A stretch of DNA of 64,000 nucleotides, taken from positions 1 through 64,000 of the forward strand of contig NZ_FOIQ01000006.1 of NCBI RefSeq assembly GCF_900110895.1, read 5' to 3'. The translations under genes were made by a program, and so were the position numbers. Positions 1 to 64,000 of the stretch are shown one piece after another. The stretch's first letter is position 1, and each line of letters opens with the position of its first letter. The notes beneath the pieces are model-generated. The model made no database searches. It was not told where the DNA came from and saw only the letters and a list, made by a program, of their open reading frames with translations. This stretch comes from Prevotella aff. ruminicola Tc2-24. GTDB taxonomy: Bacteria; Bacteroidota; Bacteroidia; Bacteroidales; Bacteroidaceae.

Positions 1-58
1 TGCATGTGTTAAGCCTGTAGCTAGCGTTCATCCTGAGCCAGGATCAAACTCTTCACTG
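1..58 (-). rRNA. 16S ribosomal RNA, 5' end only
   Basis: Read on the minus strand, this stretch contains the universal 16S start AGAGTTTGATCCTGGCTCAG followed by the Bacteroidetes-type GATGAACGCTAGC. Only the first 50-60 bases are inside the window; the gene runs off the left edge. The exact 5' end is estimated from the usual position of the 27F site and could be off by a few bases. An rRNA operon start of this kind, with a long leader to its promoter, is normal for the phylum. Confidence 0.95.
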
Positions 59-269
59 TAAAAAATATCTTTATCCATTACGGAATGTTATCTGTCTCAG
101 AACGACTATCCAGTATCAAGTAATTGTTTAAAAGAATAAACGGTTCGTTTCTTCTACCCAAGAGCATCACTACAATGCTCTCGCTTCTTGTACTACTTCT
201 GTCTATGTAAATCTTTCAAAGAACTCTTTCTTTCGTCGCTTACAGAGGTCGTTTCCTCGTTAGCGGATG
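59..269 (-). other. rRNA operon leader
   Basis: About 200 bases between the predicted rRNA transcription start and the 16S 5' end. It should be transcribed as the pre-rRNA leader that pairs with sequence behind 16S for RNase III processing and carries antitermination signals. I see no tRNA and no protein-like reading frame here. The short open frames that cover it on the plus strand have no start context and no recognisable sequence. Confidence 0.5.
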
Positions 270-300
270 CAAAGGTACACACTTTTTCCGAACCACCAAA
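270..300 (-). promoter_or_regulatory. rRNA operon promoter
   Basis: On the minus strand there is a TTTG (297-300) then 19 bases then TACCTTTG (270-277), a full match to the Bacteroidetes primary-sigma consensus TTTG-N19-21-TAnnTTTG. Transcription would start near 263 and run left into 16S. The region upstream on the same strand (301-360) is A/T-rich, as expected for an UP-like element of a strong rRNA promoter. Confidence 0.75.
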
Positions 301-515
301 ACTTTTCCAGGAAAAATTTCATTTTATATGCGAAATTTTTATCCCTCTTGACCAACATCAAGCACAAATGCAAGGCACACCTTATTATATATTATAGAGA
401 GCCGACATATAACTTCTATCTGAGAGCACGACTAAGAACTGGCAGCCCCTCCCTTAGCCCTCTCCTGACACCGTTAATTTCTGATAATCGCTTGGAATTA
501 ACGAAAAAATTGAGT

Positions 516-541
516 AACTTTGTGATAAAAGTCACGAAGTT
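516..541. promoter_or_regulatory. CRP/FNR-like palindrome upstream of tsaB
   Basis: An inverted repeat AACTTtGTGA / TCACgAAGTT with a 6-base spacer. The core TGTGA-TAAAAG-TCAC is close to the classical CRP half-site pair TGTGA-N6-TCACA. It lies about 80 bases upstream of the predicted tsaB start site. A possible second -7 box (TAACTTTG, 515-522) overlaps its left arm. It could be an operator for a Crp/Fnr-family regulator or a chance palindrome. Confidence 0.35.
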
Positions 542-573
542 GCTGTGTCTTGGGTAAAAAAGAAACAAGTTTC

Positions 574-604
574 TTTGTTTTGCGCCCAACTTTTCGTAAT
601 TTTG
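574..604 (+). promoter_or_regulatory. tsaB operon promoter
   Basis: TTTG at 574-577, a 19-base spacer and TAATTTTG at 597-604 match the Bacteroidetes consensus. The predicted start site near 611 leaves a leader of about 20 bases before the tsaB ATG at 631. It probably serves tsaB, the DUF4290 gene, murA and rimM, which follow closely in the same direction. Confidence 0.7.
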
Positions 605-630
605 CACCTTATTAATAAGAAGGTAATAAC

Positions 631-1335
631 ATGTCGACAATATTACACATAGAAACAAGTACGAACGCATGTTCTGTGGCGGTGTCGGAAGACACGCAGG
701 TCATTTTCCAACAGGAAGACCACACGGGCCCAAACCATGCAGAGAAATTAGGTACGTTCGTTGACGAGGCACTCTCGTTTACCGACAACCATGCGATTCC
801 ATTCGATGCCGTAGCTGTGAGCTGCGGTCCCGGATCCTATACCGGACTACGCATCGGAGTCTCCATGGCCAAGGGTATCTGTTATGCCAGAGACCTGAAA
901 CTGATTGCCGTGCCTACGTTGGAATTGTTATGTGTGCCTGTCCTATTAGGTAAGATGAAAGACATGAAGGAACTCGAAGACGATGCCCTGCTCTGTCCGA
1001 TGCTTGACGCCCGACGCATGGAAGTGTATGCCGCCATCTATGATCGTGCCCTAAGACCTGTGCGCGAGACCGGAGCCGACATCGTAGATGCAAACACCTA
1101 TAGAGAGTATCTCGACCAGCATCCTGTCTATTTCTTCGGAAATGGAGCCGGGAAATGTATGGAGACCATCAATCACCCCAACGCCCATTATATCGACGGT
1201 GTCGAACCGTTGGCAAAATGGATGCAGCCTCTCGCCGACCGGCGCTGGCTGAATGGCCAGACAGAAGACGTGGCCTACTTTGTGCCCTACTATCTGAAGG
1301 ATTTCGTGGCCAAAATGCCGAAAAAGTTGATTTAG
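631..1335 (+). CDS. tsaB: tRNA threonylcarbamoyladenosine biosynthesis protein TsaB
   Basis: TsaB (YeaZ) is the non-catalytic partner of TsaD in the complex that puts the threonylcarbamoyl group on A37 of tRNAs reading ANN codons. The 234-residue protein has the ASKHA-fold N-terminus (ILHIETSTNACSVAV, from residue 4) and the family signature GPGSYTGLRIG at residues 66-76. Length is normal for the family. The ATG follows a consensus promoter by about 20 bases, which supports this start. It is first in a probable operon with a DUF4290 gene, murA and rimM. Confidence 0.93.
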   Translation: MSTILHIETSTNACSVAVSEDTQVIFQQEDHTGPNHAEKLGTFVDEALSFTDNHAIPFDAVAVSCGPGSYTGLRIGVSMAKGICYARDLKLIAVPTLELLCVPVLLGKMKDMKELEDDALLCPMLDARRMEVYAAIYDRALRPVRETGADIVDANTYREYLDQHPVYFFGNGAGKCMETINHPNAHYIDGVEPLAKWMQPLADRRWLNGQTEDVAYFVPYYLKDFVAKMPKKLI

Positions 1336-1378
1336 CCATTGGTAGCCGGTTATTAAATAGAAAAAACAAAAAAGACAT

Positions 1379-1975
1379 ATGGACATCAAAGGATTAGATT
1401 ACAACACCAAGCGCGAGAAACTCGCAATGCCGGAATACGGCAGGGAGATTCAGAAGATGATCGACCATGCCATCAGTCTGCCAGACAAGAAAGACCGGGA
1501 GAACTGCGCCAGAGCCATCATCAGAATGATGGAGACCAAAGCACCGCAGCCCAGAGACAATGCCGACTATGAGCAGACACTTTGGGATCATCTGTATCTG
1601 ATGAGTCGTAAGCAGTTGGATATCGACTGGCCCTTCGACGTATCATCGGCAGAGAAAATCCTCAGCAAGCCCCGTCCGATGGCCCTGCCGAAGGACGGTG
1701 TCAGGCTTCGCCACTACGGTCGGCTTGTAGAAGAGCTCTTTGAGAAACTCAAGACCATGCCGAAGGGAGAAGAGCGCGACACGCTGACCCGTTATACAGC
1801 CAACCAGATGAAACGTGATTTGGCAACATGGGGGCACGGTTCCATGGATGACGAGCGGATAGCCAGCGATCTGGCGCATTTCACCGATGGCATCATCCAA
1901 CTCGACCTCAACTCCTTCAAATTCGAGAAGGTCTCTGCTGCGGACGATAACAAAAGAAACAAGAAAAAAAGATAA
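1379..1975 (+). CDS. DUF4290 family protein
   Basis: A 198-residue soluble protein, mostly helical and charged, of the DUF4290 family, which I know only from Bacteroidetes. The start MDIKGLDYNTKREKLAMPEYG and the block LYLMSRKQLDIDWPFDV are typical. There is no signal peptide or membrane segment, so it should act in the cytoplasm. The C-terminus is a lysine/asparagine tail (KRNKKKR). Function is unknown. It sits 9 bases before murA and 43 after tsaB, an arrangement suggesting a housekeeping role and cotranscription. Confidence 0.85.
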   Translation: MDIKGLDYNTKREKLAMPEYGREIQKMIDHAISLPDKKDRENCARAIIRMMETKAPQPRDNADYEQTLWDHLYLMSRKQLDIDWPFDVSSAEKILSKPRPMALPKDGVRLRHYGRLVEELFEKLKTMPKGEERDTLTRYTANQMKRDLATWGHGSMDDERIASDLAHFTDGIIQLDLNSFKFEKVSAADDNKRNKKKR

Positions 1976-1984
1976 CGACAGCCT

Positions 1985-3289
1985 ATGGCATCATTCACTA
2001 TTGAGGGCGGGCATCTTCTGAGCGGAACCATCAAGCCGCAGGGAGCCAAGAACGAGGCATTACAAGTCATCTGTGCTTCGCTGTTGACAGATGAGAAGGT
2101 GGTGATTCGCAATATCCCAGACATCCGCGATGTCAACAACCTCATCCAACTTCTCCGCGACATTGGTGTGAAGGTCAACAGACTGTCGCACAGCGATTAT
2201 GCCTTTCAGGCCGACGAACTGAACCTCGACTATCTGGAGAGCGACGCGTTTGTCAAGAGTTGCGCGGAACTGCGTGGCAGTGTCCTGATGATTGGTCCGC
2301 TGCTGGCCAGAATGGGCAAAGCTATCATCACACAGCCCGGCGGAGACAAGATCGGACGCAGAAGACTAGACACCCATTTCCTAGGTTTCAAGAAACTCGG
2401 TGCGAAGTTTAAGCATATCGAAGGACGCAGCGTCTATGAGATTGAGGCCCAGAAGTTGAAGGGCACTTTCATGCTACTTGACGAGGCCTCCGTCACGGGA
2501 ACAGCTAACATCATTATGGCAGCTGTCTTTGCCAAAGGTACCACAACCATCTATAATGCGGCTTGTGAACCGTACATTCAACAGCTCTGTCATCTGCTCA
2601 ACCAGATGGGAGCCAAGATCAGCGGTATCGCATCGAACCTGCTGACGATCGTCGGTGTTGATCGTCTGCACGGTGCCGATCATAAGATTCTACCAGACAT
2701 GATTGAGGTGGGGTCGTTTATCGGTATGGCAGCCGTATGCGGCGATGGCATACGCATTCAGGATGTTTCCGTGAAAGACCTCGGTATCATCCCCGATGCT
2801 TTCCGTCGTCTCGGCGTGAAGATCAAGGTGGATGGTGATGATTTAGTTATCCCTCGTCAGAAACACTACGAGATACCTTCGTTTATCGACGGCACCATCA
2901 TGACACTCGCCGATGCGCCCTGGCCAGGACTAACCCCCGACCTGCTTAGTGTTCTGATCGTTGTAGCTACTCAGGCACGCGGAAGCGTACTCTTCCATCA
3001 GAAGATGTTCGAGAGTCGACTGTTCTTTGTCGACAAACTGATTGACATGGGCGCACAAATCATCCTCTGCGATCCCCACAGAGCCGTTGTCGTCGGTCAC
3101 GATCGGAAGATCACCCTCCGCGGCGGTCGCATGTCAAGTCCAGACATCCGTGCAGGCATCGCCCTACTGATTGCCGCCATGAGTGCCAACGGCACCAGTC
3201 GTATTGAGAACATCGAGCAGATCGACCGCGGCTACGAGAATATCGAAGCCCGTCTGAATGCACTTGGAGCGAGAATCAGGAGGAACTAA
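1985..3289 (+). CDS. murA: UDP-N-acetylglucosamine 1-carboxyvinyltransferase MurA (Asp-type)
   Basis: First committed step of peptidoglycan synthesis: transfer of enolpyruvyl from PEP to UDP-GlcNAc in the cytoplasm. The 434-residue protein starts with the family pattern GGHLLSGTIKPQGAKNEAL; Lys22 matches the substrate-binding lysine. The catalytic loop reads QPGGDKIGRRRLDTH, where E. coli MurA has LPGGCTIGARPVDLH. Asp121 (codon 2345-2347) therefore replaces the Cys115 that fosfomycin alkylates. Asp at this site is known in Mycobacterium and Chlamydia and gives intrinsic fosfomycin resistance with retained activity. It lies between the DUF4290 gene and rimM. Confidence 0.93.
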   Translation: MASFTIEGGHLLSGTIKPQGAKNEALQVICASLLTDEKVVIRNIPDIRDVNNLIQLLRDIGVKVNRLSHSDYAFQADELNLDYLESDAFVKSCAELRGSVLMIGPLLARMGKAIITQPGGDKIGRRRLDTHFLGFKKLGAKFKHIEGRSVYEIEAQKLKGTFMLLDEASVTGTANIIMAAVFAKGTTTIYNAACEPYIQQLCHLLNQMGAKISGIASNLLTIVGVDRLHGADHKILPDMIEVGSFIGMAAVCGDGIRIQDVSVKDLGIIPDAFRRLGVKIKVDGDDLVIPRQKHYEIPSFIDGTIMTLADAPWPGLTPDLLSVLIVVATQARGSVLFHQKMFESRLFFVDKLIDMGAQIILCDPHRAVVVGHDRKITLRGGRMSSPDIRAGIALLIAAMSANGTSRIENIEQIDRGYENIEARLNALGARIRRN

Positions 3290-3291
3290 CA

Positions 3292-3801
3292 GTGATCAAA
3301 AAAGAAGAAGTATACAAGATCGGTAAGCTCGGTAAAGGCCACGGTGTGAGAGGGGAGATTTCTTTTCTCTTTGATGATGATGTGTTTGACCGGACCGATG
3401 CCGACTACCTGATCCTTGACCTAGACGGAATCTTAGTGCCCTTCTTCATTGAGGAGTATCGTTTCAAGACTGACAGCAACGCCTTGATGAAGTTTGAGGG
3501 CATCGATACACTTGAGCGTGCAAAAGAACTGACGGGCTGCGACGTCTACTTTCCCCGAGAACTCGCCGATAGCGATGACGAGAGCATTTCTTGGGCGGCC
3601 ATCGTAAGCTATGACATCATAGATGCAGACAGCAACCGCATCATCGGGCGCATTGCCTCTGTTGACGATTCTACCATTAACGCCCTCTTCTGCCTTGAGG
3701 ACGGTCGTCTCATCCCTGCCTCCGAAGATATCATCACGGCTATCGACCAACAGAACCGTACTATCACCATGCGCATCCCCAAAGGTCTGCTCGACCTTTG
3801 A
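3292..3801 (+). CDS. rimM: ribosome maturation factor RimM
   Basis: RimM helps mature the 30S head through binding ribosomal protein S19. The 169-residue protein has the N-terminal beta-barrel pattern YKIGKLGKGHGVRGEI and, from about residue 95, a PRC-barrel region (IVSYDIIDADSNRIIGRI). The start is GTG at 3292, unusual here, but a strong AGGAGG (3278-3283) stands at proper spacing and there is no better ATG. The murA stop is 3 bases upstream, so translation is probably coupled. It ends the tsaB-murA gene run. Confidence 0.9.
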   Translation: MIKKEEVYKIGKLGKGHGVRGEISFLFDDDVFDRTDADYLILDLDGILVPFFIEEYRFKTDSNALMKFEGIDTLERAKELTGCDVYFPRELADSDDESISWAAIVSYDIIDADSNRIIGRIASVDDSTINALFCLEDGRLIPASEDIITAIDQQNRTITMRIPKGLLDL

Positions 3802-3824
3802 GCCGGTTCTATTTTCGTAGACCA

Positions 3825-3926
3825 CTAGTAGTTTTTGCGGACGATTTTTTTTTGACCATTGTGGATATACAGGCCTTCTTCGTAGACTAAGCGATATGAC
3901 AACCATTTAGAGTGTACGCGCATCAT
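3825..3926 (-). pseudogene. possible C-terminal remnant of a secreted protein
   Basis: In the 326-base gap between rimM and dxr the minus strand holds a 33-codon frame ending at 3825. Its end, VYEEGLYIHNGQKKIVRKNY, looks like the C-terminal tail of many secreted Bacteroidales proteins (pattern G-[LV]-YI-x-NG-x-K). Nothing upstream in that frame is recognisable. It may be the scar of a lost gene or a chance match. The rest of the gap is A/T-rich and leads into the dxr promoter. Confidence 0.25.
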
Positions 3927-4069
3927 CGCTCTTCCATTTGAAAAAGATTAAATAGCCTATATCACTCTAACATTTTATCATTTCGTTTTTGCGCTGAATC
4001 TCAAAAGGAACATAATAAGGTGTATAAAGGCATGAATAAATAAGCAAAGAACCAAAGAAAACGCCTTTT

Positions 4070-4102
4070 TTTGATGGAATTGATATTTATTTTGTACCTT
4101 TG
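4070..4102 (+). promoter_or_regulatory. dxr promoter
   Basis: TTTG at 4070-4073, a 21-base spacer and TACCTTTG at 4095-4102. The predicted start site near 4109 lies downstream of the farthest in-frame ATG (4071), which is a main reason for placing the dxr start at 4128. Confidence 0.65.
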
Positions 4103-4127
4103 CAGTCAGATAATAAAAACAGAAACG

Positions 4128-5291
4128 ATGAAAAATAAGAGACAGATAGCTATACTAGGCTCCACTGGATCAATCGGAACACAAGCTCTTGAAGTGATTG
4201 AGGAGCACAGTGACCTGTATGAGGTGTATTGTCTGACTGCCAACAACAAAGTTGACTTGCTTGCCAAGCAGGCCCATCAATTCAAGCCTGCAGCCGTTGT
4301 CATCGCTAACGAGGCCCGTTACGATGAACTGAAGTCGCTGATGAGCGATCTACCCGACGTGAAGGTCTATGCTGGAGCGCGAGCCCTTGACGAGATCGTA
4401 GAAGCAGAGCCTATCAACATGGTTCTGACAGCGATGGTAGGATTTGCCGGACTTTCGCCCACCATCCATGCCATTAAGGCAGGAAAGGCTATCGCCCTAG
4501 CCAACAAAGAGACGCTTGTCGTGGCCGGTGAGTTGATTCTCGCCCTCGCCCAACAATATCATACTCCCATTCTACCTGTTGACAGCGAGCACTCTGCTAT
4601 TTTCCAGTGTCTCGTTGGTGAGGACCATAATCCGATAGAAAAGATCCTGCTGACAGCCAGTGGTGGTCCGTTCCGTCTGAAGACGATGGAGGAGATTGCT
4701 CACGTGACAAAGGCAGATGCTCTGCGCCATCCGACTTGGGATATGGGAGCAAAGATCACTATCGACTCTGCCTCAATGATGAACAAGGGCTTTGAGGTAA
4801 TTGAAGCCAAGTGGCTTTTCGGTGTCGACGCCAAGCAGATCCAAGTGCTCGTCCATCCCCAGAGCATCGTCCACAGCGCCGTTCAGTTCCAGGATGGCAG
4901 CGTGAAGGCCCAACTCGGTGTACCCGACATGCGACTGCCAATCCAGTATGCCCTTTCGTTCCCGCGCAGGCTACCTCTGAGCGGTGACAAACTCGATCTC
5001 TTCGCAGCCCAAGATCTGGAATTCTTCGAGCCGGACCTAAAGAAATTCCGTTGTCTAGCTCTGGCTTTCGAAGCCATTGACAAGGGTGGAAACATGCCAT
5101 GTATCGTCAATGCAGCCAATGAGATCGTGAACCGTGGTTTCCTCGAAGACAAGTGCAGTTTCCTGCAGATGGGTGACATTATTGCAGAAACGATGACACG
5201 TGCCACATTCGACAAGATGCCGACTTATGAGACATATATCGCGACCGACGCTGAGGCGCGCCGCATCGCCACAGAACTAATGAACAAATAA
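4128..5291 (+). CDS. dxr: 1-deoxy-D-xylulose 5-phosphate reductoisomerase
   Basis: Converts DXP to 2-C-methyl-erythritol 4-phosphate with NADPH, the second step of the MEP isoprenoid pathway; ispG of the same pathway lies at 56039-57412. The 387-residue protein opens with the dinucleotide-binding motif ILGSTGSIGTQ. It carries LANKETLVVAGE, the metal/substrate block PVDSEHSAIFQCL and the flexible loop TASGGPFR. The start at 4128 gives a family-typical N-terminus; an in-frame ATG at 4071 would add 19 atypical residues and overlaps the promoter. rseP follows after 37 bases. Confidence 0.94.
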   Translation: MKNKRQIAILGSTGSIGTQALEVIEEHSDLYEVYCLTANNKVDLLAKQAHQFKPAAVVIANEARYDELKSLMSDLPDVKVYAGARALDEIVEAEPINMVLTAMVGFAGLSPTIHAIKAGKAIALANKETLVVAGELILALAQQYHTPILPVDSEHSAIFQCLVGEDHNPIEKILLTASGGPFRLKTMEEIAHVTKADALRHPTWDMGAKITIDSASMMNKGFEVIEAKWLFGVDAKQIQVLVHPQSIVHSAVQFQDGSVKAQLGVPDMRLPIQYALSFPRRLPLSGDKLDLFAAQDLEFFEPDLKKFRCLALAFEAIDKGGNMPCIVNAANEIVNRGFLEDKCSFLQMGDIIAETMTRATFDKMPTYETYIATDAEARRIATELMNK

Positions 5292-5328
5292 CCACTTTTT
5301 CAGTAAACAGCAAACCATAAACAACAAT

Positions 5329-6714
5329 ATGGATATCTTTTTAATCAGATTATTACAATTCATGCTGGCCATCGGCCTGCTGGTACTGCTCCATGAGGGC
5401 GGTCATTTCTTCTTCGCCAAGCTTTTCGGTGTCCGCGTAGATAAATTCTATCTTTTCTTCGACCCGAGTATCTGGAAATGGGATGGCAGTCTTTTTAAGT
5501 GGAAGCCCAAGAACAGTGACACACAATATGGTATGGGTTGGCTACCCCTCGGCGGCTATTGCAAGATTGCCGGCATGATTGACGAGAGTTTTGATACTGA
5601 GCAGATGAAACAACCTGAACAGCCGTGGGAGTTCCGTTCCAAACCGGCCTGGCAGCGCCTGCTGATCATGATTGGCGGTGTACTTGTAAACTTCCTTCTC
5701 GCTCTGTTCATCTATTCCATGATTCTTTTCCACTGGGGCGACACCTACATCCCCGTGAAAGATATGACACTGGGTATGAAGTTCAACACCGAGGCCAAGG
5801 CTCTCGGCTTCCAAGATGGTGATATCCTCGTAGGCACTGACAAAGGTGCATTCAAGGATTTCTCCGCCGATCTCTACCGTGACCTATCTGAGGCCCACCG
5901 TGTAGACATCATCCGCGATGGCAAAGCGATGAGTCTTACACTTCCTGGCGACCTGAATCTCCTCGATATGCTGAAGACAGAGCCTCGCTTCGTCACTCCT
6001 ATCACGCCCGCAGAAATCGACAGCGTGATAACTGACACACCAGCCTCAGAGATTGGCCTGCGCAAAGGCGACAAGATCCTCGCCATTAATGGTAAGGCCG
6101 TCGACAGCTATAATGAATTCACCGATCAAATTGGTGTACTCCAGGATATGCTGACGACAGCAAAGACCACCGCAGATAGTTTGAAGATACGCACGGTAAC
6201 GCTCGTCGTCGACAAAGGAGAGCGCACTGATACGCTATGTACCACCCTTACCTCCGACCTGAAGGTTGGGTTCTTCGTAAAGAGTCTGGCCGGTCTCTAC
6301 GAGCCCTTTACCCGTGAATACGGTTTCCTTGAAAGTTTCCCTGCCGGTATCAAATATGGCTGGAATGTACTTGCTGGTTATGTGGGTGACATGAAGTACG
6401 TATTTACTGCCGACGGTGCGAAATCACTTGGCGGCTTCGGAGCCATCGGCTCTCTCTTCCCACCAGTATGGGATTGGTATTTGTTCTGGAAGATGACGGC
6501 TTTTCTCTCAATTATCCTCGCTTTCATGAATATCCTACCGATTCCTGCGCTTGATGGTGGCCACGTACTTTTCCTTATCTATGAAATGATTACACGTCGT
6601 AAGCCGTCGGAAAACTTCATGATTCGCGCCGAATATGTTGGTTTCGGCATCTTGATACTTTTGATGGTCGTGGCGAACCTCAACGATATCCTTCGTTGGC
6701 TGGGGTATATGTAG
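5329..6714 (+). CDS. rseP: site-2 intramembrane metalloprotease RseP
   Basis: A zinc protease of the inner membrane that cuts transmembrane substrates such as anti-sigma factors and leftover signal peptides. The 461-residue protein has HEGGH at residues 22-26 (HExxH zinc site) within the first membrane segment. A PDZ-like region lies in the middle (about 200-320, with SEIGLRKGDKILAINGKAV). The second metal motif PIPALDGGH is near 404-412, followed by the last membrane helices. Pairing of dxr and rseP is common in Bacteroidales and other bacteria. What it cleaves here cannot be told from the sequence. Confidence 0.92.
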   Translation: MDIFLIRLLQFMLAIGLLVLLHEGGHFFFAKLFGVRVDKFYLFFDPSIWKWDGSLFKWKPKNSDTQYGMGWLPLGGYCKIAGMIDESFDTEQMKQPEQPWEFRSKPAWQRLLIMIGGVLVNFLLALFIYSMILFHWGDTYIPVKDMTLGMKFNTEAKALGFQDGDILVGTDKGAFKDFSADLYRDLSEAHRVDIIRDGKAMSLTLPGDLNLLDMLKTEPRFVTPITPAEIDSVITDTPASEIGLRKGDKILAINGKAVDSYNEFTDQIGVLQDMLTTAKTTADSLKIRTVTLVVDKGERTDTLCTTLTSDLKVGFFVKSLAGLYEPFTREYGFLESFPAGIKYGWNVLAGYVGDMKYVFTADGAKSLGGFGAIGSLFPPVWDWYLFWKMTAFLSIILAFMNILPIPALDGGHVLFLIYEMITRRKPSENFMIRAEYVGFGILILLMVVANLNDILRWLGYM

Positions 6715-6731
6715 TTGAGAAATAAAAGTTA

Positions 6732-7643
6732 ATGGCTGATGTGATGATGACACTGTTTGCCATTGTTATCGTAGGATACGTGGCAGGCAAGTTGGGTTAT
6801 CTGGGAGGTGATTTCGATAGACAGTTGTCAAGACTGGTGATTAACCTTACCTGTCCGGCACTTATTCTCTCGTCGGCCATGACGGGAGAGTTGCCTGACA
6901 GAAACTATATCCTGCCACTACTGTTGATCAGCGCAATCACCTATATCGTATTGACAGGTGTAGCCTTTCTCCTGCCACGCATTCTAACCAACAAGAGAGA
7001 AGACGAGGGAGCAATCGGCTTTGCCCTGATGTTCGGAAACGTTGGATTTATGGGCTATCCCGTAGTAGCATCACTCTTCGGGCACGAAGCAGTGTTCTAT
7101 GCAGCCGTCCTAAACGTAGTAAACACCTTTGCCGTCTTTACCGTTGGCACCATACTCATCACAGGTAAGAATGCCGTCGAAGGACCACGTTTTCAGAAGA
7201 AGGTTCTCTACTCCACTCCGATGATAGCAGCTTACCTGACGATGGCGATTGTTGCTCTGGAAATCGATCATATTCCCCCCGCAGTCAGTCAACCACTGAC
7301 CATGCTCGGAAATATCACCGTACCGGCCGCCCTACTCATTATCGGATCTTCGATGTCGAACCTTTCGTTCCGTACGATGCTCGGCAACCACACAGTCTAT
7401 GCTACAACACTGTTCCGCCTGGCTATTCTCCCGATAGGTATTTACTATCTGTGCACATTACTGGGTTTTTCTACGTTCGTCGTAAACATCAATACGGTAG
7501 TCATCGCTATGCCCGTAGCCACCTACGGTACGATTCTATGTTTGAAGTACGGTCGTGACACAACGACGATTACCGAGGTAACTTTCATCACCACCTTACT
7601 CTCTATGCTGACAATTCCAGCCTTGGCAACGCTTCTTTTCTAA
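6732..7643 (+). CDS. AEC family (auxin efflux carrier-type) transporter
   Basis: A 303-residue inner-membrane protein with about ten hydrophobic segments and no signal peptide, matching the AEC family of secondary carriers for malate, other organic anions or small solutes. Typical features are the N-terminal IVGYVAGKLGYL, the LSRLVINLTCPALILSS segment and a repeated half near residue 165 onward (VSQPLTMLGNITVPAALLIIG). The substrate cannot be assigned. It follows rseP by 17 bases and may share its transcript. Its stop overlaps that of the convergent comEC gene by 4 bases. Confidence 0.85.
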   Translation: MADVMMTLFAIVIVGYVAGKLGYLGGDFDRQLSRLVINLTCPALILSSAMTGELPDRNYILPLLLISAITYIVLTGVAFLLPRILTNKREDEGAIGFALMFGNVGFMGYPVVASLFGHEAVFYAAVLNVVNTFAVFTVGTILITGKNAVEGPRFQKKVLYSTPMIAAYLTMAIVALEIDHIPPAVSQPLTMLGNITVPAALLIIGSSMSNLSFRTMLGNHTVYATTLFRLAILPIGIYYLCTLLGFSTFVVNINTVVIAMPVATYGTILCLKYGRDTTTITEVTFITTLLSMLTIPALATLLF

Positions 7644-9109
7644 GAGCGATTGCATAGTCTGACGATCAGCAGATAGAGAGATGCCACAATCACATAGACC
7701 ATCATCACCTGCAAAAGCGTTGGGTGAAGAGGACCCATGCTGGACCCTGGAACGGAGGCAATATATCGTAATACACTATGCAATATGCCGACCACATATA
7801 ATAATATGTACGTGAAGGAAGGAACCAATAGTACAATAAGCGACAGATAAAGGATAAGCGTGGCTGCAGGTACGACGATAAAGTTTGTTGGTAGGAAGAA
7901 TGTTGAGAAGTGACCGAAATAATAGGCGATGAGCGGTGCTACCCCAATCTGCGCGGCACAGGAGACAGACACCAGAGCCCATACCCATTTGGCTAAACGA
8001 TGCGATTGCAGATATTCCCAAGAAAAGACCTCATCGAACAAGGGTAACCAAAGCAGGATAGCAAATACCGCCATGAACGACAATTGGAAACCAACGTCAT
8101 AGAGCGACAAAGGATTCGCCATCAGCATCACAATGGCCGTAAAAGCCAGTGTATTAACCGACAACTTATCCCGGTGGCCTAACGACAACAACGCATAGAG
8201 ACTCAACATCACAGCAGAACGTATAAGACTTCCCGACATACCTGTCAGAAAAACAAAAGCCCAAATGCTCAAGACTATCAGAAACTGCGATACAGTATGC
8301 CAACGTCGTCGTACTACCAACAACGACAGCAGGGTATAGATGATGCCAAGATGCAAACCACTCAAGGCCAGCACATGTGACGCTCCTGTCACGGAATAGA
8401 GATTCTTCACCTCGTTCGTTAATGACGACTTATCACCTAGTACCATGGCCGACACTACAGCATAGTGCTCATCAGTCAATCCCTGCGTCGCCAGATGCTG
8501 TAAAATACGACTACGTGATTTCAAGAACCCGAGTTGTGTTCGTTGCAGATACGAAAGATCCCTTAACGACACTTTTACTTTCCGCCAGTTCCAACTGGCA
8601 ACGAACGTTGTGCCCACAAAGCCACGTTCTTCGAGGTAATGCCGATAGTTGAACCGTCCAATACGCCAATCACCAACACGTCTGATCCGTGACTGAATCC
8701 ATAGACCGTCGCCGATATGCAACGATCGACTTCGCTTATCCTTATAAAGATAGCACTTGATTTTCCGACCATCTCGCACCAACATCACGTCAACAGCAGT
8801 GGTCTTCGGCTTTTCCATCGGCTCACTGAGCACCACCGCCTCATACTGCACCTGTCCGTCGGGCCATCTCACCTCGAGTGAGGCACGCTGCCGTTGCAGT
8901 AGCAACCATCCCAGAAGAACAAAACAGGCAGCGATTACCAGTGATTGCAAAGTAGCATATCGCCATAGCAACAAGGCAAGGACTACCATACCTACAAAGC
9001 AGAATGGAAGTACAGTCAACAACGGCACATGATGACCTAGCACAATTCCGACCATCAGACAAATAGCCAGGCGCAATAACGGACACGCTTTCAGAGGGTT
9101 GTTCTTCAT
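7640..9109 (-). CDS. comEC: ComEC/Rec2 family membrane channel lacking the beta-lactamase-like domain
   Basis: ComEC forms the inner-membrane channel for single-stranded DNA during transformation. The 489-residue protein has an N-terminal DUF4131 part (two helices, then an OB-like stretch to about residue 180). The Competence domain follows, with the hallmark YSVTGASHVLALSGLHLGI and multiple membrane helices to the end. Full ComEC proteins usually carry a further C-terminal metallo-beta-lactamase domain; here the gene stops right after the membrane part, against the convergent transporter gene. The promoter at 9131-9161 fits this start. The missing nuclease-like domain may be normal for this lineage or encoded elsewhere. 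Confidence 0.85.
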   Translation of the reverse strand: MKNNPLKACPLLRLAICLMVGIVLGHHVPLLTVLPFCFVGMVVLALLLWRYATLQSLVIAACFVLLGWLLLQRQRASLEVRWPDGQVQYEAVVLSEPMEKPKTTAVDVMLVRDGRKIKCYLYKDKRSRSLHIGDGLWIQSRIRRVGDWRIGRFNYRHYLEERGFVGTTFVASWNWRKVKVSLRDLSYLQRTQLGFLKSRSRILQHLATQGLTDEHYAVVSAMVLGDKSSLTNEVKNLYSVTGASHVLALSGLHLGIIYTLLSLLVVRRRWHTVSQFLIVLSIWAFVFLTGMSGSLIRSAVMLSLYALLSLGHRDKLSVNTLAFTAIVMLMANPLSLYDVGFQLSFMAVFAILLWLPLFDEVFSWEYLQSHRLAKWVWALVSVSCAAQIGVAPLIAYYFGHFSTFFLPTNFIVVPAATLILYLSLIVLLVPSFTYILLYVVGILHSVLRYIASVPGSSMGPLHPTLLQVMMVYVIVASLYLLIVRLCNRS

Positions 9110-9130
9110 AATGATTCAGATCTCGGTTTG

Positions 9131-9161
9131 CAAAGATACGGAAAGTCGAACGTAAAACAAA
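9131..9161 (-). promoter_or_regulatory. comEC promoter
   Basis: On the minus strand TTTG (9158-9161), 19 bases and TATCTTTG (9131-9138) match the consensus. The predicted start is near 9124, about 15 bases before the ATG. It is divergent from, and close to, the two terC-side promoters. Confidence 0.7.
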
Positions 9162-9177
9162 ATATTCTCACACATTA

Positions 9178-9209
9178 TTTGCTATTCCCCTCATTTTTCC
9201 GTAACTTTG
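9178..9209 (+). promoter_or_regulatory. first of two tandem promoters before terC
   Basis: TTTG (9178-9181), 20 bases, TAACTTTG (9202-9209). It is followed at once by a small hairpin (GCGAT-agaa-ATCGC, 9209-9222) at the predicted transcription start. It would give a leader of about 95 bases for terC. Confidence 0.55.
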
Positions 9210-9262
9210 CGATAGAAATCGCGAGGATACCTACACTCAGCAAAAAAAATAAGTGAACTTAT

Positions 9263-9293
9263 TTTGTCCTGCTCACGTTTTTCCGTATCTTTG
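9263..9293 (+). promoter_or_regulatory. second, proximal terC promoter
   Basis: TTTG (9263-9266), 19 bases, TATCTTTG (9286-9293). The predicted start near 9300 leaves a very short leader before the ATG at 9313. Together with the upstream promoter it suggests two-mode control of terC. Confidence 0.65.
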
Positions 9294-9312
9294 CCAGTAG
9301 AATGTAAATCAA

Positions 9313-10329
9313 ATGGAAACAATAAATATGCCCCTATGGGCGTGGATTCTATTCTATGTTCTGGTGTTGATTATGCTATTGGCCGACTTGAAGATGTTCG
9401 CCAAGAAAGGACAGCATGAAGTCAGTATCTCCGAAGCATTAAAAATGACCGCTGTGTGGATTGGTGTGTCACTCATCTTCTGTGCAGGTATCTATATATT
9501 CTACCCCATTGATCCACATGAGAAAGCAATGGAGTTCCTTGCTGGTTATTTGATTGAAAAATCATTATCGATGGATAACCTCTTTGTTTTCCTAATGCTA
9601 TTCTCTTTCTTCGGCATCAAACGAAAATATCAGCACGAAGTACTTTTCTGGGGAATATTCGGCGCCCTTATCCTACGAAGCATCTTCATCTTCGCGGGTA
9701 CTGCGATGATTAGTCGTTTTGAGTGGATCCTCGGGCTCTTTGGAATCTTCCTAATATACACAGGCGTTAAGATGTTTAGTCATGAAGAAGATGAGCATGT
9801 AGACCCCTCGAAGAACATTTTTGTAAAAGTATTCAAGAATTTCTTCCCTGTGACCGACCAAATGCATGAAGATCATTTCTTCGTGACAGAAAGTGGCCGG
9901 CGGCTAGCCACTCCACTTTTCATCGCTCTCATTGTGATTGAGACGACTGACGTGGCCTTCGCCGTCGACTCTATCCCTGCAGTTTTCTCTGTGAGCCGAG
10001 ATCCATTTATCGTACTCACATCGAATATCTTCGCCATTCTTGGACTCCGGGCTCTTTACTTTGCACTTGCGGCCATCGCGAGATATTTCACATACCTAAA
10101 ATATGGTCTAGGCATCATACTCAGTTTTGTAGGTATCAAAATGCTACTGGCGATGGACGAATACATGAACGCATTCGGACAGCTTATCGGCATCAATCTA
10201 AGCATGCCGCATATAGAGGTGTCTACACCACTCTCGCTTGCCATCATCTTCGGCGTACTGGTTCTTTCCATGCTCCTATCGGTGATTGTGTCAAGAAGTA
10301 ATAACAGAAATAATGACTTACCGACATGA
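9313..10329 (+). CDS. terC: TerC family integral membrane protein
   Basis: A 338-residue inner-membrane protein of the TerC/Alx family. Members are linked to tellurite resistance and, more recently, to metal (manganese) export during protein secretion. Seen here are eight or nine hydrophobic segments and the family patterns YLIEKSLSMDNLFVFLMLF and IVIETTDVAFAVDSIPAVF. The latter holds the conserved acidic residues thought to bind metal. Two promoters precede it and the next gene overlaps its stop by 4 bases, so the two are probably cotranscribed. Substrate and physiological role remain inferred. Confidence 0.9.
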   Translation: METINMPLWAWILFYVLVLIMLLADLKMFAKKGQHEVSISEALKMTAVWIGVSLIFCAGIYIFYPIDPHEKAMEFLAGYLIEKSLSMDNLFVFLMLFSFFGIKRKYQHEVLFWGIFGALILRSIFIFAGTAMISRFEWILGLFGIFLIYTGVKMFSHEEDEHVDPSKNIFVKVFKNFFPVTDQMHEDHFFVTESGRRLATPLFIALIVIETTDVAFAVDSIPAVFSVSRDPFIVLTSNIFAILGLRALYFALAAIARYFTYLKYGLGIILSFVGIKMLLAMDEYMNAFGQLIGINLSMPHIEVSTPLSLAIIFGVLVLSMLLSVIVSRSNNRNNDLPT

Positions 10330-11390
10330 TAATCAAAGATTATACCAACGACGCAGTAGAATTGTTAAAAGAGCTCATTGCCATCCCCTCTATAAGCAGA
10401 GAGGAGACTAAGGCTGCTAATAAACTGTCAGAGTATCTGGAAAGGTGGGGATTGCCATACGGGCGGGAAGAGAATAATCTATGGGTGGGTTGCCCAGACT
10501 GGGATGAGAACCGTAAGACAATCATGTTGAACGCTCATATCGACACTGTGAGACCCGTCACATCGTGGACGCGTGATCCTTTTACGCCAACACAGGAAGC
10601 TGACGTCCTCTATGGCCTCGGCTCAAACGACTGTGGCGGAGGCCTTGTCGCCCTACTACAGGTCTATCGCATCATGTTGAACCGTCCGAGGAGCTACAAC
10701 CTGCTGTGGGTTGCTTCAGCAGAAGAAGAGGTGTCGGGACAAAACGGCTTCAGTCGGGTACTTCCTCTTTTGCCTGAAATTGATGTGGCCATCGTCGGTG
10801 AGCCCACAGGCATGCAACCTGCCATAGCCGAAAAAGGCCTAATGGTCATAGACGGTTATGCTCATGGTATATCAGGACATGCTGCCAGAAACGAAGGAAT
10901 AAATGCCATCTATGAGGCACTTGACGACCTATTATGGTTACGTGACTATCGCTTCCGCAAGAACAGCCCACTGCTGGGAGAGACTAAGATGACTGTAACA
11001 GTCATCGAAGGAGGTACACAGCATAATGTCGTACCAGACACTCTCCATTTTGTCATAGATGTTCGTCCCAATGAATACTACCAGAACGAGTATCTGTTTG
11101 AGTTCCTCCGTAACAAGATGAAGAAATGCGAACTGAAGGCCCGCTCTTTCCGTCTTCACTCATCAAGCATCTCTGCCGATCACCCATTAGTCAAGAGATG
11201 CATAGACTACGGGATGAAACCTTTCGGATCCCCGACATTGAGTGATCAGGCACTAATGCCTTTCCCTTCGTTTAAGTTAGGCCCTGGCTCATCAAGCCGC
11301 TCACACTCTGCCGACGAGTTTATCAAAATCTCCGAGATTGAACAAGCAATAGAGACCTACGTATCTCTTTTGCAGGGGTTGGTATTATAA
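10326..11390 (+). CDS. M20 family metallo-hydrolase (ArgE/DapE-type deacylase)
   Basis: A 354-residue cytoplasmic zinc hydrolase of the M20/ArgE family. Metal and catalytic residues are visible: His71 and Asp73 in NAHIDTV, Asp102 in GSNDCGGG, Glu133-Glu134 in SAEEEVSG and Glu159 in VGEPTG. In Bacteroides, arginine synthesis runs through N-succinyl rather than N-acetyl ornithine and needs a deacylase of this kind, so an N-acyl-ornithine deacylase is the best guess. A dipeptidase role is also possible. No other arginine gene is nearby. The ATG overlaps the terC stop by 4 bases. Confidence 0.8.
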   Translation: MIIKDYTNDAVELLKELIAIPSISREETKAANKLSEYLERWGLPYGREENNLWVGCPDWDENRKTIMLNAHIDTVRPVTSWTRDPFTPTQEADVLYGLGSNDCGGGLVALLQVYRIMLNRPRSYNLLWVASAEEEVSGQNGFSRVLPLLPEIDVAIVGEPTGMQPAIAEKGLMVIDGYAHGISGHAARNEGINAIYEALDDLLWLRDYRFRKNSPLLGETKMTVTVIEGGTQHNVVPDTLHFVIDVRPNEYYQNEYLFEFLRNKMKKCELKARSFRLHSSSISADHPLVKRCIDYGMKPFGSPTLSDQALMPFPSFKLGPGSSSRSHSADEFIKISEIEQAIETYVSLLQGLVL

Positions 11391-11397
11391 GCACTTT

Positions 11398-13026
11398 TTA
11401 TCTAGCCAGCCAAGACTCGGGATTTAATTTGGCATTTCCCTTACGTAACTGGAACTGCATGAGACCATCTGAGCCTAACCTTCCAATCGTCTGGCGTGTA
11501 CTGACTTTCTGTCCACGACTGACGCTGACAGATGCCAGATCACAATAGACAGAGAGATAGCTACCATGGCGGATGATAACAACCGTAGTACCTCCATAGC
11601 CGAATACTGCACTGACCTCGCCGTCAAAAACGCAGCGTACTGGAGCACCAGGTTGTCCCTTGATGTCAATACCCTTCTTATCAAGTGTCACATGTCCCTT
11701 GACATCCGTAACATTATTGGTACCGAAACGATACACGATCTTATAACTGCCAACAACTGGCATTGGAAGACGACCACGATTATTCTCAAAGTTACCACTA
11801 AGTCGACGGTCTTCGGTAGAAACAGTATAATCAGGTGTAGTAGATTTCTTGGCTTCCGCCACTTCACGTTCATGAGCTATTTTCTCTGTCGCAGCTTTAC
11901 GCTCAGCAGCCAAGCGGGCTCTCTCTGCCTCCCGGGCAGCACGTTCAGCGACGGCTTTCTCGGCAGCACTTTTCTGAGCTGCAGCTCGGGCATCAGCCTT
12001 AGCCTTTTCCTCATGAGCCTTAGCTTCTGCAACACGACGGGCATTCTCTCTTTCTGCAGCCTCAGCAGCAGCTTTCTTCCGAGCCAATTCTTCTGCTCGT
12101 TTTTTTGCGGCCTCCTCTGCAGCCCTGCGTTTTGCCTCTGCTTCAGCACGTGCTTTCGCTCGAGCAATCTCCTCTGCAATCATTCGGTCAATCTGTGCAT
12201 TCAGCTCCGCATCGCGTTTCTTCTGTTTTCCAAGAATATCTTGAATGGCTTTTTGTTGCTTCTTCAGAGATTGCACAACATTCTGCTGCTCCACCTGTTT
12301 ATTTTCCAGCGACTTCTTCTCCTGTTCTCCCCGATAAAGCAGATCATTCTTCTGTCGTTTGGCGGAAGTCAACTCATCATAAGTCTCTTGTACCTGCATC
12401 TGCATCGATTTCACAGCCTCGCCCTGAGCCTGTTGATATCTAGCATAATCACGGACAAAGCGTAGACGACGATACATCTGGGAGAAACTATTAGCACTGA
12501 ATACAAACATCATCTGACTCTGGATGTCTCTATTACGATACATATAGTTCAGGGATTTCCTGAAACGTTGCTTCCGATCTTGCAACTCTTTCTCCAGATT
12601 CTTCAACTGGATACGGAGCAAATGGATGTTGTCATCAAGTTTGGTGATATCGTGACGGATGGTATCAATCGCCCTACGCTTATCAGCAATCTCATTGTTA
12701 ATAACGAGCAGTGTTTGCAGACGTTTCTTCACATCCCGTTCATTAGCCTGTAGGCGCCGCTCCTGTTCTTTGATCTGTCGACGAACACGTTCCTGTTCAC
12801 TTTTCAGTCCTTTGACCGTAACAGGTGTACTTTTCTTCGGCGTTGTGGTCTTTGGGGTTGCAACCTTCTTCGCAGAAGCCGTTTTTTTGACAGACGTCGT
12901 TTTCTTGACAGGACGAGACGACTTAGTGGTGGTTGTCCTACGCTGAGCAGACGTTTTCCTTGTCTGCTGTGCCGGAGCAACCGCCACTAAGCTAACCAGA
13001 ATCCAGAGGACGAACAGTCTCTTCAC
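11398..13026 (-). CDS. EnvC-like murein hydrolase activator (degenerate M23 domain)
   Basis: A 542-residue exported protein with signal peptide (1-20), a Lys/Thr/Pro/Ala-rich linker (about 21-70), a long coiled coil (75-270), an Ala/Glu/Lys-rich helical rod like TolA (about 285-395), and a C-terminal LytM/M23 domain (from about 430). In active M23 peptidases the zinc sites read HxxGxD and HxH. Here they are DKKGIDI and MQFQLRKG, so zinc ligands are missing and the protein should activate amidases, like EnvC, rather than cut murein. It ends an operon with dut, a TPR protein and a DUF4292 lipoprotein. Confidence 0.85.
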   Translation of the reverse strand: MKRLFVLWILVSLVAVAPAQQTRKTSAQRRTTTTKSSRPVKKTTSVKKTASAKKVATPKTTTPKKSTPVTVKGLKSEQERVRRQIKEQERRLQANERDVKKRLQTLLVINNEIADKRRAIDTIRHDITKLDDNIHLLRIQLKNLEKELQDRKQRFRKSLNYMYRNRDIQSQMMFVFSANSFSQMYRRLRFVRDYARYQQAQGEAVKSMQMQVQETYDELTSAKRQKNDLLYRGEQEKKSLENKQVEQQNVVQSLKKQQKAIQDILGKQKKRDAELNAQIDRMIAEEIARAKARAEAEAKRRAAEEAAKKRAEELARKKAAAEAAERENARRVAEAKAHEEKAKADARAAAQKSAAEKAVAERAAREAERARLAAERKAATEKIAHEREVAEAKKSTTPDYTVSTEDRRLSGNFENNRGRLPMPVVGSYKIVYRFGTNNVTDVKGHVTLDKKGIDIKGQPGAPVRCVFDGEVSAVFGYGGTTVVIIRHGSYLSVYCDLASVSVSRGQKVSTRQTIGRLGSDGLMQFQLRKGNAKLNPESWLAR

Positions 13027-13042
13027 TCCTATTCTGTCTTAT

Positions 13043-13906
13043 TTAAAGGGCCATAAAACGGCGCAGAATTTCGTCAACGGTAACTTCACGATATTTATTA
13101 GAAATCTCCGTACGTGTCTCCCATTCCGTGTCAGACCCAACATAATTCAATGTCATATTCAGTTTCACCTCCTTGTCCGGTGTCGTTAAGACAATTCCTG
13201 ACTTCTTCGGGAACATCTTCTTATTTACCATTTCGAACTGGTCATAGTCCCAGTTCAGTTGGGTATTGCCGTTGAAACGATCCTTATAGAGGATATTGGC
13301 CATTTTAATCAACGCATTCTTCTTACTGGCAAGCCAGCTATAATCCATCTTTCCCTCGGTAAGACTGATAATCATATCATCGCCACTTTCTAAGGTAGAG
13401 TAAACTGTCCCACTAGAATTGGCAGAATGTTGCTTCTGAGCACGTCCTTCATTGGGTTTGAAGAGTTCGTTCCAGAAGAGCGCCTGCAGAGTATTGAAGT
13501 TTAGGCCACTATTTCGCAGGAAATCCACTGACATATATGGCGTCTTCAAATACTGTTTGTTAATACGGTCCATGATGAGCACATAGTCTTTTGTCAGTTC
13601 TATACGTCCAGCTTCAACGAAACCGAACGCCATCAACTGAAGACGGATAACATCATCGCGTTTCATTTTCAGATTACCGGTAAGGGTCAACTTCTGGGGC
13701 CCCACCTCGACAGAGAACTTCACTTTCGAAGTAATGAACTTAGTTGTCTGCGCATTGTCCTGCACACTTGAGATAAAGTGTGCGCCCTCGGTTTGCTCTG
13801 GAGAGAGTGTAACAGGGCCCTGAACCACTTTCTTGTGAGAACCACAAGAGACAAGCACTAACGGTAAAGCCAAAACGGCCACTCTTACAATACTGGACAG
13901 TTTCAT
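13043..13906 (-). CDS. DUF4292 family lipoprotein
   Basis: A 287-residue lipoprotein: signal peptide ending LVLVSCGSHKK, so Cys21 would be acylated. The body is rich in beta strands and matches DUF4292, a LolA/LolB-like family of Bacteroidetes (for example MKRDDVIRLQLMAFGFVEAGRIELTKD, seen in shorter form here). LolB-like proteins bind lipoproteins or lipids at the outer membrane, so an envelope carrier or assembly role is plausible but unproven. It overlaps the preceding TPR gene by 4 bases (ATGA) and is 16 bases from the EnvC-like gene, so the three are likely translated together. Confidence 0.82.
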   Translation of the reverse strand: MKLSSIVRVAVLALPLVLVSCGSHKKVVQGPVTLSPEQTEGAHFISSVQDNAQTTKFITSKVKFSVEVGPQKLTLTGNLKMKRDDVIRLQLMAFGFVEAGRIELTKDYVLIMDRINKQYLKTPYMSVDFLRNSGLNFNTLQALFWNELFKPNEGRAQKQHSANSSGTVYSTLESGDDMIISLTEGKMDYSWLASKKNALIKMANILYKDRFNGNTQLNWDYDQFEMVNKKMFPKKSGIVLTTPDKEVKLNMTLNYVGSDTEWETRTEISNKYREVTVDEILRRFMAL

Positions 13907-15657
13907 TCTTTTAGATATTTTTTGAGTTTTATTTTCCGATTCAACAATGGATCATCCGGCTTCTGCTGTTGAGCATCACGCCAGAGAGAAAGAGCACGGT
14001 CCATGTCCTTGTTCTGAGCATAGATATCTCCTGCATGTTCGATGATGACTGCATTGCCAAGCGTATCCTCCATATTTTGTAACGCCTGATCAATATATAT
14101 TTTTGCCTCCGTATATCGTTCCTGCATAAACAGAATCCACGCATAAGTATCGAGATAGGTCGCATTCTTCGGCTCCGCTTTCACTGTCTTATAGCTCATT
14201 TCCTCGGCTTTGTCCAACTGTTCGCCTCGTTCACTCAAATAATAGGCATAGTTGTTTAGACAGCCAAAATTGTCAGCCTTCCACTGTAGACAAGAGTCGT
14301 ATGCGGCAAACGCCTCTTGAGCCATTCCTTTTTGATGAAGCACATCTCCCATCACGGCATAAAAGTCAGAAACAATCATCGGGTCGCTCTCCTCATTGAT
14401 GACACCGATACCATTCTGAAAGGCAGACAAAGCACCGTCAAGATTATCCTTTTTATAATAGGCAATCCCTTGGTAATAGTAGAATGCCATCTCATCGGGA
14501 TTATATTGTCGGGCATCCTGACACAGGGAGATGACGCGATCCATATCCTCTGCATCCCATGCATAACCTACTAACTGTAAACGAGCGGCAGCATTGTCTG
14601 GGGTCATCTCCAACACCTTCTCCAAGACAGGACGTATACTATCACGAGGCATCCTTTTCGCATTCATGTAAGATGCATAAAGAACAGCCATATCTGTATC
14701 AGAAAGTGGCTGAGCCAACATCATGCGGAAAAGGTTTAGGATATGTGTACTATCACCTCCAGCAGCCTCATTAGCAGAAATCTCCTGTCGCAGCAGGCGA
14801 ACCTTTTCCTCTGTCGTAGCATTCCTATTCAGTAGTACACGTTTCGTCAGAGAGTCTGCAACCTCTGTATGACCAAGCGCCTGATGATAAGTACGCAATG
14901 ACAGAAGTACCCTATTATTATCAGGTTCTTGTTTTAGGACACGGTCGTAGATGCCTAACGCCCGTTTCAGTTGCCCATTCATCATCAGCGTCTCTCCATA
15001 CATCACCATATAATTAAGGTCATTAGGATACTGCTTCGATAGGGCTGCTATCTCAGCTACTGCTGCCTTTTTATTACCCATTCGGGTATATATCTCACTC
15101 TTGGCCACCGACAGACGTTCACTTTTCCCGTCTATCTGTTCCATCCGCTCCAATACACGGATAGCCTTTGCATAATCGTTTTCTTGCTGGTACAGTTGGA
15201 AGAGCATCTCCAACAATCCCTCTTGGTCCTTATTGCGTTCATATAGCCCTTCAATAACTGCGATAGCATTCGCATAGTCTTGTTGACGGATATATGCTTG
15301 TGCCAACGTTTCCATATAGGTCTCGTTACCAGGCGACAACTCTGCTGCACGTTTGATGCATGCCATGGCCTTGTCGGCATTCTTCAGGGCACTATAATAT
15401 TGTGAGATATAGTACCACGCCTCCGCTGCATCTGGCCGGATTTCCAAACAATGACGCAGAAGATCAAACACAGCATCGTTATTTCCTTTCTGCCGCTGAA
15501 CCATAGCCTCCATAAAGAACTGGTCATAGGACTGCTCCTGGGCAGATATTTTAAGGAGAGAAATGTAAGAAAAAAGAAAAGCCACGCATAGCAACAGCCG
15601 AATAGCCCACGGCCTTCCGCAAATCACTATGCCTTTCATCTTACAACGATTACTCAT
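13903..15657 (-). CDS. tetratricopeptide-repeat protein, exported
   Basis: A 584-residue protein with an N-terminal membrane/signal segment (about residues 18-40) and then TPR repeats along almost the whole length, for example AAEAWYYISQYYSALKNADK and NDLNYMVMYGETLMMNGQ. TPR arrays bind partner proteins; in this operon it probably scaffolds outer-membrane or division-site assembly with the DUF4292 lipoprotein and the EnvC-like factor. Start is uncertain: ATG at 15657 or 15639, the latter giving a more ordinary signal peptide. dut lies 29 bases upstream on the same strand. Confidence 0.82.
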   Translation of the reverse strand: MSNRCKMKGIVICGRPWAIRLLLCVAFLFSYISLLKISAQEQSYDQFFMEAMVQRQKGNNDAVFDLLRHCLEIRPDAAEAWYYISQYYSALKNADKAMACIKRAAELSPGNETYMETLAQAYIRQQDYANAIAVIEGLYERNKDQEGLLEMLFQLYQQENDYAKAIRVLERMEQIDGKSERLSVAKSEIYTRMGNKKAAVAEIAALSKQYPNDLNYMVMYGETLMMNGQLKRALGIYDRVLKQEPDNNRVLLSLRTYHQALGHTEVADSLTKRVLLNRNATTEEKVRLLRQEISANEAAGGDSTHILNLFRMMLAQPLSDTDMAVLYASYMNAKRMPRDSIRPVLEKVLEMTPDNAAARLQLVGYAWDAEDMDRVISLCQDARQYNPDEMAFYYYQGIAYYKKDNLDGALSAFQNGIGVINEESDPMIVSDFYAVMGDVLHQKGMAQEAFAAYDSCLQWKADNFGCLNNYAYYLSERGEQLDKAEEMSYKTVKAEPKNATYLDTYAWILFMQERYTEAKIYIDQALQNMEDTLGNAVIIEHAGDIYAQNKDMDRALSLWRDAQQQKPDDPLLNRKIKLKKYLKE

Positions 15658-15686
15658 TCTTTCCTTGAGTTTCTCACTCCCTTATT

Positions 15687-16124
15687 TCATTTCACACCAG
15701 TATGACCGTAACCTCCTTCGCCACGCTCAGTTTCATCAAGCACATCAACAGGCATGAAAGAGCCTTGTTCATGACGGGCAATGACCATTTGTGCAATACG
15801 TTCTCCATCGTTGACAACAAAATCCTCCTGTGACAGATTGATGAGCAGCACACCTACCTCACCACGATAGTCAGCATCGATAGTACCAGGAGAGTTCAGC
15901 ACTGTAATACCCTTCTTCAGTGCCAGTCCACTACGTGGTCGGACCTGTGCTTCATACCCCATAGGCAGAGCGATGTGCAGCCCTGTCGGAATCAACTTGC
16001 GCTCCATAGGCTTCAACAGCACAGGTTCTTCCAAATTAGCACGCAAATCCATACCAGCGCTCTGCGTCGTGGCATATTGCGGCAGAGGTTGGTGCCCTTT
16101 ATTGACAACTTTTATCTCCAGCAT
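15687..16124 (-). CDS. dut: deoxyuridine 5'-triphosphate nucleotidohydrolase (dUTPase)
   Basis: Hydrolyses dUTP to dUMP and pyrophosphate, keeping uracil out of DNA and supplying thymidylate synthesis. The 145-residue trimeric-type enzyme shows all five motifs: [40 protein letters not shown] and GGYGHTG near the C-terminus. It heads the minus-strand envelope operon and is divergent from dgt, another nucleotide-pool enzyme. On its strand a -7 box TAACTTTG (16153-16160) is present but no good -33 TTTG at the usual distance. Confidence 0.95.
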
Positions 16125-16240
16125 TTCGTTAATTTCTTGTTTTATTAATGTGCAAAGTTAATGTTTTTACCGCAGATTACGACGATTACGGTCATTTATT
16201 TTTCATTTTTTCGTTAATTTCTGCGAAATAAGCTTTGCCA

Positions 16241-16272
16241 TTTGGTTTTTTGCTTACTTATTCGTACCCTTG
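16241..16272 (+). promoter_or_regulatory. distal dgt promoter, first copy of a repeated promoter
   Basis: TTTG (16241-16244), 20 bases, TACCCTTG (16265-16272; one mismatch to TAnnTTTG). The sequence from TTTGG through TTATTCGTACC is nearly repeated 75 bases downstream at 16316-16347. Confidence 0.5.
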
Positions 16273-16315
16273 AACTGCGTTCGAAAGTACCATCATTCGG
16301 AAAACACCAAATAAA

Positions 16316-16347
16316 TTTGGTTTTTCGCTCACTTATTCGTACCTTTG
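16316..16347 (+). promoter_or_regulatory. proximal dgt promoter, second copy
   Basis: TTTG (16316-16319), 20 bases, TACCTTTG (16340-16347), a full consensus match. The predicted start near 16354 is two bases before the first dgt ATG, so this transcript would be leaderless or nearly so. Confidence 0.7.
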
Positions 16348-16355
16348 CATTCAAT

Positions 16356-17696
16356 ATGATGGACTGGCAACGACTGATTTCAAATAAAAGACTCGGACAA
16401 GAACATCGCCACCCCGAGCGCCATGATGACCGGACGGAGTTCAAGCGTGACTACGACCGGCTGATTTTCTCAGCTCCTTTCCGTCGTTTGCAAAACAAAA
16501 CTCAAGTTTTCCCTCTGCCAGGCAGCATATTCGTGCATAACCGTCTGACCCATTCTTTGGAAGTTGCCAGCGTAGGTATGTCTTTAGGCAATGATGTTGC
16601 ACTACAACTAAGCAAGAGGCATCCGGAACTGAGAGACACGCTCTTTCAGGAAATCGGGCAGATAGTTGCTACGGCCTGTCTGGCGCACGACATGGGGAAT
16701 CCACCTTTCGGTCATAGCGGTGAAAAAGCAATTCAAGCATTCTTTACAGAGGGCGCTGGCAGTGATCTACAACGTGAGGTCAGTCCAACATTCTGGAACG
16801 ATGCCATCCACTTCGAAGGAAACGCCAATGCTTTCCGTCTACTCACCCATCAATTCAAGGGTCGACGACCTGGCGGTTTCGTTATGACCTATTCCACCCT
16901 TGCCAGTATCGTAAAATACCCGTTTTCATCTTCTGTAGCAGGCAAGAAAGGAAAGTTCGGGTTCTTCGATACAGAGAAAGAGGAATACCGGAAAATTGCA
17001 GATGAGCTAGGCATTATCTGCCTATCAGAAATTGGGGCTCCTCTGAGATATGCGCGTCACCCCCTGGTCTACCTTGTAGAAGCAGCCGATGACATCTGCT
17101 ATGAGATTATGGATATCGAGGATGCCCATAAGTTAAAGATTCTCTCGTTCGATGAGACGATGGACCTTTTACTAGCGTTCTTTGATGAAGACGACCGACA
17201 GAAAATCCTTCGGCGTATCGACGATGAGCACGTCACTGATCCCAACGAGAAGGTGGTATACCTGCGTGCCTGTGTTATCGGGAAATTGGAAAACGAATGC
17301 GTCAAAGTGTTTGTCGAGCTCGAAGACGAAATTCTTAATGGTACGTTTATAGGCAGTCTTATCGACCATATCGGTTCATTACAAAAAGAAGCTTACAAAC
17401 GTTGTAGTAAAGTGTCGCTAAAACGAATCTACAAGAGCAAGCCCGTTCTAGATGTCGAACTATCAGGTTATCAGATCATGCAAACATTGATGCAGCAGTT
17501 CATAGGTGCAGCCGTCCATCCGGAACGATTCTACTCCCAACACCTTATCAGTCGTGTATCGAACCAATACGACATCGAATCACAGAAACTGGAGACACGT
17601 CTGATGGCCGTTATCGATTATATCAGCGGCATGACAGATGTATATGCCCTTGATGTCTACCAGAAAATCAATGGCATCTCCTTGCCAATTGTGTAA
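16356..17696 (+). CDS. dgt: deoxyguanosinetriphosphate triphosphohydrolase (dGTPase)
   Basis: Removes triphosphate from dGTP or other dNTPs to tune the dNTP pool. The 446-residue protein has the HD-superfamily metal site: His66 in RLTHSLEV and His111-Asp112 in CLAHDMGNPPFGHSG, plus Asp downstream in LVEAADDICYEIMD. The start is ATG at 16356 (or the next codon, 16359); an upstream frame to 16242 needs a TTG start inside a promoter and is rejected. No Shine-Dalgarno-like sequence is present and the proximal promoter would give an almost leaderless mRNA. miaB follows after 25 bases. Confidence 0.92.
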   Translation: MMDWQRLISNKRLGQEHRHPERHDDRTEFKRDYDRLIFSAPFRRLQNKTQVFPLPGSIFVHNRLTHSLEVASVGMSLGNDVALQLSKRHPELRDTLFQEIGQIVATACLAHDMGNPPFGHSGEKAIQAFFTEGAGSDLQREVSPTFWNDAIHFEGNANAFRLLTHQFKGRRPGGFVMTYSTLASIVKYPFSSSVAGKKGKFGFFDTEKEEYRKIADELGIICLSEIGAPLRYARHPLVYLVEAADDICYEIMDIEDAHKLKILSFDETMDLLLAFFDEDDRQKILRRIDDEHVTDPNEKVVYLRACVIGKLENECVKVFVELEDEILNGTFIGSLIDHIGSLQKEAYKRCSKVSLKRIYKSKPVLDVELSGYQIMQTLMQQFIGAAVHPERFYSQHLISRVSNQYDIESQKLETRLMAVIDYISGMTDVYALDVYQKINGISLPIV

Positions 17697-17721
17697 TTAC
17701 ATCAAATAAGAAGAAGGAAAA

Positions 17722-19062
17722 ATGAAGAAACTATATATAGAAACGTATGGCTGCCAGATGAATGTGGCAGACTCGGAGGTAGTTGCCTCTGTCATGAAGA
17801 TGGCAGGCTATGAAACCACCGAGGAATTGAATGAGGCCGATGCCGTCTTCTTGAACACGTGCTCGGTAAGGGATAATGCTGAACAGAAGATCTATCACCG
17901 ATTAGAGGCACTTGACGCAGAGCGCAGACACAGACAGAAAGCCGGCGTATCTACAAAGCATTTGATTATCGGCGTATTAGGATGTATGGCCGAACGGGCA
18001 CAACAAGATCTGTTGGAAAATCACCATTGTGATCTTGTGGTAGGACCGGATGCCTATCTCTCGTTACCAGACCTGATTGCTCAGGCTGAGACAGGGCATA
18101 AGGCTATGAACATCCAACTCTCGACATCGGAAACATATAAGGACATAGTTCCTCAACGTATCGGACTGGGACATAAAATAGGTGGTTTTGTGAGCATCAT
18201 GCGTGGCTGTAATAACTTCTGCCACTATTGTATTGTACCTTACACCCGAGGCCGTGAGCGTAGTCGCGACGTGGAAAGTATACTTCGAGAGGCCAGAGAC
18301 CTACGTGACCGCGGCTTTAAGGAGGTGACGCTACTAGGACAAAACGTCAACTCCTATGCCCGACCAGACCATCCGGAGACGCCAGATTTCCCAGCATTGC
18401 TACGTAGAGTGGCAGAAGAAGTTCCTGAGATGAGAGTACGATTCACGACTTCACACCCCAAGGATATGAGCGACGAAACATTACGCGTGATTGCTGACAT
18501 GCCCAACGTATGTAAGCACATCCATCTGCCCGTACAAAGCGGAAGCGACAAGATTCTTAAACTGATGAATCGCAAATACACCCGTGAATGGTATATGGAC
18601 CGTGTGGCTGCCATCCGTCGCATCATCCCAGACTGCGGACTCTCGACCGACATCTTTGTGGGTTATCATAATGAAACAGAAGAGGATCATCAGCTCTCGC
18701 TTTCACTGATGCGCGAAGTGGGCTATGATTCAGCCTTCATGTTCAAGTACTCCGAGCGTCCTGGCACTTACGCTTCAAAACATCTACCCGATAACGTGCC
18801 AGAAGAAGAAAAAATTCGTCGTTTGAACGAATTAATTGCGCTCCAGACTGAGATCAGTGCCATTCAAAACAAAAAAGACGAAGGAAAAGAGTTTGACGTG
18901 CTTGTAGAGGGATTCTCGAAACGTAGCCGTGAGCAACTCTGCGGACGTACAGAACAAAATAAGATGGTGGTGTTCAACAAGGGCAACCACCACATCGGAG
19001 AAATTGTCCGAGTTAAGATAACAGGATCCACTAGTGCCACATTGTTTGGAGTTGAAAGTTGA
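17722..19062 (+). CDS. miaB: tRNA-2-methylthio-N6-dimethylallyladenosine synthase MiaB
   Basis: Radical-SAM enzyme that adds the methylthio group to i6A37 in tRNAs. The 446-residue protein has the N-terminal UPF0004 domain with cluster cysteines (ETYGCQMN, FLNTCSVR, LGCMAERA), then the radical-SAM motif CNNFCHYCIVPYTRGRERSR, and a C-terminal TRAM domain (about 385-446). Length is normal. The start has a purine-rich stretch AAGAAGAAGGAAA just upstream. The msbA ATG follows after 5 bases, so translation is probably coupled with the envelope gene run downstream. Confidence 0.95.
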   Translation: MKKLYIETYGCQMNVADSEVVASVMKMAGYETTEELNEADAVFLNTCSVRDNAEQKIYHRLEALDAERRHRQKAGVSTKHLIIGVLGCMAERAQQDLLENHHCDLVVGPDAYLSLPDLIAQAETGHKAMNIQLSTSETYKDIVPQRIGLGHKIGGFVSIMRGCNNFCHYCIVPYTRGRERSRDVESILREARDLRDRGFKEVTLLGQNVNSYARPDHPETPDFPALLRRVAEEVPEMRVRFTTSHPKDMSDETLRVIADMPNVCKHIHLPVQSGSDKILKLMNRKYTREWYMDRVAAIRRIIPDCGLSTDIFVGYHNETEEDHQLSLSLMREVGYDSAFMFKYSERPGTYASKHLPDNVPEEEKIRRLNELIALQTEISAIQNKKDEGKEFDVLVEGFSKRSREQLCGRTEQNKMVVFNKGNHHIGEIVRVKITGSTSATLFGVES

Positions 19063-19067
19063 TAGCT

Positions 19068-20894
19068 ATGAAAGAGTTTCTACGTGTATTACGGCGGTTT
19101 GTCCCACCCTATAAGAAATATCTGGTGTTGTCGATCATCTTCAACATCCTCTCTGCTGTTCTTAATATCTTTTCGTTTGCTGCCCTGATTCCCATTCTCC
19201 AGATTCTGTTCCAGACAGGCGATACCGAGGCGGCAACCACATTGATGGCGTGGGACTGGGGTAACATACAGGCTGTTCTGATGAATAACTTGAACTATTA
19301 TGTCACACAACTCATTGCCAGCTATGGACAAACGACGACCCTCCTGTTTATCGGACTATTTCTTGCATTGACCACAGCCATGAAGACAGGAGCCTACTTC
19401 CTATCGTCAGCTACCATTATCCCCATTCGTACAGGTGTGGTACGTGATATCCGGAATCAACTATACAAAAAAATCACATCACTTCCGTTGGGATTCTTTT
19501 CTGAGGAACGAAAGGGTGATATCATTGCCCGAATGAGCGGTGACGTGCAGGAGGTGGAGTCGAGCATCATGTCGAGCCTTGATATGCTGTTCAAGAACCC
19601 GATTCTCATCGTCGTTTATTTCGCCACCCTCCTGTTCGTATCATGGCAGCTCACCCTATTCACCATTGTCTTTGTACCGATTTTCGGGTGGTTCATGGGA
19701 TTTGTCGGTAGGAAACTGAAGCAGAAAAGTATCAAGGCACAGGCTTTGTGGAGCGACACAATGAGTCAGGTGGAAGAGACACTAGGTGGATTACGCATCA
19801 TCAAGGCTTTCTGTGCCGAAGAGAAAATGAACACACGTTTTGACCGTGTGAATTCCGCCTATCGCAATGACATTATGCGCGTAAATATCCGTCAGTCGAT
19901 GGCACACCCGATGAGTGAATTCCTTGGAACACTCATGATTATTATTGTACTCTGGTTCGGTGGCATTCTCGTACTGACCAGTCATGCAATTACGGGACCG
20001 ACCTTCATCTACTACATGGTCATTCTTTATTCGATTATCCAGCCGTTGAAAGACTTCTCCAAGGCTGGTTATAACATTCCCAAAGGATTGGCATCAATGG
20101 AGCGTATCGACAAGATTCTGATGGCAGAAAACACCATCACAGAAATCTCTCAACCCATACATATCTCCAGTTTCGGTCATCAAATAGAGTTCCGTAACGT
20201 ATCGTTCCGCTATGGTGATACATGGGTATTGCGCGATATCAACCTTATTATCCCCAAGGGCAAGACCATTGCACTCGTCGGACAGAGCGGTTCAGGAAAA
20301 TCGACGCTTGTAGACCTAATACCGCGATACTATGATGTCCAAGAAGGCGAAGTAATGATAGATGGCATCAATGTGAAGGACCTAGGTATCCATGACCTAC
20401 GCCAACTTATCGGCAACGTGAACCAAGAGGCAATTCTTTTCAACGATTCATTCAGAAATAATATATCTTTCGGCGTGGAGAACGCCACACAAGAACAGAT
20501 TGAAGAGGCTGCACGTATCGCCAATGCCTATGACTTTATCACACAATCGGAACAGGGTTTCGAAACGAATATTGGTGACCGGGGCGGTCGACTCTCTGGT
20601 GGACAGCGCCAACGTGTGTCTATCGCACGAGCCATCCTAAAGAACCCGCCAATTCTAATCCTTGACGAGGCGACCTCTGCCCTCGACACTGAGAGTGAAC
20701 GACTGGTTCAGGATGCATTGGAGCGTTTGATGAAGACACGCACGACTGTGGCAATCGCCCATCGTCTGTCAACCATCAAAAATGCCGACGAAATCTGCGT
20801 CATCCACGAGGGAAAAATCGTAGAGCGCGGTACTCATGATAGTCTGCTGACTTTTGATGGTTATTACAAGAAACTGCATGATATGCAAAGCTGA
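19068..20894 (+). CDS. msbA: lipid A export ABC transporter, MsbA type
   Basis: A 608-residue half-transporter: six membrane helices (about 15-310) followed by an ATPase with Walker A GQSGSGKST, Q-loop, signature LSGGQRQRVSIARAI and Walker B LILDEATSALD. This fits MsbA, which flips lipid A-core across the inner membrane. The neighbours (an LTA-synthase-like phosphotransferase, glf, an LpxL-like acyltransferase, core glycosyltransferases) support that role over a drug pump. I place the start at the ATG at 19068; a TTG at 19059 overlapping the miaB stop is less likely. Its stop overlaps the next ATG by one base. Confidence 0.88.
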   Translation: MKEFLRVLRRFVPPYKKYLVLSIIFNILSAVLNIFSFAALIPILQILFQTGDTEAATTLMAWDWGNIQAVLMNNLNYYVTQLIASYGQTTTLLFIGLFLALTTAMKTGAYFLSSATIIPIRTGVVRDIRNQLYKKITSLPLGFFSEERKGDIIARMSGDVQEVESSIMSSLDMLFKNPILIVVYFATLLFVSWQLTLFTIVFVPIFGWFMGFVGRKLKQKSIKAQALWSDTMSQVEETLGGLRIIKAFCAEEKMNTRFDRVNSAYRNDIMRVNIRQSMAHPMSEFLGTLMIIIVLWFGGILVLTSHAITGPTFIYYMVILYSIIQPLKDFSKAGYNIPKGLASMERIDKILMAENTITEISQPIHISSFGHQIEFRNVSFRYGDTWVLRDINLIIPKGKTIALVGQSGSGKSTLVDLIPRYYDVQEGEVMIDGINVKDLGIHDLRQLIGNVNQEAILFNDSFRNNISFGVENATQEQIEEAARIANAYDFITQSEQGFETNIGDRGGRLSGGQRQRVSIARAILKNPPILILDEATSALDTESERLVQDALERLMKTRTTVAIAHRLSTIKNADEICVIHEGKIVERGTHDSLLTFDGYYKKLHDMQS

Positions 20895-22684
20895 TGAGAC
20901 AACGACTGATCTATCTGGTTAAGACCTATTTATTGACGATACTACTATTTGTTATCGCTAAGATTGCCTTCATGTTACTCAACCATGATGGACACTCTTT
21001 CACGGTGAAAGATATGGTAGATGTCATCTGGCATGGCCTCACGCTTGATCTTTCTACCAGTCTCTACCTGCTGATTATACCTTTTCTGGTAACAATCGTA
21101 TCTATCTGGAGGGAAAGCAAGTTGCTCATCAAGATTCTGAGATTCTACTACAGCATCATCGCCTTTGCATTGATTCTTGCCTTCGTTACTGACACTAGTC
21201 TGTATCCTTTCTGGGGTTTCAAGCTCGACGCCACTTGTCTGCAATATCTTGAGACACCAGCCGAGGCGAAAGCAAGTGTATCGGGATTATATATGGCCAT
21301 ACGGATCATTATCCTAATGATAGGTACGGTCCTGATTTACCGTCTCTACAAGTCTATTCCATATGAAACTAAATTGCCAAACCACAAAAGTGCTGTACTC
21401 ATAGGAGATTTGGTTCTCATTCCACTTTTCATCATTGGTATCCGAGGAGGTCTGGGTGAGTCAACGACGAACATCGGTCAGGTATATTATTCACAAGATC
21501 AGTTCCTTAACCACTCTGCCGTTAACCCTGTATTTAGTTTTCTGTATTCCCTAAGCCATACGATGGGAAATATAGATCAGTATCAGTTCATGGACGATAA
21601 CGAGTGTCAGACCCTGACCAACACTGTTTATACCACGGAAAGTATGCTGACAGATACGCTTCTAACGACCAGCCGTCCCAACGTGGTAGTCATTCTGTTG
21701 GAGAGTTGCGGCGAGCAATTTAGGAATGTCATGCCCTATCTCCAGAAACTGAAACGGGAAGGCATCTGGTTCTCCAACTGTTTTGCGAACTCATGGCGCA
21801 CCGACCGCGGCACCATCGCCACCTTAAGCGGCTATCCATCATTTCCATCGCTATCGGTCATGAAGATGCCACAGAAGAGTCGTACATTACCAAGCATCGC
21901 TAGGAGCCTGCAGAAAGAAGGCTATAAGACAAGCTATCTCTATGGAGGTGATATCAACTTCACCAACATGCGCGGCTACCTGATTAGCACAGGATGGGAA
22001 CAATTGAGATGGAAGGATGATTACTCCAAGGAGGAGCAGGGCACTGCACAATGGGGCGTCCGCGATGATATCACCTTCGGGACACTGTTGCATCTGATCA
22101 AGGAAACACCAGCACCCTACTTAATCGGTTACTCTACGCTGAGCAGTCACGAGCCTTGGGATGTGCCGACGAAAAAACATACAGACGAGGTACAGAATGC
22201 GTTCGCCTACCTTGACGATTGTCTAGAAAATTTCATCGAATCACTCCGTCAGACACCAGCATGGGATCATCTGCTCGTTATTATGGTAGCAGACCATGGG
22301 GTCAACCACCACGATATAGATCAGTCCAAGCCACTCTTGAAGAACCATATTCCGATGTTATGGGTGGGTGGTGCTGTTAGAGAACCACGCATCATCGGAC
22401 ATATCTGTAACCAGACGGATTTGGCAGCGACACTTCTTGGACAGATGCAGTTAAGTCACGACGATTTTGCTTTCAGTCGTGATATCATGAGCAGTACCTA
22501 TCATTACCCGACAGCCGTCAACAATTACAACAACGCTCAGTTGCTCATTGACAGTACAGGCTATATCCTCTACGATTTCGACGCTCGCCAGTTCAGCATC
22601 AGGCAAAGTTCTGATGCCGACCGACTACAACGTCTAAATCAAGCTATTTTACAACGTACCACCAACGACCTCAAAGTTCGATAA
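20894..22684 (+). CDS. LTA synthase-family membrane phosphotransferase
   Basis: A 596-residue alkaline-phosphatase-superfamily enzyme: about five membrane helices in the first 190 residues, then a periplasmic catalytic domain. Visible motifs are NVVVILLESCGEQ (metal aspartate position taken by Glu as in LtaS), RTDRGT with the likely nucleophile Thr, a SSHEPWD block and VADHGVNHHD near the C-terminal part. LtaS-like enzymes move glycerol-phosphate or phosphoethanolamine onto glycans or lipids. In a Gram-negative lipid A cluster, decoration of LPS core is the likely role; the donor cannot be read from the sequence. Its C-terminal 60 residues are duplicated at 23932-24144. Confidence 0.85.
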   Translation: MRQRLIYLVKTYLLTILLFVIAKIAFMLLNHDGHSFTVKDMVDVIWHGLTLDLSTSLYLLIIPFLVTIVSIWRESKLLIKILRFYYSIIAFALILAFVTDTSLYPFWGFKLDATCLQYLETPAEAKASVSGLYMAIRIIILMIGTVLIYRLYKSIPYETKLPNHKSAVLIGDLVLIPLFIIGIRGGLGESTTNIGQVYYSQDQFLNHSAVNPVFSFLYSLSHTMGNIDQYQFMDDNECQTLTNTVYTTESMLTDTLLTTSRPNVVVILLESCGEQFRNVMPYLQKLKREGIWFSNCFANSWRTDRGTIATLSGYPSFPSLSVMKMPQKSRTLPSIARSLQKEGYKTSYLYGGDINFTNMRGYLISTGWEQLRWKDDYSKEEQGTAQWGVRDDITFGTLLHLIKETPAPYLIGYSTLSSHEPWDVPTKKHTDEVQNAFAYLDDCLENFIESLRQTPAWDHLLVIMVADHGVNHHDIDQSKPLLKNHIPMLWVGGAVREPRIIGHICNQTDLAATLLGQMQLSHDDFAFSRDIMSSTYHYPTAVNNYNNAQLLIDSTGYILYDFDARQFSIRQSSDADRLQRLNQAILQRTTNDLKVR

Positions 22685-22775
22685 ATGAAGGATCAATTAT
22701 CTTTGGACGCATAATCGCAGGAAACAAATATGTGAAGGGCATAAGGCTAAAACCAAGGGTGAGAAGGAAGAATAA
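22685..22775 (+). pseudogene. internally deleted remnant of an LpxL-like acyltransferase gene
   Basis: Right after the phosphotransferase stop comes ATGAAG, the same junction (TAAATGAAG) that begins the intact acyltransferase at 24145. It is followed a few bases later by the 3' part of such a gene: the frame 22698-22775 reads YLWTHNRRKQICEGHK and on to a stop. YLWTHNRWK is the C-terminal hallmark of the intact copy (24988-25014). About 800 bases of the gene body are missing, and the frames of the two ends do not match. This is a relic, not a functional gene. Confidence 0.7.
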
Positions 22776-22787
22776 AGGCTTTGAAGA

Positions 22788-23927
22788 ATGAACAAATACG
22801 ATTATCTGATTGTTGGAAGCGGACTTTTTGGAGCAACCTTTGCTTATCTAGCCCATCAACGTGGACAGCGCTGTCTAGTCATTGAGAAACGTCCCCATGT
22901 GGGAGGAAATGTATACACCGAGATGACGGAGGGTATACATGTACACCGATATGGAGCACATATATTCCACACATCTAACCGTCAAGTGTGGGATTTCGTT
23001 AACTCACTCATGCCATTTAACCGCTATACCAATTCACCTGTTGCCTGTTATGAGGGAAAACTGTATAATCTTCCCTTCAACATGAATACCTTCCACCAGA
23101 TGTGGGGCGTACTAACTCCAGACGAAGCACGTCAAGTTATTGATCAGCAGAGGGGAAAAGTGGTTGCGCAACTGGCTGCAGCAGGTGTCAATCAACCACG
23201 TAATCTTGAAGAACAAGCGTTGATGTTGGTTGAACATGACATCTACGAGCGACTTATAAAGGGATATACAGAAAAGCAATGGGGGCGTTCCTGCACGAAA
23301 TTACCTCCTTTTATCATCAAACGACTTCCACTACGTTTCGTTTATGATAACAACTATTTCGATGACCTATATCAAGGTATTCCTGTCGGAGGTTACACTG
23401 CACTCATCAACCGTCTGCTGGATGGTGTTGAGGTCAAGACAAGAACAGACTTCTTTGCAGACCGCCATTATTGGGAACAACAAGCAGATAAGACGGTGTA
23501 TACAGGCCCCATTGACCAGTTCTTTGAGTATAGTCTCGGACGGCTTGAGTACCGTTCTCTCAGTTTTGAACACCAAGTGCTCGACACACCCAACTACCAA
23601 GGCAATGCCGTTATGAACTTTACCAGTAGTGATGTGCCCTATACGCGTATAATTGAACACAAGCACTTTGAAATGTTTGGTCAACAAGTTTACAACTGTC
23701 CCAAGACCATTATCACTCGTGAATATCCAACAGAGTGGAAAGAAGGCAGGGAGCCGTTTTACACAATCAATGATGATAGGAACAACCAGCTAGCAGCACA
23801 ATACCGTGAATGGGGACAGACAATGTCCAACGTTATCTTTGGCGGCCGTCTTGCAGAATATAAATATTATGATATGGCCCCTATTGTGGAAAAAGTTCTA
23901 CAACTTAGCAAACAACTAAAAAATTAA
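22788..23927 (+). CDS. glf: UDP-galactopyranose mutase
   Basis: FAD enzyme that interconverts UDP-galactopyranose and UDP-galactofuranose, supplying Galf for surface glycans. The 379-residue protein has the FAD motif LIVGSGLFGATFAYLA, the family block HVGGNVYTEM and GAHIFHTSNRQVWDFV, and the late motif NVIFGGRLAEYKYYDM. It is bracketed by degenerate duplicates of the flanking genes: an acyltransferase remnant before it and a phosphotransferase tail after it. This indicates that it arrived in, or was retained within, a duplicated segment. Its presence implies that the nearby transferases build a Galf-containing core or O-chain. Confidence 0.95.
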   Translation: MNKYDYLIVGSGLFGATFAYLAHQRGQRCLVIEKRPHVGGNVYTEMTEGIHVHRYGAHIFHTSNRQVWDFVNSLMPFNRYTNSPVACYEGKLYNLPFNMNTFHQMWGVLTPDEARQVIDQQRGKVVAQLAAAGVNQPRNLEEQALMLVEHDIYERLIKGYTEKQWGRSCTKLPPFIIKRLPLRFVYDNNYFDDLYQGIPVGGYTALINRLLDGVEVKTRTDFFADRHYWEQQADKTVYTGPIDQFFEYSLGRLEYRSLSFEHQVLDTPNYQGNAVMNFTSSDVPYTRIIEHKHFEMFGQQVYNCPKTIITREYPTEWKEGREPFYTINDDRNNQLAAQYREWGQTMSNVIFGGRLAEYKYYDMAPIVEKVLQLSKQLKN

Positions 23928-23931
23928 GAAC

Positions 23932-24144
23932 ATGAGTAGACAAACACCAGATTGCAAGATCTGCTGTTATCCAACAGCCATCAATAATAATAACGCCCAG
24001 TTGCTCGTTGACAGCACAGGGTATACCCTCTATAATTCCGCGGCCTACCGGTCCCACACCAGACAAAGTGCGGATGTCAATCGGCTGCAACGTCTCAATC
24101 TGTCCATTATGCGACATGCCACCAATGACTTCAATACACAATAA
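23932..24144 (+). pseudogene. duplicated C-terminal tail of the LTA synthase-like gene
   Basis: A 70-codon frame whose residues from about 12 onward repeat the end of the protein at 20894-22684. YPTAINNNNAQLLVDSTGYTLY matches YPTAVNNYNNAQLLIDSTGYILY in the parent (compared in parts), and SADVNRLQRLN matches SSDADRLQRLN. Identity is about 60 percent over 60 residues. The catalytic domain is absent. The frame is still open and begins with ATG four bases after glf, so a short peptide may be made, but there is no reason to expect a function. Confidence 0.75.
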
Positions 24145-25095
24145 ATGAAGAAGATTGCCTATTTCCTTCTCTATGGGTTTGTATATACCCTTTCTCTGAT
24201 TCCGTTCCGATTACTCTACGGACTGTCAGATTGTTTATATGTACTTGTTTATCATATTGTCAAATACCGACGTAAGATTGTCTGGAAGAACCTTTCTTCC
24301 TCTTTCCCGGAAAAGAGCGTAACCGAACTTCGTCAGATTGAGAGAAAGTTCTACCACTGGTTCTGTGACTATATCTTCGAGACTTTCAAACTGCTCACCA
24401 TCAGCGACAAGAAGTTGCTGCGTCATATTGAATATCGCAACGTTGAAGAGATGGAGAGATGCTTCGACAAAGGTCAGAATTGTGCTGCAATCCTCGGACA
24501 TTACTGCAATTGGGAATGGCTCTCAGCCATAGGACTGGCCTTCAAACGACATCCAGAAGCTGTCATGGGATTAATTTACCACCCGCTATATAATGACGCC
24601 TTCGATCAGCTATTCATTGACATCCGCAAGGCTCATGGAGGAGAATGTATTCCCAAGAAAAATATTCTCAGGCAACTGGCAACATGCAAGCGAGAAAATC
24701 GAAACTATCTCTTCGGCTATATCAGTGACCAGGCTCCTCGATGGCACAATATCCATCTGTGGTTACCTTTTCTTAATCACGACACACCTGTCTTTACAGG
24801 TGGCGAGCGCATCATGAGGAAAATGGACGATGCAGTTTTCTATGCAGAAATGGAACGACCAAGACGCGGACAATACGTCTGCACCTTTAAACAGATATCC
24901 CAACACGCCTTCCAAGAACCCGACAACGAGATTACATCCCGTTTCTTCCAGATGCTGGAGAAAACAATCCGTCGCGACCCCTCCTATTATCTTTGGACAC
25001 ACAATCGTTGGAAACGTACCCACGAGGAGTTCGATCGCCAATATATCATGGTCAACGGCAAAGCCATCCCAAGAGAAGAATTCAAGGAATCATGA
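24145..25095 (+). CDS. LpxL/HtrB-like lipid A acyltransferase
   Basis: A 316-residue membrane-anchored acyltransferase of the LpxL/LpxM family, which adds a secondary fatty acid to lipid A. Seen are an N-terminal membrane segment (residues 5-35), the catalytic His-X4-acidic motif HYCNWEW, and the terminal block YYLWTHNRWKRTHEEF. Which acyl chain it adds cannot be told. The start sits directly on the stop of the duplicated phosphotransferase tail (TAAATGAAG), and the next gene overlaps its stop by 4 bases. A deleted second copy lies at 22685-22775. Confidence 0.87.
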   Translation: MKKIAYFLLYGFVYTLSLIPFRLLYGLSDCLYVLVYHIVKYRRKIVWKNLSSSFPEKSVTELRQIERKFYHWFCDYIFETFKLLTISDKKLLRHIEYRNVEEMERCFDKGQNCAAILGHYCNWEWLSAIGLAFKRHPEAVMGLIYHPLYNDAFDQLFIDIRKAHGGECIPKKNILRQLATCKRENRNYLFGYISDQAPRWHNIHLWLPFLNHDTPVFTGGERIMRKMDDAVFYAEMERPRRGQYVCTFKQISQHAFQEPDNEITSRFFQMLEKTIRRDPSYYLWTHNRWKRTHEEFDRQYIMVNGKAIPREEFKES

Positions 25096-25856
25096 ACAGA
25101 AAAATCTACATCAACCCCCAATATGAGCATCTGCGCAAATTTATCATGCAGTTGCCTTCTATTATGGATATAGAGGGTACCTATATCTATGGCGGACGGA
25201 GGAACCTCATCAAACGCTTCGAAGCCCCAGACGGAACGCCCTTGAATGTGAAACGTTTCCGGAAGCCATGTCTTTTGAACGACCTAATCTATTCCACAGG
25301 CATCCGCAAGCCAAAAGGTATCCGCGCCTTTACCTATCCGAAATGTCTCCTGGATAAAGGTATAGAAACGCCAGAGGCCATTGCATATATCGAGGACCGT
25401 AATGCCATAGGACTTCTGCAGCAGAGCTACTTTATTAGCCAACAATGTCCCTATCGCCATCTGCTCTATGAGATAGGCGATGCCACACCTGAGGTCTACG
25501 AGCCCGTAGCGAAGGCCTTGGCACATTATGTTGCCTTTATGCACAATCAAGAGGTGCTTCACCTTGACTTTTCTCCCGGAAATATTCTATGGGATCAGGA
25601 TGGAGAAGGCACCTATCATTTCTCAATCGTCGACATCAATCGGATGCGCTTCGGACCCGTTGATATGAAATGTGGCTGCAAGAGTTTTTGCCGTCTCTGG
25701 GGACCTAAGAGGTTTATCCAACTGCTCGTCGAGGAATATGCCCGAGAGCGTCATTTCGATCCCACCATCTGTGTCGATATCACGATGAAGGCACGAGCAG
25801 CGTTCTGGCAACGATACCAGAAGAAACGTGAAATTGAATTCAAACTAGAATTATGA
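25092..25856 (+). CDS. Kdo/WaaP-like lipopolysaccharide kinase family protein
   Basis: A 254-residue protein kinase-fold enzyme related to InaA, WaaP and KdkA, which phosphorylate sugars of the LPS inner core. The catalytic loop reads HLDFSPGNILW (Asp as base, Asn for metal) and is followed by VDINRMRFG in place of DFG. A lysine in PLNVKRF (about residue 54) suits the beta-3 lysine. The start at 25092 overlaps the acyltransferase stop (ATGA); an upstream in-frame ATG at 24993 lies within that gene and is rejected. Position between an acyltransferase and LicD supports phosphorylation of lipid A or Kdo. Confidence 0.8.
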   Translation: MNRKIYINPQYEHLRKFIMQLPSIMDIEGTYIYGGRRNLIKRFEAPDGTPLNVKRFRKPCLLNDLIYSTGIRKPKGIRAFTYPKCLLDKGIETPEAIAYIEDRNAIGLLQQSYFISQQCPYRHLLYEIGDATPEVYEPVAKALAHYVAFMHNQEVLHLDFSPGNILWDQDGEGTYHFSIVDINRMRFGPVDMKCGCKSFCRLWGPKRFIQLLVEEYARERHFDPTICVDITMKARAAFWQRYQKKREIEFKLEL

Positions 25857-26692
25857 GACTACACAACGAAACGAATTACGACATCCGCATTCTACAGCGT
25901 AAGATTATAGGTAATCTGGAGGCTATTGATAAGATATGCCGCGAACATGGCCTGCACTACTACCTTTGGGCCGGAACCATGCTCGGAGCCGTGCGCCATA
26001 AAGGATTTATTCCTTGGGATGACGACATGGATATCTGCATGCCTCGACCAGACTACGAGATACTGATTAGCCACTGGCACGAGTGGTTACCAAAGCCATA
26101 CGAGGTGATTGCTCCAGAGACTGATCCAAACTACCCTTACCCCTTCGCAAAAATTGAAGACGCATCAACCACTGTTCTCGAGCGCCCTGACTTTAAGTTC
26201 CTCGAAGGTATATATATCGACGTATTCCCCATTGACGGAGCTCCCGCAGACGAAAAGGAGCGAAAAGCGCATTTCAAACGCTATAAGTTCTGGCGCCATC
26301 TGCTATTCTTACGTGGTCGCGATCCATTCAAACATGGACATGGCCCTCGTTCATGGTTTCCGTGGTTGCTTCATAAGATCTATTCGCTAGAAGACCTACA
26401 GAAGAAAGTAAAGGACTATATGACAAAATACCCTTACGAGGAATCCGACTTCGTCTGCGACTATGATGATGGACTGAAGGGCGTATTTGAAAAACGTATC
26501 CTTGGCACACCTCAGGTTTATCCTTTCGAGGACAAGCAGTTCCTTGGGGTTGAATACTACGATGAGTACCTTTCCAACAAATACGGCAATTATATGCAGC
26601 TACCACCGAAAGAGAAGCAGATACAGCACCATTTTTTTCGTCTCGACCTAGAGCGACCATACAAAGAAACTGCTATCAAAGATATCCTATGA
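25853..26692 (+). CDS. LicD family phosphotransferase, copy 1
   Basis: A 279-residue LicD-family protein. LicD enzymes transfer phosphocholine, or related head groups, from a CDP donor to surface sugars. The N-terminal signature YLWAGTMLGAVRHKGFIPWDDD with the acidic metal site (WDDDMDI) is clear, followed by EGIYIDVFPIDG. It is a clear paralogue of the gene at 28712-29530, sharing blocks such as KHGHGP, LGTP, FED and LGVE. It overlaps the kinase-like gene by 4 bases and the GT9 gene by 4 bases, so it belongs to the plus-strand core operon. Confidence 0.85.
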   Translation: MRLHNETNYDIRILQRKIIGNLEAIDKICREHGLHYYLWAGTMLGAVRHKGFIPWDDDMDICMPRPDYEILISHWHEWLPKPYEVIAPETDPNYPYPFAKIEDASTTVLERPDFKFLEGIYIDVFPIDGAPADEKERKAHFKRYKFWRHLLFLRGRDPFKHGHGPRSWFPWLLHKIYSLEDLQKKVKDYMTKYPYEESDFVCDYDDGLKGVFEKRILGTPQVYPFEDKQFLGVEYYDEYLSNKYGNYMQLPPKEKQIQHHFFRLDLERPYKETAIKDIL

Positions 26693-27672
26693 AGATACTT
26701 GTCATCCGATTTCGCCAGATGGGCGATGCCATTCTGACCACACCTCTGCTGAGCACATTAAGGAAGAACTTCCCCGAAGCAGAGATCGATTATATACTCA
26801 ACGAGCGAATAGCTCCATTGTTTGAAGGCCATCCCGCCATCAGTCGGATCATTACATTCTCTGAACAAGAACGGCACTCTTTCTTCACCTATATAACAAA
26901 AGTATGGCGTATCGTTCACAAGACACACTACGACGTCATCATCGATATGCGCTCTACCATCAACACCATACCCTTCGCGCTTTTCTCCATTCAGAGCAAA
27001 TGGCGTATTGGTATCCGTAAGCCTTATACCTGGGGTATCTTTAACTATCGTTTTGATGGTTGCGAAGATAACGAGAGTATGATTAGCCATAACTTGAAAC
27101 TGACAGAACCCTTGGAACCCAAAGTGACAGACAAGAACCTAACACTCTGCATCACAGAAAAGGAAAAAGCAGACTTTAAAGCCTACATGTGCCAGAAGGG
27201 AATCGACTTTAAACGACCTGTCATGCTAGTGGGAGTTACGGCGAAGTTGGAGAAAAAGACGTGGCCAGAAGACCGCATGACAGAAGTGATAGGGCATCTT
27301 ATCGAGGCCATTCCACAATGGCAACTTATTTTCAACTACGCTCCTGGGCGTGAGGCGGAGAATGCTCGTCGCATCTTCGAGCATCTGGATTGTCCCCAAA
27401 ACGTTTTTATGAATATCGAGGCTAAGAGTCCACGTCAATTGGCCGCAATGGCAGCCAACTGCACAGCCTATTTTGGTAACGAGGGAGGTGGACGGCATAT
27501 CGTCCATGCCATGGGAAAGCCCTCGTTGGTGGTCTGCTCTCCTTTTGCCAGCAAAACCACTTGGCTGCCTCAAGATACAGACATCATAGCATTAGGCATT
27601 GATGCCAACGATGCCACTGTCGAATTTGTATGGAATCAGTTATTTACCTTCTGTAAGGAGTTGGCGATATAG
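26689..27672 (+). CDS. glycosyltransferase family 9 (heptosyltransferase-like)
   Basis: A 327-residue GT9 protein, the family of ADP-heptose:LPS heptosyltransferases. The start MKILVIRFRQMGDAILTTPL and the donor-site region with GNEGGGRHIVHAMGKPSL are typical. It should add heptose or a similar sugar to the inner core at the cytoplasmic membrane. It closes the plus-strand run; its last 33 bases overlap the end of the convergent GT4 gene in coding sequence. No terminator separates the two. Confidence 0.87.
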   Translation: MKILVIRFRQMGDAILTTPLLSTLRKNFPEAEIDYILNERIAPLFEGHPAISRIITFSEQERHSFFTYITKVWRIVHKTHYDVIIDMRSTINTIPFALFSIQSKWRIGIRKPYTWGIFNYRFDGCEDNESMISHNLKLTEPLEPKVTDKNLTLCITEKEKADFKAYMCQKGIDFKRPVMLVGVTAKLEKKTWPEDRMTEVIGHLIEAIPQWQLIFNYAPGREAENARRIFEHLDCPQNVFMNIEAKSPRQLAAMAANCTAYFGNEGGGRHIVHAMGKPSLVVCSPFASKTTWLPQDTDIIALGIDANDATVEFVWNQLFTFCKELAI

Positions 27673-28701
27673 GCGGATATAAGTTTCCGTATAAATATCA
27701 TAATTGAATCCTTGAGAATATGTTAGAGCAGCCGTTGCTTGTGGGCCGTTCTTTTCCCAAGTGGCGACACCCTCTCGTACAACTTTTGCCATAGTCTCTG
27801 GAGTATAGTCATCGAAATAGGATGCATGCTCACTGCATACCTCTGGCAAACTACTGAAACGGGAGGAGAATACTTTGCAACGATAACGCATTGCCTCAAG
27901 CACGGGAATACCAAAGCCCTCAAGACGACTAGGAAACAGAAAGGCTTGAGCATGAGCATAGAGCCAGTGCTTCTCTTCATCCTTGATCTTGCCAGTCATG
28001 ATGACGCGTCCTTCTCCCTGCTCCCTAATCAGTTTCCTCAACTCTTGGGCAAACGCAAAGTGATCATCACCACAGATATAGAGTTTGTGGTCAGGGAAAT
28101 AGCGCATCATTGGCACCAACGTCTGGAAGTTCTTCTTCTCACGTATCTGACCAATGGTGAAGAAAAACTTTTCGTCATTAGCCCCTACAAAAGCGGGACG
28201 TACCTGAAGTTCGTCTTCACAACTTTCAATACCATTATAGATGACATCTGGCACTTTCGACCCTAACTTGTAGTGCTGCAGAATATCATCCTTGACGTAC
28301 TTGGAGATACAAGTCAGATGATCACTGCACCTCATACGCCACCACAACTGCACAACATGGCGCAGACGATGTAGCCCGCTCTTTTCGCGCAGGAAGTTTA
28401 AGTCGTGTACAGTAAGGAGCTGCAGTGTCCGACCGTCGCCACCACGCAAATGATATTGCTGGTCAGTAGCATGCCACAAATCAATGTGTTTGTCCAGTTT
28501 TCTTAGATCTTCCCGCTTATGCCTGCGACGTATATAGTCGATGCGCGGGCCGAAGGTTCCTATCAGATGGTCAGGCACAATATATATAAGGTGTATATCC
28601 GTCAGCTTGGCTTGTGCGAGCAGCGGAGCATAATTGCGGGCTATCTCACCAAAACCGTTTAGGTCGGCTAAATGTGAAAAATCTACCAGGACATTATGCA
28701 T
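27640..28701 (-). CDS. glycosyltransferase family 4 protein
   Basis: A 353-residue retaining glycosyltransferase (GT-B fold). The C-terminal donor domain contains FFTIGQIREKKNF and the EX7E-type motif in SRLEGFGIPVLEAM. The N-terminus MHNVLVDFSHLAD fits an acceptor domain. I choose the ATG at 28701, 10 bases after the stop of licD copy 2; a GTG at 28725 lies inside that gene. The sugar is unknown. The gene ends 33 bases inside the convergent GT9 gene. Confidence 0.85.
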   Translation of the reverse strand: MHNVLVDFSHLADLNGFGEIARNYAPLLAQAKLTDIHLIYIVPDHLIGTFGPRIDYIRRRHKREDLRKLDKHIDLWHATDQQYHLRGGDGRTLQLLTVHDLNFLREKSGLHRLRHVVQLWWRMRCSDHLTCISKYVKDDILQHYKLGSKVPDVIYNGIESCEDELQVRPAFVGANDEKFFFTIGQIREKKNFQTLVPMMRYFPDHKLYICGDDHFAFAQELRKLIREQGEGRVIMTGKIKDEEKHWLYAHAQAFLFPSRLEGFGIPVLEAMRYRCKVFSSRFSSLPEVCSEHASYFDDYTPETMAKVVREGVATWEKNGPQATAALTYSQGFNYDIYTETYIRLYRQLLTEGK

Positions 28702-28711
28702 AACTCTTTTT

Positions 28712-29530
28712 TTACTTCTCACCACTCAACTCCCTATACGACCTGTCAAAGTCGAGTACATGGAAGTTATGCTGACGCTGATGCTCACCATCAGGAATGG
28801 TCATATAGTCACCATATTTATGACTTAAGTAGGTATCATACTGCTCCACACCCAACACGGTCTCATCTTCAAAAGAATAGGACGTCGGTGTACCCAACAC
28901 ATCCTTATTCATAGCTCCGTGACGTCCATCGTCATAGTCAGCCACCAAAGGAGCCTGCTCATAGTCGTATCTCAGTAGCAGACGACGTATCCTCTTTTGA
29001 ACACCTTGCATCGTATATATCTTTCGGCATAACAGCGGAATCCACGATGAAGGCCCATGCCCATGTTTATAAGGATCGCGATGAATCAGATAGAGTACAC
29101 GCTTCCAATATTCGTAAACGGCAAAGTGCCATTTCCGACTTAAAGTACCTGCAGGCACGCCATCGATGGGGAACACATCAATATAGATGCCTCCAAGGTA
29201 GTGTAAGTGGGTACGCTCAATAAGTGTCGTCGAGGCATCCTGAACCTTTCCGAAAGGCAGGGGATATCGTGGGTCGTTCTCGGCACATACAAATTCATAG
29301 GGCTGCGGCAGCCATTCCTTGCTGTGGGCTATGAACCGCTCATAATCGGGACGTGGCATAGCAATATCTATGTCATCGTCCCATGGAATGAATCCCTTGT
29401 GACGCACGGCACCTATCATTGTGCCTGCCCAGATATAGTAACGTAACTGATTCTCACGGCAGGTCTTATCAACAGCCATGAGAATGCGCAAGATGCGCTG
29501 ATGTAGGAGGTCAATATCGTAGGATGCCAT
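28712..29530 (-). CDS. LicD family phosphotransferase, copy 2
   Basis: A 272-residue LicD-family protein with YYIWAGTMIGAVRHKGFIP then WDDDIDIAMPRPDYE, paralogous over its full length to the copy at 25853-26692. This copy follows the LicC-like cytidylyltransferase gene by 15 bases and so most likely uses its CDP product. The acceptor sugar is presumably one placed by the adjacent GT4 enzyme. Two LicD proteins in one cluster suggest two acceptor sites or two head groups. Confidence 0.87.
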   Translation of the reverse strand: MASYDIDLLHQRILRILMAVDKTCRENQLRYYIWAGTMIGAVRHKGFIPWDDDIDIAMPRPDYERFIAHSKEWLPQPYEFVCAENDPRYPLPFGKVQDASTTLIERTHLHYLGGIYIDVFPIDGVPAGTLSRKWHFAVYEYWKRVLYLIHRDPYKHGHGPSSWIPLLCRKIYTMQGVQKRIRRLLLRYDYEQAPLVADYDDGRHGAMNKDVLGTPTSYSFEDETVLGVEQYDTYLSHKYGDYMTIPDGEHQRQHNFHVLDFDRSYRELSGEK

Positions 29531-29545
29531 CTACCAATAATTTTA

Positions 29546-30274
29546 TCACTTCAGTTTGTCAGGCAACAGTCGGCTTGCCTGTTCAAAATCCTCTGGCGTA
29601 TCCAGTTCATAGCTAAAGAACCTAGTAGTATCGATCACTTTGAAGGTATACCCCTTAAGGATGAGACGCTCAAAAGCGCGCTCATAGAAGATGTCGATAA
29701 GACCTTCATGCACAATCATCTGATCAAGTTCTCGGAATAGCGCCTCACTATAGTCTGCCAACATCTTTTCAATACCGACACTTTCACCGAGGGCATTCTC
29801 CGGGCGACAAGTCTTGCTGATCTCGGTGATGTGCATGTCTGCATCTACGACCACCTTCATCTCCTCCTCGCCCAGTTCGTGACGATTGACAGCTAATGCC
29901 GAAGTTTCCTGTCGTGCTACCACCGCTACCGTCTCTGGATCACAGAGAATATCACTGTCCATCAGCAGAAACTCCTGTCCGCGAGCCACCTGTCCAGACA
30001 TCCATAGCGAATAGATGTTGTTATTGTGCTCATAGTCAGCATTATGAAGGAAGTGGATGGTGAAGTCAGGATAGCGCTGCGTCAGGAAGTCGCGAATCTG
30101 TTCAGCACGGTAGCCTGTCACCACCACAAACTCCGTGATACCCGTATCCGCCATCGCGTCAACAATACGCTGAAGAAGAGTCTTCCCACCCACTTCTAAC
30201 AGACACTTTGGCTTCGTGTCAGTTAGCGGGCGTAGACGTTTTGCCATGCCGGCAGCTAAAATCACCCCAATCAT
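29546..30274 (-). CDS. LicC-like CTP:phospho-alcohol cytidylyltransferase
   Basis: A 242-residue nucleotidyltransferase with the sugar-nucleotide pyrophosphorylase start VILAAGMAKRLRPLTDTKPK and the LicC-type segments YEHNNNIYSLWMSGQ and LLMDSDILCD. Relatives activate phosphocholine, phosphoethanolamine or 2-aminoethylphosphonate (PntC) with CTP. The ATG at 30274 overlaps the upstream stop (ATGA); a TTG at 30280 is a worse start. With a PLP enzyme before it and LicD after it, it forms a plausible make-activate-transfer set for an amino-alcohol phosphate. Confidence 0.82.
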   Translation of the reverse strand: MIGVILAAGMAKRLRPLTDTKPKCLLEVGGKTLLQRIVDAMADTGITEFVVVTGYRAEQIRDFLTQRYPDFTIHFLHNADYEHNNNIYSLWMSGQVARGQEFLLMDSDILCDPETVAVVARQETSALAVNRHELGEEEMKVVVDADMHITEISKTCRPENALGESVGIEKMLADYSEALFRELDQMIVHEGLIDIFYERAFERLILKGYTFKVIDTTRFFSYELDTPEDFEQASRLLPDKLK

Positions 30275-31317
30275 AGACAACTCAACATCGTATCAACGAC
30301 AGTCTGGGTCTGTTCCTTGCGCCCTAAAGTAATTCGCAAGCACGACTCCAGTCCTTTGTCCGTCATAAACTTGATCTTGTAATTCTTATCTGCTAAAGCG
30401 CTTTGCAGTCTTTCTTTTATCTCCTGCGGATACTTTATGAGGATAAAGTTGGCGACACTCTTATAAACCTTGAAGCCAGGCTTGTCACCAAACTCTTTCT
30501 TGTACAATTGACGCCCCCATTCCATGTCATCGGCCACACGACGATAATGCTCATCACTGTCAAGTGCAGCCAACGCTACCGCTTCTGAGAAACGGTTATA
30601 GCCCAAGTACTTGTTGATATAACTCACAAAATGGTCATGGCCAGCACCGATAAAACCGAAACCACAGCGCAGACCAGGCAGACCATAGAATTTCGACAGT
30701 GTACGTGAGATAATCAGGTTTGCATACTTGTTCACCAATGGAGCGATATAATCCGTATCAGATGTAATGAAACTAGCATATGCCTCATCAATCAACACCA
30801 TCGTATCCGCAGGAATATTCTCCATGATTTTTCCGATTTCCTCCGGGGTCAGACTATTACCCGTAGGATTATTGGGCGAAGCTAACAATAACATACGTGG
30901 ATGAATACGGTTTGTGTATTCAATGACCTCGTCCACATCATAGGCAAAGGTATCATCCTGCTCATGAAGGGGGTACATCTCGAAAGTGCCATAGCACTCG
31001 CTAGCCACTTTATTATAGTACCACCAAGAGAATTCCGGAATAAGTATCTTTTTATTATCACCCTTCATCAGGTAGTAATGAATCGCATTTTTCAAAATAT
31101 CCTCACCGCCATAGGCCAACAACACTTGTTCCTCTGGTACACCATAGATCTCACTAAGACGAACACTGATGACACTCTTCTTGCCTTGGTCATAGATACG
31201 AGTATAGAAGCACAACGTCTTGGGATCGAAGTTGCGGATTGCATCCTGCACCTTCTGACTAGGTTCGAAATTAAATTCGTTCCTATCGAGAAAATTCATT
31301 TCCTGTTCCATAAACAT
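30271..31317 (-). CDS. HisC/CobD-like PLP-dependent enzyme
   Basis: A 348-residue fold-type I PLP enzyme of the class I/II group related to histidinol-phosphate aminotransferase and to CobD (threonine-phosphate decarboxylase). Seen are LLASPNNPTGN, DEAYASF and the lysine motif ISRTLSKFYGLPGLRCGF. No histidine genes are near. Its overlap with the LicC-like gene suggests that it makes the phosphorylated amino-alcohol (for example from phosphoserine or phosphothreonine) or transaminates a phosphonate aldehyde. A -7 box TATCTTTG at 31332-31339 on its strand gives a very short leader; ATGs at 31317 and 31311 are both possible starts. Confidence 0.78.
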   Translation of the reverse strand: MFMEQEMNFLDRNEFNFEPSQKVQDAIRNFDPKTLCFYTRIYDQGKKSVISVRLSEIYGVPEEQVLLAYGGEDILKNAIHYYLMKGDNKKILIPEFSWWYYNKVASECYGTFEMYPLHEQDDTFAYDVDEVIEYTNRIHPRMLLLASPNNPTGNSLTPEEIGKIMENIPADTMVLIDEAYASFITSDTDYIAPLVNKYANLIISRTLSKFYGLPGLRCGFGFIGAGHDHFVSYINKYLGYNRFSEAVALAALDSDEHYRRVADDMEWGRQLYKKEFGDKPGFKVYKSVANFILIKYPQEIKERLQSALADKNYKIKFMTDKGLESCLRITLGRKEQTQTVVDTMLSCL

Positions 31318-31407
31318 CTTTTATTTGGGTGCAAAGATACGAAGAAATTAAGAATTTAGGATGAAAAATAAAAGATTATTTGTACCTTTGCCTTCAAATA
31401 TCACGGG

Positions 31408-31791
31408 ATGGACAGAAACAAGACAATCGGAGAGATCATACGTTTCGGTATCGTGGGTTCAACAGCCATGGTACTGCATTATTCTATCTATTGGTTGCTC
31501 CAGCACTGGATAAATGTGAACATAGCTTACTCTATCGGCTATTTCCTCAGTTTCCTAGTAAACTACTATCTTTCCGCCCATTTCACGTTCAAGGAGAAGA
31601 CTTCCAAGGAAAACGGAGCAGGATTTATCGGTGCACACGCCTTTAATTACTTCCTCCAGATTGTGCTCTTTAACTTCTTCCTCTGGATGGGGTTACATCG
31701 TTTGCTCGCACCTTTTGCAGTATTAGCGATAACCGTCCCCACGAACTTCATCATCGTCAGATTTGTGTTTAAGCATTTCAAAAGAAAATGA
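31408..31791 (+). CDS. GtrA family membrane protein
   Basis: A 127-residue protein with four hydrophobic helices and the GtrA pattern (FGIVGSTAMVLHYSIYWLL, SIGYFLSFLVNYYLSAHFTF). GtrA-like proteins are thought to flip polyprenyl-linked sugars for glycan modification. A -7 box TACCTTTG (31383-31390) precedes it without a clear -33. The following GT4 gene overlaps its stop by 4 bases. It is divergent from the PLP-LicC-LicD operon. Confidence 0.85.
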   Translation: MDRNKTIGEIIRFGIVGSTAMVLHYSIYWLLQHWINVNIAYSIGYFLSFLVNYYLSAHFTFKEKTSKENGAGFIGAHAFNYFLQIVLFNFFLWMGLHRLLAPFAVLAITVPTNFIIVRFVFKHFKRK

Positions 31792-32933
31792 CAGGGCATT
31801 TCACCATAGGCTATGATGCCAAACGGATTGTCAGCAATGGGACAGGACTTGGCAGTTACGGACGGACACTCGTCAACGATATCGCCACGCAGTCTCGCAA
31901 TCTGCAGCTCATATTATATGCCCCAGACAAAGGACATGACGAACTGCGTAGTCAGGTTGTTGATCACGACAACGTTGTTTTCCGATACCCAACAACAGGC
32001 ATACCCTATACGCCAAAAGCACTATGGCGCAGCAAAGGCATCATAAAAGACTTAATGCATGACGGTGTGCAACTATTCCACGGTCTTTCTGGTGAGCTCC
32101 CCCTCGGTATCCATAAAAGCGGTATCAAAAGCGTTGTGACAATCCATGATCTTATTTTCCTGCGACATCCCGAATTCTACCATTGGCTTGACACGAAGCT
32201 CTATACGTGGAAGTTTCGTCAGACGATTCGCGAGGCAGATCATGTCATTGCCATTAGCGAATGCACCAAACGTGACATCATAGAACTCGGTCAAGTTGAT
32301 GAGCGAAAGATATCACTGATCTATCAGAGCTATTCACCAAAATATTCCGATCAAATCAGTGATACGCAGAAAGAGACAGTTCGGCAATCATATAACCTGC
32401 CAAAACGATTCATTCTTAATGTTGGTTCCATTGAGGAACGCAAGAACATCCTACTTGCGGTAAAGGCACTTCCATATCTGCCTGACGATCTGTCACTTGT
32501 TATCGTTGGCCGGCATACGACATACACAGACAAGGTCCTCGAATATGCCCGAAAGCATAACCAGAGTCATCGGATACATGTTCTTCACGGTGTTCCCAAC
32601 GATTCTCTACCTATCCTCTATGCCATGGCAGAAACCTTTGTATATCCCTCACGCTACGAAGGATTCGGCATTCCTATCATTGAGGCGATCCGCTGTGGCC
32701 TTCCCGTTGTTGCCTGTACCGGTTCCTGTCTTGAAGAGGCCGGCGGACCAGACAGTCTCTATGTCGATCCTGACGATGAACAAGGCATGGCCAATGCCAT
32801 TCAACAGACTCTCCTTAGAGCTGACGGACGCGAGCAACGCATCCTACGCAGTCAGGAGTATATCCGTCGTTTTGAAGGTACAGATGTGACAGGTCAGGTT
32901 ATTGACCTGTATAAACAGTTACTTTTTCTTTAG
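31788..32933 (+). CDS. glycosyltransferase family 4 protein
   Basis: A 381-residue GT-B glycosyltransferase. Its N-terminal glycine-rich GLGSYGRTL loop and donor motifs FILNVGSIEERKNI and YPSRYEGFGIPIIEA (EX7E type) are clear. It is translationally coupled to gtrA (4-base overlap). It should act on a lipid-linked or core saccharide of this cluster. Its 3' end overlaps the convergent DUF3857 gene by 15 bases. Confidence 0.87.
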   Translation: MTGHFTIGYDAKRIVSNGTGLGSYGRTLVNDIATQSRNLQLILYAPDKGHDELRSQVVDHDNVVFRYPTTGIPYTPKALWRSKGIIKDLMHDGVQLFHGLSGELPLGIHKSGIKSVVTIHDLIFLRHPEFYHWLDTKLYTWKFRQTIREADHVIAISECTKRDIIELGQVDERKISLIYQSYSPKYSDQISDTQKETVRQSYNLPKRFILNVGSIEERKNILLAVKALPYLPDDLSLVIVGRHTTYTDKVLEYARKHNQSHRIHVLHGVPNDSLPILYAMAETFVYPSRYEGFGIPIIEAIRCGLPVVACTGSCLEEAGGPDSLYVDPDDEQGMANAIQQTLLRADGREQRILRSQEYIRRFEGTDVTGQVIDLYKQLLFL

Positions 32934-34754
32934 TACCATCTTCTGCCCATAAGAACTACTTACCTGTTTGATAAACTCTGACAGTTCCTGAAACTTTGCT
33001 TTCTCGTAAGATCCAGACTTCATTAGAAGACTGTATTTGACATGCACCTTATCTTCTTCCTTCAATATATCAAAGGTAAACTTTCCAAACGGCTTTTCCA
33101 CAACCACCTTCTTAGGCAAAGATTCTATCTCATAGCCTTCAGGAATCGTCATCGTGAAATCGTCAATATCAAGGTATCCCATATCAACATATACATCCCA
33201 CTGACGCTCATTCTTAACAACAGGAGCGGAATAGCCTTGATGAATCGGACATACAGGAACAAAAAGACGTTGTCCGGTGACCGACGCATACTTAGCACTT
33301 TCAATCTGTGCATCGATGATAATGGATTGCCCCACCTCACGCACATCCAACTGACTGACTGTCGCTTGTGGAACACGAACCTTATTCAACATCACTCTCT
33401 GACAATCTTTCTCTTTCATTTTCAGCAGAGGGATACTGTTCTCATACTGGCGGTTATGAACTGTCTGCAAAAGCACCATAGTGGCAGCCCCATCTGAAGC
33501 CAATTGAATCTCAGCTGTAGTGTGCATGAGATTCGTACTGTCGGCATAGACAGGCAGTCTGACCATACGACCACCATCTGAACTAATCTCTATCGCATCA
33601 TGTCCTGCAATATCTTCATGCACATACCCCATCGGCAGATGAGAACTTGTACATTCCAGCCAAAGCGTGTCACCTGGTAATGGAACTTGAAGAATCACAT
33701 GATTCATCTGGCCTATACTAGCAAAGTCTTTCAACAAGCGACGATTGTTCATACTGATGACAGTATAGTTAGAAGCAATACCTATGACCTGTAACATCGC
33801 TCGCATGTAGTTCGACAGACCCTTGCAATCGCCAAAGCCACTTTTGTAGACATCTGCCGCCGGAGTTGGCTGCAACCCGCCGACACCCAGAAGAACGGCC
33901 ACATATCGCGTTGTCTCCTGAAGGTACTTATATACTTTGTCAACTTTCTCGCGATCCGTCTTCAGATGGTCCGTCATTTGGTGAAGTTTTGTCTTTAACT
34001 CTTCTGGGAGTGCATCACGTCCCTCCAACAACCCATATTGCCATCTTCCGTAATCTTTCCAACTTCCAAGACTCCCTTGAGTTCCATAATAAGAAAACTG
34101 CTGTGGTGCAAAATAGGCCATCGGCAATAACTCTCGGAGGGGCGGAATATATGGTTCTCGACGGATAGCAGGCAGATCAGAAACCTCAAGCGTCAGCATC
34201 TGCTTACCATTCTCAGCATCTGCCACCGCAACAGGATGGTCAATATGCTGTGTCGTATATCGGATCTTCATATCCTTGGGAGCAACCAACTTATAGGTTG
34301 CTTTCTTCACACTGACATCGTAGCCTGAAAATGGGCAGAACACCGGGAACTCGACAAGATTATCTCGTATATCCATCGACCACTCATAAGTAATGGTCAC
34401 AGGGTAAGTAGGAGGCGTGTAATCAAAATACATCGTATAATCATCGACAGCAAAATACTCTGAATATTCTGTGCGTTTCAACTCACTCTCCTTCAGTTTG
34501 CGGATAACACGTCCCGTAGCATCACTCACCTGTCCCCGAAACTTCACCAACCTAACCTGTTTACTGCAAGAGCATGTGAATCCTGCATAATCGGCCCCTT
34601 GCTCATTCAGGATTGTCACGACTTCCCTGCGTTGGACCGTCGCATGGGTCATACTCTCACAGTTCACCTCTATCAGAGATTCCTCCACTACAGTATGTTG
34701 GGCCCGCACCTCCTGCCACGAGAACAACACAAACAATATCAATAGCTTTCTCAT
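32919..34754 (-). CDS. DUF3857 and transglutaminase-like domain protein, catalytic Cys present
   Basis: A 611-residue exported protein (signal peptide 1-18) with an N-terminal DUF3857 domain (about 40-200), a transglutaminase-like core and a C-terminal beta domain (from about 480). The core keeps the papain-like residues: Cys310 in GFGDCKGLS and His352 in MNHVIL. Substrate and reaction are unknown; the fold allows proteolysis, amide transfer or peptide binding at the cell surface or periplasm. It overlaps the upstream DUF3857 gene by 4 bases (ATGA), so the two are made together. Confidence 0.82.
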   Translation of the reverse strand: MRKLLILFVLFSWQEVRAQHTVVEESLIEVNCESMTHATVQRREVVTILNEQGADYAGFTCSCSKQVRLVKFRGQVSDATGRVIRKLKESELKRTEYSEYFAVDDYTMYFDYTPPTYPVTITYEWSMDIRDNLVEFPVFCPFSGYDVSVKKATYKLVAPKDMKIRYTTQHIDHPVAVADAENGKQMLTLEVSDLPAIRREPYIPPLRELLPMAYFAPQQFSYYGTQGSLGSWKDYGRWQYGLLEGRDALPEELKTKLHQMTDHLKTDREKVDKVYKYLQETTRYVAVLLGVGGLQPTPAADVYKSGFGDCKGLSNYMRAMLQVIGIASNYTVISMNNRRLLKDFASIGQMNHVILQVPLPGDTLWLECTSSHLPMGYVHEDIAGHDAIEISSDGGRMVRLPVYADSTNLMHTTAEIQLASDGAATMVLLQTVHNRQYENSIPLLKMKEKDCQRVMLNKVRVPQATVSQLDVREVGQSIIIDAQIESAKYASVTGQRLFVPVCPIHQGYSAPVVKNERQWDVYVDMGYLDIDDFTMTIPEGYEIESLPKKVVVEKPFGKFTFDILKEEDKVHVKYSLLMKSGSYEKAKFQELSEFIKQVSSSYGQKMVLKKK

Positions 34755-36724
34755 TTCGCAATTTTCTTTACTACAAGCATGTTCTTGTTATGCTCAACCA
34801 CCTGATCAAAGAAAGCCTTCAAGTCCTGGTATTCTGTATTAGAATAGAACAACTTGTTAAGATTCATCTTATATTGCATCTGTACCACGTTATCATCAGA
34901 CACCGTCCCCATGATACGCACTGTCAGGCCGTCAGCCTTCAATATAATAGGCTTTGGTGCCTCTTCTACTTGATAGCCCTCCGGAAGGGTAATCATCGTA
35001 TTCATGGTCTCTGCTTGCTTGTAAGGGAACTCAACAGGCAGTTCACGTGTTTCATCCTTAAATGGTGTCTCCTTCATAGGAACAAGTATAAGAGGATTAA
35101 CATATATTCTGTCATCGGTAGCATCACACTGTTTCGTAAACTCCATTGTCTCCGAAACCCTTGGCGAGAAATCTGTTTTCCCATTCAACTGATAATTCTG
35201 AATGATGATATCCTGTCGCTCCTGTATATCTCCTATTACATCTGCGCTGTCCTTGGCTAGTCGCCATTTCTTTCGAAGAGCTGCAGCGGCCTCGTTTGCC
35301 AAGAGTGTTCGAGACTTACACGTCAGCAAACCATCAGCACCAAGAGTGGCTTGGATGGTGGTCGACTCCTGCCCCGAAGCATAGCTCCGAATATCGACCC
35401 ACGACCCTTGTCCACTTTTTGAAATGACACGAGCCCGGTCAACCAGCAAGTCCGCAGGTAGTACGTTGATATAACCGTCCTCAACGGAACCATCGAGATA
35501 AAGGTATGTCGAGTCTGTATCGTGAATTCCCACCACAAATGTTGTCAGATACTTCGAACTGGCATGTGACAATGGAAGAATTCCAGAACTTCTTTTACGC
35601 AACACCACAGGACAAGACTCAATTCCTGCATCCTGCAACATATTAATCAACAAGAAATTCATATCGGCATTAGAGCCCGTACCTTCTTTTAGTACCTTTG
35701 AGGTCGATTTACCCCAAAAAGCATAGTCGCCATTCCAACGAACTTTCTGCTTCAACAGTTTAAACACAGCGGTTATACGTTCTTTCTGATCGGGAATGGA
35801 CGCGATGCCCTGCGCAACAATCTCCGACTTGAACGGACTACTCTTCTTCAGTCTTCCTCCAAAATCTTCATCGCCAAGCAACGACTTGTCAATATCATCC
35901 CATGTAGAAGTGTAATTCTTGTAAAGTCGTCCAGGAACATTGATACCTCCCAACTCATGGGTCACCTTATTAGAATAGTCCCTCACGTTCCATACATAAT
36001 TATCTTTCTTCAGAGCTGGCAAACGACGGCCTTCAAAGGTTATCACATTGGTAACAATAGACTGTTCTCCCAGATTCAGGTTACCTGTCGTCTGTTTCTT
36101 CTCCACCTTGTTCACACCCGTCTCTTCAATATTGAAATTAAACCATTTCGGATAAGACAATTCATATCTGGTATATAGAACAGGAATATTACTTTGGGCA
36201 TACCAGTCACGGAGATCCCAGTAATAATCGCTCTCTATCCGATATTCATATTCTATCACCGTACCAACCTTCACCTGAGGCACACTGAATTTCATCACTT
36301 TCTCGTTTTTGTTAAGTCGTTCCTCATGAATCATAGAAGACTCCATTTTTGTCTTTACCAGTTTCCCGTCTTCCATATTATAAGCAATCGCCTTCAATCC
36401 TCTCACATTCTCACATGTCGTACGGTTCGATTCATTCTCACGGTACACGATACTCAAATCCGCTTCACCTTTCCCTTCTGGCTTCAATATCTTCAACCTG
36501 CGCTTCAACGAATAATATACTTTAAAGTCGTCAAGTACACCATAGTATACATCCAAGCTACGGTATAATTCCACAGCGTTGGCCTCCGTATCGCCATCGT
36601 ATACAGTCATCTTCAACTCTTCATCGGTTGGCTTGCCCCATTTCAGGTTCGGTTCCATAACCTGAGCCTGTACACCTACCATACACAAAAATGCAAAAAG
36701 TAAAACAATTCCTTTCTTCTTCAT
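34751..36724 (-). CDS. DUF3857 and transglutaminase-like domain protein, catalytic Cys missing
   Basis: A 657-residue exported protein (signal peptide 1-20) with the same layout as its downstream neighbour. At the position of the catalytic cysteine the sequence reads GTGSNADMNFLL, so Asn352 stands where Cys310 stands in GDCKGLS of the partner. It should not have transglutaminase or protease activity and may be a binding or regulatory partner. A -7 box TATCTTTG lies on its strand at 36758-36765 without a good -33. Such paired DUF3857 genes are common in Bacteroidales. Confidence 0.8.
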   Translation of the reverse strand: MKKKGIVLLFAFLCMVGVQAQVMEPNLKWGKPTDEELKMTVYDGDTEANAVELYRSLDVYYGVLDDFKVYYSLKRRLKILKPEGKGEADLSIVYRENESNRTTCENVRGLKAIAYNMEDGKLVKTKMESSMIHEERLNKNEKVMKFSVPQVKVGTVIEYEYRIESDYYWDLRDWYAQSNIPVLYTRYELSYPKWFNFNIEETGVNKVEKKQTTGNLNLGEQSIVTNVITFEGRRLPALKKDNYVWNVRDYSNKVTHELGGINVPGRLYKNYTSTWDDIDKSLLGDEDFGGRLKKSSPFKSEIVAQGIASIPDQKERITAVFKLLKQKVRWNGDYAFWGKSTSKVLKEGTGSNADMNFLLINMLQDAGIESCPVVLRKRSSGILPLSHASSKYLTTFVVGIHDTDSTYLYLDGSVEDGYINVLPADLLVDRARVISKSGQGSWVDIRSYASGQESTTIQATLGADGLLTCKSRTLLANEAAAALRKKWRLAKDSADVIGDIQERQDIIIQNYQLNGKTDFSPRVSETMEFTKQCDATDDRIYVNPLILVPMKETPFKDETRELPVEFPYKQAETMNTMITLPEGYQVEEAPKPIILKADGLTVRIMGTVSDDNVVQMQYKMNLNKLFYSNTEYQDLKAFFDQVVEHNKNMLVVKKIAK

Positions 36725-36808
36725 AAGTTTAATGTTTATTGAATGATTAATCTATTGCAAAGATACAACAATCTTTTGTAATTTCTTTCATCTAATTATA
36801 AAAAAACT

Positions 36809-38809
36809 TTAGATCTTCCATCTCACCTGCAGATCAAGATCTGTTATAGACGATGCGTCAATCTGCTGATAACCGCTACCTATCGCACAACGATCGAAAT
36901 AATCAGAAACACCAGCCTTTGCCGTCAGCATAATCTTTTTCCCTAATTGAACACGGAGCATTAGCCAATAACGGATACCTTCACCATCATATTGATACAT
37001 AGAATAGGTATAAAGCGGTCCTTGTTCGTAAAGATAGATACGCCTATCGTAACTGTCGGTATGGAAATAATCCAGTCCTGCATTTAGCCGCAGCCAGCGA
37101 TACCGATAGGAGATACTGCTGCTTAGCATGGCACCCCATTCTCTGTCATGGGGACAATAACACCCATCCAACTGAGTCAGACAGCTAAAATTCTCAGCAA
37201 ACGAATATTCGGCACTCACTCTACCGCGATGTTCCCATCGGTTTTCCAAGGCTGTATTCTCTTTACTATCCTGTTGACGTAACCTCAGACGATATCGGAC
37301 TCCGAATGTCCAGTCACGCTGTCGCCAAGTACCTTGTAACAGATGATCCCAAGTATAGGACGATTGTGACGCTCGATATCTCGCCCATGCGAAGTAGGCG
37401 ATGTCGCTATAAGCCGTCAACAAGCACACTGAAGTGGGCTGCCACGACACTCCCAAATAGACGCCACTCTCATTCTGCACCCGACCACCATCACTATAGC
37501 TCTGTGCTGTCGTCGATGTGTAGCGATAGGCATAGAACCGCTGCAAAGCCATCACACATAGTCTGTCGGACAGCTGTAGACTCATACTATTGATTGTCGC
37601 AAGATGGCCTTTTCTGTCTATGGCAGTCTCTCCTTGCAGAGCGACCTTACTACGTACGAACTGGTAGTCAAAGCTCATATTCAAGAGACTCCGTCCTTGC
37701 GGATAATGACGCCGGTAAAGCACAGATGTATCTGGGCACAACTCTCTGTCATATTTTAGAGCCAAGACATTAAGTCCTGCATGCAGACCATCATGGTCAT
37801 AGCGCAGACTTCCTCCAATAGCCAGCTGGTGCAGATTATGCTTTTTCCCCATCTCTTTCTCCGTACGATGATAGTCTGATGCCAGAATGGTGGCCACCGT
37901 GGAGTCTTTGTTCAAGGTAGCGTCTATAGGACGATACGACAGGAAGGCCATGGCCCGCAGATTGTCCGTCACACGAACCGTCGCTGCTGTTCCTTGAAGA
38001 TAGTTCCCTGATCGTGACGAGTGCGCTCTGACATTAGAAGTTGTCCGTCCCAGATTCTGTAGCATAGCCACTTTGCCGAGACCAAAGCTATTATTGATAA
38101 CCAGCCCCATACCCAGGGCTACCCGATAATTCCCGACAACCAACGACTCTACCCGTCCCCACTGTCTCACCTGCAGGAAAAGAGAGTAATAGTCATAGCC
38201 CAGTTTGTTCCTATCAGTAAAGAAAGGCTCTCCGGCATCCTGAGCTCCTACAACACCTATCTTAACGTTATCGCCATACGTAAACTGATAGCGCATCCAG
38301 TGTTTGTATGGATAGCCCAGATAACCATTACGATCGCCTTTTCGTTCGTAGAACGGTACACGGGCCAAGGTCGTCAACTCATGCTTCCCATATCTGGCAA
38401 TCCGATCTACACTTGGAAATCCAGGAGGTTTCTCTTCACCTATATATAAAAAACAAGTCAGTAAGCGACGCTGCCTGTAGTCGAGGGAGCGAATCATCAG
38501 CAACTCTCCCATCGACTCTATTCTACCATGACGATACCGATACTCCATGATTTCCTCGACCTGATGAGCAGAGAGGAAAGGCAGTTCCTCCAATTGCTCT
38601 CTCGTCACCATATTGATATCCAATGGCTGTTGCTCCAATTCGCAGAGGAGATCGTAAGTCGTCTCCCACGATGCGGACTCCATCTCATCGACCGTCAGCA
38701 CCTCATTCAGATACTGCTCCCACGGATGCTCCATTCCAGACTCCTGCCACCCCTGACCATGGACAGCCAGAGCAAACATAGAGAATGCCAACACGACTTG
38801 TGCTTTCAT
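36809..38809 (-). CDS. helix-hairpin-helix protein with outer-membrane beta-barrel
   Basis: A 666-residue exported protein. After a signal peptide (1-19) comes a ComEA-like pair of helix-hairpin-helix motifs (about 57-115: PLDINMVTREQLEELPFLS, then GRIESMGELLMI). The rest is an alternating aromatic/polar sequence typical of an outer-membrane barrel, ending in LDLQVRWKI. HhH motifs usually bind DNA backbone, so a DNA-uptake or DNA-binding surface role is conceivable, but family members are uncharacterised to my knowledge. A promoter-like pair lies at 38846-38879. Confidence 0.8.
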   Translation of the reverse strand: MKAQVVLAFSMFALAVHGQGWQESGMEHPWEQYLNEVLTVDEMESASWETTYDLLCELEQQPLDINMVTREQLEELPFLSAHQVEEIMEYRYRHGRIESMGELLMIRSLDYRQRRLLTCFLYIGEEKPPGFPSVDRIARYGKHELTTLARVPFYERKGDRNGYLGYPYKHWMRYQFTYGDNVKIGVVGAQDAGEPFFTDRNKLGYDYYSLFLQVRQWGRVESLVVGNYRVALGMGLVINNSFGLGKVAMLQNLGRTTSNVRAHSSRSGNYLQGTAATVRVTDNLRAMAFLSYRPIDATLNKDSTVATILASDYHRTEKEMGKKHNLHQLAIGGSLRYDHDGLHAGLNVLALKYDRELCPDTSVLYRRHYPQGRSLLNMSFDYQFVRSKVALQGETAIDRKGHLATINSMSLQLSDRLCVMALQRFYAYRYTSTTAQSYSDGGRVQNESGVYLGVSWQPTSVCLLTAYSDIAYFAWARYRASQSSYTWDHLLQGTWRQRDWTFGVRYRLRLRQQDSKENTALENRWEHRGRVSAEYSFAENFSCLTQLDGCYCPHDREWGAMLSSSISYRYRWLRLNAGLDYFHTDSYDRRIYLYEQGPLYTYSMYQYDGEGIRYWLMLRVQLGKKIMLTAKAGVSDYFDRCAIGSGYQQIDASSITDLDLQVRWKI

Positions 38810-38845
38810 ATACCATTAAATTTAAGTTTTCCTTCTTAGTTTTCG

Positions 38846-38879
38846 CAAAGGTAGTGTATTTTTCTGTAATTAATGCAAA
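38846..38879 (-). promoter_or_regulatory. promoter of the helix-hairpin-helix barrel gene
   Basis: On the minus strand TTTG (38876-38879), 22 bases, TACCTTTG (38846-38853). The spacer is slightly long. It fits a start site near 38839, about 30 bases before the ATG. Confidence 0.45.
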
Positions 38880-38927
38880 AACAGTGCTTTTTTCTTGCCT
38901 TACGTTCTGCTTTTCATACCTTTTTCG

Positions 38928-38935
38928 TACTTTTG
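38928..38935 (+). promoter_or_regulatory. -7 promoter box before the DUF4294 gene
   Basis: TACTTTTG at 38928-38935, with only a poor -33 (TTCTG, 38905-38909). The predicted start near 38942 would leave one or two bases before the ATG at 38944, a near-leaderless mRNA. Confidence 0.4.
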
Positions 38936-38943
38936 CACCCGTT

Positions 38944-39576
38944 ATGCGACAGATACTGACTCTCATCATACTCATCTCGCTGTGTCAAGTCATTCAAGCA
39001 CAAGAACAGCAATTGACTGCCGAACAGGTATTGGCAGAAATGGATTCCCCGACTTTCGTCCCGACGGTGAAGGTGGGGAAGGTACTCCATGAGGGCGATA
39101 GCATCCAATACATGGAGATGAACCATGTCTACGTCTATCCGCAGCTGACCTTCAAGAACAGGAAACAGGCCGACTCTTACATGCGACTGGTAAAAAATGT
39201 CAAGAAGGTTCTGCCTATTGCTAAGGAGGCACGACAGATGCTGATTGAGACCACGGAATTCCTGGAGACGTTACCCGACCAAAAGGCAAAAGACGAGCAT
39301 ATCAAACGTGTGGAAGATGATATCTTCCGTACATACAAGCCTAAGATGAAAAAGCTGACCTATTCACAGGGAAAACTTCTGATTAAACTGATTGACCGTG
39401 AATGCCACTCCTCATCATACGACATGATCAAGGCATTCATGGGACCTATCCGAGCTGGATTCTGGCAGGTCTTCGCATGGGGTTTCGGAGCCTCACTCAA
39501 GAAGGAATACGATGCAGAGGGTGTCGACCGTCTGACCGAGCGTGTCGTCCTGATGGTTGAAGCCGGACAGATCTGA
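38944..39576 (+). CDS. DUF4294 family exported protein
   Basis: A 210-residue protein with a signal peptide (MRQILTLIILISLCQVIQAQ) and the DUF4294 domain, known to me only from Bacteroidetes. Conserved-looking segments are YVYPQLTFKNRKQADSYMRL and GKLLIKLIDRECHSSSYDMI. Function is unknown; export suggests an envelope role. I place the start at 38944, where a proper signal peptide begins and a -7 promoter box precedes it. A longer frame to 38785 would run through that promoter and is rejected. It converges with the glutaminyl cyclase operon. Confidence 0.82.
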   Translation: MRQILTLIILISLCQVIQAQEQQLTAEQVLAEMDSPTFVPTVKVGKVLHEGDSIQYMEMNHVYVYPQLTFKNRKQADSYMRLVKNVKKVLPIAKEARQMLIETTEFLETLPDQKAKDEHIKRVEDDIFRTYKPKMKKLTYSQGKLLIKLIDRECHSSSYDMIKAFMGPIRAGFWQVFAWGFGASLKKEYDAEGVDRLTERVVLMVEAGQI

Positions 39577-39583
39577 AAAACGC

Positions 39584-40582
39584 TTACTCCGAGAAAAGAA
39601 CTTGTACGACTGTCTGTCCCACAGCCTGTAACGTATTCTTGTCGATATGATCCATATCGTCGTTAATAGTATGCCACGTAGGTCCGAAACTGCTTTGCTG
39701 ACAATCTGGATAATAGGGGATGATATCAATACAAGGAATACCCGCCTGCTTGTTCACTGGCAGATGATCGTCTGTAATGTAACCACCCATCTGATTGGGG
39801 AACACACTACCGAAGCCAACCACCTGAGCAGCACGCCACACCTTGTCAACAATACTTGATGCATACTGTACGGACATACCCTCCTTATAGAACTGAGCCC
39901 CTTCTCCTCCGACCATATCCAGAAGAATACCGAAGCGATAGCTCTTAGCAGTCTGACGTGGACAAACGCCCGCCCAATACTGTGCACCAAGAGCCCACGA
40001 ATTACCATCGTCCGGTATATTGCTCCATTGAGGCACCCCCCAATCTTCCGCATCAAAACAAACGAAGTCAACACCGAGTTTCAGACTGTCTTTCGCCAAC
40101 AGGCGTGCGATCTCAAGCATCACAGCCACACCGCTTGCCCCATCATTAGCCGCCAAAACCGGTTTCTGCCTATTAGCCTCATCAGGGTCATTATCGGCCC
40201 AAGGACGACTATCCCAGTGGGCACACAATAAGATTCTGTCTTTCTGATCAGGCAGATAGCTGGCTATGATATTCATGCTCTTCAGCGCAGTACCGTCGTA
40301 GCCTCTTAGTATCGCCTCCTGAGGGACAACACTCATACCGTATCCAGCAAACTGTCGGATAATCCATTGTCCACACTGATCGTGAGCCTCGCTATTCATT
40401 GTACGAGGACCGAAATCACACTGTCGCTGACAGAACAGAAAGGCACTATCAGCATTGAACACCGGACCGACAGGCTGCAATGCCGTCTGATCATCATTTG
40501 TCTGCTTACGCAAGTTTCCACATGCCATCACACCACAAACGATGACCATTGCACAGGCTATTCTCTGAATATTGTTTTTCAT
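39584..40582 (-). CDS. glutaminyl-peptide cyclotransferase (animal-type, M28 fold), lipoprotein
   Basis: A 332-residue enzyme of the M28/type II glutaminyl cyclase family. Related enzymes of Porphyromonas and Prevotella turn N-terminal glutamine, exposed after signal peptide cleavage, into pyroglutamate. It has a lipobox (VMACG, Cys21) and the metal/catalytic residues of the fold: His122-Asp124 in CAHWDSRP, Asp147 in ANDGASG, Glu179-Asp180 in FDAEDWG and a late His in PTWHTINDD. It should act in the periplasm. Its ATG shares a base with the stop of the upstream fusion peptidase (TAATG), so expression is coupled. Confidence 0.87.
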   Translation of the reverse strand: MKNNIQRIACAMVIVCGVMACGNLRKQTNDDQTALQPVGPVFNADSAFLFCQRQCDFGPRTMNSEAHDQCGQWIIRQFAGYGMSVVPQEAILRGYDGTALKSMNIIASYLPDQKDRILLCAHWDSRPWADNDPDEANRQKPVLAANDGASGVAVMLEIARLLAKDSLKLGVDFVCFDAEDWGVPQWSNIPDDGNSWALGAQYWAGVCPRQTAKSYRFGILLDMVGGEGAQFYKEGMSVQYASSIVDKVWRAAQVVGFGSVFPNQMGGYITDDHLPVNKQAGIPCIDIIPYYPDCQQSSFGPTWHTINDDMDHIDKNTLQAVGQTVVQVLFSE

Positions 40583-42297
40583 TACTTTTTTCCATTTTGA
40601 ACCATACTCATCACACGGAGGAAATTCCCTCCCCAGATTTTCTGGATATCTGATTCACTATAACGACGGGCCAACAGCTGACGAGTGAAACAGACCAGTT
40701 CCGACGAGTCGGCCAACCCGCAAACACCACCATCACCGTCGAAATCCGTACCGATGCCCACATGGTCGATACCCATGATCTTGATGGCATGCTCCAGATG
40801 ATCCAACACATCCATGATTGTAGCCTCACCGTCTTTTCTCAGGAAACCGCTGTAGATCGTTGTCTGCGCGACTCCACCCTTGGCGGCCAGTGCGCGCATC
40901 TGGTCATCTGTCAGATTACGAGGATGATCACAGAGCGCCCGACTGCTGCTGTGACTGCACACGACAGGCATACTACTCATCTCCAGCGCATCATAGAAGC
41001 TCTTCTCACCAGCATGACTCAAGTCCACCATGATACCCAGATGGTTCATCTCACGGATTACCTGTTCACCAAAACTGCTCACACCACCATGAGTATGACT
41101 ACTCTTAGAGGCAGAATCACAGATATCATTATCACCATTATGACAGAGTGTGATATAAACGATGCCACGCTCTGCAAAATGTTGGAGATTCTCCAGTCGC
41201 CCATCGATAGCGATACCGTTCTCGATACCCAGCATGATCGACTTCAAGCCCTGTCGTTTGTTCTCATAGAGATCTGCTGGGGTACGAGCGATACGGATAT
41301 ACCGACTATTCTGATCGACAATAGACTCTATCTCGTCAAAGATCTGATCAGCATAGGCAGTAGGATCAAACGTCGGCTGAGGCAGATAGGCCACCATAAT
41401 TGTAGCATCTTGCCGACCTTCCGTCATCTTATGCAGATCAACCAGGATTTTCGGATCACGATGATCAAAACGGATTCCCTGGGGGAAGAACATCGGTGTG
41501 TCACAGTGGGTGTCAAGTGTCAGCACACGATCATGTAACTGATGGGCCCTACGATATGCGACAGCCTTATCCACAAGCCATCGGAACAGGGGTAGTCCAT
41601 CCTGCAAGCATTCCGGATGCCACTGCACACCAATTATCGGTTTGTACTCACTGCTCTCCATCGCTTCCACGATACCATCAGACGATCTTGCCACCACATG
41701 GAACTTCTCACCGGGGTCTGTCACGGCCTGGTGATGGAAGGAGTTAACATGGAGAATGGATGTATTATATATCTGAGAGATAACTGATTCCTTCTCAAGG
41801 ACGACATTATGTGTAGGTTCCGAACGATCCGCATCCTGAGAATGTTTCAAGCCAGCCACATCACTGATATCCTGCGCCACCTTTCCACCAAGAGCCATCG
41901 CCAATGTCTGAATACCGCGACAGATTCCTATCATAGGTATCTGCCGGTTATAAGCCAGACGAGCCGTCATCAACTCCGGCAAGTCCCGTTCCTGATTGAT
42001 TCCATGGAGCCTGGGCGAAGGCTGTTCTCCAACCCATAACGGATTGATATCACCGCCACCGCTCAAAATCAGAGCATCAATACGTTCCAGGGTGTTGACG
42101 ATCGCATCTACATCGGCCACAGGAGGAATCACCACAGGTACCCCCCCTGCCGCCACGACCGACTGGTAATAGCCTTTCCCTAACTTACAGGTCAGATCTT
42201 CATAATTACCTGTGATGCCTATCAACGGTCGGTATTCCGCCTCGGGATACCTTGTATAGACACCATCCAGATGCGCCTGCAAGTCAAACTTTTCCAT
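40582..42297 (-). CDS. C26 gamma-glutamyl hydrolase-like / M19 membrane dipeptidase fusion
   Basis: A 571-residue two-domain enzyme. Residues about 20-250 form a class I glutamine amidotransferase-like hydrolase (PuuD type) with the nucleophile Cys126 in GICRGIQ and His227-Glu229 in VQWHPEC. Residues about 258-565 form a renal-dipeptidase-type M19 hydrolase with His264-Asp266 in DTHCDTP and further sites in LCHNGDNDICD and VDLSHAG. No signal peptide is seen. It could split gamma-glutamyl bonds and then the released dipeptide, for example from glutathione-like or murein-derived peptides. The Lrp gene precedes it by 2 bases. Confidence 0.85.
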   Translation of the reverse strand: MEKFDLQAHLDGVYTRYPEAEYRPLIGITGNYEDLTCKLGKGYYQSVVAAGGVPVVIPPVADVDAIVNTLERIDALILSGGGDINPLWVGEQPSPRLHGINQERDLPELMTARLAYNRQIPMIGICRGIQTLAMALGGKVAQDISDVAGLKHSQDADRSEPTHNVVLEKESVISQIYNTSILHVNSFHHQAVTDPGEKFHVVARSSDGIVEAMESSEYKPIIGVQWHPECLQDGLPLFRWLVDKAVAYRRAHQLHDRVLTLDTHCDTPMFFPQGIRFDHRDPKILVDLHKMTEGRQDATIMVAYLPQPTFDPTAYADQIFDEIESIVDQNSRYIRIARTPADLYENKRQGLKSIMLGIENGIAIDGRLENLQHFAERGIVYITLCHNGDNDICDSASKSSHTHGGVSSFGEQVIREMNHLGIMVDLSHAGEKSFYDALEMSSMPVVCSHSSSRALCDHPRNLTDDQMRALAAKGGVAQTTIYSGFLRKDGEATIMDVLDHLEHAIKIMGIDHVGIGTDFDGDGGVCGLADSSELVCFTRQLLARRYSESDIQKIWGGNFLRVMSMVQNGKK

Positions 42298-42299
42298 AG

Positions 42300-42773
42300 T
42301 TATTTCCGCTCCTCCTCTATACAGATAGGTATCTCACGCTTCAGACTCTGTTCCAAAGAAATCAGCGTCTCTGTTGCGACGACACCCTGGATGCTCTGGA
42401 GCTTACCGTTCAGCAGATCCATCAGTTGCTCATTGTCACGAGCATATAGTTTCACGAGCATGGTATAAGGGCCCGTTGTGAAATGACACTCCACCACCTC
42501 TGGTATGTGTCTCAGGCACTCAACCACATCCTTGTACATGGATCCCTTCTCCAGGTTTATACCCACATAAGTACAAGTGGAATAACCCAGACTCTTCGGA
42601 TTCACGTCGAAGCCACTGCCCGTAATGACATCCGCCTCAATCAGGTGCTGTACACGCTGGTGGATGGCGGCACGGGAGACATTACACTCAGCAGCAACAT
42701 CCTTAAACGGGATACGGGCATTCTTCGACAGAATGCTCAGAATCTTTTTGTCCAGAAGATCAATTTTTTCCAT
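42300..42773 (-). CDS. Lrp/AsnC family transcriptional regulator
   Basis: A 157-residue regulator with an N-terminal helix-turn-helix (LDKKILSILSKNARIPFKDVAAECNVSRAAIHQR) recognised in parts, and a C-terminal RAM ligand domain (about 70-150). Lrp-type proteins sense amino acids. Being first in the operon with a peptide hydrolase and glutaminyl cyclase, it probably controls them and itself in response to an amino acid. A -7 box TACTTTTG (42803-42810) on its strand has only a weak -33. Confidence 0.9.
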   Translation of the reverse strand: MEKIDLLDKKILSILSKNARIPFKDVAAECNVSRAAIHQRVQHLIEADVITGSGFDVNPKSLGYSTCTYVGINLEKGSMYKDVVECLRHIPEVVECHFTTGPYTMLVKLYARDNEQLMDLLNGKLQSIQGVVATETLISLEQSLKREIPICIEEERK

Positions 42774-42856
42774 TATTCCTATTTTATGTTACATATTGAT
42801 AGCAAAAGTACATAAATATATTGAATAATACAACTTTTTTATGGAAAAAATAAAAA

Positions 42857-42882
42857 AAGTGTGTCACTTTTGTGACACACTT
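42857..42882 (-). terminator. Rho-independent terminator of the FKBP operon
   Basis: A perfect 11-base-pair stem (AAGTGTGTCAC / GTGACACACTT) with a 4-base loop, followed on the minus strand by a T-run. It begins 2 bases after the stop of the last FKBP gene. Confidence 0.85.
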
Positions 42883-42884
42883 AC

Positions 42885-43850
42885 TTATTTCTTTGTCTTT
42901 TTCGATGACTTACCTTTCTTCGAGGCTGGTGCAGGATTCTCCGTCTCCGGTCTGCTAATACCCACCAGTTCCACGTCGAAGATCAAGGTACTATAAGGCT
43001 GAATCTGCCCAGCCTCACGGGCGCCATAGGCCAACTCATACGGGATGAAGAGTTGCCACTTCGAGCCAACAGGCATCATCGTCAGAGCCTCCGTCCATCC
43101 TTTGATCACCTGCTCGGGCGTAAACTCCGAAGGTTGGTCGCCATGCTTTGCCGACGCATCGAACACCGTACCATCGATCAGACGCCCCTCATAGTTCACA
43201 AGCACCTTATCCGTCCTCAGAGGTACCTCACCATCGCCCTGGACAAGCACCTTATACTGCAGTCCACTAGGCAGTGTGATCACACTGTCTTTCTTGGCAT
43301 TCTCGGCCAGGAACTGTTTGCCGGCCTCACGGTTCGGACCATAGAGACGTTCTTCCTTGGCAGTCTGGTCCTCTTTCTGCTTTTTCTGGAAATAAGCCTC
43401 AGCAGTCTCCATCGTAAACACGGTTGTATCACCGACCAAAGCATCTGTAAAACCACGATAGAGCAGCGCGCTCACGATTGAGTCGGGAGAGCCGTCAAAA
43501 CTCTTGATCATACCAGGAAGCATACGGGTCGACACCTGACGGGCGATATCCATACCAAGGGCATAGGCCTTCATCTTCGGATTCTCGTCTGCCTGTACCA
43601 TCTCCTTGAAGCCCTGTATGAAATCCGCCATATAGGCGGTGTCGACGCTCTGCTGCTGCAGGAAAGGTATCAGACCGTTGGTCAAGGAGATACCACCTGC
43701 ATAGCTGACAGAGTCAGAACTGTTGTTCAACTGTACAGCCTCAACGACAGGAGCCACAGGCTCCACACTCTTTTTCTTCTTTGCAGCCTCCGCTGTATAA
43801 ACAGAAGCACTCGCCACAAGGGCGAGTGCCATCAATATAGTCTTCTTCAT
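42885..43850 (-). CDS. FKBP-type peptidyl-prolyl isomerase, exported (third of three)
   Basis: A 321-residue isomerase with a cleavable signal peptide (1-22), an FKBP N-terminal dimerisation region (about 45-175) and an FKBP domain (about 195-300: LPSGLQYKVL, VNYEGRLIDGTVFD, VIKGWTEAL, FIPYELAYG). The C-terminus is a lysine/serine tail (KKGKSSKKTKK). It should help fold periplasmic proteins. Its ATG shares a base with the stop of the upstream FKBP lipoprotein (TAATG), and a terminator follows. Confidence 0.9.
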   Translation of the reverse strand: MKKTILMALALVASASVYTAEAAKKKKSVEPVAPVVEAVQLNNSSDSVSYAGGISLTNGLIPFLQQQSVDTAYMADFIQGFKEMVQADENPKMKAYALGMDIARQVSTRMLPGMIKSFDGSPDSIVSALLYRGFTDALVGDTTVFTMETAEAYFQKKQKEDQTAKEERLYGPNREAGKQFLAENAKKDSVITLPSGLQYKVLVQGDGEVPLRTDKVLVNYEGRLIDGTVFDASAKHGDQPSEFTPEQVIKGWTEALTMMPVGSKWQLFIPYELAYGAREAGQIQPYSTLIFDVELVGISRPETENPAPASKKGKSSKKTKK

Positions 43851-44728
43851 TATTTCTTAGAATCAACCTCAATAAGCTCCATCTTAAAGATCAGTGCAGA
43901 GAAAGGCTTAATGATATTCATCTCACGCTCGCCATAAGCCAGCTCCTGAGGAATATACACCTCCCATACAGAACCGGCAGGCATGTGAACCAAAGCCTCA
44001 GTCCATCCCTTGATCACCTGATTAGCACGGAACGTGGTAGGCTCACCACGCTTGTATGAGCTGTCAAAGATAGAGTCGTTGATCAGACGGCCCTCGTAGT
44101 TCACCTTCACCAGTGAGGTGTCTGAGGGGATAGCGCCCGTACCTTCCTTGATGACCTTGTACTGCACACCGCTGGGCAGAGTCTTTACGCCGTCCTTCTT
44201 GGCATTGGCAGCCAGGAACTTCTCACCAGCCTCCTTGTTCGGACCGTAAGTCTTCTCCAGTTCCTTGGCCTTCACCTCCTTCATCTTACGCTGAGCCACT
44301 TCCTGAGCCTCCTCAACAGTCATCAGGCCTTTCTTGCCTGTAGTACCACTGATAAAGCCTGCCATGAAGTTCTTCATAGAGATGGTCTTGGTAGAGTCCT
44401 CACCGAAGATCTCATGGTTGATACCCTTCATCATACGGTTGCTGATCTGCTGACCGATCTGGATACCTGCATAATAAGCAGCCTTTTTCTTGTTGTCGCC
44501 AGCATTCACGCCTTCGTTCAGTCCCTTGATGAACTCCGACATATAAGCCGTATCAACATCCAGACTACCTACGAGATATTCCTTCAGACCCTGAGTCTGT
44601 GCCATACCGATAGCATAGCTCAGCGTATCAACATCGCTCTTCAGGCTAGCCTTCGGAGCAGAGTTACCACAAGCAGTAAAACCTGCAGCTACAATAGCCA
44701 TAGCGGCTACATACATTAACTTTTTCAT
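43850..44728 (-). CDS. FKBP-type peptidyl-prolyl isomerase, lipoprotein (second of three)
   Basis: A 292-residue isomerase with a lipobox (GFTACGN, Cys20), an FKBP_N region and a C-terminal FKBP domain (LPSGVQYKVI, VNYEGRLINDSIFDSSYKRG, VIKGWTEALVHMP, YIPQELAYG). It is anchored in a membrane facing the periplasm. It lies 30 bases after the cytoplasmic FKBP gene and is coupled to the next. Confidence 0.9.
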   Translation of the reverse strand: MKKLMYVAAMAIVAAGFTACGNSAPKASLKSDVDTLSYAIGMAQTQGLKEYLVGSLDVDTAYMSEFIKGLNEGVNAGDNKKKAAYYAGIQIGQQISNRMMKGINHEIFGEDSTKTISMKNFMAGFISGTTGKKGLMTVEEAQEVAQRKMKEVKAKELEKTYGPNKEAGEKFLAANAKKDGVKTLPSGVQYKVIKEGTGAIPSDTSLVKVNYEGRLINDSIFDSSYKRGEPTTFRANQVIKGWTEALVHMPAGSVWEVYIPQELAYGEREMNIIKPFSALIFKMELIEVDSKK

Positions 44729-44758
44729 ATTCTTATTGTTTTAGATAATCCGAAACTA

Positions 44759-45364
44759 TTACACCACCTGAATCAGTTCTACGTCGAAGATCAGAGCGGC
44801 AAACGGAGGAATAGAAGCGCCAGCGCCACCCTCGCCATATGCCAGACGATAAGGGATGAAGAAACGATACTTAGCACCCTCCTGCATCAGCTGCAGACCT
44901 TCCGTCCATCCGGCGATCACCTGCTGGAGGGGGAATGTAGCAGGCTCACCACGCTGATAGCTGGAGTCGAAGATCGTACCGTCGATCAGCGTACCCTCGT
45001 AATGACATTTCACCGTATCCTTTGCAGAAGGCTTCTTACCATTTCCCTCTTTCAGCACCTGGTACTGCAGTCCGCTAGGCAGTGTGACGATACCGTCTTT
45101 CTTGGCATTCTCGGCCAGATATTTCTCACCAGCCTCCTTATGCGCTTTTCCTTTCTCGGCGCGCTCGGCCTGAAGTTTCTGCTCCTGCTTGGTAAAATAA
45201 TCCTGCACAATCATCTGCGCCTCACGATGAGACACTTTCAGCTCATGACCCTCCAGCACATCCTTGATGGCTGCAGCAAAGTCTTCCGCACTGATGTTAT
45301 CGGCTCCCATCTGGGCCAACTGCTGGCCGATGCCCAAGCCCAAAGCATAACTTAACTTATCCAT
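44759..45364 (-). CDS. FKBP-type peptidyl-prolyl isomerase, cytoplasmic FklB-like (first of three)
   Basis: A 201-residue FklB/FkpA-like isomerase without signal peptide: MDKLSYALGLGIGQQL begins directly with the FKBP_N helix, and the FKBP domain follows (CHYEGTLIDGTIFDSSYQRG, VIAGWTEGLQLM, FIPYRLAYG). It would act in the cytosol. A -7 box TACCTTTG (45420-45427) on its strand precedes it. The three isomerases share their domain plan and look like tandem paralogues sent to three compartments. Confidence 0.9.
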   Translation of the reverse strand: MDKLSYALGLGIGQQLAQMGADNISAEDFAAAIKDVLEGHELKVSHREAQMIVQDYFTKQEQKLQAERAEKGKAHKEAGEKYLAENAKKDGIVTLPSGLQYQVLKEGNGKKPSAKDTVKCHYEGTLIDGTIFDSSYQRGEPATFPLQQVIAGWTEGLQLMQEGAKYRFFIPYRLAYGEGGAGASIPPFAALIFDVELIQVV

Positions 45365-45439
45365 TCTTTCCTTATTTTTCCTATTATTATAATAATGTGT
45401 AACCTTATAAAAACGGGTGCAAAGGTAGCAATTTTAAAC

Positions 45440-45470
45440 CATAGATTACACAGATTAACACAGATTAATA
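45440..45470. repeat. short tandem AGATTAcac repeat
   Basis: Between the divergent FKBP and sirtuin genes the sequence repeats AGATTACAC, AGATTAACAC, AGATTAATA with a 9-10 base period. Similar phrases occur between genes in many bacteria; no function is evident. Confidence 0.4.
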
Positions 45471-45541
45471 TAAAAATCCGACGAAAACGGTCTTAGCAAA
45501 GGCATTTTTTGTATATTTGCCAAGAAAAAAACTCACCATAC

Positions 45542-46234
45542 ATGAAAAAGATTGTTGTATTGACCGGTGCTGGTATGTCGGTGGAGAGCGGTCTGAAGAC
45601 CTTTCGCGATGCCGACGGACTGTGGGAGAACTACCCCGTGCAGAAAGTGGCAACCCACGAAGGGTGGGAGGCCGACCCCACGCTTGTGACAAACTTCTAC
45701 AATATGCTCCGCAAGAAATGCTGGGGCGTACAGCCCAACGAGGGCCACAGGCTCGTTGCCAAACTCGAGGAGCAGTACGACGTGACCGTCGTCACTCAGA
45801 ATGTAGACAACCTTCACGAGATGGCTGGTTCTTCGAAGGTCATCCACCTGCATGGTGAACTGATGAAAGTGTGCTCCAGCCGCGATGTCGACGATCCGCG
45901 CTATCAGATCACGCTCACCCCCGAGAACTGTGAGGTGGAGCCAGGCACAAAAGCCGGCGACGGCTCCCTGCTCCGTCCGTTCATCGTGTTCTTCGGCGAA
46001 GCTGTTCCCATGATCAGTGCTGCGGCAGAAGAGGTACAAGAGGCCGACATCCTGATTGTCATCGGCACCTCACTCGTCGTCTATCCCGCTGCCGGTCTTT
46101 TACACTACGCCCGTCCAGACATTCCAATCTATCTCATCGACCCCAACCCCATCTCTGCCGGCAGTCGTGTCCAGCAGATTCAGAAGGGAGCATCAGAAGG
46201 GATGAAGGAACTGTCTGCCATCCTCATGAAATAG
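45542..46234 (+). CDS. cobB: NAD-dependent protein deacylase (Sir2 family)
   Basis: A 230-residue sirtuin that removes acyl groups from lysines using NAD. Seen are VVLTGAGMSVESGL, TFRDADGLWENY, TQNVDNLHEMAG and the catalytic His in IHLHGEL. The usual four-cysteine zinc ribbon is not there: only two cysteines remain between residues 105 and 135. At the place where CobB-type desuccinylases carry Y-x-x-R the sequence is YNML. I start at 45542, after a -7 box TATATTTG (45512-45519); the frame upstream to 45509 runs through that box. A terminator follows. Confidence 0.88.
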   Translation: MKKIVVLTGAGMSVESGLKTFRDADGLWENYPVQKVATHEGWEADPTLVTNFYNMLRKKCWGVQPNEGHRLVAKLEEQYDVTVVTQNVDNLHEMAGSSKVIHLHGELMKVCSSRDVDDPRYQITLTPENCEVEPGTKAGDGSLLRPFIVFFGEAVPMISAAAEEVQEADILIVIGTSLVVYPAAGLLHYARPDIPIYLIDPNPISAGSRVQQIQKGASEGMKELSAILMK

Positions 46235-46272
46235 GATTGAGGGCGTTGGCATTGAATAATCTTTGTTCAAAT

Positions 46273-46303
46273 TGAAGTTTCCTTTGTCAAAACGGGAACT
46301 TCA
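46273..46303 (+). terminator. terminator after the sirtuin gene
   Basis: A 10-base-pair stem (TGAAGTTTCC / GGGAACTTCA, one G-T pair) with an 11-base loop, followed by TTTCTTTGTTTC. It lies 39 bases after the sirtuin stop. Confidence 0.6.
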
Positions 46304-46360
46304 TTTCTTTGTTTCTAAATATTTCATTTCCTTTGCAGTCGAATTATCAGACAACAGAAG

Positions 46361-47242
46361 ATGATGAGACCCATTCTGACGATCACAGGTAGCGACTCGA
46401 CGGGCGGCTCAGGCGTCCAGGCGGATATCAAGACGATCTCCGAGTTGGGCGGCTATGCCCTGTCGGCCATCACCTCGATCACCGTGCAGACGACGCTTGG
46501 CATCCAGCAGTTCTATGACATCCCTGCCACGATCGTGGAAAGGCAGATCGATGCTGTGATGAACGATTTCCAGCCCGAGGTCGTGAAGGTAGGACTGATC
46601 CGCAGACGCGACACGCTCGATGTGGTGGTCGAGGCCCTGCGGAAGTACCGTCCACGCCACGTCGTGCTCGATGCCGTAGTGCTGTCGTCAAGAGGCGACA
46701 CCCTCATCAGTCACGACATGCAGGAGGCTATCAGAAACGAGCTGTTGCCGCTCTGTACGCTGGTTGTCAAGAAAGACGAAGGCTCCATGCACGGATTAGC
46801 CAACCGCTATGCCAGTGCCGTGGCCGTCTTTCTCAGTCAGGGGGCGAAGTCCGACGAGGCCAAGTCAAAGGCTAAGGCGTACATCAACACCCAAGTGGCC
46901 AGAGCCGCCGACTTACAGGGGCGTAGCAGTGAGCTCTACAACGAGTTCCTCGATGCCGTGACCGAGCACCACCGCAAGGCCAGCGACGTCCGTTTCTATG
47001 CCGACCTTCTAAATGTCAGCAGCCGTTATCTGGCACAGGTGACACGCCGCATCTCGGGCAAGGCGCCGAAGACCATCATCGATGATTACCTGACGCATGA
47101 AATTGAACGACAGTTGAAGTCAACAGACCACACGGTACAGGAGACCGCCTATCTTTTCGGTTTCTCCTCGCAGGCCCACTTCACCAAGTTCTTCAAGAAG
47201 CAGAAAGGTATCAGTCCGACAGCATTCAGGAAACAGAAATAA
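46361..47242 (+). CDS. degenerate ThiD/PdxK-like kinase domain fused to an AraC-type DNA-binding domain
   Basis: A 293-residue fusion. Residues 1-180 resemble the ribokinase-like HMP/pyridoxal kinase fold: [19 protein letters not shown] near 7-25 and [13 protein letters not shown] near 101-113. After [14 protein letters not shown] it jumps to a C-terminal helix pair; the middle (about 70 residues) is missing, and the catalytic HGTGC-type loop reads HGLANRY. Kinase activity is therefore unlikely. Residues about 205-293 are an AraC helix-turn-helix pair ([31 protein letters not shown]). Next to pdxS and pdxT (13 bases away), it is best explained as a B6-vitamer-sensing activator of PLP synthesis; a thiamine precursor is the alternative ligand. 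Confidence 0.8.
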
Positions 47243-47255
47243 GAACAAAGAAAAA

Positions 47256-48149
47256 ATGGAACAGAAAAAACAAGATTCAAAACAGAGAGCAAAACTCAAC
47301 CGTGAACTGGCCCAGATGCTGAAGGGCGGTGTGATCATGGACGTGACAACCCCCGAGCAGGCTAAGATTGCCGAGGCCGCAGGTGCCTGTGCCGTGATGG
47401 CCCTAGAGCGTATCCCTGCCGATATCCGCGCCGCTGGAGGCGTATCCAGGATGAGTGATCCGAAGATGATACGCGGCATCCAGGAGGCCGTGAGCATTCC
47501 CGTGATGGCCAAGTGCCGTATCGGTCACATCGCCGAGGCGCAGATTCTCCAAGCCATCGAGATCGACTATATCGACGAGAGCGAAGTACTCTCACCCGCC
47601 GACAATATCTACCATATCGACAAGACAAAGTTTGACGTACCCTTCGTCTGTGGCGCCAAGAATCTGGGCGAGGCCCTTCGCCGTATCGCCGAGGGTGCCA
47701 CAATGATCCGCACAAAGGGAGAGCCTGGCACTGGCGACGTGGTGCAGGCAGTGAGCCATATGCGTCTGATGCAGAGCGAGATCCGTCGTCTCGTCTCGAT
47801 GAGCGAGGATGAGCTCTATGAGGCCGCCAAGCAGTTACAGGCTCCATATGAACTGGTACGGTATGTGCATGAAAACGGGAAGCTGCCCGTCGTGAACTTC
47901 GCTGCTGGTGGTGTGGCCACCCCTGCCGACGCAGCCCTGATGATGCAGCTTGGCGCCGAGGGCGTGTTCGTCGGTAGCGGCATCTTCAAGAGCGGTAATC
48001 CTGCCAAGCGTGCTGCCGCCATCGTCAAGGCTGTCACCAACTATCAGGATGCCAAGATGCTGGCAGAGCTCTCCGAAGACCTCGGTGAGGCCATGGTGGG
48101 AATCAATGAGCAGGAGATTGAACTGCTGATGGCAGAACGAGGAAAGTAA
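47256..48149 (+). CDS. pdxS: pyridoxal 5'-phosphate synthase lyase subunit PdxS
   Basis: Makes PLP from ribose 5-phosphate, glyceraldehyde 3-phosphate and ammonia supplied by PdxT. The 297-residue protein has the (beta/alpha)8 pattern with the active-site lysines Lys86 ([10 protein letters not shown]) and Lys154 ([10 protein letters not shown]), and the phosphate loop [14 protein letters not shown]. It lies between the AraC-like fusion gene and pdxT (4 bases away), forming a compact vitamin B6 operon. Confidence 0.97.
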
Positions 48150-48153
48150 GACG

Positions 48154-48705
48154 ATGAGAATAGCCGTTCTAGCATTACAAGGAGCATTTGCCGAACACGA
48201 GCAGATGCTCCATCGTTTAGGCGTCGACACCTTCGAGGTACGGCAGTTCGCCGACTGGCAACAGCCCAAAGACGGACTGATCATCCCTGGAGGCGAGTCA
48301 ACCACCCAGTCCAAGCTCCTGCACGAGCTCGGTCTGTTCGAGCCTATCCGCAAAGACATCCTCGCAGGTCTGCCAGTCTTCGGCACTTGCGCAGGCCTGA
48401 TCCTCCTGTCGCCGATGCACCTCGACACGATGGCCATCGATGTGCAGCGCAACGCCTACGGTCGTCAACTCGGCAGCTTCCACGCCACTGCTCCTGTAGC
48501 AGGTATCGGCGATGATGTGCCCATGACCTTCATCCGCGCCCCTTACATCAACCAGGTCCTATCGCCCGAGTGTGAGGTACTCGCCCAGGTCGACGGCCAT
48601 ATCGTCGCTGCCCGCCAAGGTCGGCAGCTCGTCACCGCCTTCCATCCCGAGCTCGACGACGACACCCGCATCCACGAGCTCTTCCTCTCTACCGTGACCG
48701 CCTGA
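48154..48705 (+). CDS. pdxT: pyridoxal 5'-phosphate synthase glutaminase subunit PdxT
   Basis: Class I glutaminase that feeds ammonia to PdxS. The 183-residue protein shows the substrate loop IPGGESTTQ, nucleophile Cys79 in FGTCAGL and the His164-Glu166 pair in FHPEL. Length and order match the usual pdxST pair. No terminator immediately follows on the plus strand; the next structure is the hairpin at 48770-48816, oriented for the opposite strand but able to stop both. Confidence 0.97.
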   Translation: MRIAVLALQGAFAEHEQMLHRLGVDTFEVRQFADWQQPKDGLIIPGGESTTQSKLLHELGLFEPIRKDILAGLPVFGTCAGLILLSPMHLDTMAIDVQRNAYGRQLGSFHATAPVAGIGDDVPMTFIRAPYINQVLSPECEVLAQVDGHIVAARQGRQLVTAFHPELDDDTRIHELFLSTVTA

Positions 48706-48769
48706 CTGGATGGTACTATCGGTCTCAGTCACTGTCATGATGTGACCGCACGAAAGCCTTCTATAAAGA

Positions 48770-48816
48770 AAATCCGCAGTCTTATTGTGAGCTAATCACA
48801 TTGAGACTGCGGATTT
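48770..48816 (-). terminator. hairpin terminator, copy 1 of 3
   Basis: A 13-base-pair arm (AAATCCGCAGTCT / AGACTGCGGATTT) continued inward by an imperfect stem around TGTGA-gctaa-TCACA. On the minus strand it is followed by TTTTCTTTAT, so it ends the immunity-like gene at 48821. Nearly identical copies lie at 49985-50031 and 52521-52567. Confidence 0.75.
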
Positions 48817-48820
48817 GAAA

Positions 48821-49297
48821 TTATCGATTCATCTCGTAATCACCAAGCAGACTACGGAGTGATTCCGCATAATCGAATTGGCTGTCGTCATCATAGACTT
48901 CATCTTCCTTATTCTTAACCAGCTCATATTCCCTGTCATTGCGGATTCTTCCACGCTTAAGGATCTTCTGTATCTCATCCTTTTCGGCTGCGGCTACATC
49001 CACGAGGCTGTATTTGAACTTCTCGGTCAGAATCTGATTCAACTTATCCATTAATGAATCTGGGAGATACTCTTCTCGGATCATCCAATTCATTTCTTTA
49101 TATAGTATGCGCATTCTTTTAATATCTAACTTACTGTCTAGTTCTTCTGTAATTACTCTTTCTATTTCCTTTAGCATATCAGTCATCTCGGGATGTAAGT
49201 TTATCAAAAAATTATAGATAGTCATACACCACTCCCTGAGTGTTGCATAATCAGCTGTCTTATCTAACGCTAATAATTTCTTACTCATATCATTCAT
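48821..49297 (-). CDS. probable immunity protein of the GIY-YIG toxin tip (paralogue 1)
   Basis: A 158-residue soluble, acidic, helical protein not recognised as a known family. It is a clear paralogue of 52572-53036: the last 75 residues are nearly identical (for example LMDKLNQILTEKFKY and QKILKRGRIRND), while the middle, residues about 25-75, differs. It begins directly after the stop of the GIY-YIG toxin tip, the standard place for a cognate immunity gene. A variable middle between constant ends suits toxin-specific recognition. Alternative start: ATG at 49288. Function is inferred from position. Confidence 0.65.
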   Translation of the reverse strand: MNDMSKKLLALDKTADYATLREWCMTIYNFLINLHPEMTDMLKEIERVITEELDSKLDIKRMRILYKEMNWMIREEYLPDSLMDKLNQILTEKFKYSLVDVAAAEKDEIQKILKRGRIRNDREYELVKNKEDEVYDDDSQFDYAESLRSLLGDYEMNR

Positions 49298-49813
49298 TTA
49301 ATAACCAGTATATGGAGCGATGTTGCCAAAAAAACTATTTGAGATATTGTGAAATAACCTTCCTGCCGGATTGTATTTACTAACGCCTCTTATAGCATTT
49401 CCTACTTTTGGGCTTCCAACGCCTCCGTGAAAATCAATCAATTGCTGTTCTCTCCCCCTAATAGCATAATACGAACCGACTCCTTGCGCATAGACATCTA
49501 TCTTGGGGTTTTTATAACCAAATTTCTTTGCCATATGATGCCCACGGAATCGTTTCATCATCACTTTCTCCGGGGAGCCAAAACCACTTGTCCGTCCAAC
49601 ATATATTTTACCGTTAGGCCCCTCCAAGGTATAGGTCAAATATACTCTTTGTGTAAGATCATACCCTGCTGCTATAGCTAATGCCCCAACGCCAACGATA
49701 TCTCCTATTGGTAAAGGTCCGTCCGACGCTGACGCGACAAGGGCTATACCTGCGGCCGCTTTCCAAGGATCATCATCTCCACCTCCATCGTGCATCATGT
49801 CATTGAACATCAT
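49298..49813 (-). CDS. orphan Rhs-type toxin tip with GIY-YIG nuclease-like domain
   Basis: A 171-residue frame. Its first part (from the open sequence before the ATG, up to 49954, through about residue 45) is the linker of an Rhs/YD-repeat protein; the same linker recurs at 52223-52440. The C-terminal part looks like a GIY-YIG nuclease: LTYTLEG, GKIYVGRTSGFG, an arginine in MKRFRGHH and a catalytic-type Glu in GREQQLIDFHGG. The Rhs core that should deliver it is not in the window, so this is a displaced tip that can be used after recombination. The immunity-like gene follows directly. Without a delivery domain it may be silent. Confidence 0.7.
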   Translation of the reverse strand: MMFNDMMHDGGGDDDPWKAAAGIALVASASDGPLPIGDIVGVGALAIAAGYDLTQRVYLTYTLEGPNGKIYVGRTSGFGSPEKVMMKRFRGHHMAKKFGYKNPKIDVYAQGVGSYYAIRGREQQLIDFHGGVGSPKVGNAIRGVSKYNPAGRLFHNISNSFFGNIAPYTGY

Positions 49814-49954
49814 GGAGAAGGCTGCTGTGATGGCTCCGTTGGCGAACTTTCCGCCACCAATCTCTGAGACGGTGCCTCCGAGGACGGCGTTAGCGGCCTT
49901 GTTCGATGTTTCAAAGATCGCAAAGGCATTGCCGTTTGCAAAGATAAGATTTCT
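49814..49954 (-). pseudogene. Rhs linker fragment in frame with the toxin tip
   Basis: The frame of the toxin tip stays open upstream to a TAA at 49955-49957 but has no earlier ATG. It reads IFANGNAFAIFETSNKAANA and VSEIGGGKFANGA, typical of the region between the Rhs core and the variable tip. Almost the same sequence stands at 52260-52440. It probably serves as homology for exchange of tips with a full-length rhs gene elsewhere. Confidence 0.6.
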
Positions 49955-49984
49955 TTAAGAATAATCCAAACATTTGTACAAAGA

Positions 49985-50031
49985 AAATCCGCAGTCTTAT
50001 TGTGGGCTAATCACATTGAGACTGCGGATTT
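49985..50031 (-). terminator. hairpin terminator, copy 2 of 3
   Basis: Same 13-base-pair arms as copy 1, differing inside by one base. It directly follows a stop codon preceded by the codons for EMNR, exactly as at the end of the immunity-like genes. On the minus strand the tail is TTTTCTTTGT. Confidence 0.7.
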
Positions 50032-50099
50032 GAAATTATCGATTCATCTCGATCACGAGTGCTTTCACTAATTCTTTGATATCATTCAAATAACTATCT

Positions 50100-50777
50100 T
50101 TAATTCTTTTTCCCGATGTCCAGATATAAATCGTCACTTACTAAAATGATAGAAGGATATTGATTTAATTCCAATATATTATCTATTTTAAAAGTCTCTA
50201 TAGAATAGCCCGCCACTAATTCAAAGGTCGCATCTTTTACTATCATATGATATGGTGCTAATAATCGATTAATATCTGCTATCATTCTGCTATTCATAAT
50301 AGCTTCTTTAAAGGTTTTCCTATTAAAAGTACTCTTACCCATTTTATTACTATTGTAAATATTCGTAATATCAGCAGATGCATCTCCCATGATACTCATT
50401 TGTATATGAATCTGATTTATGTGATCCCTTTTGTAGATTTCCTTCATATGCATGAGATTCTTTTCTAACAGAGAGATTCCTTTTGCATAGTCAATTTTGA
50501 AATGTTTTATGTTATCATCAGAGGATGGACCTATAAAAAGAGTATAACCATTGCCACCTTTCTTATCAAAGATAGATGTTATTTCGAAAAAAGAACGTTT
50601 GTTACAACTACTCCAAGAGGCATCAAGTGCAGAAAAACCTTTAAAGCGAGAACACCTTTCTTTATAATATATAGTCGTATCACAAACATTTCCTTCGTGA
50701 TAAGTTTTGTTGTTCTTATGACAGCCTCCCAGACAACAAATAATTGCTATACAACTTAAATAGATGCTATGTTTCAT
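50100..50777 (-). CDS. lipoprotein of unknown function in the toxin-tip array
   Basis: A 225-residue lipoprotein (signal peptide ending CLGGCHKNN, Cys19) that I do not recognise. The stop at 50100 may come from a frameshift: one base added in the run GGGAAAAAG would continue the protein as GKRIKDSYLNDIKELVKALV and end at EMNR with a stop at 50036-50038, just before hairpin copy 2. A promoter lies at 50825-50856. Position between toxin tips suggests a periplasmic immunity or accessory protein, but this is only inference. The base composition is more A/T-rich than the housekeeping genes around. Confidence 0.55.
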   Translation of the reverse strand: MKHSIYLSCIAIICCLGGCHKNNKTYHEGNVCDTTIYYKERCSRFKGFSALDASWSSCNKRSFFEITSIFDKKGGNGYTLFIGPSSDDNIKHFKIDYAKGISLLEKNLMHMKEIYKRDHINQIHIQMSIMGDASADITNIYNSNKMGKSTFNRKTFKEAIMNSRMIADINRLLAPYHMIVKDATFELVAGYSIETFKIDNILELNQYPSIILVSDDLYLDIGKKN

Positions 50778-50824
50778 ATTGTTTATTACTCATAAAAATA
50801 TCAATAGTTGATTGATATCGAGGA

Positions 50825-50856
50825 CAAATATAGGCAATTTGTCTGAAACTGCCAAA
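50825..50856 (-). promoter_or_regulatory. promoter copy A in the toxin-tip array
   Basis: On the minus strand TTTG (50853-50856), 20 bases, TATATTTG (50825-50832). About 60 bases around it are repeated at 53160-53215 with few differences. It fits transcription of the lipoprotein gene at 50777. Confidence 0.65.
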
Positions 50857-50899
50857 TCTGTGAAGCGGATTATATGTGTGTTTCATCAAGCGTGCGTTG

Positions 50900-51065
50900 G
50901 AGAGTCGCCCTTTGATGCTTTGGAAATCCCTTCTTGGACAAGCCCAGCAACCAAAGATCGATTACGACAGGCTCAGCAACCGCATGGCATCCTTACGGTC
51001 TCTGAGCCTACGCTTGCTGAGCCTGTCGAAGGGTCTGTCAAAGCATCAAAGGGTTTGTCAAAACA
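50900..51065. repeat. REP-like repeat block A
   Basis: Holds a 15-base inverted repeat (CGACAGGCTCAGCAA at 50965-50979, TTGCTGAGCCTGTCG at 51014-51028) and flanking pieces such as GTCAAAGCATCAAAGGG. The same GACAGGCTCAG and GATGCTT words make up block B at 53225-53335. No gene is seen here. Confidence 0.6.
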
Positions 51066-51103
51066 CAGACAGCTGTACTCCCTTTATTTAACGGTTCCTA
51101 TCC

Positions 51104-52003
51104 CTAATCCTTCTTAGGAAGATATATAACCTCTTCTAACGACTGTCTTTTAAGTATCTTGAAGTCGCTTGTATATGTATATGAAACAAGCAGAATACTT
51201 GTACTATCGCCCTTCGATAGATAACAAGTATCTGTATCTCCTCTTTTCCCATAAACATAAGCACCAAGCGTCTCTTGTCTCTCCAAATAATTAGAAAAGA
51301 CATACTCGTTTTCGCCTTTCTTACGTATCTCAACCCGATGATCTCCATCTTCATCACGATCCCTCATGATGGTATCGCCATTTATACTTAAGAAAAGCCT
51401 GCCATTTTCTTCACGTATTTCCCCGTTGCTTATACTTAAGGTATCAAATGCGTAGTGCTTACTCGAACTCCCAAGAAGAATTTTCCCCGATGGATATTCT
51501 GCATAGAATGTTTTGGGACTTCTCATTTGGGGATAGAAACAGACAGCTTTATCACGAGAAGCGCACTGCAATTGTTGCTTTTGGGGAAGGTAATCAACCC
51601 TTTCTATCTGATGTATCCTAGTAATCTCATAATTCTCGTTATAGAAGAAAGATACAGATGCTATCATGTCGCGACCATCATAAATAACAGATGTAGTCTC
51701 GTATCCTTCCTTTGTCTTGAATATTGACCTTTCAATCCTGTGATCCTTTGCAGAATATAGGAAGGTGGTATCACGCATGGTTGACAACAACAAGCTCCCA
51801 TCCGACGAGAACATCTCATTATTGACTTTCTTCAGGGTATCAACCCCTGCCGCCTGTGATATAACCGTTATATCATCCATATACTCCACCATATAGTAAT
51901 TGCTTAGACAAGGATAGAGTTCCTGCCTTCCTTCCCCCTTCTCACATGATGCCAAGGAAATGGCAACTATTAGAACTGATAAAACTTTTACGAATTGTCT
52001 CAT
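51104..52003 (-). CDS. lipoprotein of unknown function downstream of the second Rhs tip
   Basis: A 299-residue lipoprotein (signal ending ISLASCEKG, Cys near 20) of no family I recognise. It has short repeats resembling beta strands with YLPQKQ/YLPKKD and repeated GRLF-like and DRDEDGDHR segments, suggesting a beta-rich surface protein. The start is ATG at 52003; a GTG at 52015 overlaps the stop of the reconstructed second tip (TAGTG). Place and coupling argue for an immunity protein of the second tip acting in the periplasm; this is not shown. Confidence 0.6.
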   Translation of the reverse strand: MRQFVKVLSVLIVAISLASCEKGEGRQELYPCLSNYYMVEYMDDITVISQAAGVDTLKKVNNEMFSSDGSLLLSTMRDTTFLYSAKDHRIERSIFKTKEGYETTSVIYDGRDMIASVSFFYNENYEITRIHQIERVDYLPQKQQLQCASRDKAVCFYPQMRSPKTFYAEYPSGKILLGSSSKHYAFDTLSISNGEIREENGRLFLSINGDTIMRDRDEDGDHRVEIRKKGENEYVFSNYLERQETLGAYVYGKRGDTDTCYLSKGDSTSILLVSYTYTSDFKILKRQSLEEVIYLPKKD

Positions 52004-52014
52004 ATTAAAATGCA

Positions 52015-52520
52015 CTAAAAATCATCTCCAAATTTACCCATTTCCAACAATTCACGATCTGGCCCTACCAACTCATTAATCGTACTATAATAACACTCTA
52101 CTCCAGGAACAGCCATATCTTTTTCTTTTAGAGCACGATGCTCTTTTTCTCCCCCAGGATCCTGATTCCAAAGTTCTTTAACAGCATCTATGCCACCTTT
52201 TTTTCACGTGTCTTATGACGATTTCCTAGATGCTCGTGCATCATGTCATTGAACATCATGGAGAAGGCTGCGGTGACGGCTCCGTTGGCGAACTTTCCGC
52301 CACCGATCTCAGAGACGGTACCTCCGAGGACGGCGTTAGCGGCCTTGTTCGATGTTTCAAAGATCGCAATGGCCTTTCCGTCTGCAAAGATATAATTTAT
52401 TTTCTGAACTTCACCATTACTCTTGCTGATTTCTTCATAATAACTCCCTGCATAGTACTTTGTTTGAGGGAATGCACAACAGAGTAGATATAGGTTATAT
52501 GTCTTCGCAGATAAAAAAGA
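52015..52520 (-). pseudogene. second Rhs tip fragment, frameshifted in an A-run
   Basis: From an upstream TAA (52521-52523) the minus strand is open and reads Rhs-like sequence (KYYAGSYYEEISKSNGEVQK, INYIFADGKAIAIFETS) and then the same linker as the GIY-YIG tip, to MMHEHLGNRHKTREKK. A run of seven A residues (52198-52204) follows, and the frame then stops. One more A would carry the frame on through DAVKELWNQDPGGEKEHRAL and GVECYYSTINELVGPDREL to a TAG at 52015-52017. The tip domain is not recognised. It is a decayed gene, a slippery phase-variable one, or a sequence error. Confidence 0.65.
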
Positions 52521-52567
52521 TTATCCGCAGTCTTATTGTGAGCTAATCACATTGAGACTGCGGATTT
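52521..52567 (-). terminator. hairpin terminator, copy 3 of 3
   Basis: Stem TATCCGCAGTCT-type, 11 of 13 outer pairs kept (first two bases changed), same inner part and loop as copy 1. It directly follows the stop of the second immunity-like gene and on the minus strand leads to ATCTTTTTTATC. Confidence 0.7.
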
Positions 52568-52571
52568 GAAA

Positions 52572-53036
52572 CTATCGATTCATCTCGTAATCACCAAGCA
52601 GACTACGGAGTGATTCCGCATAATCGAATTGGCTGTCGTCATCGTAGATCTCCTCTTCCTTATTCTTGACCAATTCAAATTCCCTGTCATTGCGGATTCT
52701 CCCACGCTTAAGGATCTTCTGTATCTCATCCTTTTCGGCAGCGGCTACATCCACGAGGTTGTATTTGAATTTCTCGGTCAGAATCTGATTCAACTTATCC
52801 ATTAATGGATCGGGGAGATACATCTCTCGGACCATCAGATTCATCTCTCTATACATGGACCTCATATATCTCATGCTTTGTTTCTTGTCTATTCTATCAA
52901 TAGCAACTTTCATCCCATTAACGAATTCAAGCATTTCTGGAGATATTATCACGAGAAACTCCAATATTGTCATGCACCACTCTCTGAGTGTTGCATAATC
53001 TGCAGTCTTATCCAACGTCAATAATTTCTTACTCAT
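52572..53036 (-). CDS. probable immunity protein (paralogue 2)
   Basis: A 154-residue protein with the same first 25 residues (LDKTADYATLREWCMTI) and nearly the same last 75 residues as the protein at 48821-49297, but a different middle (about 25-70). It follows the remnant of a GIY-YIG tip by 12 bases. With its toxin gone it may act as an orphan immunity gene that protects against related strains. Function is inferred from the paralogue and context. Confidence 0.62.
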   Translation of the reverse strand: MSKKLLTLDKTADYATLREWCMTILEFLVIISPEMLEFVNGMKVAIDRIDKKQSMRYMRSMYREMNLMVREMYLPDPLMDKLNQILTEKFKYNLVDVAAAEKDEIQKILKRGRIRNDREFELVKNKEEEIYDDDSQFDYAESLRSLLGDYEMNR

Positions 53037-53048
53037 ATCATTAATACT

Positions 53049-53111
53049 TTAGAAATAACCCGTATACGGAGCTATGTTACCAAAATGTCTATTTGATTCA
53101 TCATGAATACT
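53049..53111 (-). pseudogene. C-terminal remnant of a GIY-YIG toxin tip
   Basis: The minus strand reads ESNRHFGNIAPYTGYF and a stop, matching the last residues of the toxin at 49298 (ISNSFFGNIAPYTGY). Upstream the frame is closed by a TGA. All of the catalytic part is gone. It marks where a toxin preceded the second immunity gene. Confidence 0.65.
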
Positions 53112-53176
53112 TCATATTTTGATATGTGCAAATAATTAATTCGCTATCCCAAGCGATATATGGTTGATTCCGAGGG

Positions 53177-53208
53177 CAAATATAGACAATTTGTTTGAAA
53201 CGGCCAAA
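53177..53208 (-). promoter_or_regulatory. promoter copy B in the toxin-tip array
   Basis: On the minus strand TTTG (53205-53208), 20 bases, TATATTTG (53177-53184). It lies in a segment repeated at 50805-50865. It could drive the second immunity-like gene. Confidence 0.65.
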
Positions 53209-53224
53209 TCTGTGAGGTAAATTG

Positions 53225-53335
53225 TGGGTTGGACCTTCGATGCTTCGACAGGCCCTTCGATGCTTCGGCAGGCCCTTCGACAGGCTCAGGGACCACTCAG
53301 CAACCGTAGTCCCTTCGACAAGCTCTAGGACCGCG
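53225..53335. repeat. REP-like repeat block B
   Basis: Two tandem copies of CCTTCGATGCTTCGRCAGGC are followed by CCTTCGACAGGCTCAGGGACC and, inverted or diverged, CCCTTCGACAAGCTCTAGGACC. Words are shared with block A (50900-51065). It stands just upstream of promoter copy B, as block A stands upstream of copy A. No coding sequence. Confidence 0.6.
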
Positions 53336-53788
53336 GTGATATATCTTTACAAATGGGCGCGCATAACTCGCGTGGTGGGCAGGAACATGGGAATATGGGG
53401 CGTAGGCGTGAGTTTTGGACCGTTTTTGTAATTGACTGATAATAAAACGATTACATCCACACAAGAAAGGGGCGGGATTTTTCCCTCAAAGAGATAGGGT
53501 CTATGAGTCGTGGAGATAGGGTTTACGAGTGAAAGGGATTATCTCTATACCCTATAAGGGATTATCTCCTTCTCTCGTAGGTGCCATTCCTTTCGGTCGT
53601 GGAGACCATCTCTTTAACTGTTAGAAGGCACCCCCACCCCAAGTAGCTCCCTTCTCCACTCCAGATAGGTAGAAAGTATACCTAAACAGGGCAAAAAGGG
53701 ACTATAGGAAGCCCCTCGGTTTTTCTAGTTCGCGACTCCGGACGAACGTTTTTTTAGGCACTTTTTTAGGACAATATGAAAAAAGAAT
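53336..53788. other. gene-free stretch with short direct repeats
   Basis: No protein or RNA gene is recognisable. The part 53491-53600 holds imperfect direct repeats: GAGATAGGGTCTATGAGT / GAGATAGGGTTTACGAGT, and AGGGATTATCTC twice, 22 bases apart. It could be a decayed mobile element or a strain-specific spacer between the toxin array and the LysR gene. Confidence 0.4.
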
Positions 53789-53829
53789 AAGAGTAGTGCC
53801 AAAGAGAGAGAGAAAATGGCACTACTCTT
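53789..53829 (-). terminator. terminator of the LysR gene
   Basis: A perfect 13-base-pair stem (AAGAGTAGTGCCA / TGGCACTACTCTT) with a 15-base purine loop. On the minus strand it ends in ATTCTTTTTTC. It begins 2 bases after the LysR stop. Confidence 0.85.
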
Positions 53830-53831
53830 TC

Positions 53832-54728
53832 TTAATACAGTCTGTTCTTAAGAACCTCTGTACACTGTTCAAGCATCTGGATGAAAGCCCGTGTGGAGTT
53901 TTTCATATAACCGTCGCGGAGCACATGGATACAGCCCTCCATCCTGGACGACGGCACGTTGATTGGGACGGCACGAAGGCCCGTCTCGTCGATGATGGTC
54001 GCCTCGGCGAGCACCGTGACGAACTTCGTCTGACGGACCAGCTTCAAGAGCAGCGACACGTTGTTGATCTCTGCCTTGACATTATAATGGTGGTCTGTAT
54101 GCAGAAGCACCTGATCGAAGGCATGGCGGGCCTGCAGGCCCTTGGCAGGCAGGGCGAAGCAGTAGCGCTCCAGCTCGTCGAGGGTCACCTCCTGCTTGGC
54201 CGCCAGCGGATGGTGCTCATTAACGATCGCCGCCAGACGGTTGTCGAACAACAGTCGGCTCTCGATATGCTCGTTGTGCTCCGTCGGCTTGAAGGCCACC
54301 ACGAAGTCGAGCTCATGGCGCTGCAGTCGCTCTATCAGGTCTGTCATCGACGCATAGAACACGTTGAGCTTCACCTTGGGGTATTTCTTCAGGAAGTCGA
54401 TCATCGTCTCCGAGATCATACTGCTGAACGAATAGGTGACGCCGATATTCAGCTCGCCCGTCAGCATGTTCTTAAGCTCCTGCATCCTCAGGAAACAGTT
54501 GTCCACCTTATACACACTCTCACGGGCCAGCGGCAGGAGCATCCTGCCCGCCTCGGTGAGCAGCACCTCATGACTGTTGCGGATGAACAGTTGCTGGTCC
54601 AGCTCACGCTCCAGATTCAGGATCTGTTGCGAGAGCGTGCTCTGGGTGATAAACAGTTCTTTCGAGGCCACCGAGAAATTGAGCGTCTCGGATAGCCTGA
54701 GGAAATACCTCAGTTGTCGCAGTTCCAT
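53832..54728 (-). CDS. LysR family transcriptional regulator under a cobalamin riboswitch leader
   Basis: A 298-residue LysR-type regulator: winged helix-turn-helix at the N-terminus (LRQLRYFLRLSETLNFSVAS, STLSQQILNLERELDQQLF) and a periplasmic-binding-like effector domain (about 90-295). The paired redox cysteines of OxyR are not evident, so a peroxide sensor is unlikely. The mRNA leader holds a B12 riboswitch and a 20-codon reading frame ending 3 bases before this ATG. The target genes are unknown; it may control cobalamin-dependent or cobalamin-replaceable functions. Confidence 0.87.
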   Translation of the reverse strand: MELRQLRYFLRLSETLNFSVASKELFITQSTLSQQILNLERELDQQLFIRNSHEVLLTEAGRMLLPLARESVYKVDNCFLRMQELKNMLTGELNIGVTYSFSSMISETMIDFLKKYPKVKLNVFYASMTDLIERLQRHELDFVVAFKPTEHNEHIESRLLFDNRLAAIVNEHHPLAAKQEVTLDELERYCFALPAKGLQARHAFDQVLLHTDHHYNVKAEINNVSLLLKLVRQTKFVTVLAEATIIDETGLRAVPINVPSSRMEGCIHVLRDGYMKNSTRAFIQMLEQCTEVLKNRLY

Positions 54729-54731
54729 AAC

Positions 54732-54794
54732 TCACGATTCACTTTCTGTCATACTCTTTCCCTCTGCCCTTACATCGAGAGCATCAGGCATCAT
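54732..54794 (-). CDS. small leader ORF between riboswitch and LysR gene
   Basis: A 20-codon frame (MMPDALDVRAEGKSMTESES) that starts 11 bases after the riboswitch B12 box and ends with TGA 3 bases before the LysR ATG. It could couple ribosome access to translation of the regulator, or be the leftover of a gene once controlled by the riboswitch. There is no further evidence that it is translated. Confidence 0.3.
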   Translation of the reverse strand: MMPDALDVRAEGKSMTESES

Positions 54795-54804
54795 TCCGTA
54801 CAAA

Positions 54805-54955
54805 GGCTGGTCTTCAGACTTTCCTCCACTCCCAAGCGCCTTCTCGCCCAAACGGGCAATGGCTTTTCTGCCTGAGAGCCATAATGGAGTTCACTGCTGC
54901 GGGACAGTCGGAGATTCTCACTCACATTCCCAATTAAGCACAGCTAAGTGCACCT
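54805..54955 (-). ncRNA. cobalamin (B12) riboswitch
   Basis: On the minus strand the conserved parts appear in order: GGGAATGTGAGTGAGAATC, then CGACTGTCCCGCAGCAGTGAA, variable stems including GCCATTGCCCGTTTGGGC, and a B12-box-like AAGTCTGAAGACCAGCC (54805-54821). This matches the AdoCbl riboswitch layout (…GGGAA…GTGA-AATC…CTGTCCCGCAACTGT…GGAGACC box), with one or two changes in the B12 box. It lies in the 250-base leader between a consensus promoter and the LysR gene. High cobalamin would lower expression. Confidence 0.85.
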
Positions 54956-54986
54956 TCACGGGCGACACATCTCTGTATCACAGGTG

Positions 54987-55017
54987 CAAAGATACACATT
55001 TTCAACAAACAAACAAA
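54987..55017 (-). promoter_or_regulatory. promoter of the riboswitch-LysR transcript
   Basis: On the minus strand TTTG (55014-55017), 19 bases, TATCTTTG (54987-54994). The start near 54980 places the whole riboswitch in the leader. Confidence 0.75.
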
Positions 55018-55153
55018 AATATCCCCACAGAAAAAAGGCGGTTATTGCTTTTTCCGATAGTCTCGTTCGGAACAACTAATAACCGAAGCGTCTCCCACGT
55101 CGGATAATCATCTATCTTTGCAGTAGAATAAGAAACCAAAAAAACTTCGCACT

Positions 55154-55243
55154 ATGGGTTATGTTATTATCGTCGCTATAGAATTCCTGCTGACCTTCAT
55201 CGGTGTCACGCTGCTGATTGTCTATAAGAACAAGCATGCCTGA
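55154..55243 (+). CDS. 29-residue single-pass membrane protein
   Basis: A short frame starting MGYVIIVAIEFLLTFIGVTL and ending IVYKNKHA: one hydrophobic helix of about 22 residues, with a positively charged C-terminus that would stay in the cytoplasm. A -7 box TATCTTTG (55113-55120) precedes it and a terminator-like hairpin follows at 55316, so it looks like an independent transcription unit. No family is recognised. Small proteins like this often modulate a larger membrane complex. Confidence 0.55.
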   Translation: MGYVIIVAIEFLLTFIGVTLLIVYKNKHA

Positions 55244-55315
55244 CGGCATGACCGTCCACGACCAACTCCCCGATCACCGACAAAGACCGTATTGGCTTCA
55301 TACGAGAAAAAACGC

Positions 55316-55351
55316 ATAATCGGCCTGTTCGTCGATTATTTTTTCTTTTTT
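55316..55351 (+). terminator. terminator after the small membrane protein
   Basis: Stem ATAATCG / CGATTAT (55316-55322 and 55333-55339) with a 10-base loop, followed by TTTTTTCTTTTTT. It stands just upstream of the next gene's -7 box. Confidence 0.6.
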
Positions 55352-55397
55352 ATCGACTAAATCGTATATTTGCCGATGAAAAAGCGACTAAAAAACG

Positions 55398-56033
55398 ATG
55401 ATCATGAAAAGACTGATGATTACTTTGGTGGCGATGATGGCGATAGCCGTCTCCGCCCAAGCGATGAGTTTCTCCAAGGCACGCAGCCATGCGCTGTACC
55501 TGACCGACAAGATGGGCTATGAGCTCGATCTGACCGACGACCAGTACAATGCGGTTTATGAGATTAACCTCGACTACATGATCAGCCTCAACTTCGAGAG
55601 CGATCTGTACGGATTCTACTGGACGCGTCGTAACAACGAACTGAAGTTCGTGCTCTCGAGCTACCAATACCAGCGGTTCCTCATCACGGAATACTTCTAC
55701 CGGCCCATCGGCTGGCAGTCAAAGTCGTTCACCTTCGTGATCTATAGTCATTACCCGAAAAACAGGTTCTACAGGAACGCGCCACGTGTCTACGACACCT
55801 ACAAGGGCGGCAACCGTCAGTACCATTACAGTCCCTATCAAGGGCGCACCTACTCGAACGACCCCAACCGCAACGCACGCCAACTGCCGCAGGCCGGCTC
55901 CAGATGGCCACAGCCCGACAAGAAGAAGAGTCAGGCCATCAGGGGTGCCCGTCAACAGACCATCAGCGTGCCGACCCAGCCACAGGGTACCAGTAGGAAG
56001 GCCGGCGACGCCCACCGCAGTGGCAGGCGCTAG
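55398..56033 (+). CDS. exported protein of unknown function
   Basis: A 211-residue protein with a signal peptide (1-20, ending VSAQA). A compact region follows (about 25-110, with MGYELDLTDDQYNAVYEINL), then a basic, Pro/Gln/Arg/Tyr-rich disordered tail from about 125. The DLTDDQYNAVYEIN segment resembles LTxxQ/Spy-like helices in periplasmic stress proteins, but I do not claim membership. A -7 box TATATTTG (55365-55372) precedes it. The start may be ATG 55398 or 55404. Confidence 0.65.
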   Translation: MIMKRLMITLVAMMAIAVSAQAMSFSKARSHALYLTDKMGYELDLTDDQYNAVYEINLDYMISLNFESDLYGFYWTRRNNELKFVLSSYQYQRFLITEYFYRPIGWQSKSFTFVIYSHYPKNRFYRNAPRVYDTYKGGNRQYHYSPYQGRTYSNDPNRNARQLPQAGSRWPQPDKKKSQAIRGARQQTISVPTQPQGTSRKAGDAHRSGRR

Positions 56034-56038
56034 GGCAT

Positions 56039-57412
56039 CTATTTCCGATCGTTACGGATAAGTTCGAGGAGTTTCTCGACGGCCTCCTCCTCGGGGATAT
56101 TCTTCTCGACACACTCCTTGGCACGGTAGAGGGAGATCTTACCGCGTCCGGCACCGACATAACCATAGTCGGCATCGGCCATCTCACCAGGCCCATTGAC
56201 GATACAGCCCATGATACCGATCTTCAGTCCCACACAGTCCTTTGTGGCTGCCTTGATCTTGGCAATCGTCTCCTGCAGGTTGTAGAGCGTACGTCCACAG
56301 CCAGGACAGGAGATATATTCCGTCTTCGTGAACTTGATACGGGCGGCCTGCAATAACGCATCGCCCAAGGCTTCCAACTGGGAAGAAGAATAGCGAGGCG
56401 AACGGATCACGATCTTCGTAGCCTTACGGTCGATGAGCAGGGCACCCACCGCCATGGCGGCCTTCAGCTGCAGGGTCTCCCAGTCGGGCGCATCGACATC
56501 AAGGACGATGGTGTTATCGTTGATGGAGGCCTCTGCCTGCTCACGCAGGGCGGCACACGCCTCGATCATATCGACCAACTTACGGGCCACGGGGATCTCG
56601 CACTCCGGCTCCTCAGAGAGCGACACACGGATGGTGTCGCCGATGCCCTCCGTCAGGAGAGCACCGATGCCCAAGGCACTCTTGATACGACCGTCCTCGC
56701 CTTCGCCAGCCTCGGTGACACCAAGATGCAAGGGGTAATGCATATCCTCTTTGTCCATCGTGGCTACGAGCAGGCGCACGGTATTCACCATCACGACCGT
56801 GTTCGACGCCTTGATACTAATGACCACATCATGGAACTGCTCGCGCTTGAAGATACGCAGGAACTCCATGCAGCTCTCCACGATACCCTCGGGGGTGTCG
56901 CCATAGCGCGACATGATACGGTCGGAGAGCGAGCCATGGTTCACACCGATACGCACGGCCGTATGGTGCTCCTTACAGATATTCAGGAACGGCACGAGCT
57001 TACGCTCGATCTTCTGCAGCTCTGCCGCATATTCCTCGTCGGTATATTCCAGATGCTTGAACGTACGCCCGGGATCGACGTAATTACCCGGGTTGATGCG
57101 GACCTTCTCGCAGTAAAGGGCTGCGATATCGGCCGTATGTGCTGTGAAATGGACATCGGCCACCAAAGGGGTCATATAACCGTCGGCCTTCAGTCGGGCC
57201 GAGATATTCTTCATATTCTCCGCCTCTCGTGTGCCTTGTGTGGTAAAGCGTACCAGCTCGCCACCGGCATCGATGATGCGCTTGGCCTGTGCCACGCCAC
57301 CCTCGGTGTCGTTGGTATCGACCGTAGCCATCGACTGGATACGGATGGGGTTTGAGCCTCCGATGCCAATCGTTCCAACGCGGGTCTCGGATGATTGTCT
57401 TCTCTTATACAT
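56039..57412 (-). CDS. ispG: 4-hydroxy-3-methylbut-2-enyl diphosphate synthase IspG
   Basis: A [4Fe-4S] enzyme of the MEP pathway that turns MEcPP into HMBPP. The 457-residue protein has the barrel start IGIGGSNPIRIQSMATVDTND, substrate blocks RIGVNHGSLSDRIMSRYGDTP and HLGVTEAGEGEDGR, and cluster cysteines in SCPGCGRTLYN and GIMGCIVNGPGE. It is longer than the E. coli type (about 370) but shorter than the roughly 600-residue Bacteroides type, so the central insertion (about 285-360) is reduced. I start at ATG 57412; the frame to 57451 adds an atypical leader. purE lies 45 bases upstream. Confidence 0.93.
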   Translation of the reverse strand: MYKRRQSSETRVGTIGIGGSNPIRIQSMATVDTNDTEGGVAQAKRIIDAGGELVRFTTQGTREAENMKNISARLKADGYMTPLVADVHFTAHTADIAALYCEKVRINPGNYVDPGRTFKHLEYTDEEYAAELQKIERKLVPFLNICKEHHTAVRIGVNHGSLSDRIMSRYGDTPEGIVESCMEFLRIFKREQFHDVVISIKASNTVVMVNTVRLLVATMDKEDMHYPLHLGVTEAGEGEDGRIKSALGIGALLTEGIGDTIRVSLSEEPECEIPVARKLVDMIEACAALREQAEASINDNTIVLDVDAPDWETLQLKAAMAVGALLIDRKATKIVIRSPRYSSSQLEALGDALLQAARIKFTKTEYISCPGCGRTLYNLQETIAKIKAATKDCVGLKIGIMGCIVNGPGEMADADYGYVGAGRGKISLYRAKECVEKNIPEEEAVEKLLELIRNDRK

Positions 57413-57457
57413 AGAACTTCGAACCTTGATTACAAAATACCTGAAAGTCAACAGCTA

Positions 57458-57964
57458 TCAGTTGGTCTTATACTGATATTTGACCTCAGCCAGTTCCTCG
57501 TTGGCCTTCTCGATCTTGATCTTCAGGTTACCCTTATACACCTCCAGACGCTGTGCCAGAGCGGCATCACCCAGGGCCATCATCTCCACGGCGAGGATGG
57601 CTGCGTTCTGCGCACCGTTGACACCGACGGTGGCCACGGGAATGCCCGGTGGCATCTGGATGATGGAGAGCATGGCGTCGAGACCGTCGAGCATGCCCTT
57701 GATGGGTACACCGATGACGGGCAGGGTGGTCGAGGCTGCGATGACACCCGGCAGGGCGGCAGCCATGCCGGCGCCTGCGATAATCACCTTGATGCCCCTG
57801 TCCTTGGCGGTACGGGCGAACTCCTCCACCGCATCAGGCGTGCGGTGGGCTGAGAGGGCATTCACTTCGAACGGCACCTGCATCTCATCCAAGAGCTTGC
57901 AGGCTTTCTCCATAACAGGCAGGTCACTGGTGCTGCCCATGATAATACTGACTAATGGTTTCAT
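57458..57964 (-). CDS. purE: N5-carboxyaminoimidazole ribonucleotide mutase PurE
   Basis: Purine synthesis enzyme that rearranges N5-CAIR to CAIR. The 168-residue protein has the class I pattern IIMGSTSDLPVMEKA, the catalytic-loop SAHRTPD and the GAGMAAALPGVIA segment. Length is normal. It sits between a PAP2-like gene and ispG on the minus strand with small gaps, a probable housekeeping operon. Confidence 0.95.
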   Translation of the reverse strand: MKPLVSIIMGSTSDLPVMEKACKLLDEMQVPFEVNALSAHRTPDAVEEFARTAKDRGIKVIIAGAGMAAALPGVIAASTTLPVIGVPIKGMLDGLDAMLSIIQMPPGIPVATVGVNGAQNAAILAVEMMALGDAALAQRLEVYKGNLKIKIEKANEELAEVKYQYKTN

Positions 57965-57998
57965 ATCTTTATTTATTTGATTGCATCATATGTTATCA

Positions 57999-58625
57999 CT
58001 ACAGATAGATCAGTCCCAGGATGGAACAGACGACTCCGACGAAGAAGCCCGTCACCACCTGAGATAACGTGTGCTGCCGGAGGATCATCCGACTGGAGCC
58101 GAGAACCCCGGCAAGGATCAGCACCAGACAGAGCCACCACACGGGATTGAAGCCGAAGAACTCGCCGAACACGAAGAGGGCACCGGCCACACCGCCGATA
58201 GCAGCCATATGGGTGGAGATCTTCCACCATACATTGATCAGCGCACAGATAATCTGAATAAACAGGGCCGCAGAGACCATCGTTCCCATGAAATGGGGGA
58301 TATGCAGCAGGTCCATCAGATAGACGCAGAAGAAATAACAGAGGATGGAGATCACATATGGAACGACACGGCGCTCCTTGATGCCGAGCTCTATCAGGTT
58401 CCACCCCTGATAGCGACGGTAGAGATGGATGAGCACTGTGGGCAACAGGATGGTGAACACATAGACGAGCGTCAGCACCTGAAGCTTATAGGCCCACGGC
58501 ATCTGACTGAGGTAACTGAACACGAACAGTGCCATCAGTCCCACCAGTGGCAGGTAGAAGGGGGTGAACAGCATGCTCACGATGCGCGCTGCCAGAATAA
58601 TATTCTTCTCTCTTGTTATCACCAT
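57999..58625 (-). CDS. PAP2 superfamily membrane protein
   Basis: A 208-residue membrane protein with six hydrophobic helices and PAP2-like motifs: KISTHMAAIGG and, later, SSRMILRQHTLSQVVTGFFVG (arginine and histidine as in the phosphatase site). Such proteins remove phosphate from lipid or polyprenyl pyrophosphates, or act as inactive relatives. The first PAP2 motif (KX6RP) is not evident, so catalysis is uncertain. Start at ATG 58625; a GTG at 58646 overlapping the rpoN stop (GTGA) is a good alternative. Confidence 0.72.
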   Translation of the reverse strand: MVITREKNIILAARIVSMLFTPFYLPLVGLMALFVFSYLSQMPWAYKLQVLTLVYVFTILLPTVLIHLYRRYQGWNLIELGIKERRVVPYVISILCYFFCVYLMDLLHIPHFMGTMVSAALFIQIICALINVWWKISTHMAAIGGVAGALFVFGEFFGFNPVWWLCLVLILAGVLGSSRMILRQHTLSQVVTGFFVGVVCSILGLIYL

Positions 58626-58642
58626 CTCGTTGTCTCTTCTTT

Positions 58643-60163
58643 TCACTTAATCGCCATCTTCCTCAGTCGGGCGATGGGAATCGCTAACTGCTCACGGTAT
58701 TTCGCCACGGTACGGCGTGCTATCGGGAAGCCCTTGGCGGCCAGTTGGTCTCTGATGGCATCATCGCTCAGGGGGTGTTTCTTATCCTCTCCGTCGACGA
58801 TGTCGCGCAAAGCCGCCTTGATCTGCCGTGTCGACAATTCCTCGCCACTCTCCGTCACATAACTGTCACTGAAGAAATGGCGCAGGGGGAACGTGCCCCA
58901 ACGGGTCTGTGCATACTTCGAGTTGCTCACACGGGAGACGGTCGACACGTCGAGGCCTGTCTTCTCTGCCACATCCTTCAGGATCATCGGGCGCAAGGAA
59001 GCCTCATCGCCATCGACGAAGAACTGGTGCTGTAACTGGATGATGGCACGCATGGTGACAGACAACGTGTGACGGCGCATCTTGATGGCCTCGATGAAGC
59101 CCTGTGCTGCGTCGACCTTCTTCTTGATATAGAGCAGAGCCTCCTTGGTCTGCCGACTGAGATGCTCCTTGTTCTGCTGGTATTCCTTCATGGAGTCGAC
59201 AAACGACTGCGATACTCTTAACTCAGGCACCTCACCGTTGTTGAGCGTGAAGGTGACGGTACCGTCGTCCTGGGTATCGACGATGAAGTCGGGCGTGATC
59301 TGCTGGAGACTCCTGCCGACCGTCTCGCCCAACGAGGCGCCCGGACGGGGATTCAGCTTCCGCAGTTCCTGAAGCAACGTCGCGGCCTGCAGCTCGTTCA
59401 GCGACAGCTCTGTCTGTATCTTGTCCCAGTGCTTCTTGGTGAACGCCTCGAAATAGTCGTTGACCACACGCATCATCAGGTCCTTCAGTCGTGACGGTTC
59501 CCGACGACCGATCTGCAGCAGCAGGCACTCCTGAAGTGAACGGGCACCGATACCGGCCGGATCGAAGGTCTGCAGGAGCAGGAGCACCTGCTCGATCTCC
59601 GAGACCGACACATCCAGATTATGATAGACCGCCAACTCGTCACTGATGGCCACCAGACTCTTCCGCAGGAGGCCGTCATCGTCGAGCGAACCGATCAGAT
59701 ACTCCATGACGTCATACTGACGTGCGGTCATATCTGTCTCGCCCATCTGCTCCTTCAACTGGTCATAGAAAGACCTGGTCTCTCCGTAGACCATATCCTC
59801 GTGCTCTTCCGCGATGGCACTGCCGCCATGATAGACGGGCAGCTCCTCGTCGTCGCGCCCGATATTGCTCAAGGCATCGTCGAGGGCCGACTGTCGCTCC
59901 TCGCGCTCGTTCTGCTCATAGAAGTCGTCGGAAGGCTCCGGATTATCCAGGCTCTCCTGAGTGTCCGTGCTCTCCGTATAGTCACCACCCGACTCTGACT
60001 CCAAGGCCGGGTTGTCGTTCATCTCTGTATTGATGCGATCCAACAGCTGGGTGACGGGCAGTTCCACTAACGAGGCCTGCAGCAACTGCTGATGCGAGAA
60101 ACTCTGTGCCTGCTTCAGCTGTTGCGACTGCTCCTGTATCTGTCCCAACTTATCGCTCATCAC
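58643..60163 (-). CDS. rpoN: RNA polymerase sigma-54 factor RpoN
   Basis: A 506-residue sigma-54. Region I is Gln/Leu-rich (QEQSQQLKQAQSFSHQQLLQ), an acidic region II follows (about 55-110), then the core-binding region and at the C-terminus the RpoN box ARRTVAKYRE, which reads the -24 element. It directs genes that need AAA+ activators; no such activator is in the window. It overlaps the preceding unknown gene by 4 bases and the following PAP2-like gene is adjacent. Confidence 0.94.
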   Translation of the reverse strand: MMSDKLGQIQEQSQQLKQAQSFSHQQLLQASLVELPVTQLLDRINTEMNDNPALESESGGDYTESTDTQESLDNPEPSDDFYEQNEREERQSALDDALSNIGRDDEELPVYHGGSAIAEEHEDMVYGETRSFYDQLKEQMGETDMTARQYDVMEYLIGSLDDDGLLRKSLVAISDELAVYHNLDVSVSEIEQVLLLLQTFDPAGIGARSLQECLLLQIGRREPSRLKDLMMRVVNDYFEAFTKKHWDKIQTELSLNELQAATLLQELRKLNPRPGASLGETVGRSLQQITPDFIVDTQDDGTVTFTLNNGEVPELRVSQSFVDSMKEYQQNKEHLSRQTKEALLYIKKKVDAAQGFIEAIKMRRHTLSVTMRAIIQLQHQFFVDGDEASLRPMILKDVAEKTGLDVSTVSRVSNSKYAQTRWGTFPLRHFFSDSYVTESGEELSTRQIKAALRDIVDGEDKKHPLSDDAIRDQLAAKGFPIARRTVAKYREQLAIPIARLRKMAIK

Positions 60164-60816
60164 TTATCACTCTTATAATACTCTTTCAACTGATCGGCAT
60201 ATGAGGCCAGATCCTCGGGGTTGGCATTGCCGAAGCGCCGCCATATCTGCTGACATGGCAGAAGCAGCGGCCTGATCATCACGTTCTTCTTGTTCAGATA
60301 CGGGTCACAGTGCTGGAACACATCCAGCACCTCGGCAACCTCCTGCGGTCTCACCTTCAGCAGTCGGGCCAGTTCCTGTACCTCGGGGGTCTCTGCCACC
60401 ATCGTGATGGGGGTCAGACGGAAATAAAGGTCGAGGATCAGTGTCAGCATCACGGGCGTCATCGGCGTCTCTTCTGTCGCCGGCCTGAAATCCTTCTCGA
60501 AGCTCTCGTTCATCTCCACACCGTCGTAGAACTCGTCGGCATGGTTGAAGCCTGTCATCTCACGCAACAGACGGGCAGCACGTGCCAGTTTACGGGGATT
60601 ATTACCGTAGGTCTCCCAGATATGCTCAATACGGGGTGTCTCCAGATTAGCGATCTGACACATCTTATTGAAAAGCACCGTAGGAGGGATATGCAGTTCC
60701 ATACTCAGATCGACCATCTTCCGACTGTACATCGGTTTCATGCCGACTGGCTTCTGCAGGTATATCTGCATCAACAGCAGCCAGTAATCATCCTGCCATT
60801 TCGTGTTTCTTGCCAT
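60160..60816 (-). CDS. conserved protein of unknown function upstream of rpoN
   Basis: A 218-residue soluble helical protein (MARNTKWQDDYWLLLMQIYL at its start) with no signal peptide and no family I can name with confidence. A repeated helical pattern is seen (EVQELARLLKVRPQEVAEVLDVFQ). Its stop overlaps the rpoN ATG by 4 bases, so the two are made together and it may affect sigma-54 use. A T-rich, promoter-like tract lies upstream (60835-60860) without a clear consensus. Confidence 0.68.
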   Translation of the reverse strand: MARNTKWQDDYWLLLMQIYLQKPVGMKPMYSRKMVDLSMELHIPPTVLFNKMCQIANLETPRIEHIWETYGNNPRKLARAARLLREMTGFNHADEFYDGVEMNESFEKDFRPATEETPMTPVMLTLILDLYFRLTPITMVAETPEVQELARLLKVRPQEVAEVLDVFQHCDPYLNKKNVMIRPLLLPCQQIWRRFGNANPEDLASYADQLKEYYKSDK

Positions 60817-60944
60817 AATGCCGAGTATTTTTCTGCAAAAATACTGCTTTTTTCGTATAATAGCATCGAAAAGGTCAAAAACTTATCAGAATTTTTTCGT
60901 CCCTGCCCTTATAGGGCACCCCCCGGTTTAATGATGCGAAGGCA

Positions 60945-61418
60945 TTACCGAGCGGTCAGTTCATCCAACAGGCCTTCGCAAGCGTCTTCGAGCAGCTCGA
61001 CAGCAAACTCGAAATCGCGATCGTCGCCATAATAGGGATCGGGGACGGTCTGCTGACCAGGGTGGTGACGGAGGTAATCGCTCATCCGGATAATCTTTTG
61101 GCGGTCGGCAGCCGAACGGGCCTGACGCGCCACGTCGTGATAGTTCTCATGGTCCATCACGGCAATCAAGTCGAAGCGGTCGAAATCGGCAGCAGAGAAC
61201 TGACGGGCACGATGGTCGAAGACATAACCATGCCGCTCGCCACAGCGACGCATACGGTAGTCGGGCAACTGTCCGACATGCCAGGAGCCGATACCGGCGG
61301 AGTCAATATAGAAATCGTCGACGAGACCACGCCCCTCGACGAGATGATGCATGATGCCATCGGCAGCCGGAGAGCGGCAGATATTGCCCAGGCAGATAAA
61401 GAGAAGACGCTGTTTCAT
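60945..61418 (-). CDS. low-molecular-weight protein-tyrosine phosphatase
   Basis: A 157-residue LMW phosphatase with the P-loop CLGNICRSP (Cys9, Arg15) near the N-terminus and the general acid in VPDPYYGDD. Such enzymes often reset tyrosine kinases that control capsule or exopolysaccharide; no such kinase is in the window. The start at 61418 overlaps the nrdG stop (ATGA), which I prefer to the frame start at 61445 inside nrdG. The downstream hairpin at 60904-60918 lacks a T-run. Confidence 0.9.
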   Translation of the reverse strand: MKQRLLFICLGNICRSPAADGIMHHLVEGRGLVDDFYIDSAGIGSWHVGQLPDYRMRRCGERHGYVFDHRARQFSAADFDRFDLIAVMDHENYHDVARQARSAADRQKIIRMSDYLRHHPGQQTVPDPYYGDDRDFEFAVELLEDACEGLLDELTAR

Positions 61419-61918
61419 ACGTTCACTGTGACATCGGGTTTCCACAAGACGGTCTTACCGGCATAGAGCGAGGCCTGCACGTCGATCAGGCGTTGATTCG
61501 ACGAACCACGGAAGAGCAGGTCGGGGTCATGGAGCTCCTGAATGAAAGGACCGTCGACGAGGACGTCGATCTGTTCCAGCAACGCACGCTGGTCCTCATG
61601 GATCAGACTCTCATAGACGAAGCCGGTAAAGCACCAGATATCCTTGTTCGACTGCTGACGGATGGCTTGTGCCAGTTCTGCGAAGCCTGCCGCCTGATAC
61701 ATCGGGTCGCCACCAGAGAAGGTGACATTGGCGAAAGGGTCGGACATGATGATCTTCATCAGCTCGTCTGTCGTCATCTCATGGCCCTGGTCGAAAGCCC
61801 ATGACTGGGGGTTATGGCAGCCCGGGCAACGATGACTGCACCCCGCACAATAGATGGAGGTCCGGAATCCCGGACCATCCACCATCGTATCTTCTATGAT
61901 ATCGAGCACTCGTATCAT
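61415..61918 (-). CDS. nrdG: anaerobic ribonucleoside-triphosphate reductase activating protein NrdG
   Basis: Radical-SAM activase that installs the glycyl radical on NrdD. The 167-residue protein carries the CX3CX2C motif in CSHRCPGCHNPQSW and the TFSGGDPM segment. It follows nrdD by 16 bases and is translationally coupled to the phosphatase gene. Together with nrdD it indicates DNA precursor synthesis without oxygen. Confidence 0.95.
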   Translation of the reverse strand: MIRVLDIIEDTMVDGPGFRTSIYCAGCSHRCPGCHNPQSWAFDQGHEMTTDELMKIIMSDPFANVTFSGGDPMYQAAGFAELAQAIRQQSNKDIWCFTGFVYESLIHEDQRALLEQIDVLVDGPFIQELHDPDLLFRGSSNQRLIDVQASLYAGKTVLWKPDVTVNV

Positions 61919-61934
61919 GTCGGACTGTCAGCCT

Positions 61935-64000
61935 TTAGCTATTGAACAGGTCTTGTGCACCGTGATCGATATGTGTCACACGGTCGTTCAACTCGGCCAA
62001 CTTACCACTATTCCAACGGTCGGTCGTTCCGACGAGATAGCCTGTGATACGCTGCAGCTTGTCGATATTCGTAGATCCGCACTTCGGACACTTCTCCAGT
62101 TTGTCGTCGGCATTCTCATAGCCACAGTCCATACAACGGTTACGGTTGTGGTTCACGGAACCGTAACCCATATCCAACTGGTCCATCATATCGACCACGC
62201 TCATGATGACCTGGGGGTTGTGGGTGGCGTCGCCGTCGATCTCCACGTAGAAGATATGACCGCCACGGGTCATCTCATGGTAGGGCGCCTCCACCTCTGC
62301 CTTGTGACGGGCAGAGCACTTGTAGTACACAGGCACGTGGTTGGAGTTGGTATAGTAGTCACGATCAGTAACACCGGGGATGCTACCGAACTGCTTACGG
62401 TCTTTCTTCGTGAACTTACCACTCAGGCCCTCGGCTGGTGTGGCGAGTACAGAATAGTTATGATGATAACGCTCGCAGAAGTCGTTGACACGCTGACGCA
62501 TATATCCCACGATCTTCAGACCAAGCGCTTGAGACTCGGCGCTCTCTCCGTGGTGCTTGCCCGTCAGGGCCACCAGACATTCTGCCAGTCCGATGAAGCC
62601 GATACCAAGGGTGCCTTGGTTGATAACGCTCTCGATCGTGTCGTTGGGACCGAGCTTGTCGGCTCCAATCCAAAGGCTCCTCATCAGCAAGGGGAACTGC
62701 TTAGTGAAGGCTGTCTTCTGGAACTGGAAACGGTCGTCAAGTTGCTTAGCCGTGATCTCCAGCATGTTGTCGAGCTTCGCCATGAACATATCGACACGCT
62801 TCTGCTGGTCGGGCTCCTCCATACACTCGATGGCGAGCTTCACGATATTGATGGTAGAGAAGGAAAGGTTTCCGCGTCCCACACTGGTCTTCGGACCGAA
62901 ACGGTTCTCAAAGACACGGGTACGACAACCCATCGTGGCTACCTCATGGATGTAACGCTTAGGATCGTCGGCACGCCACTCGTCAGTCTGGTTATATGAT
63001 GCATCGAGGTTCAGGAAGTTCGGGAAGAAACGACGCGCCGTCACCTTACAGGCCAGCTGGTAAAGATCGAAGTTGCGATCCTCGGGCAGATAGTTCACGC
63101 CACGCTTCTTCTTCCATATCTGGATGGGGAAGATGGCTGTCTCGCCGTTACCGACACCCTCATAAGTCGAAAGCAGGATCTCACGCATAATGCAGCGACC
63201 CTCGGCAGAGGTATCCGTTCCGTAGTTGATTGAAGAGAATACCACCTGGTTACCACCACGGGAGTGGATCGTATTCATATTATGAATGAACGCCTCCATG
63301 GCCTGATGTACACGGCCAACGGTCTTGTTGACCGCATGCTGACGTGCACGCTCCTTACCCGTCAGACCGTCAAGCGGCTTCTTGAGATAGTCGATCAGCG
63401 GCTCGTCGTAGAGATCCTTATAGCTCTCGCCGTTCAACTCCTCCAGCGCCTTCAGTTCTTCCACATAACTCATACGAACATAGGGTGCCAGATAGAAGTC
63501 AAAGGCCGGGATGGCCTGACCGCCATGCATCTCGTTCTGAGCACACTCCATGGAGATGCAAGCCAGTACCGAGGCCGTCTCGATACGCTTGGCCGGACGC
63601 GAAGCACCATGACCGGCCACGAAACCGCGGTTGAGGATATTATCGAGGGGATGCTGACAGCAGGTAAGCGATTTGGTGGGATAATAGTCCTTGTCGTGGA
63701 TATGCAGATAGTTGTGCTCCACGGCATCACGGGCTTCCTCGGACAGCAGATAGTCGTCGACAAACGGTTTCGTCGACTCAGAAGCGAACTTCATCATCAT
63801 GCCGGCAGGCGTGTCGGCGTTCATGTTGGCATTCTCGCGCGTCACATCGTTGTTCTTGATGTTCACGATATCAAGGAACACCTCACGTGTCTTTGCCTTA
63901 CGGGCAATAGAACGCTGATTGCGATAGGCGATATACTTCTGTGCCACATCCTTACGGCTCGACTTCATCAGTTCAAGTTCTACTGAGTCCTGGATCTGCT
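61935..64000 (-). CDS. nrdD: anaerobic ribonucleoside-triphosphate reductase NrdD (5' end beyond window)
   Basis: Class III ribonucleotide reductase. The window holds the C-terminal 688 or so residues; the frame stays open to the right edge (an ATG at 63968 is internal), so the N-terminal ATP-cone is outside. Seen are HIHDKDYYPTKSLTCCQHP, the four-cysteine zinc site CMDCGYENADDKLEKCPKC and the C-terminal glycyl-radical region RITGYLVGTTDRWNSGK. nrdG follows. The long open frame on the plus strand here is an antisense shadow. Confidence 0.95.
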   Translation of the reverse strand, partial: QIQDSVELELMKSSRKDVAQKYIAYRNQRSIARKAKTREVFLDIVNIKNNDVTRENANMNADTPAGMMMKFASESTKPFVDDYLLSEEARDAVEHNYLHIHDKDYYPTKSLTCCQHPLDNILNRGFVAGHGASRPAKRIETASVLACISMECAQNEMHGGQAIPAFDFYLAPYVRMSYVEELKALEELNGESYKDLYDEPLIDYLKKPLDGLTGKERARQHAVNKTVGRVHQAMEAFIHNMNTIHSRGGNQVVFSSINYGTDTSAEGRCIMREILLSTYEGVGNGETAIFPIQIWKKKRGVNYLPEDRNFDLYQLACKVTARRFFPNFLNLDASYNQTDEWRADDPKRYIHEVATMGCRTRVFENRFGPKTSVGRGNLSFSTINIVKLAIECMEEPDQQKRVDMFMAKLDNMLEITAKQLDDRFQFQKTAFTKQFPLLMRSLWIGADKLGPNDTIESVINQGTLGIGFIGLAECLVALTGKHHGESAESQALGLKIVGYMRQRVNDFCERYHHNYSVLATPAEGLSGKFTKKDRKQFGSIPGVTDRDYYTNSNHVPVYYKCSARHKAEVEAPYHEMTRGGHIFYVEIDGDATHNPQVIMSVVDMMDQLDMGYGSVNHNRNRCMDCGYENADDKLEKCPKCGSTNIDKLQRITGYLVGTTDRWNSGKLAELNDRVTHIDHGAQDLFNS

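Follow-up and report, generated by a model that had tools for sequence, protein, structure and literature searches.

A catalytically dead ThiD kinase fused to an AraC-type DNA-binding domain, proposed as a vitamin B6-responsive regulator of pdxST in Bacteroidales

What is the role of a kinase-like protein with a DNA-binding domain that is encoded directly ahead of the genes for PLP synthase? The locus lies in a 64,000-nucleotide stretch of DNA from Prevotella aff. ruminicola Tc2-24 (the window), in which an intact open reading frame of 293 residues is followed by pdxS and then pdxT (Table 1). The distance from its stop to the pdxS start is 13 bp, exactly as given in an earlier note on this DNA, which had read the protein as a broken vitamin kinase turned transcription factor that senses a B6 vitamer or HMP. 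Here we describe its origin, its relatives and its predicted DNA site, and we conclude that it very probably acts as a vitamin B6 sensor and switch that has not been described before.

Table 1. Features of the fusion gene, its upstream region and the pdxST genes in the window
Feature	Position	Strand	Evidence
Predicted operator TCTTTGTTCAAATTGAAGTTTCCTTTGTCAAAACGGGAACTTCA, half-sites TTGT.CAAA / TTGTCAAA 21 bp apart	46260..46303	+	EM motif
Predicted Bacteroidota-type promoter: -33-like TTTC/TTTG (46304-46311), -7-like TTCCTTTG (46328-46335)	46304..46335	+	Spacing conservation
Dead-ThiD/AraC fusion, proposed B6-responsive pdxST regulator	46361..47242	+	Pfam, NCBIfam, PDB sequence and fold searches, relatives
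ThiD substrate-binding lobe, residues 5-136	46373..46768	+	Alignment of 92 fusions and 20 ThiDs; dN/dS
HGLAN, relic of the catalytic HGTGC loop, with Asn in place of the catalytic Cys	46790..46804	+	Alignment of 92 fusions and 20 ThiDs
AraC-type double HTH DNA-binding domain, residues 213-292	46997..47236	+	PF12833, PF00165
pdxS, PLP synthase subunit	47256..48149	+	PRK04180 and TIGR00343 above their cut-offs
pdxT, glutaminase subunit	48154..48705	+	TIGR03800 above its cut-off

The union of a kinase-like and an AraC domain in one protein is borne out by Pfam. Residues 12-136 align with positions 1-124 of the 246 in PF08543 (Phos_pyr_kin, E 7.5e-44), and residues 213-292 are matched by PF12833 (HTH_18, E 4e-20, 72.3 bits against a cut-off of 33.6), with PF00165 (HTH_AraC) also above its cut-off (E 1.8e-9, 37.9 against 26.6 bits). 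The fold had been described as ThiD/PdxK-like, of which the first half stands and the second does not: the top named kinase model in NCBIfam is ThiD (TIGR00097, 143.9 bits, under its cut-off of 204.95) and not PdxK, the closest PDB sequence relative of the N-terminal part is ThiD, and ThiD structures top the fold search with an AlphaFold2 model (mean pLDDT 86.8), the structure-prediction check that had been proposed. The sensor part of the fusion is thus derived from ThiD rather than PdxK. The fusion is dispensable as an enzyme, since elsewhere the genome encodes an intact ThiD beside thiE and thiH homologues (L001), as well as ThiC and a distinct PdxK-like kinase (L003).

The alignment supports the view that the fusion is catalytically dead, as had been suggested, and all 92 relatives point the same way. 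Of the HGTGC loop, previously taken as lost, the window protein keeps a relic, HGLAN, in which His and Gly persist while Thr, the second Gly and the catalytic Cys are gone. That cysteine (Cys213 in the E. coli ThiD numbering used here unless stated otherwise) is found in 20 of 20 ThiDs and in no fusion, where it is replaced by Asn (66/92), Gly (16/92) or Ser (10/92). The TPN motif, T137-P138-N139, is likewise lost, and neither GxGC nor TPN occurs in any of the 92. From the TPN position to HGTGC there are 8 residues in the window protein versus 66-85 in ThiDs; about 64-66 central residues are missing, close to the 70 or so estimated before, and the window clade retains 8 of about 72 residues in this part. 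Fusions of 355-395 residues keep the full C-lobe, with HG[IVLA]G[GS] or a similar sequence replacing HGTGC, and the model of the H. buccalis fusion matches whole ThiD structures in the fold search. Inactivation therefore most likely preceded truncation of the ATP lobe.

All 92 fusions share D13, G19, D23, T42, K77, G79, H209 and G210, and Q44 is present in 91. Fusion-specific residues include T10, I49 and R82, the last of which arose in the fusions and has been retained in all members except one (91/92). In the numbering of the window protein the pocket residues are D12, S17, G18, D22, T41, Q43, K76, G78 and L79, together with the family-specific R81; the place of R81 between strand and helix, on the substrate side of the predicted models, leads us to guess that it could act as a phosphate ligand. 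For the kinase lobe, dN ranges from 0.10 to 0.29 and dS from 0.9 up to saturation, and pairs with unsaturated dS give a dN/dS of about 0.05-0.15. The lobe is under strong purifying selection, and these ratios, together with the invariant residues, rule out a decaying pseudogene.

Searches of relatives returned at least 92 fusions of the same architecture, nearly all of them linked to pdxS. The next gene on the same strand is pdxS in 77 of the 92 (within about 200 bp in 71 of those), and pdxS is nearby on the opposite strand in two; thirteen have no pdxS in the examined stretch, with pdxS 2.4 kb away in two, elsewhere in the genome in nine, and absent in two. In a 201-genome sample of the family, pdxS is present in 39 genomes and the fusion in at least 32, all among those 39, and no fusion is among the matches listed for the 162 genomes without pdxS, which may conceal a few remote fusions. 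Among the matches listed for the 201 genomes, co-occurrence of fusion and pdxS has a Fisher p of about 1e-30, which rules out a chance gene neighbourhood, and 7 of the 39 pdxS genomes lack the fusion. In other Bacteroidales families, four of five examined fusion loci either share an operon with pdxS or are divergent from it. In a kinase-lobe tree, obtained by a short search over 132 columns and unreliable in its inner forks, 62 fusions form one clade (SH-aLRT 99), which supports a single origin of the family.

In the seven pdxS genomes without the fusion (G013, G025, G051, G140, G154, G168 and G196) pdxS itself has diverged further (82-84% identical), and a phosphoenolpyruvate carboxykinase-like gene is found near pdxS in three of those of their loci that were read. 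Two related genomes, G203 and G205 (loci L056 and L058), have kept the fusion and its site and have no pdxS; the next downstream gene is receiver-like. G197 (C27 and C50) carries two fusions, each accompanied by a separate site and pdxS, and G257 also has two, one of them not adjoining pdxS (locus L242).

An EM search of 77 non-redundant upstream regions identified a 44-bp motif of 36 bits in 55 of them, with a log-likelihood of 1141 versus 140 for shuffled sequences. The motif has an internal period of 21 bp, that is, it is a direct repeat of two half-sites, and 21 bp is the spacing known for AraC. One copy is found in the window, and a scan with a sequence-only covariance model detects a single strong site in the whole genome (43.9 bits; next-best 14.3). 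A wider regulon was rejected for the window genome, which has no second strong site. When 22 relatives were searched with the same model, the best site was usually the sole one above noise; the L077 genome has two, and no site was found in the L051 genome. Across the 201 genomes, 16 of 21 sites, the best 15 included, are located at fusion or pdxS loci, and five weak ones (20.7-22.3 bits) are located away from them. The weak matches come from the fusion-less genomes G032, G177, G059, G090 and G105 (L184 and L186-L189), and those of G032 and G177 are alike in score and in the part of the site that they cover. Deep-branching fusions (the P. disiens group, L097, L099, L103 and L106) have no site by this EM-derived model.

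The position of the site relative to the two genes is informative. At eight loci the fusion and pdxS are separated by a gap, and it is there that the site lies. In Segatella copri and its relatives, where pdxS is remote from the fusion, the site precedes the remote pdxS (18-43 bits); it also precedes pdxS in G183 and G169, where the fusion is convergent; and a weaker variant (11-12 bits) precedes pdxS in G166 and G194. Where the two are separated, the site tracks pdxS and not the regulator gene, as expected of a trans-acting pdxST regulator. The survey of linkage that the earlier note had called for is strongly positive. In 50 of 54 regions the site is followed, after 24-25 bp, by a -7-like TTTG box, and in the window the predicted operator abuts the predicted promoter, whose -33/-7 consensus we take to be of the Bacteroidota type. 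Placement of the site just upstream of the -33 element would correspond to an activator-like geometry of the AraC type.

Rfam detected no riboswitch for pdxST, and riboswitch control was dropped as an explanation; no sigma-70 promoter was found ahead of the fusion gene. Two other features of the window were recorded. A cobalamin riboswitch (RF00174, 54788-54972, minus strand, 74.2 bits in Rfam) is positioned 59 nt before a LysR-type regulator gene (53832-54728, minus strand), an unusual target for a B12 riboswitch. Paralogous small proteins at 48821-49297 and 52572-53036, near a GIY-YIG-like ORF, form a group with 49298-49813 (all minus strand) that resembles an effector-immunity arrangement.

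HMP-phosphate, which ThiD handles, is nearly isosteric with PLP, and the fold matches of the fusion models include 4ywr, a ThiD-family structure with a pyridoxal compound that is presumably pyridoxal phosphate. Judged from sequence, PLP is most likely the ligand of the fusion. The earlier note had also allowed for HMP, and a fusion that senses HMP or HMP-phosphate would tie PLP synthesis to the level of a thiamine precursor, HMP being an antagonist of PLP enzymes. The sensor comes from ThiD, the near-universal Q44 probably contacts HMP in ThiD, and ThiC, ThiD and a thiE homologue are all encoded in the window genome, which would suit such a role. However, ThiC is missing in 19 of the 38 fusion genomes tested, and in 18 of these 19 the dead fusion is the only strong ThiD-family protein; 11 of those 18 are isolates. 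Sensing of HMP is weakened by these genomes, and we consider it very unlikely. Seven of the 11 isolates also have no homologue of the window genome's PdxK (pyridoxal kinase). With no salvage kinase evident there, PLP made by PdxST would be the natural signal; those isolates may have a salvage kinase of another family. The Q44 position is Gln in the fusions and Met in the ThiD-type pyridoxal kinases of B. subtilis and S. aureus (the query sequence is confirmed by its full-length match to 2i5b), and retention of Q44 would count against a PLP-switched activator. The same applies to L056 and L058, which lack pdxS, to the site-less deep branches, and to the seven pdxS genomes without a fusion.

Three further explanations concern the kinase remnant and the sign of control. 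The remnant could be a mere dimerisation scaffold, with activation of pdxST constitutive or governed by another signal: the N-lobe is all that remains of the kinase in the window clade, AraC factors usually require a dimerisation domain, and the PLP ligand is a prediction. A scaffold would not, however, account well for pocket as well as core residues that are invariant across widely differing members, nor for the gain and retention of R82, and we regard this explanation as unlikely. Repression of pdxST with PLP as co-repressor would agree equally with the linkage and with the presence of a site, which suit either sign of control. The location just upstream of -33 and at a fixed distance from the -7 box is instead the usual place of an AraC-type activator, which makes a repressor quite improbable; from this geometry alone we infer activation. 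That the protein is a working kinase and its linkage to pdxST incidental is scarcely credible: the N-lobe is well conserved and annotation pipelines would probably call the fusion ThiD, but GxGC and TPN are absent from every member, the window protein also has no ATP lobe, and the genome has both an intact ThiD and a PdxK-like protein.

The comparative evidence, that is, the architecture, catalytic death, selection, linkage, pdxS-tracking site and fixed site-promoter spacing read from these sequences, leads us to propose the following mechanism. An ancestral Bacteroidales ThiD would have been duplicated, gained an AraC-type domain for DNA binding, and lost both TPN and the catalytic Cys, with its substrate pocket retained as a sensor; in the window lineage the idle ATP-binding lobe would have been deleted afterwards. 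As a dimer or pair, the fusion would bind the 21-bp direct repeat that lies immediately ahead of the -33 element, and would switch on the operon with pdxST, which here includes the fusion gene itself. A B6 vitamer, most likely PLP, would enter the old HMP-phosphate pocket, and activation would be lost upon binding when PLP is plentiful. We hold it probable that the fusion is such a dedicated, single-target AraC-type activator of PLP synthesis, switched by PLP and built from a dead ThiD. In any event, it represents a real, widespread and conserved regulator family, one that very probably controls pdxST and most likely responds to PLP.

If correct, this model would reveal a so far undescribed system of B6 regulation in Bacteroidales, and would give abundant gut and rumen bacteria a regulator with an operator, a promoter geometry and one target. 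Intermediates on the way from enzyme to sensor would be preserved as full-lobe dead and truncated forms within one clade. The fusions are liable to annotation as kinases, by which HMP kinase would be wrongly credited to genomes without ThiC and a catalytic ThiD. A literature search, with subscription journals outside its coverage, returned no description of a dead-ThiD/AraC fusion. A survey of MocR regulators lists few in Bacteroidetes (PMC5320631), a later B6 survey omitted regulators (PMC9997740), and the literature searched seems to leave the control of B6 in Bacteroidales uncharted.

The closest functional parallel would be PdxR (MocR/GntR) of Gram-positives, which controls pdxST from an adjoining gene through an enzyme-derived sensor and direct-repeat operators, as is proposed for the fusion. 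Apo-PdxR activates pdxST and PLP acts as anti-activator (PMC5320631), the same logic that we propose for the fusion. PdxR consists, however, of a GntR winged helix and an aminotransferase-like domain, neither of which was found in the fusion by Pfam and NCBIfam scans, and the combination of a ThiD-derived domain with an AraC HTH is of unrelated origin, so the fusion would be a different solution, as had been anticipated. We lean, somewhat, towards regarding it as a separate evolutionary route to PLP sensing, in which an HMP-phosphate pocket became a PLP receptor in an AraC-type activator of one target operon and the ATP-binding lobe was lost stepwise after the death of the enzyme. Conversion of a vitamin-pathway enzyme domain into a regulator of vitamin genes is also described for archaeal ThiR (Rodionov et al. 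2017, as cited in PMC6593275); as far as that citing account goes, ThiR derives from thiamine phosphate synthase (ThiN), controls thiamine genes, and differs in kingdom, fold and vitamin, and a Pfam scan of the fusion detected no ThiN domain. In BzdR, a shikimate kinase domain that is no longer active serves a transcription factor as its effector domain (PMC3602430), but the kinase fold and domain order are different, the protein senses benzoyl-CoA and controls benzoate degradation, and a shikimate-kinase-like C-terminal domain is absent from the fusion in the Pfam scan. None of PdxR, BzdR and ThiR is a relative of the fusion. Its DNA-binding half resembles AraC/XylS proteins in the C-terminal double HTH and the predicted 21-bp direct-repeat site near the promoter, with a kinase relic as sensor rather than a cupin or other usual sensor domain. 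The source of that sensor is ThiD, the HMP-P kinase (COG0351), with its ThiD2/PdxK offshoot; the fusion shares their fold and substrate pocket, and differs in having lost the catalytic Cys, TPN and, in the window protein, the ATP lobe, and in having gained a DNA-binding domain.
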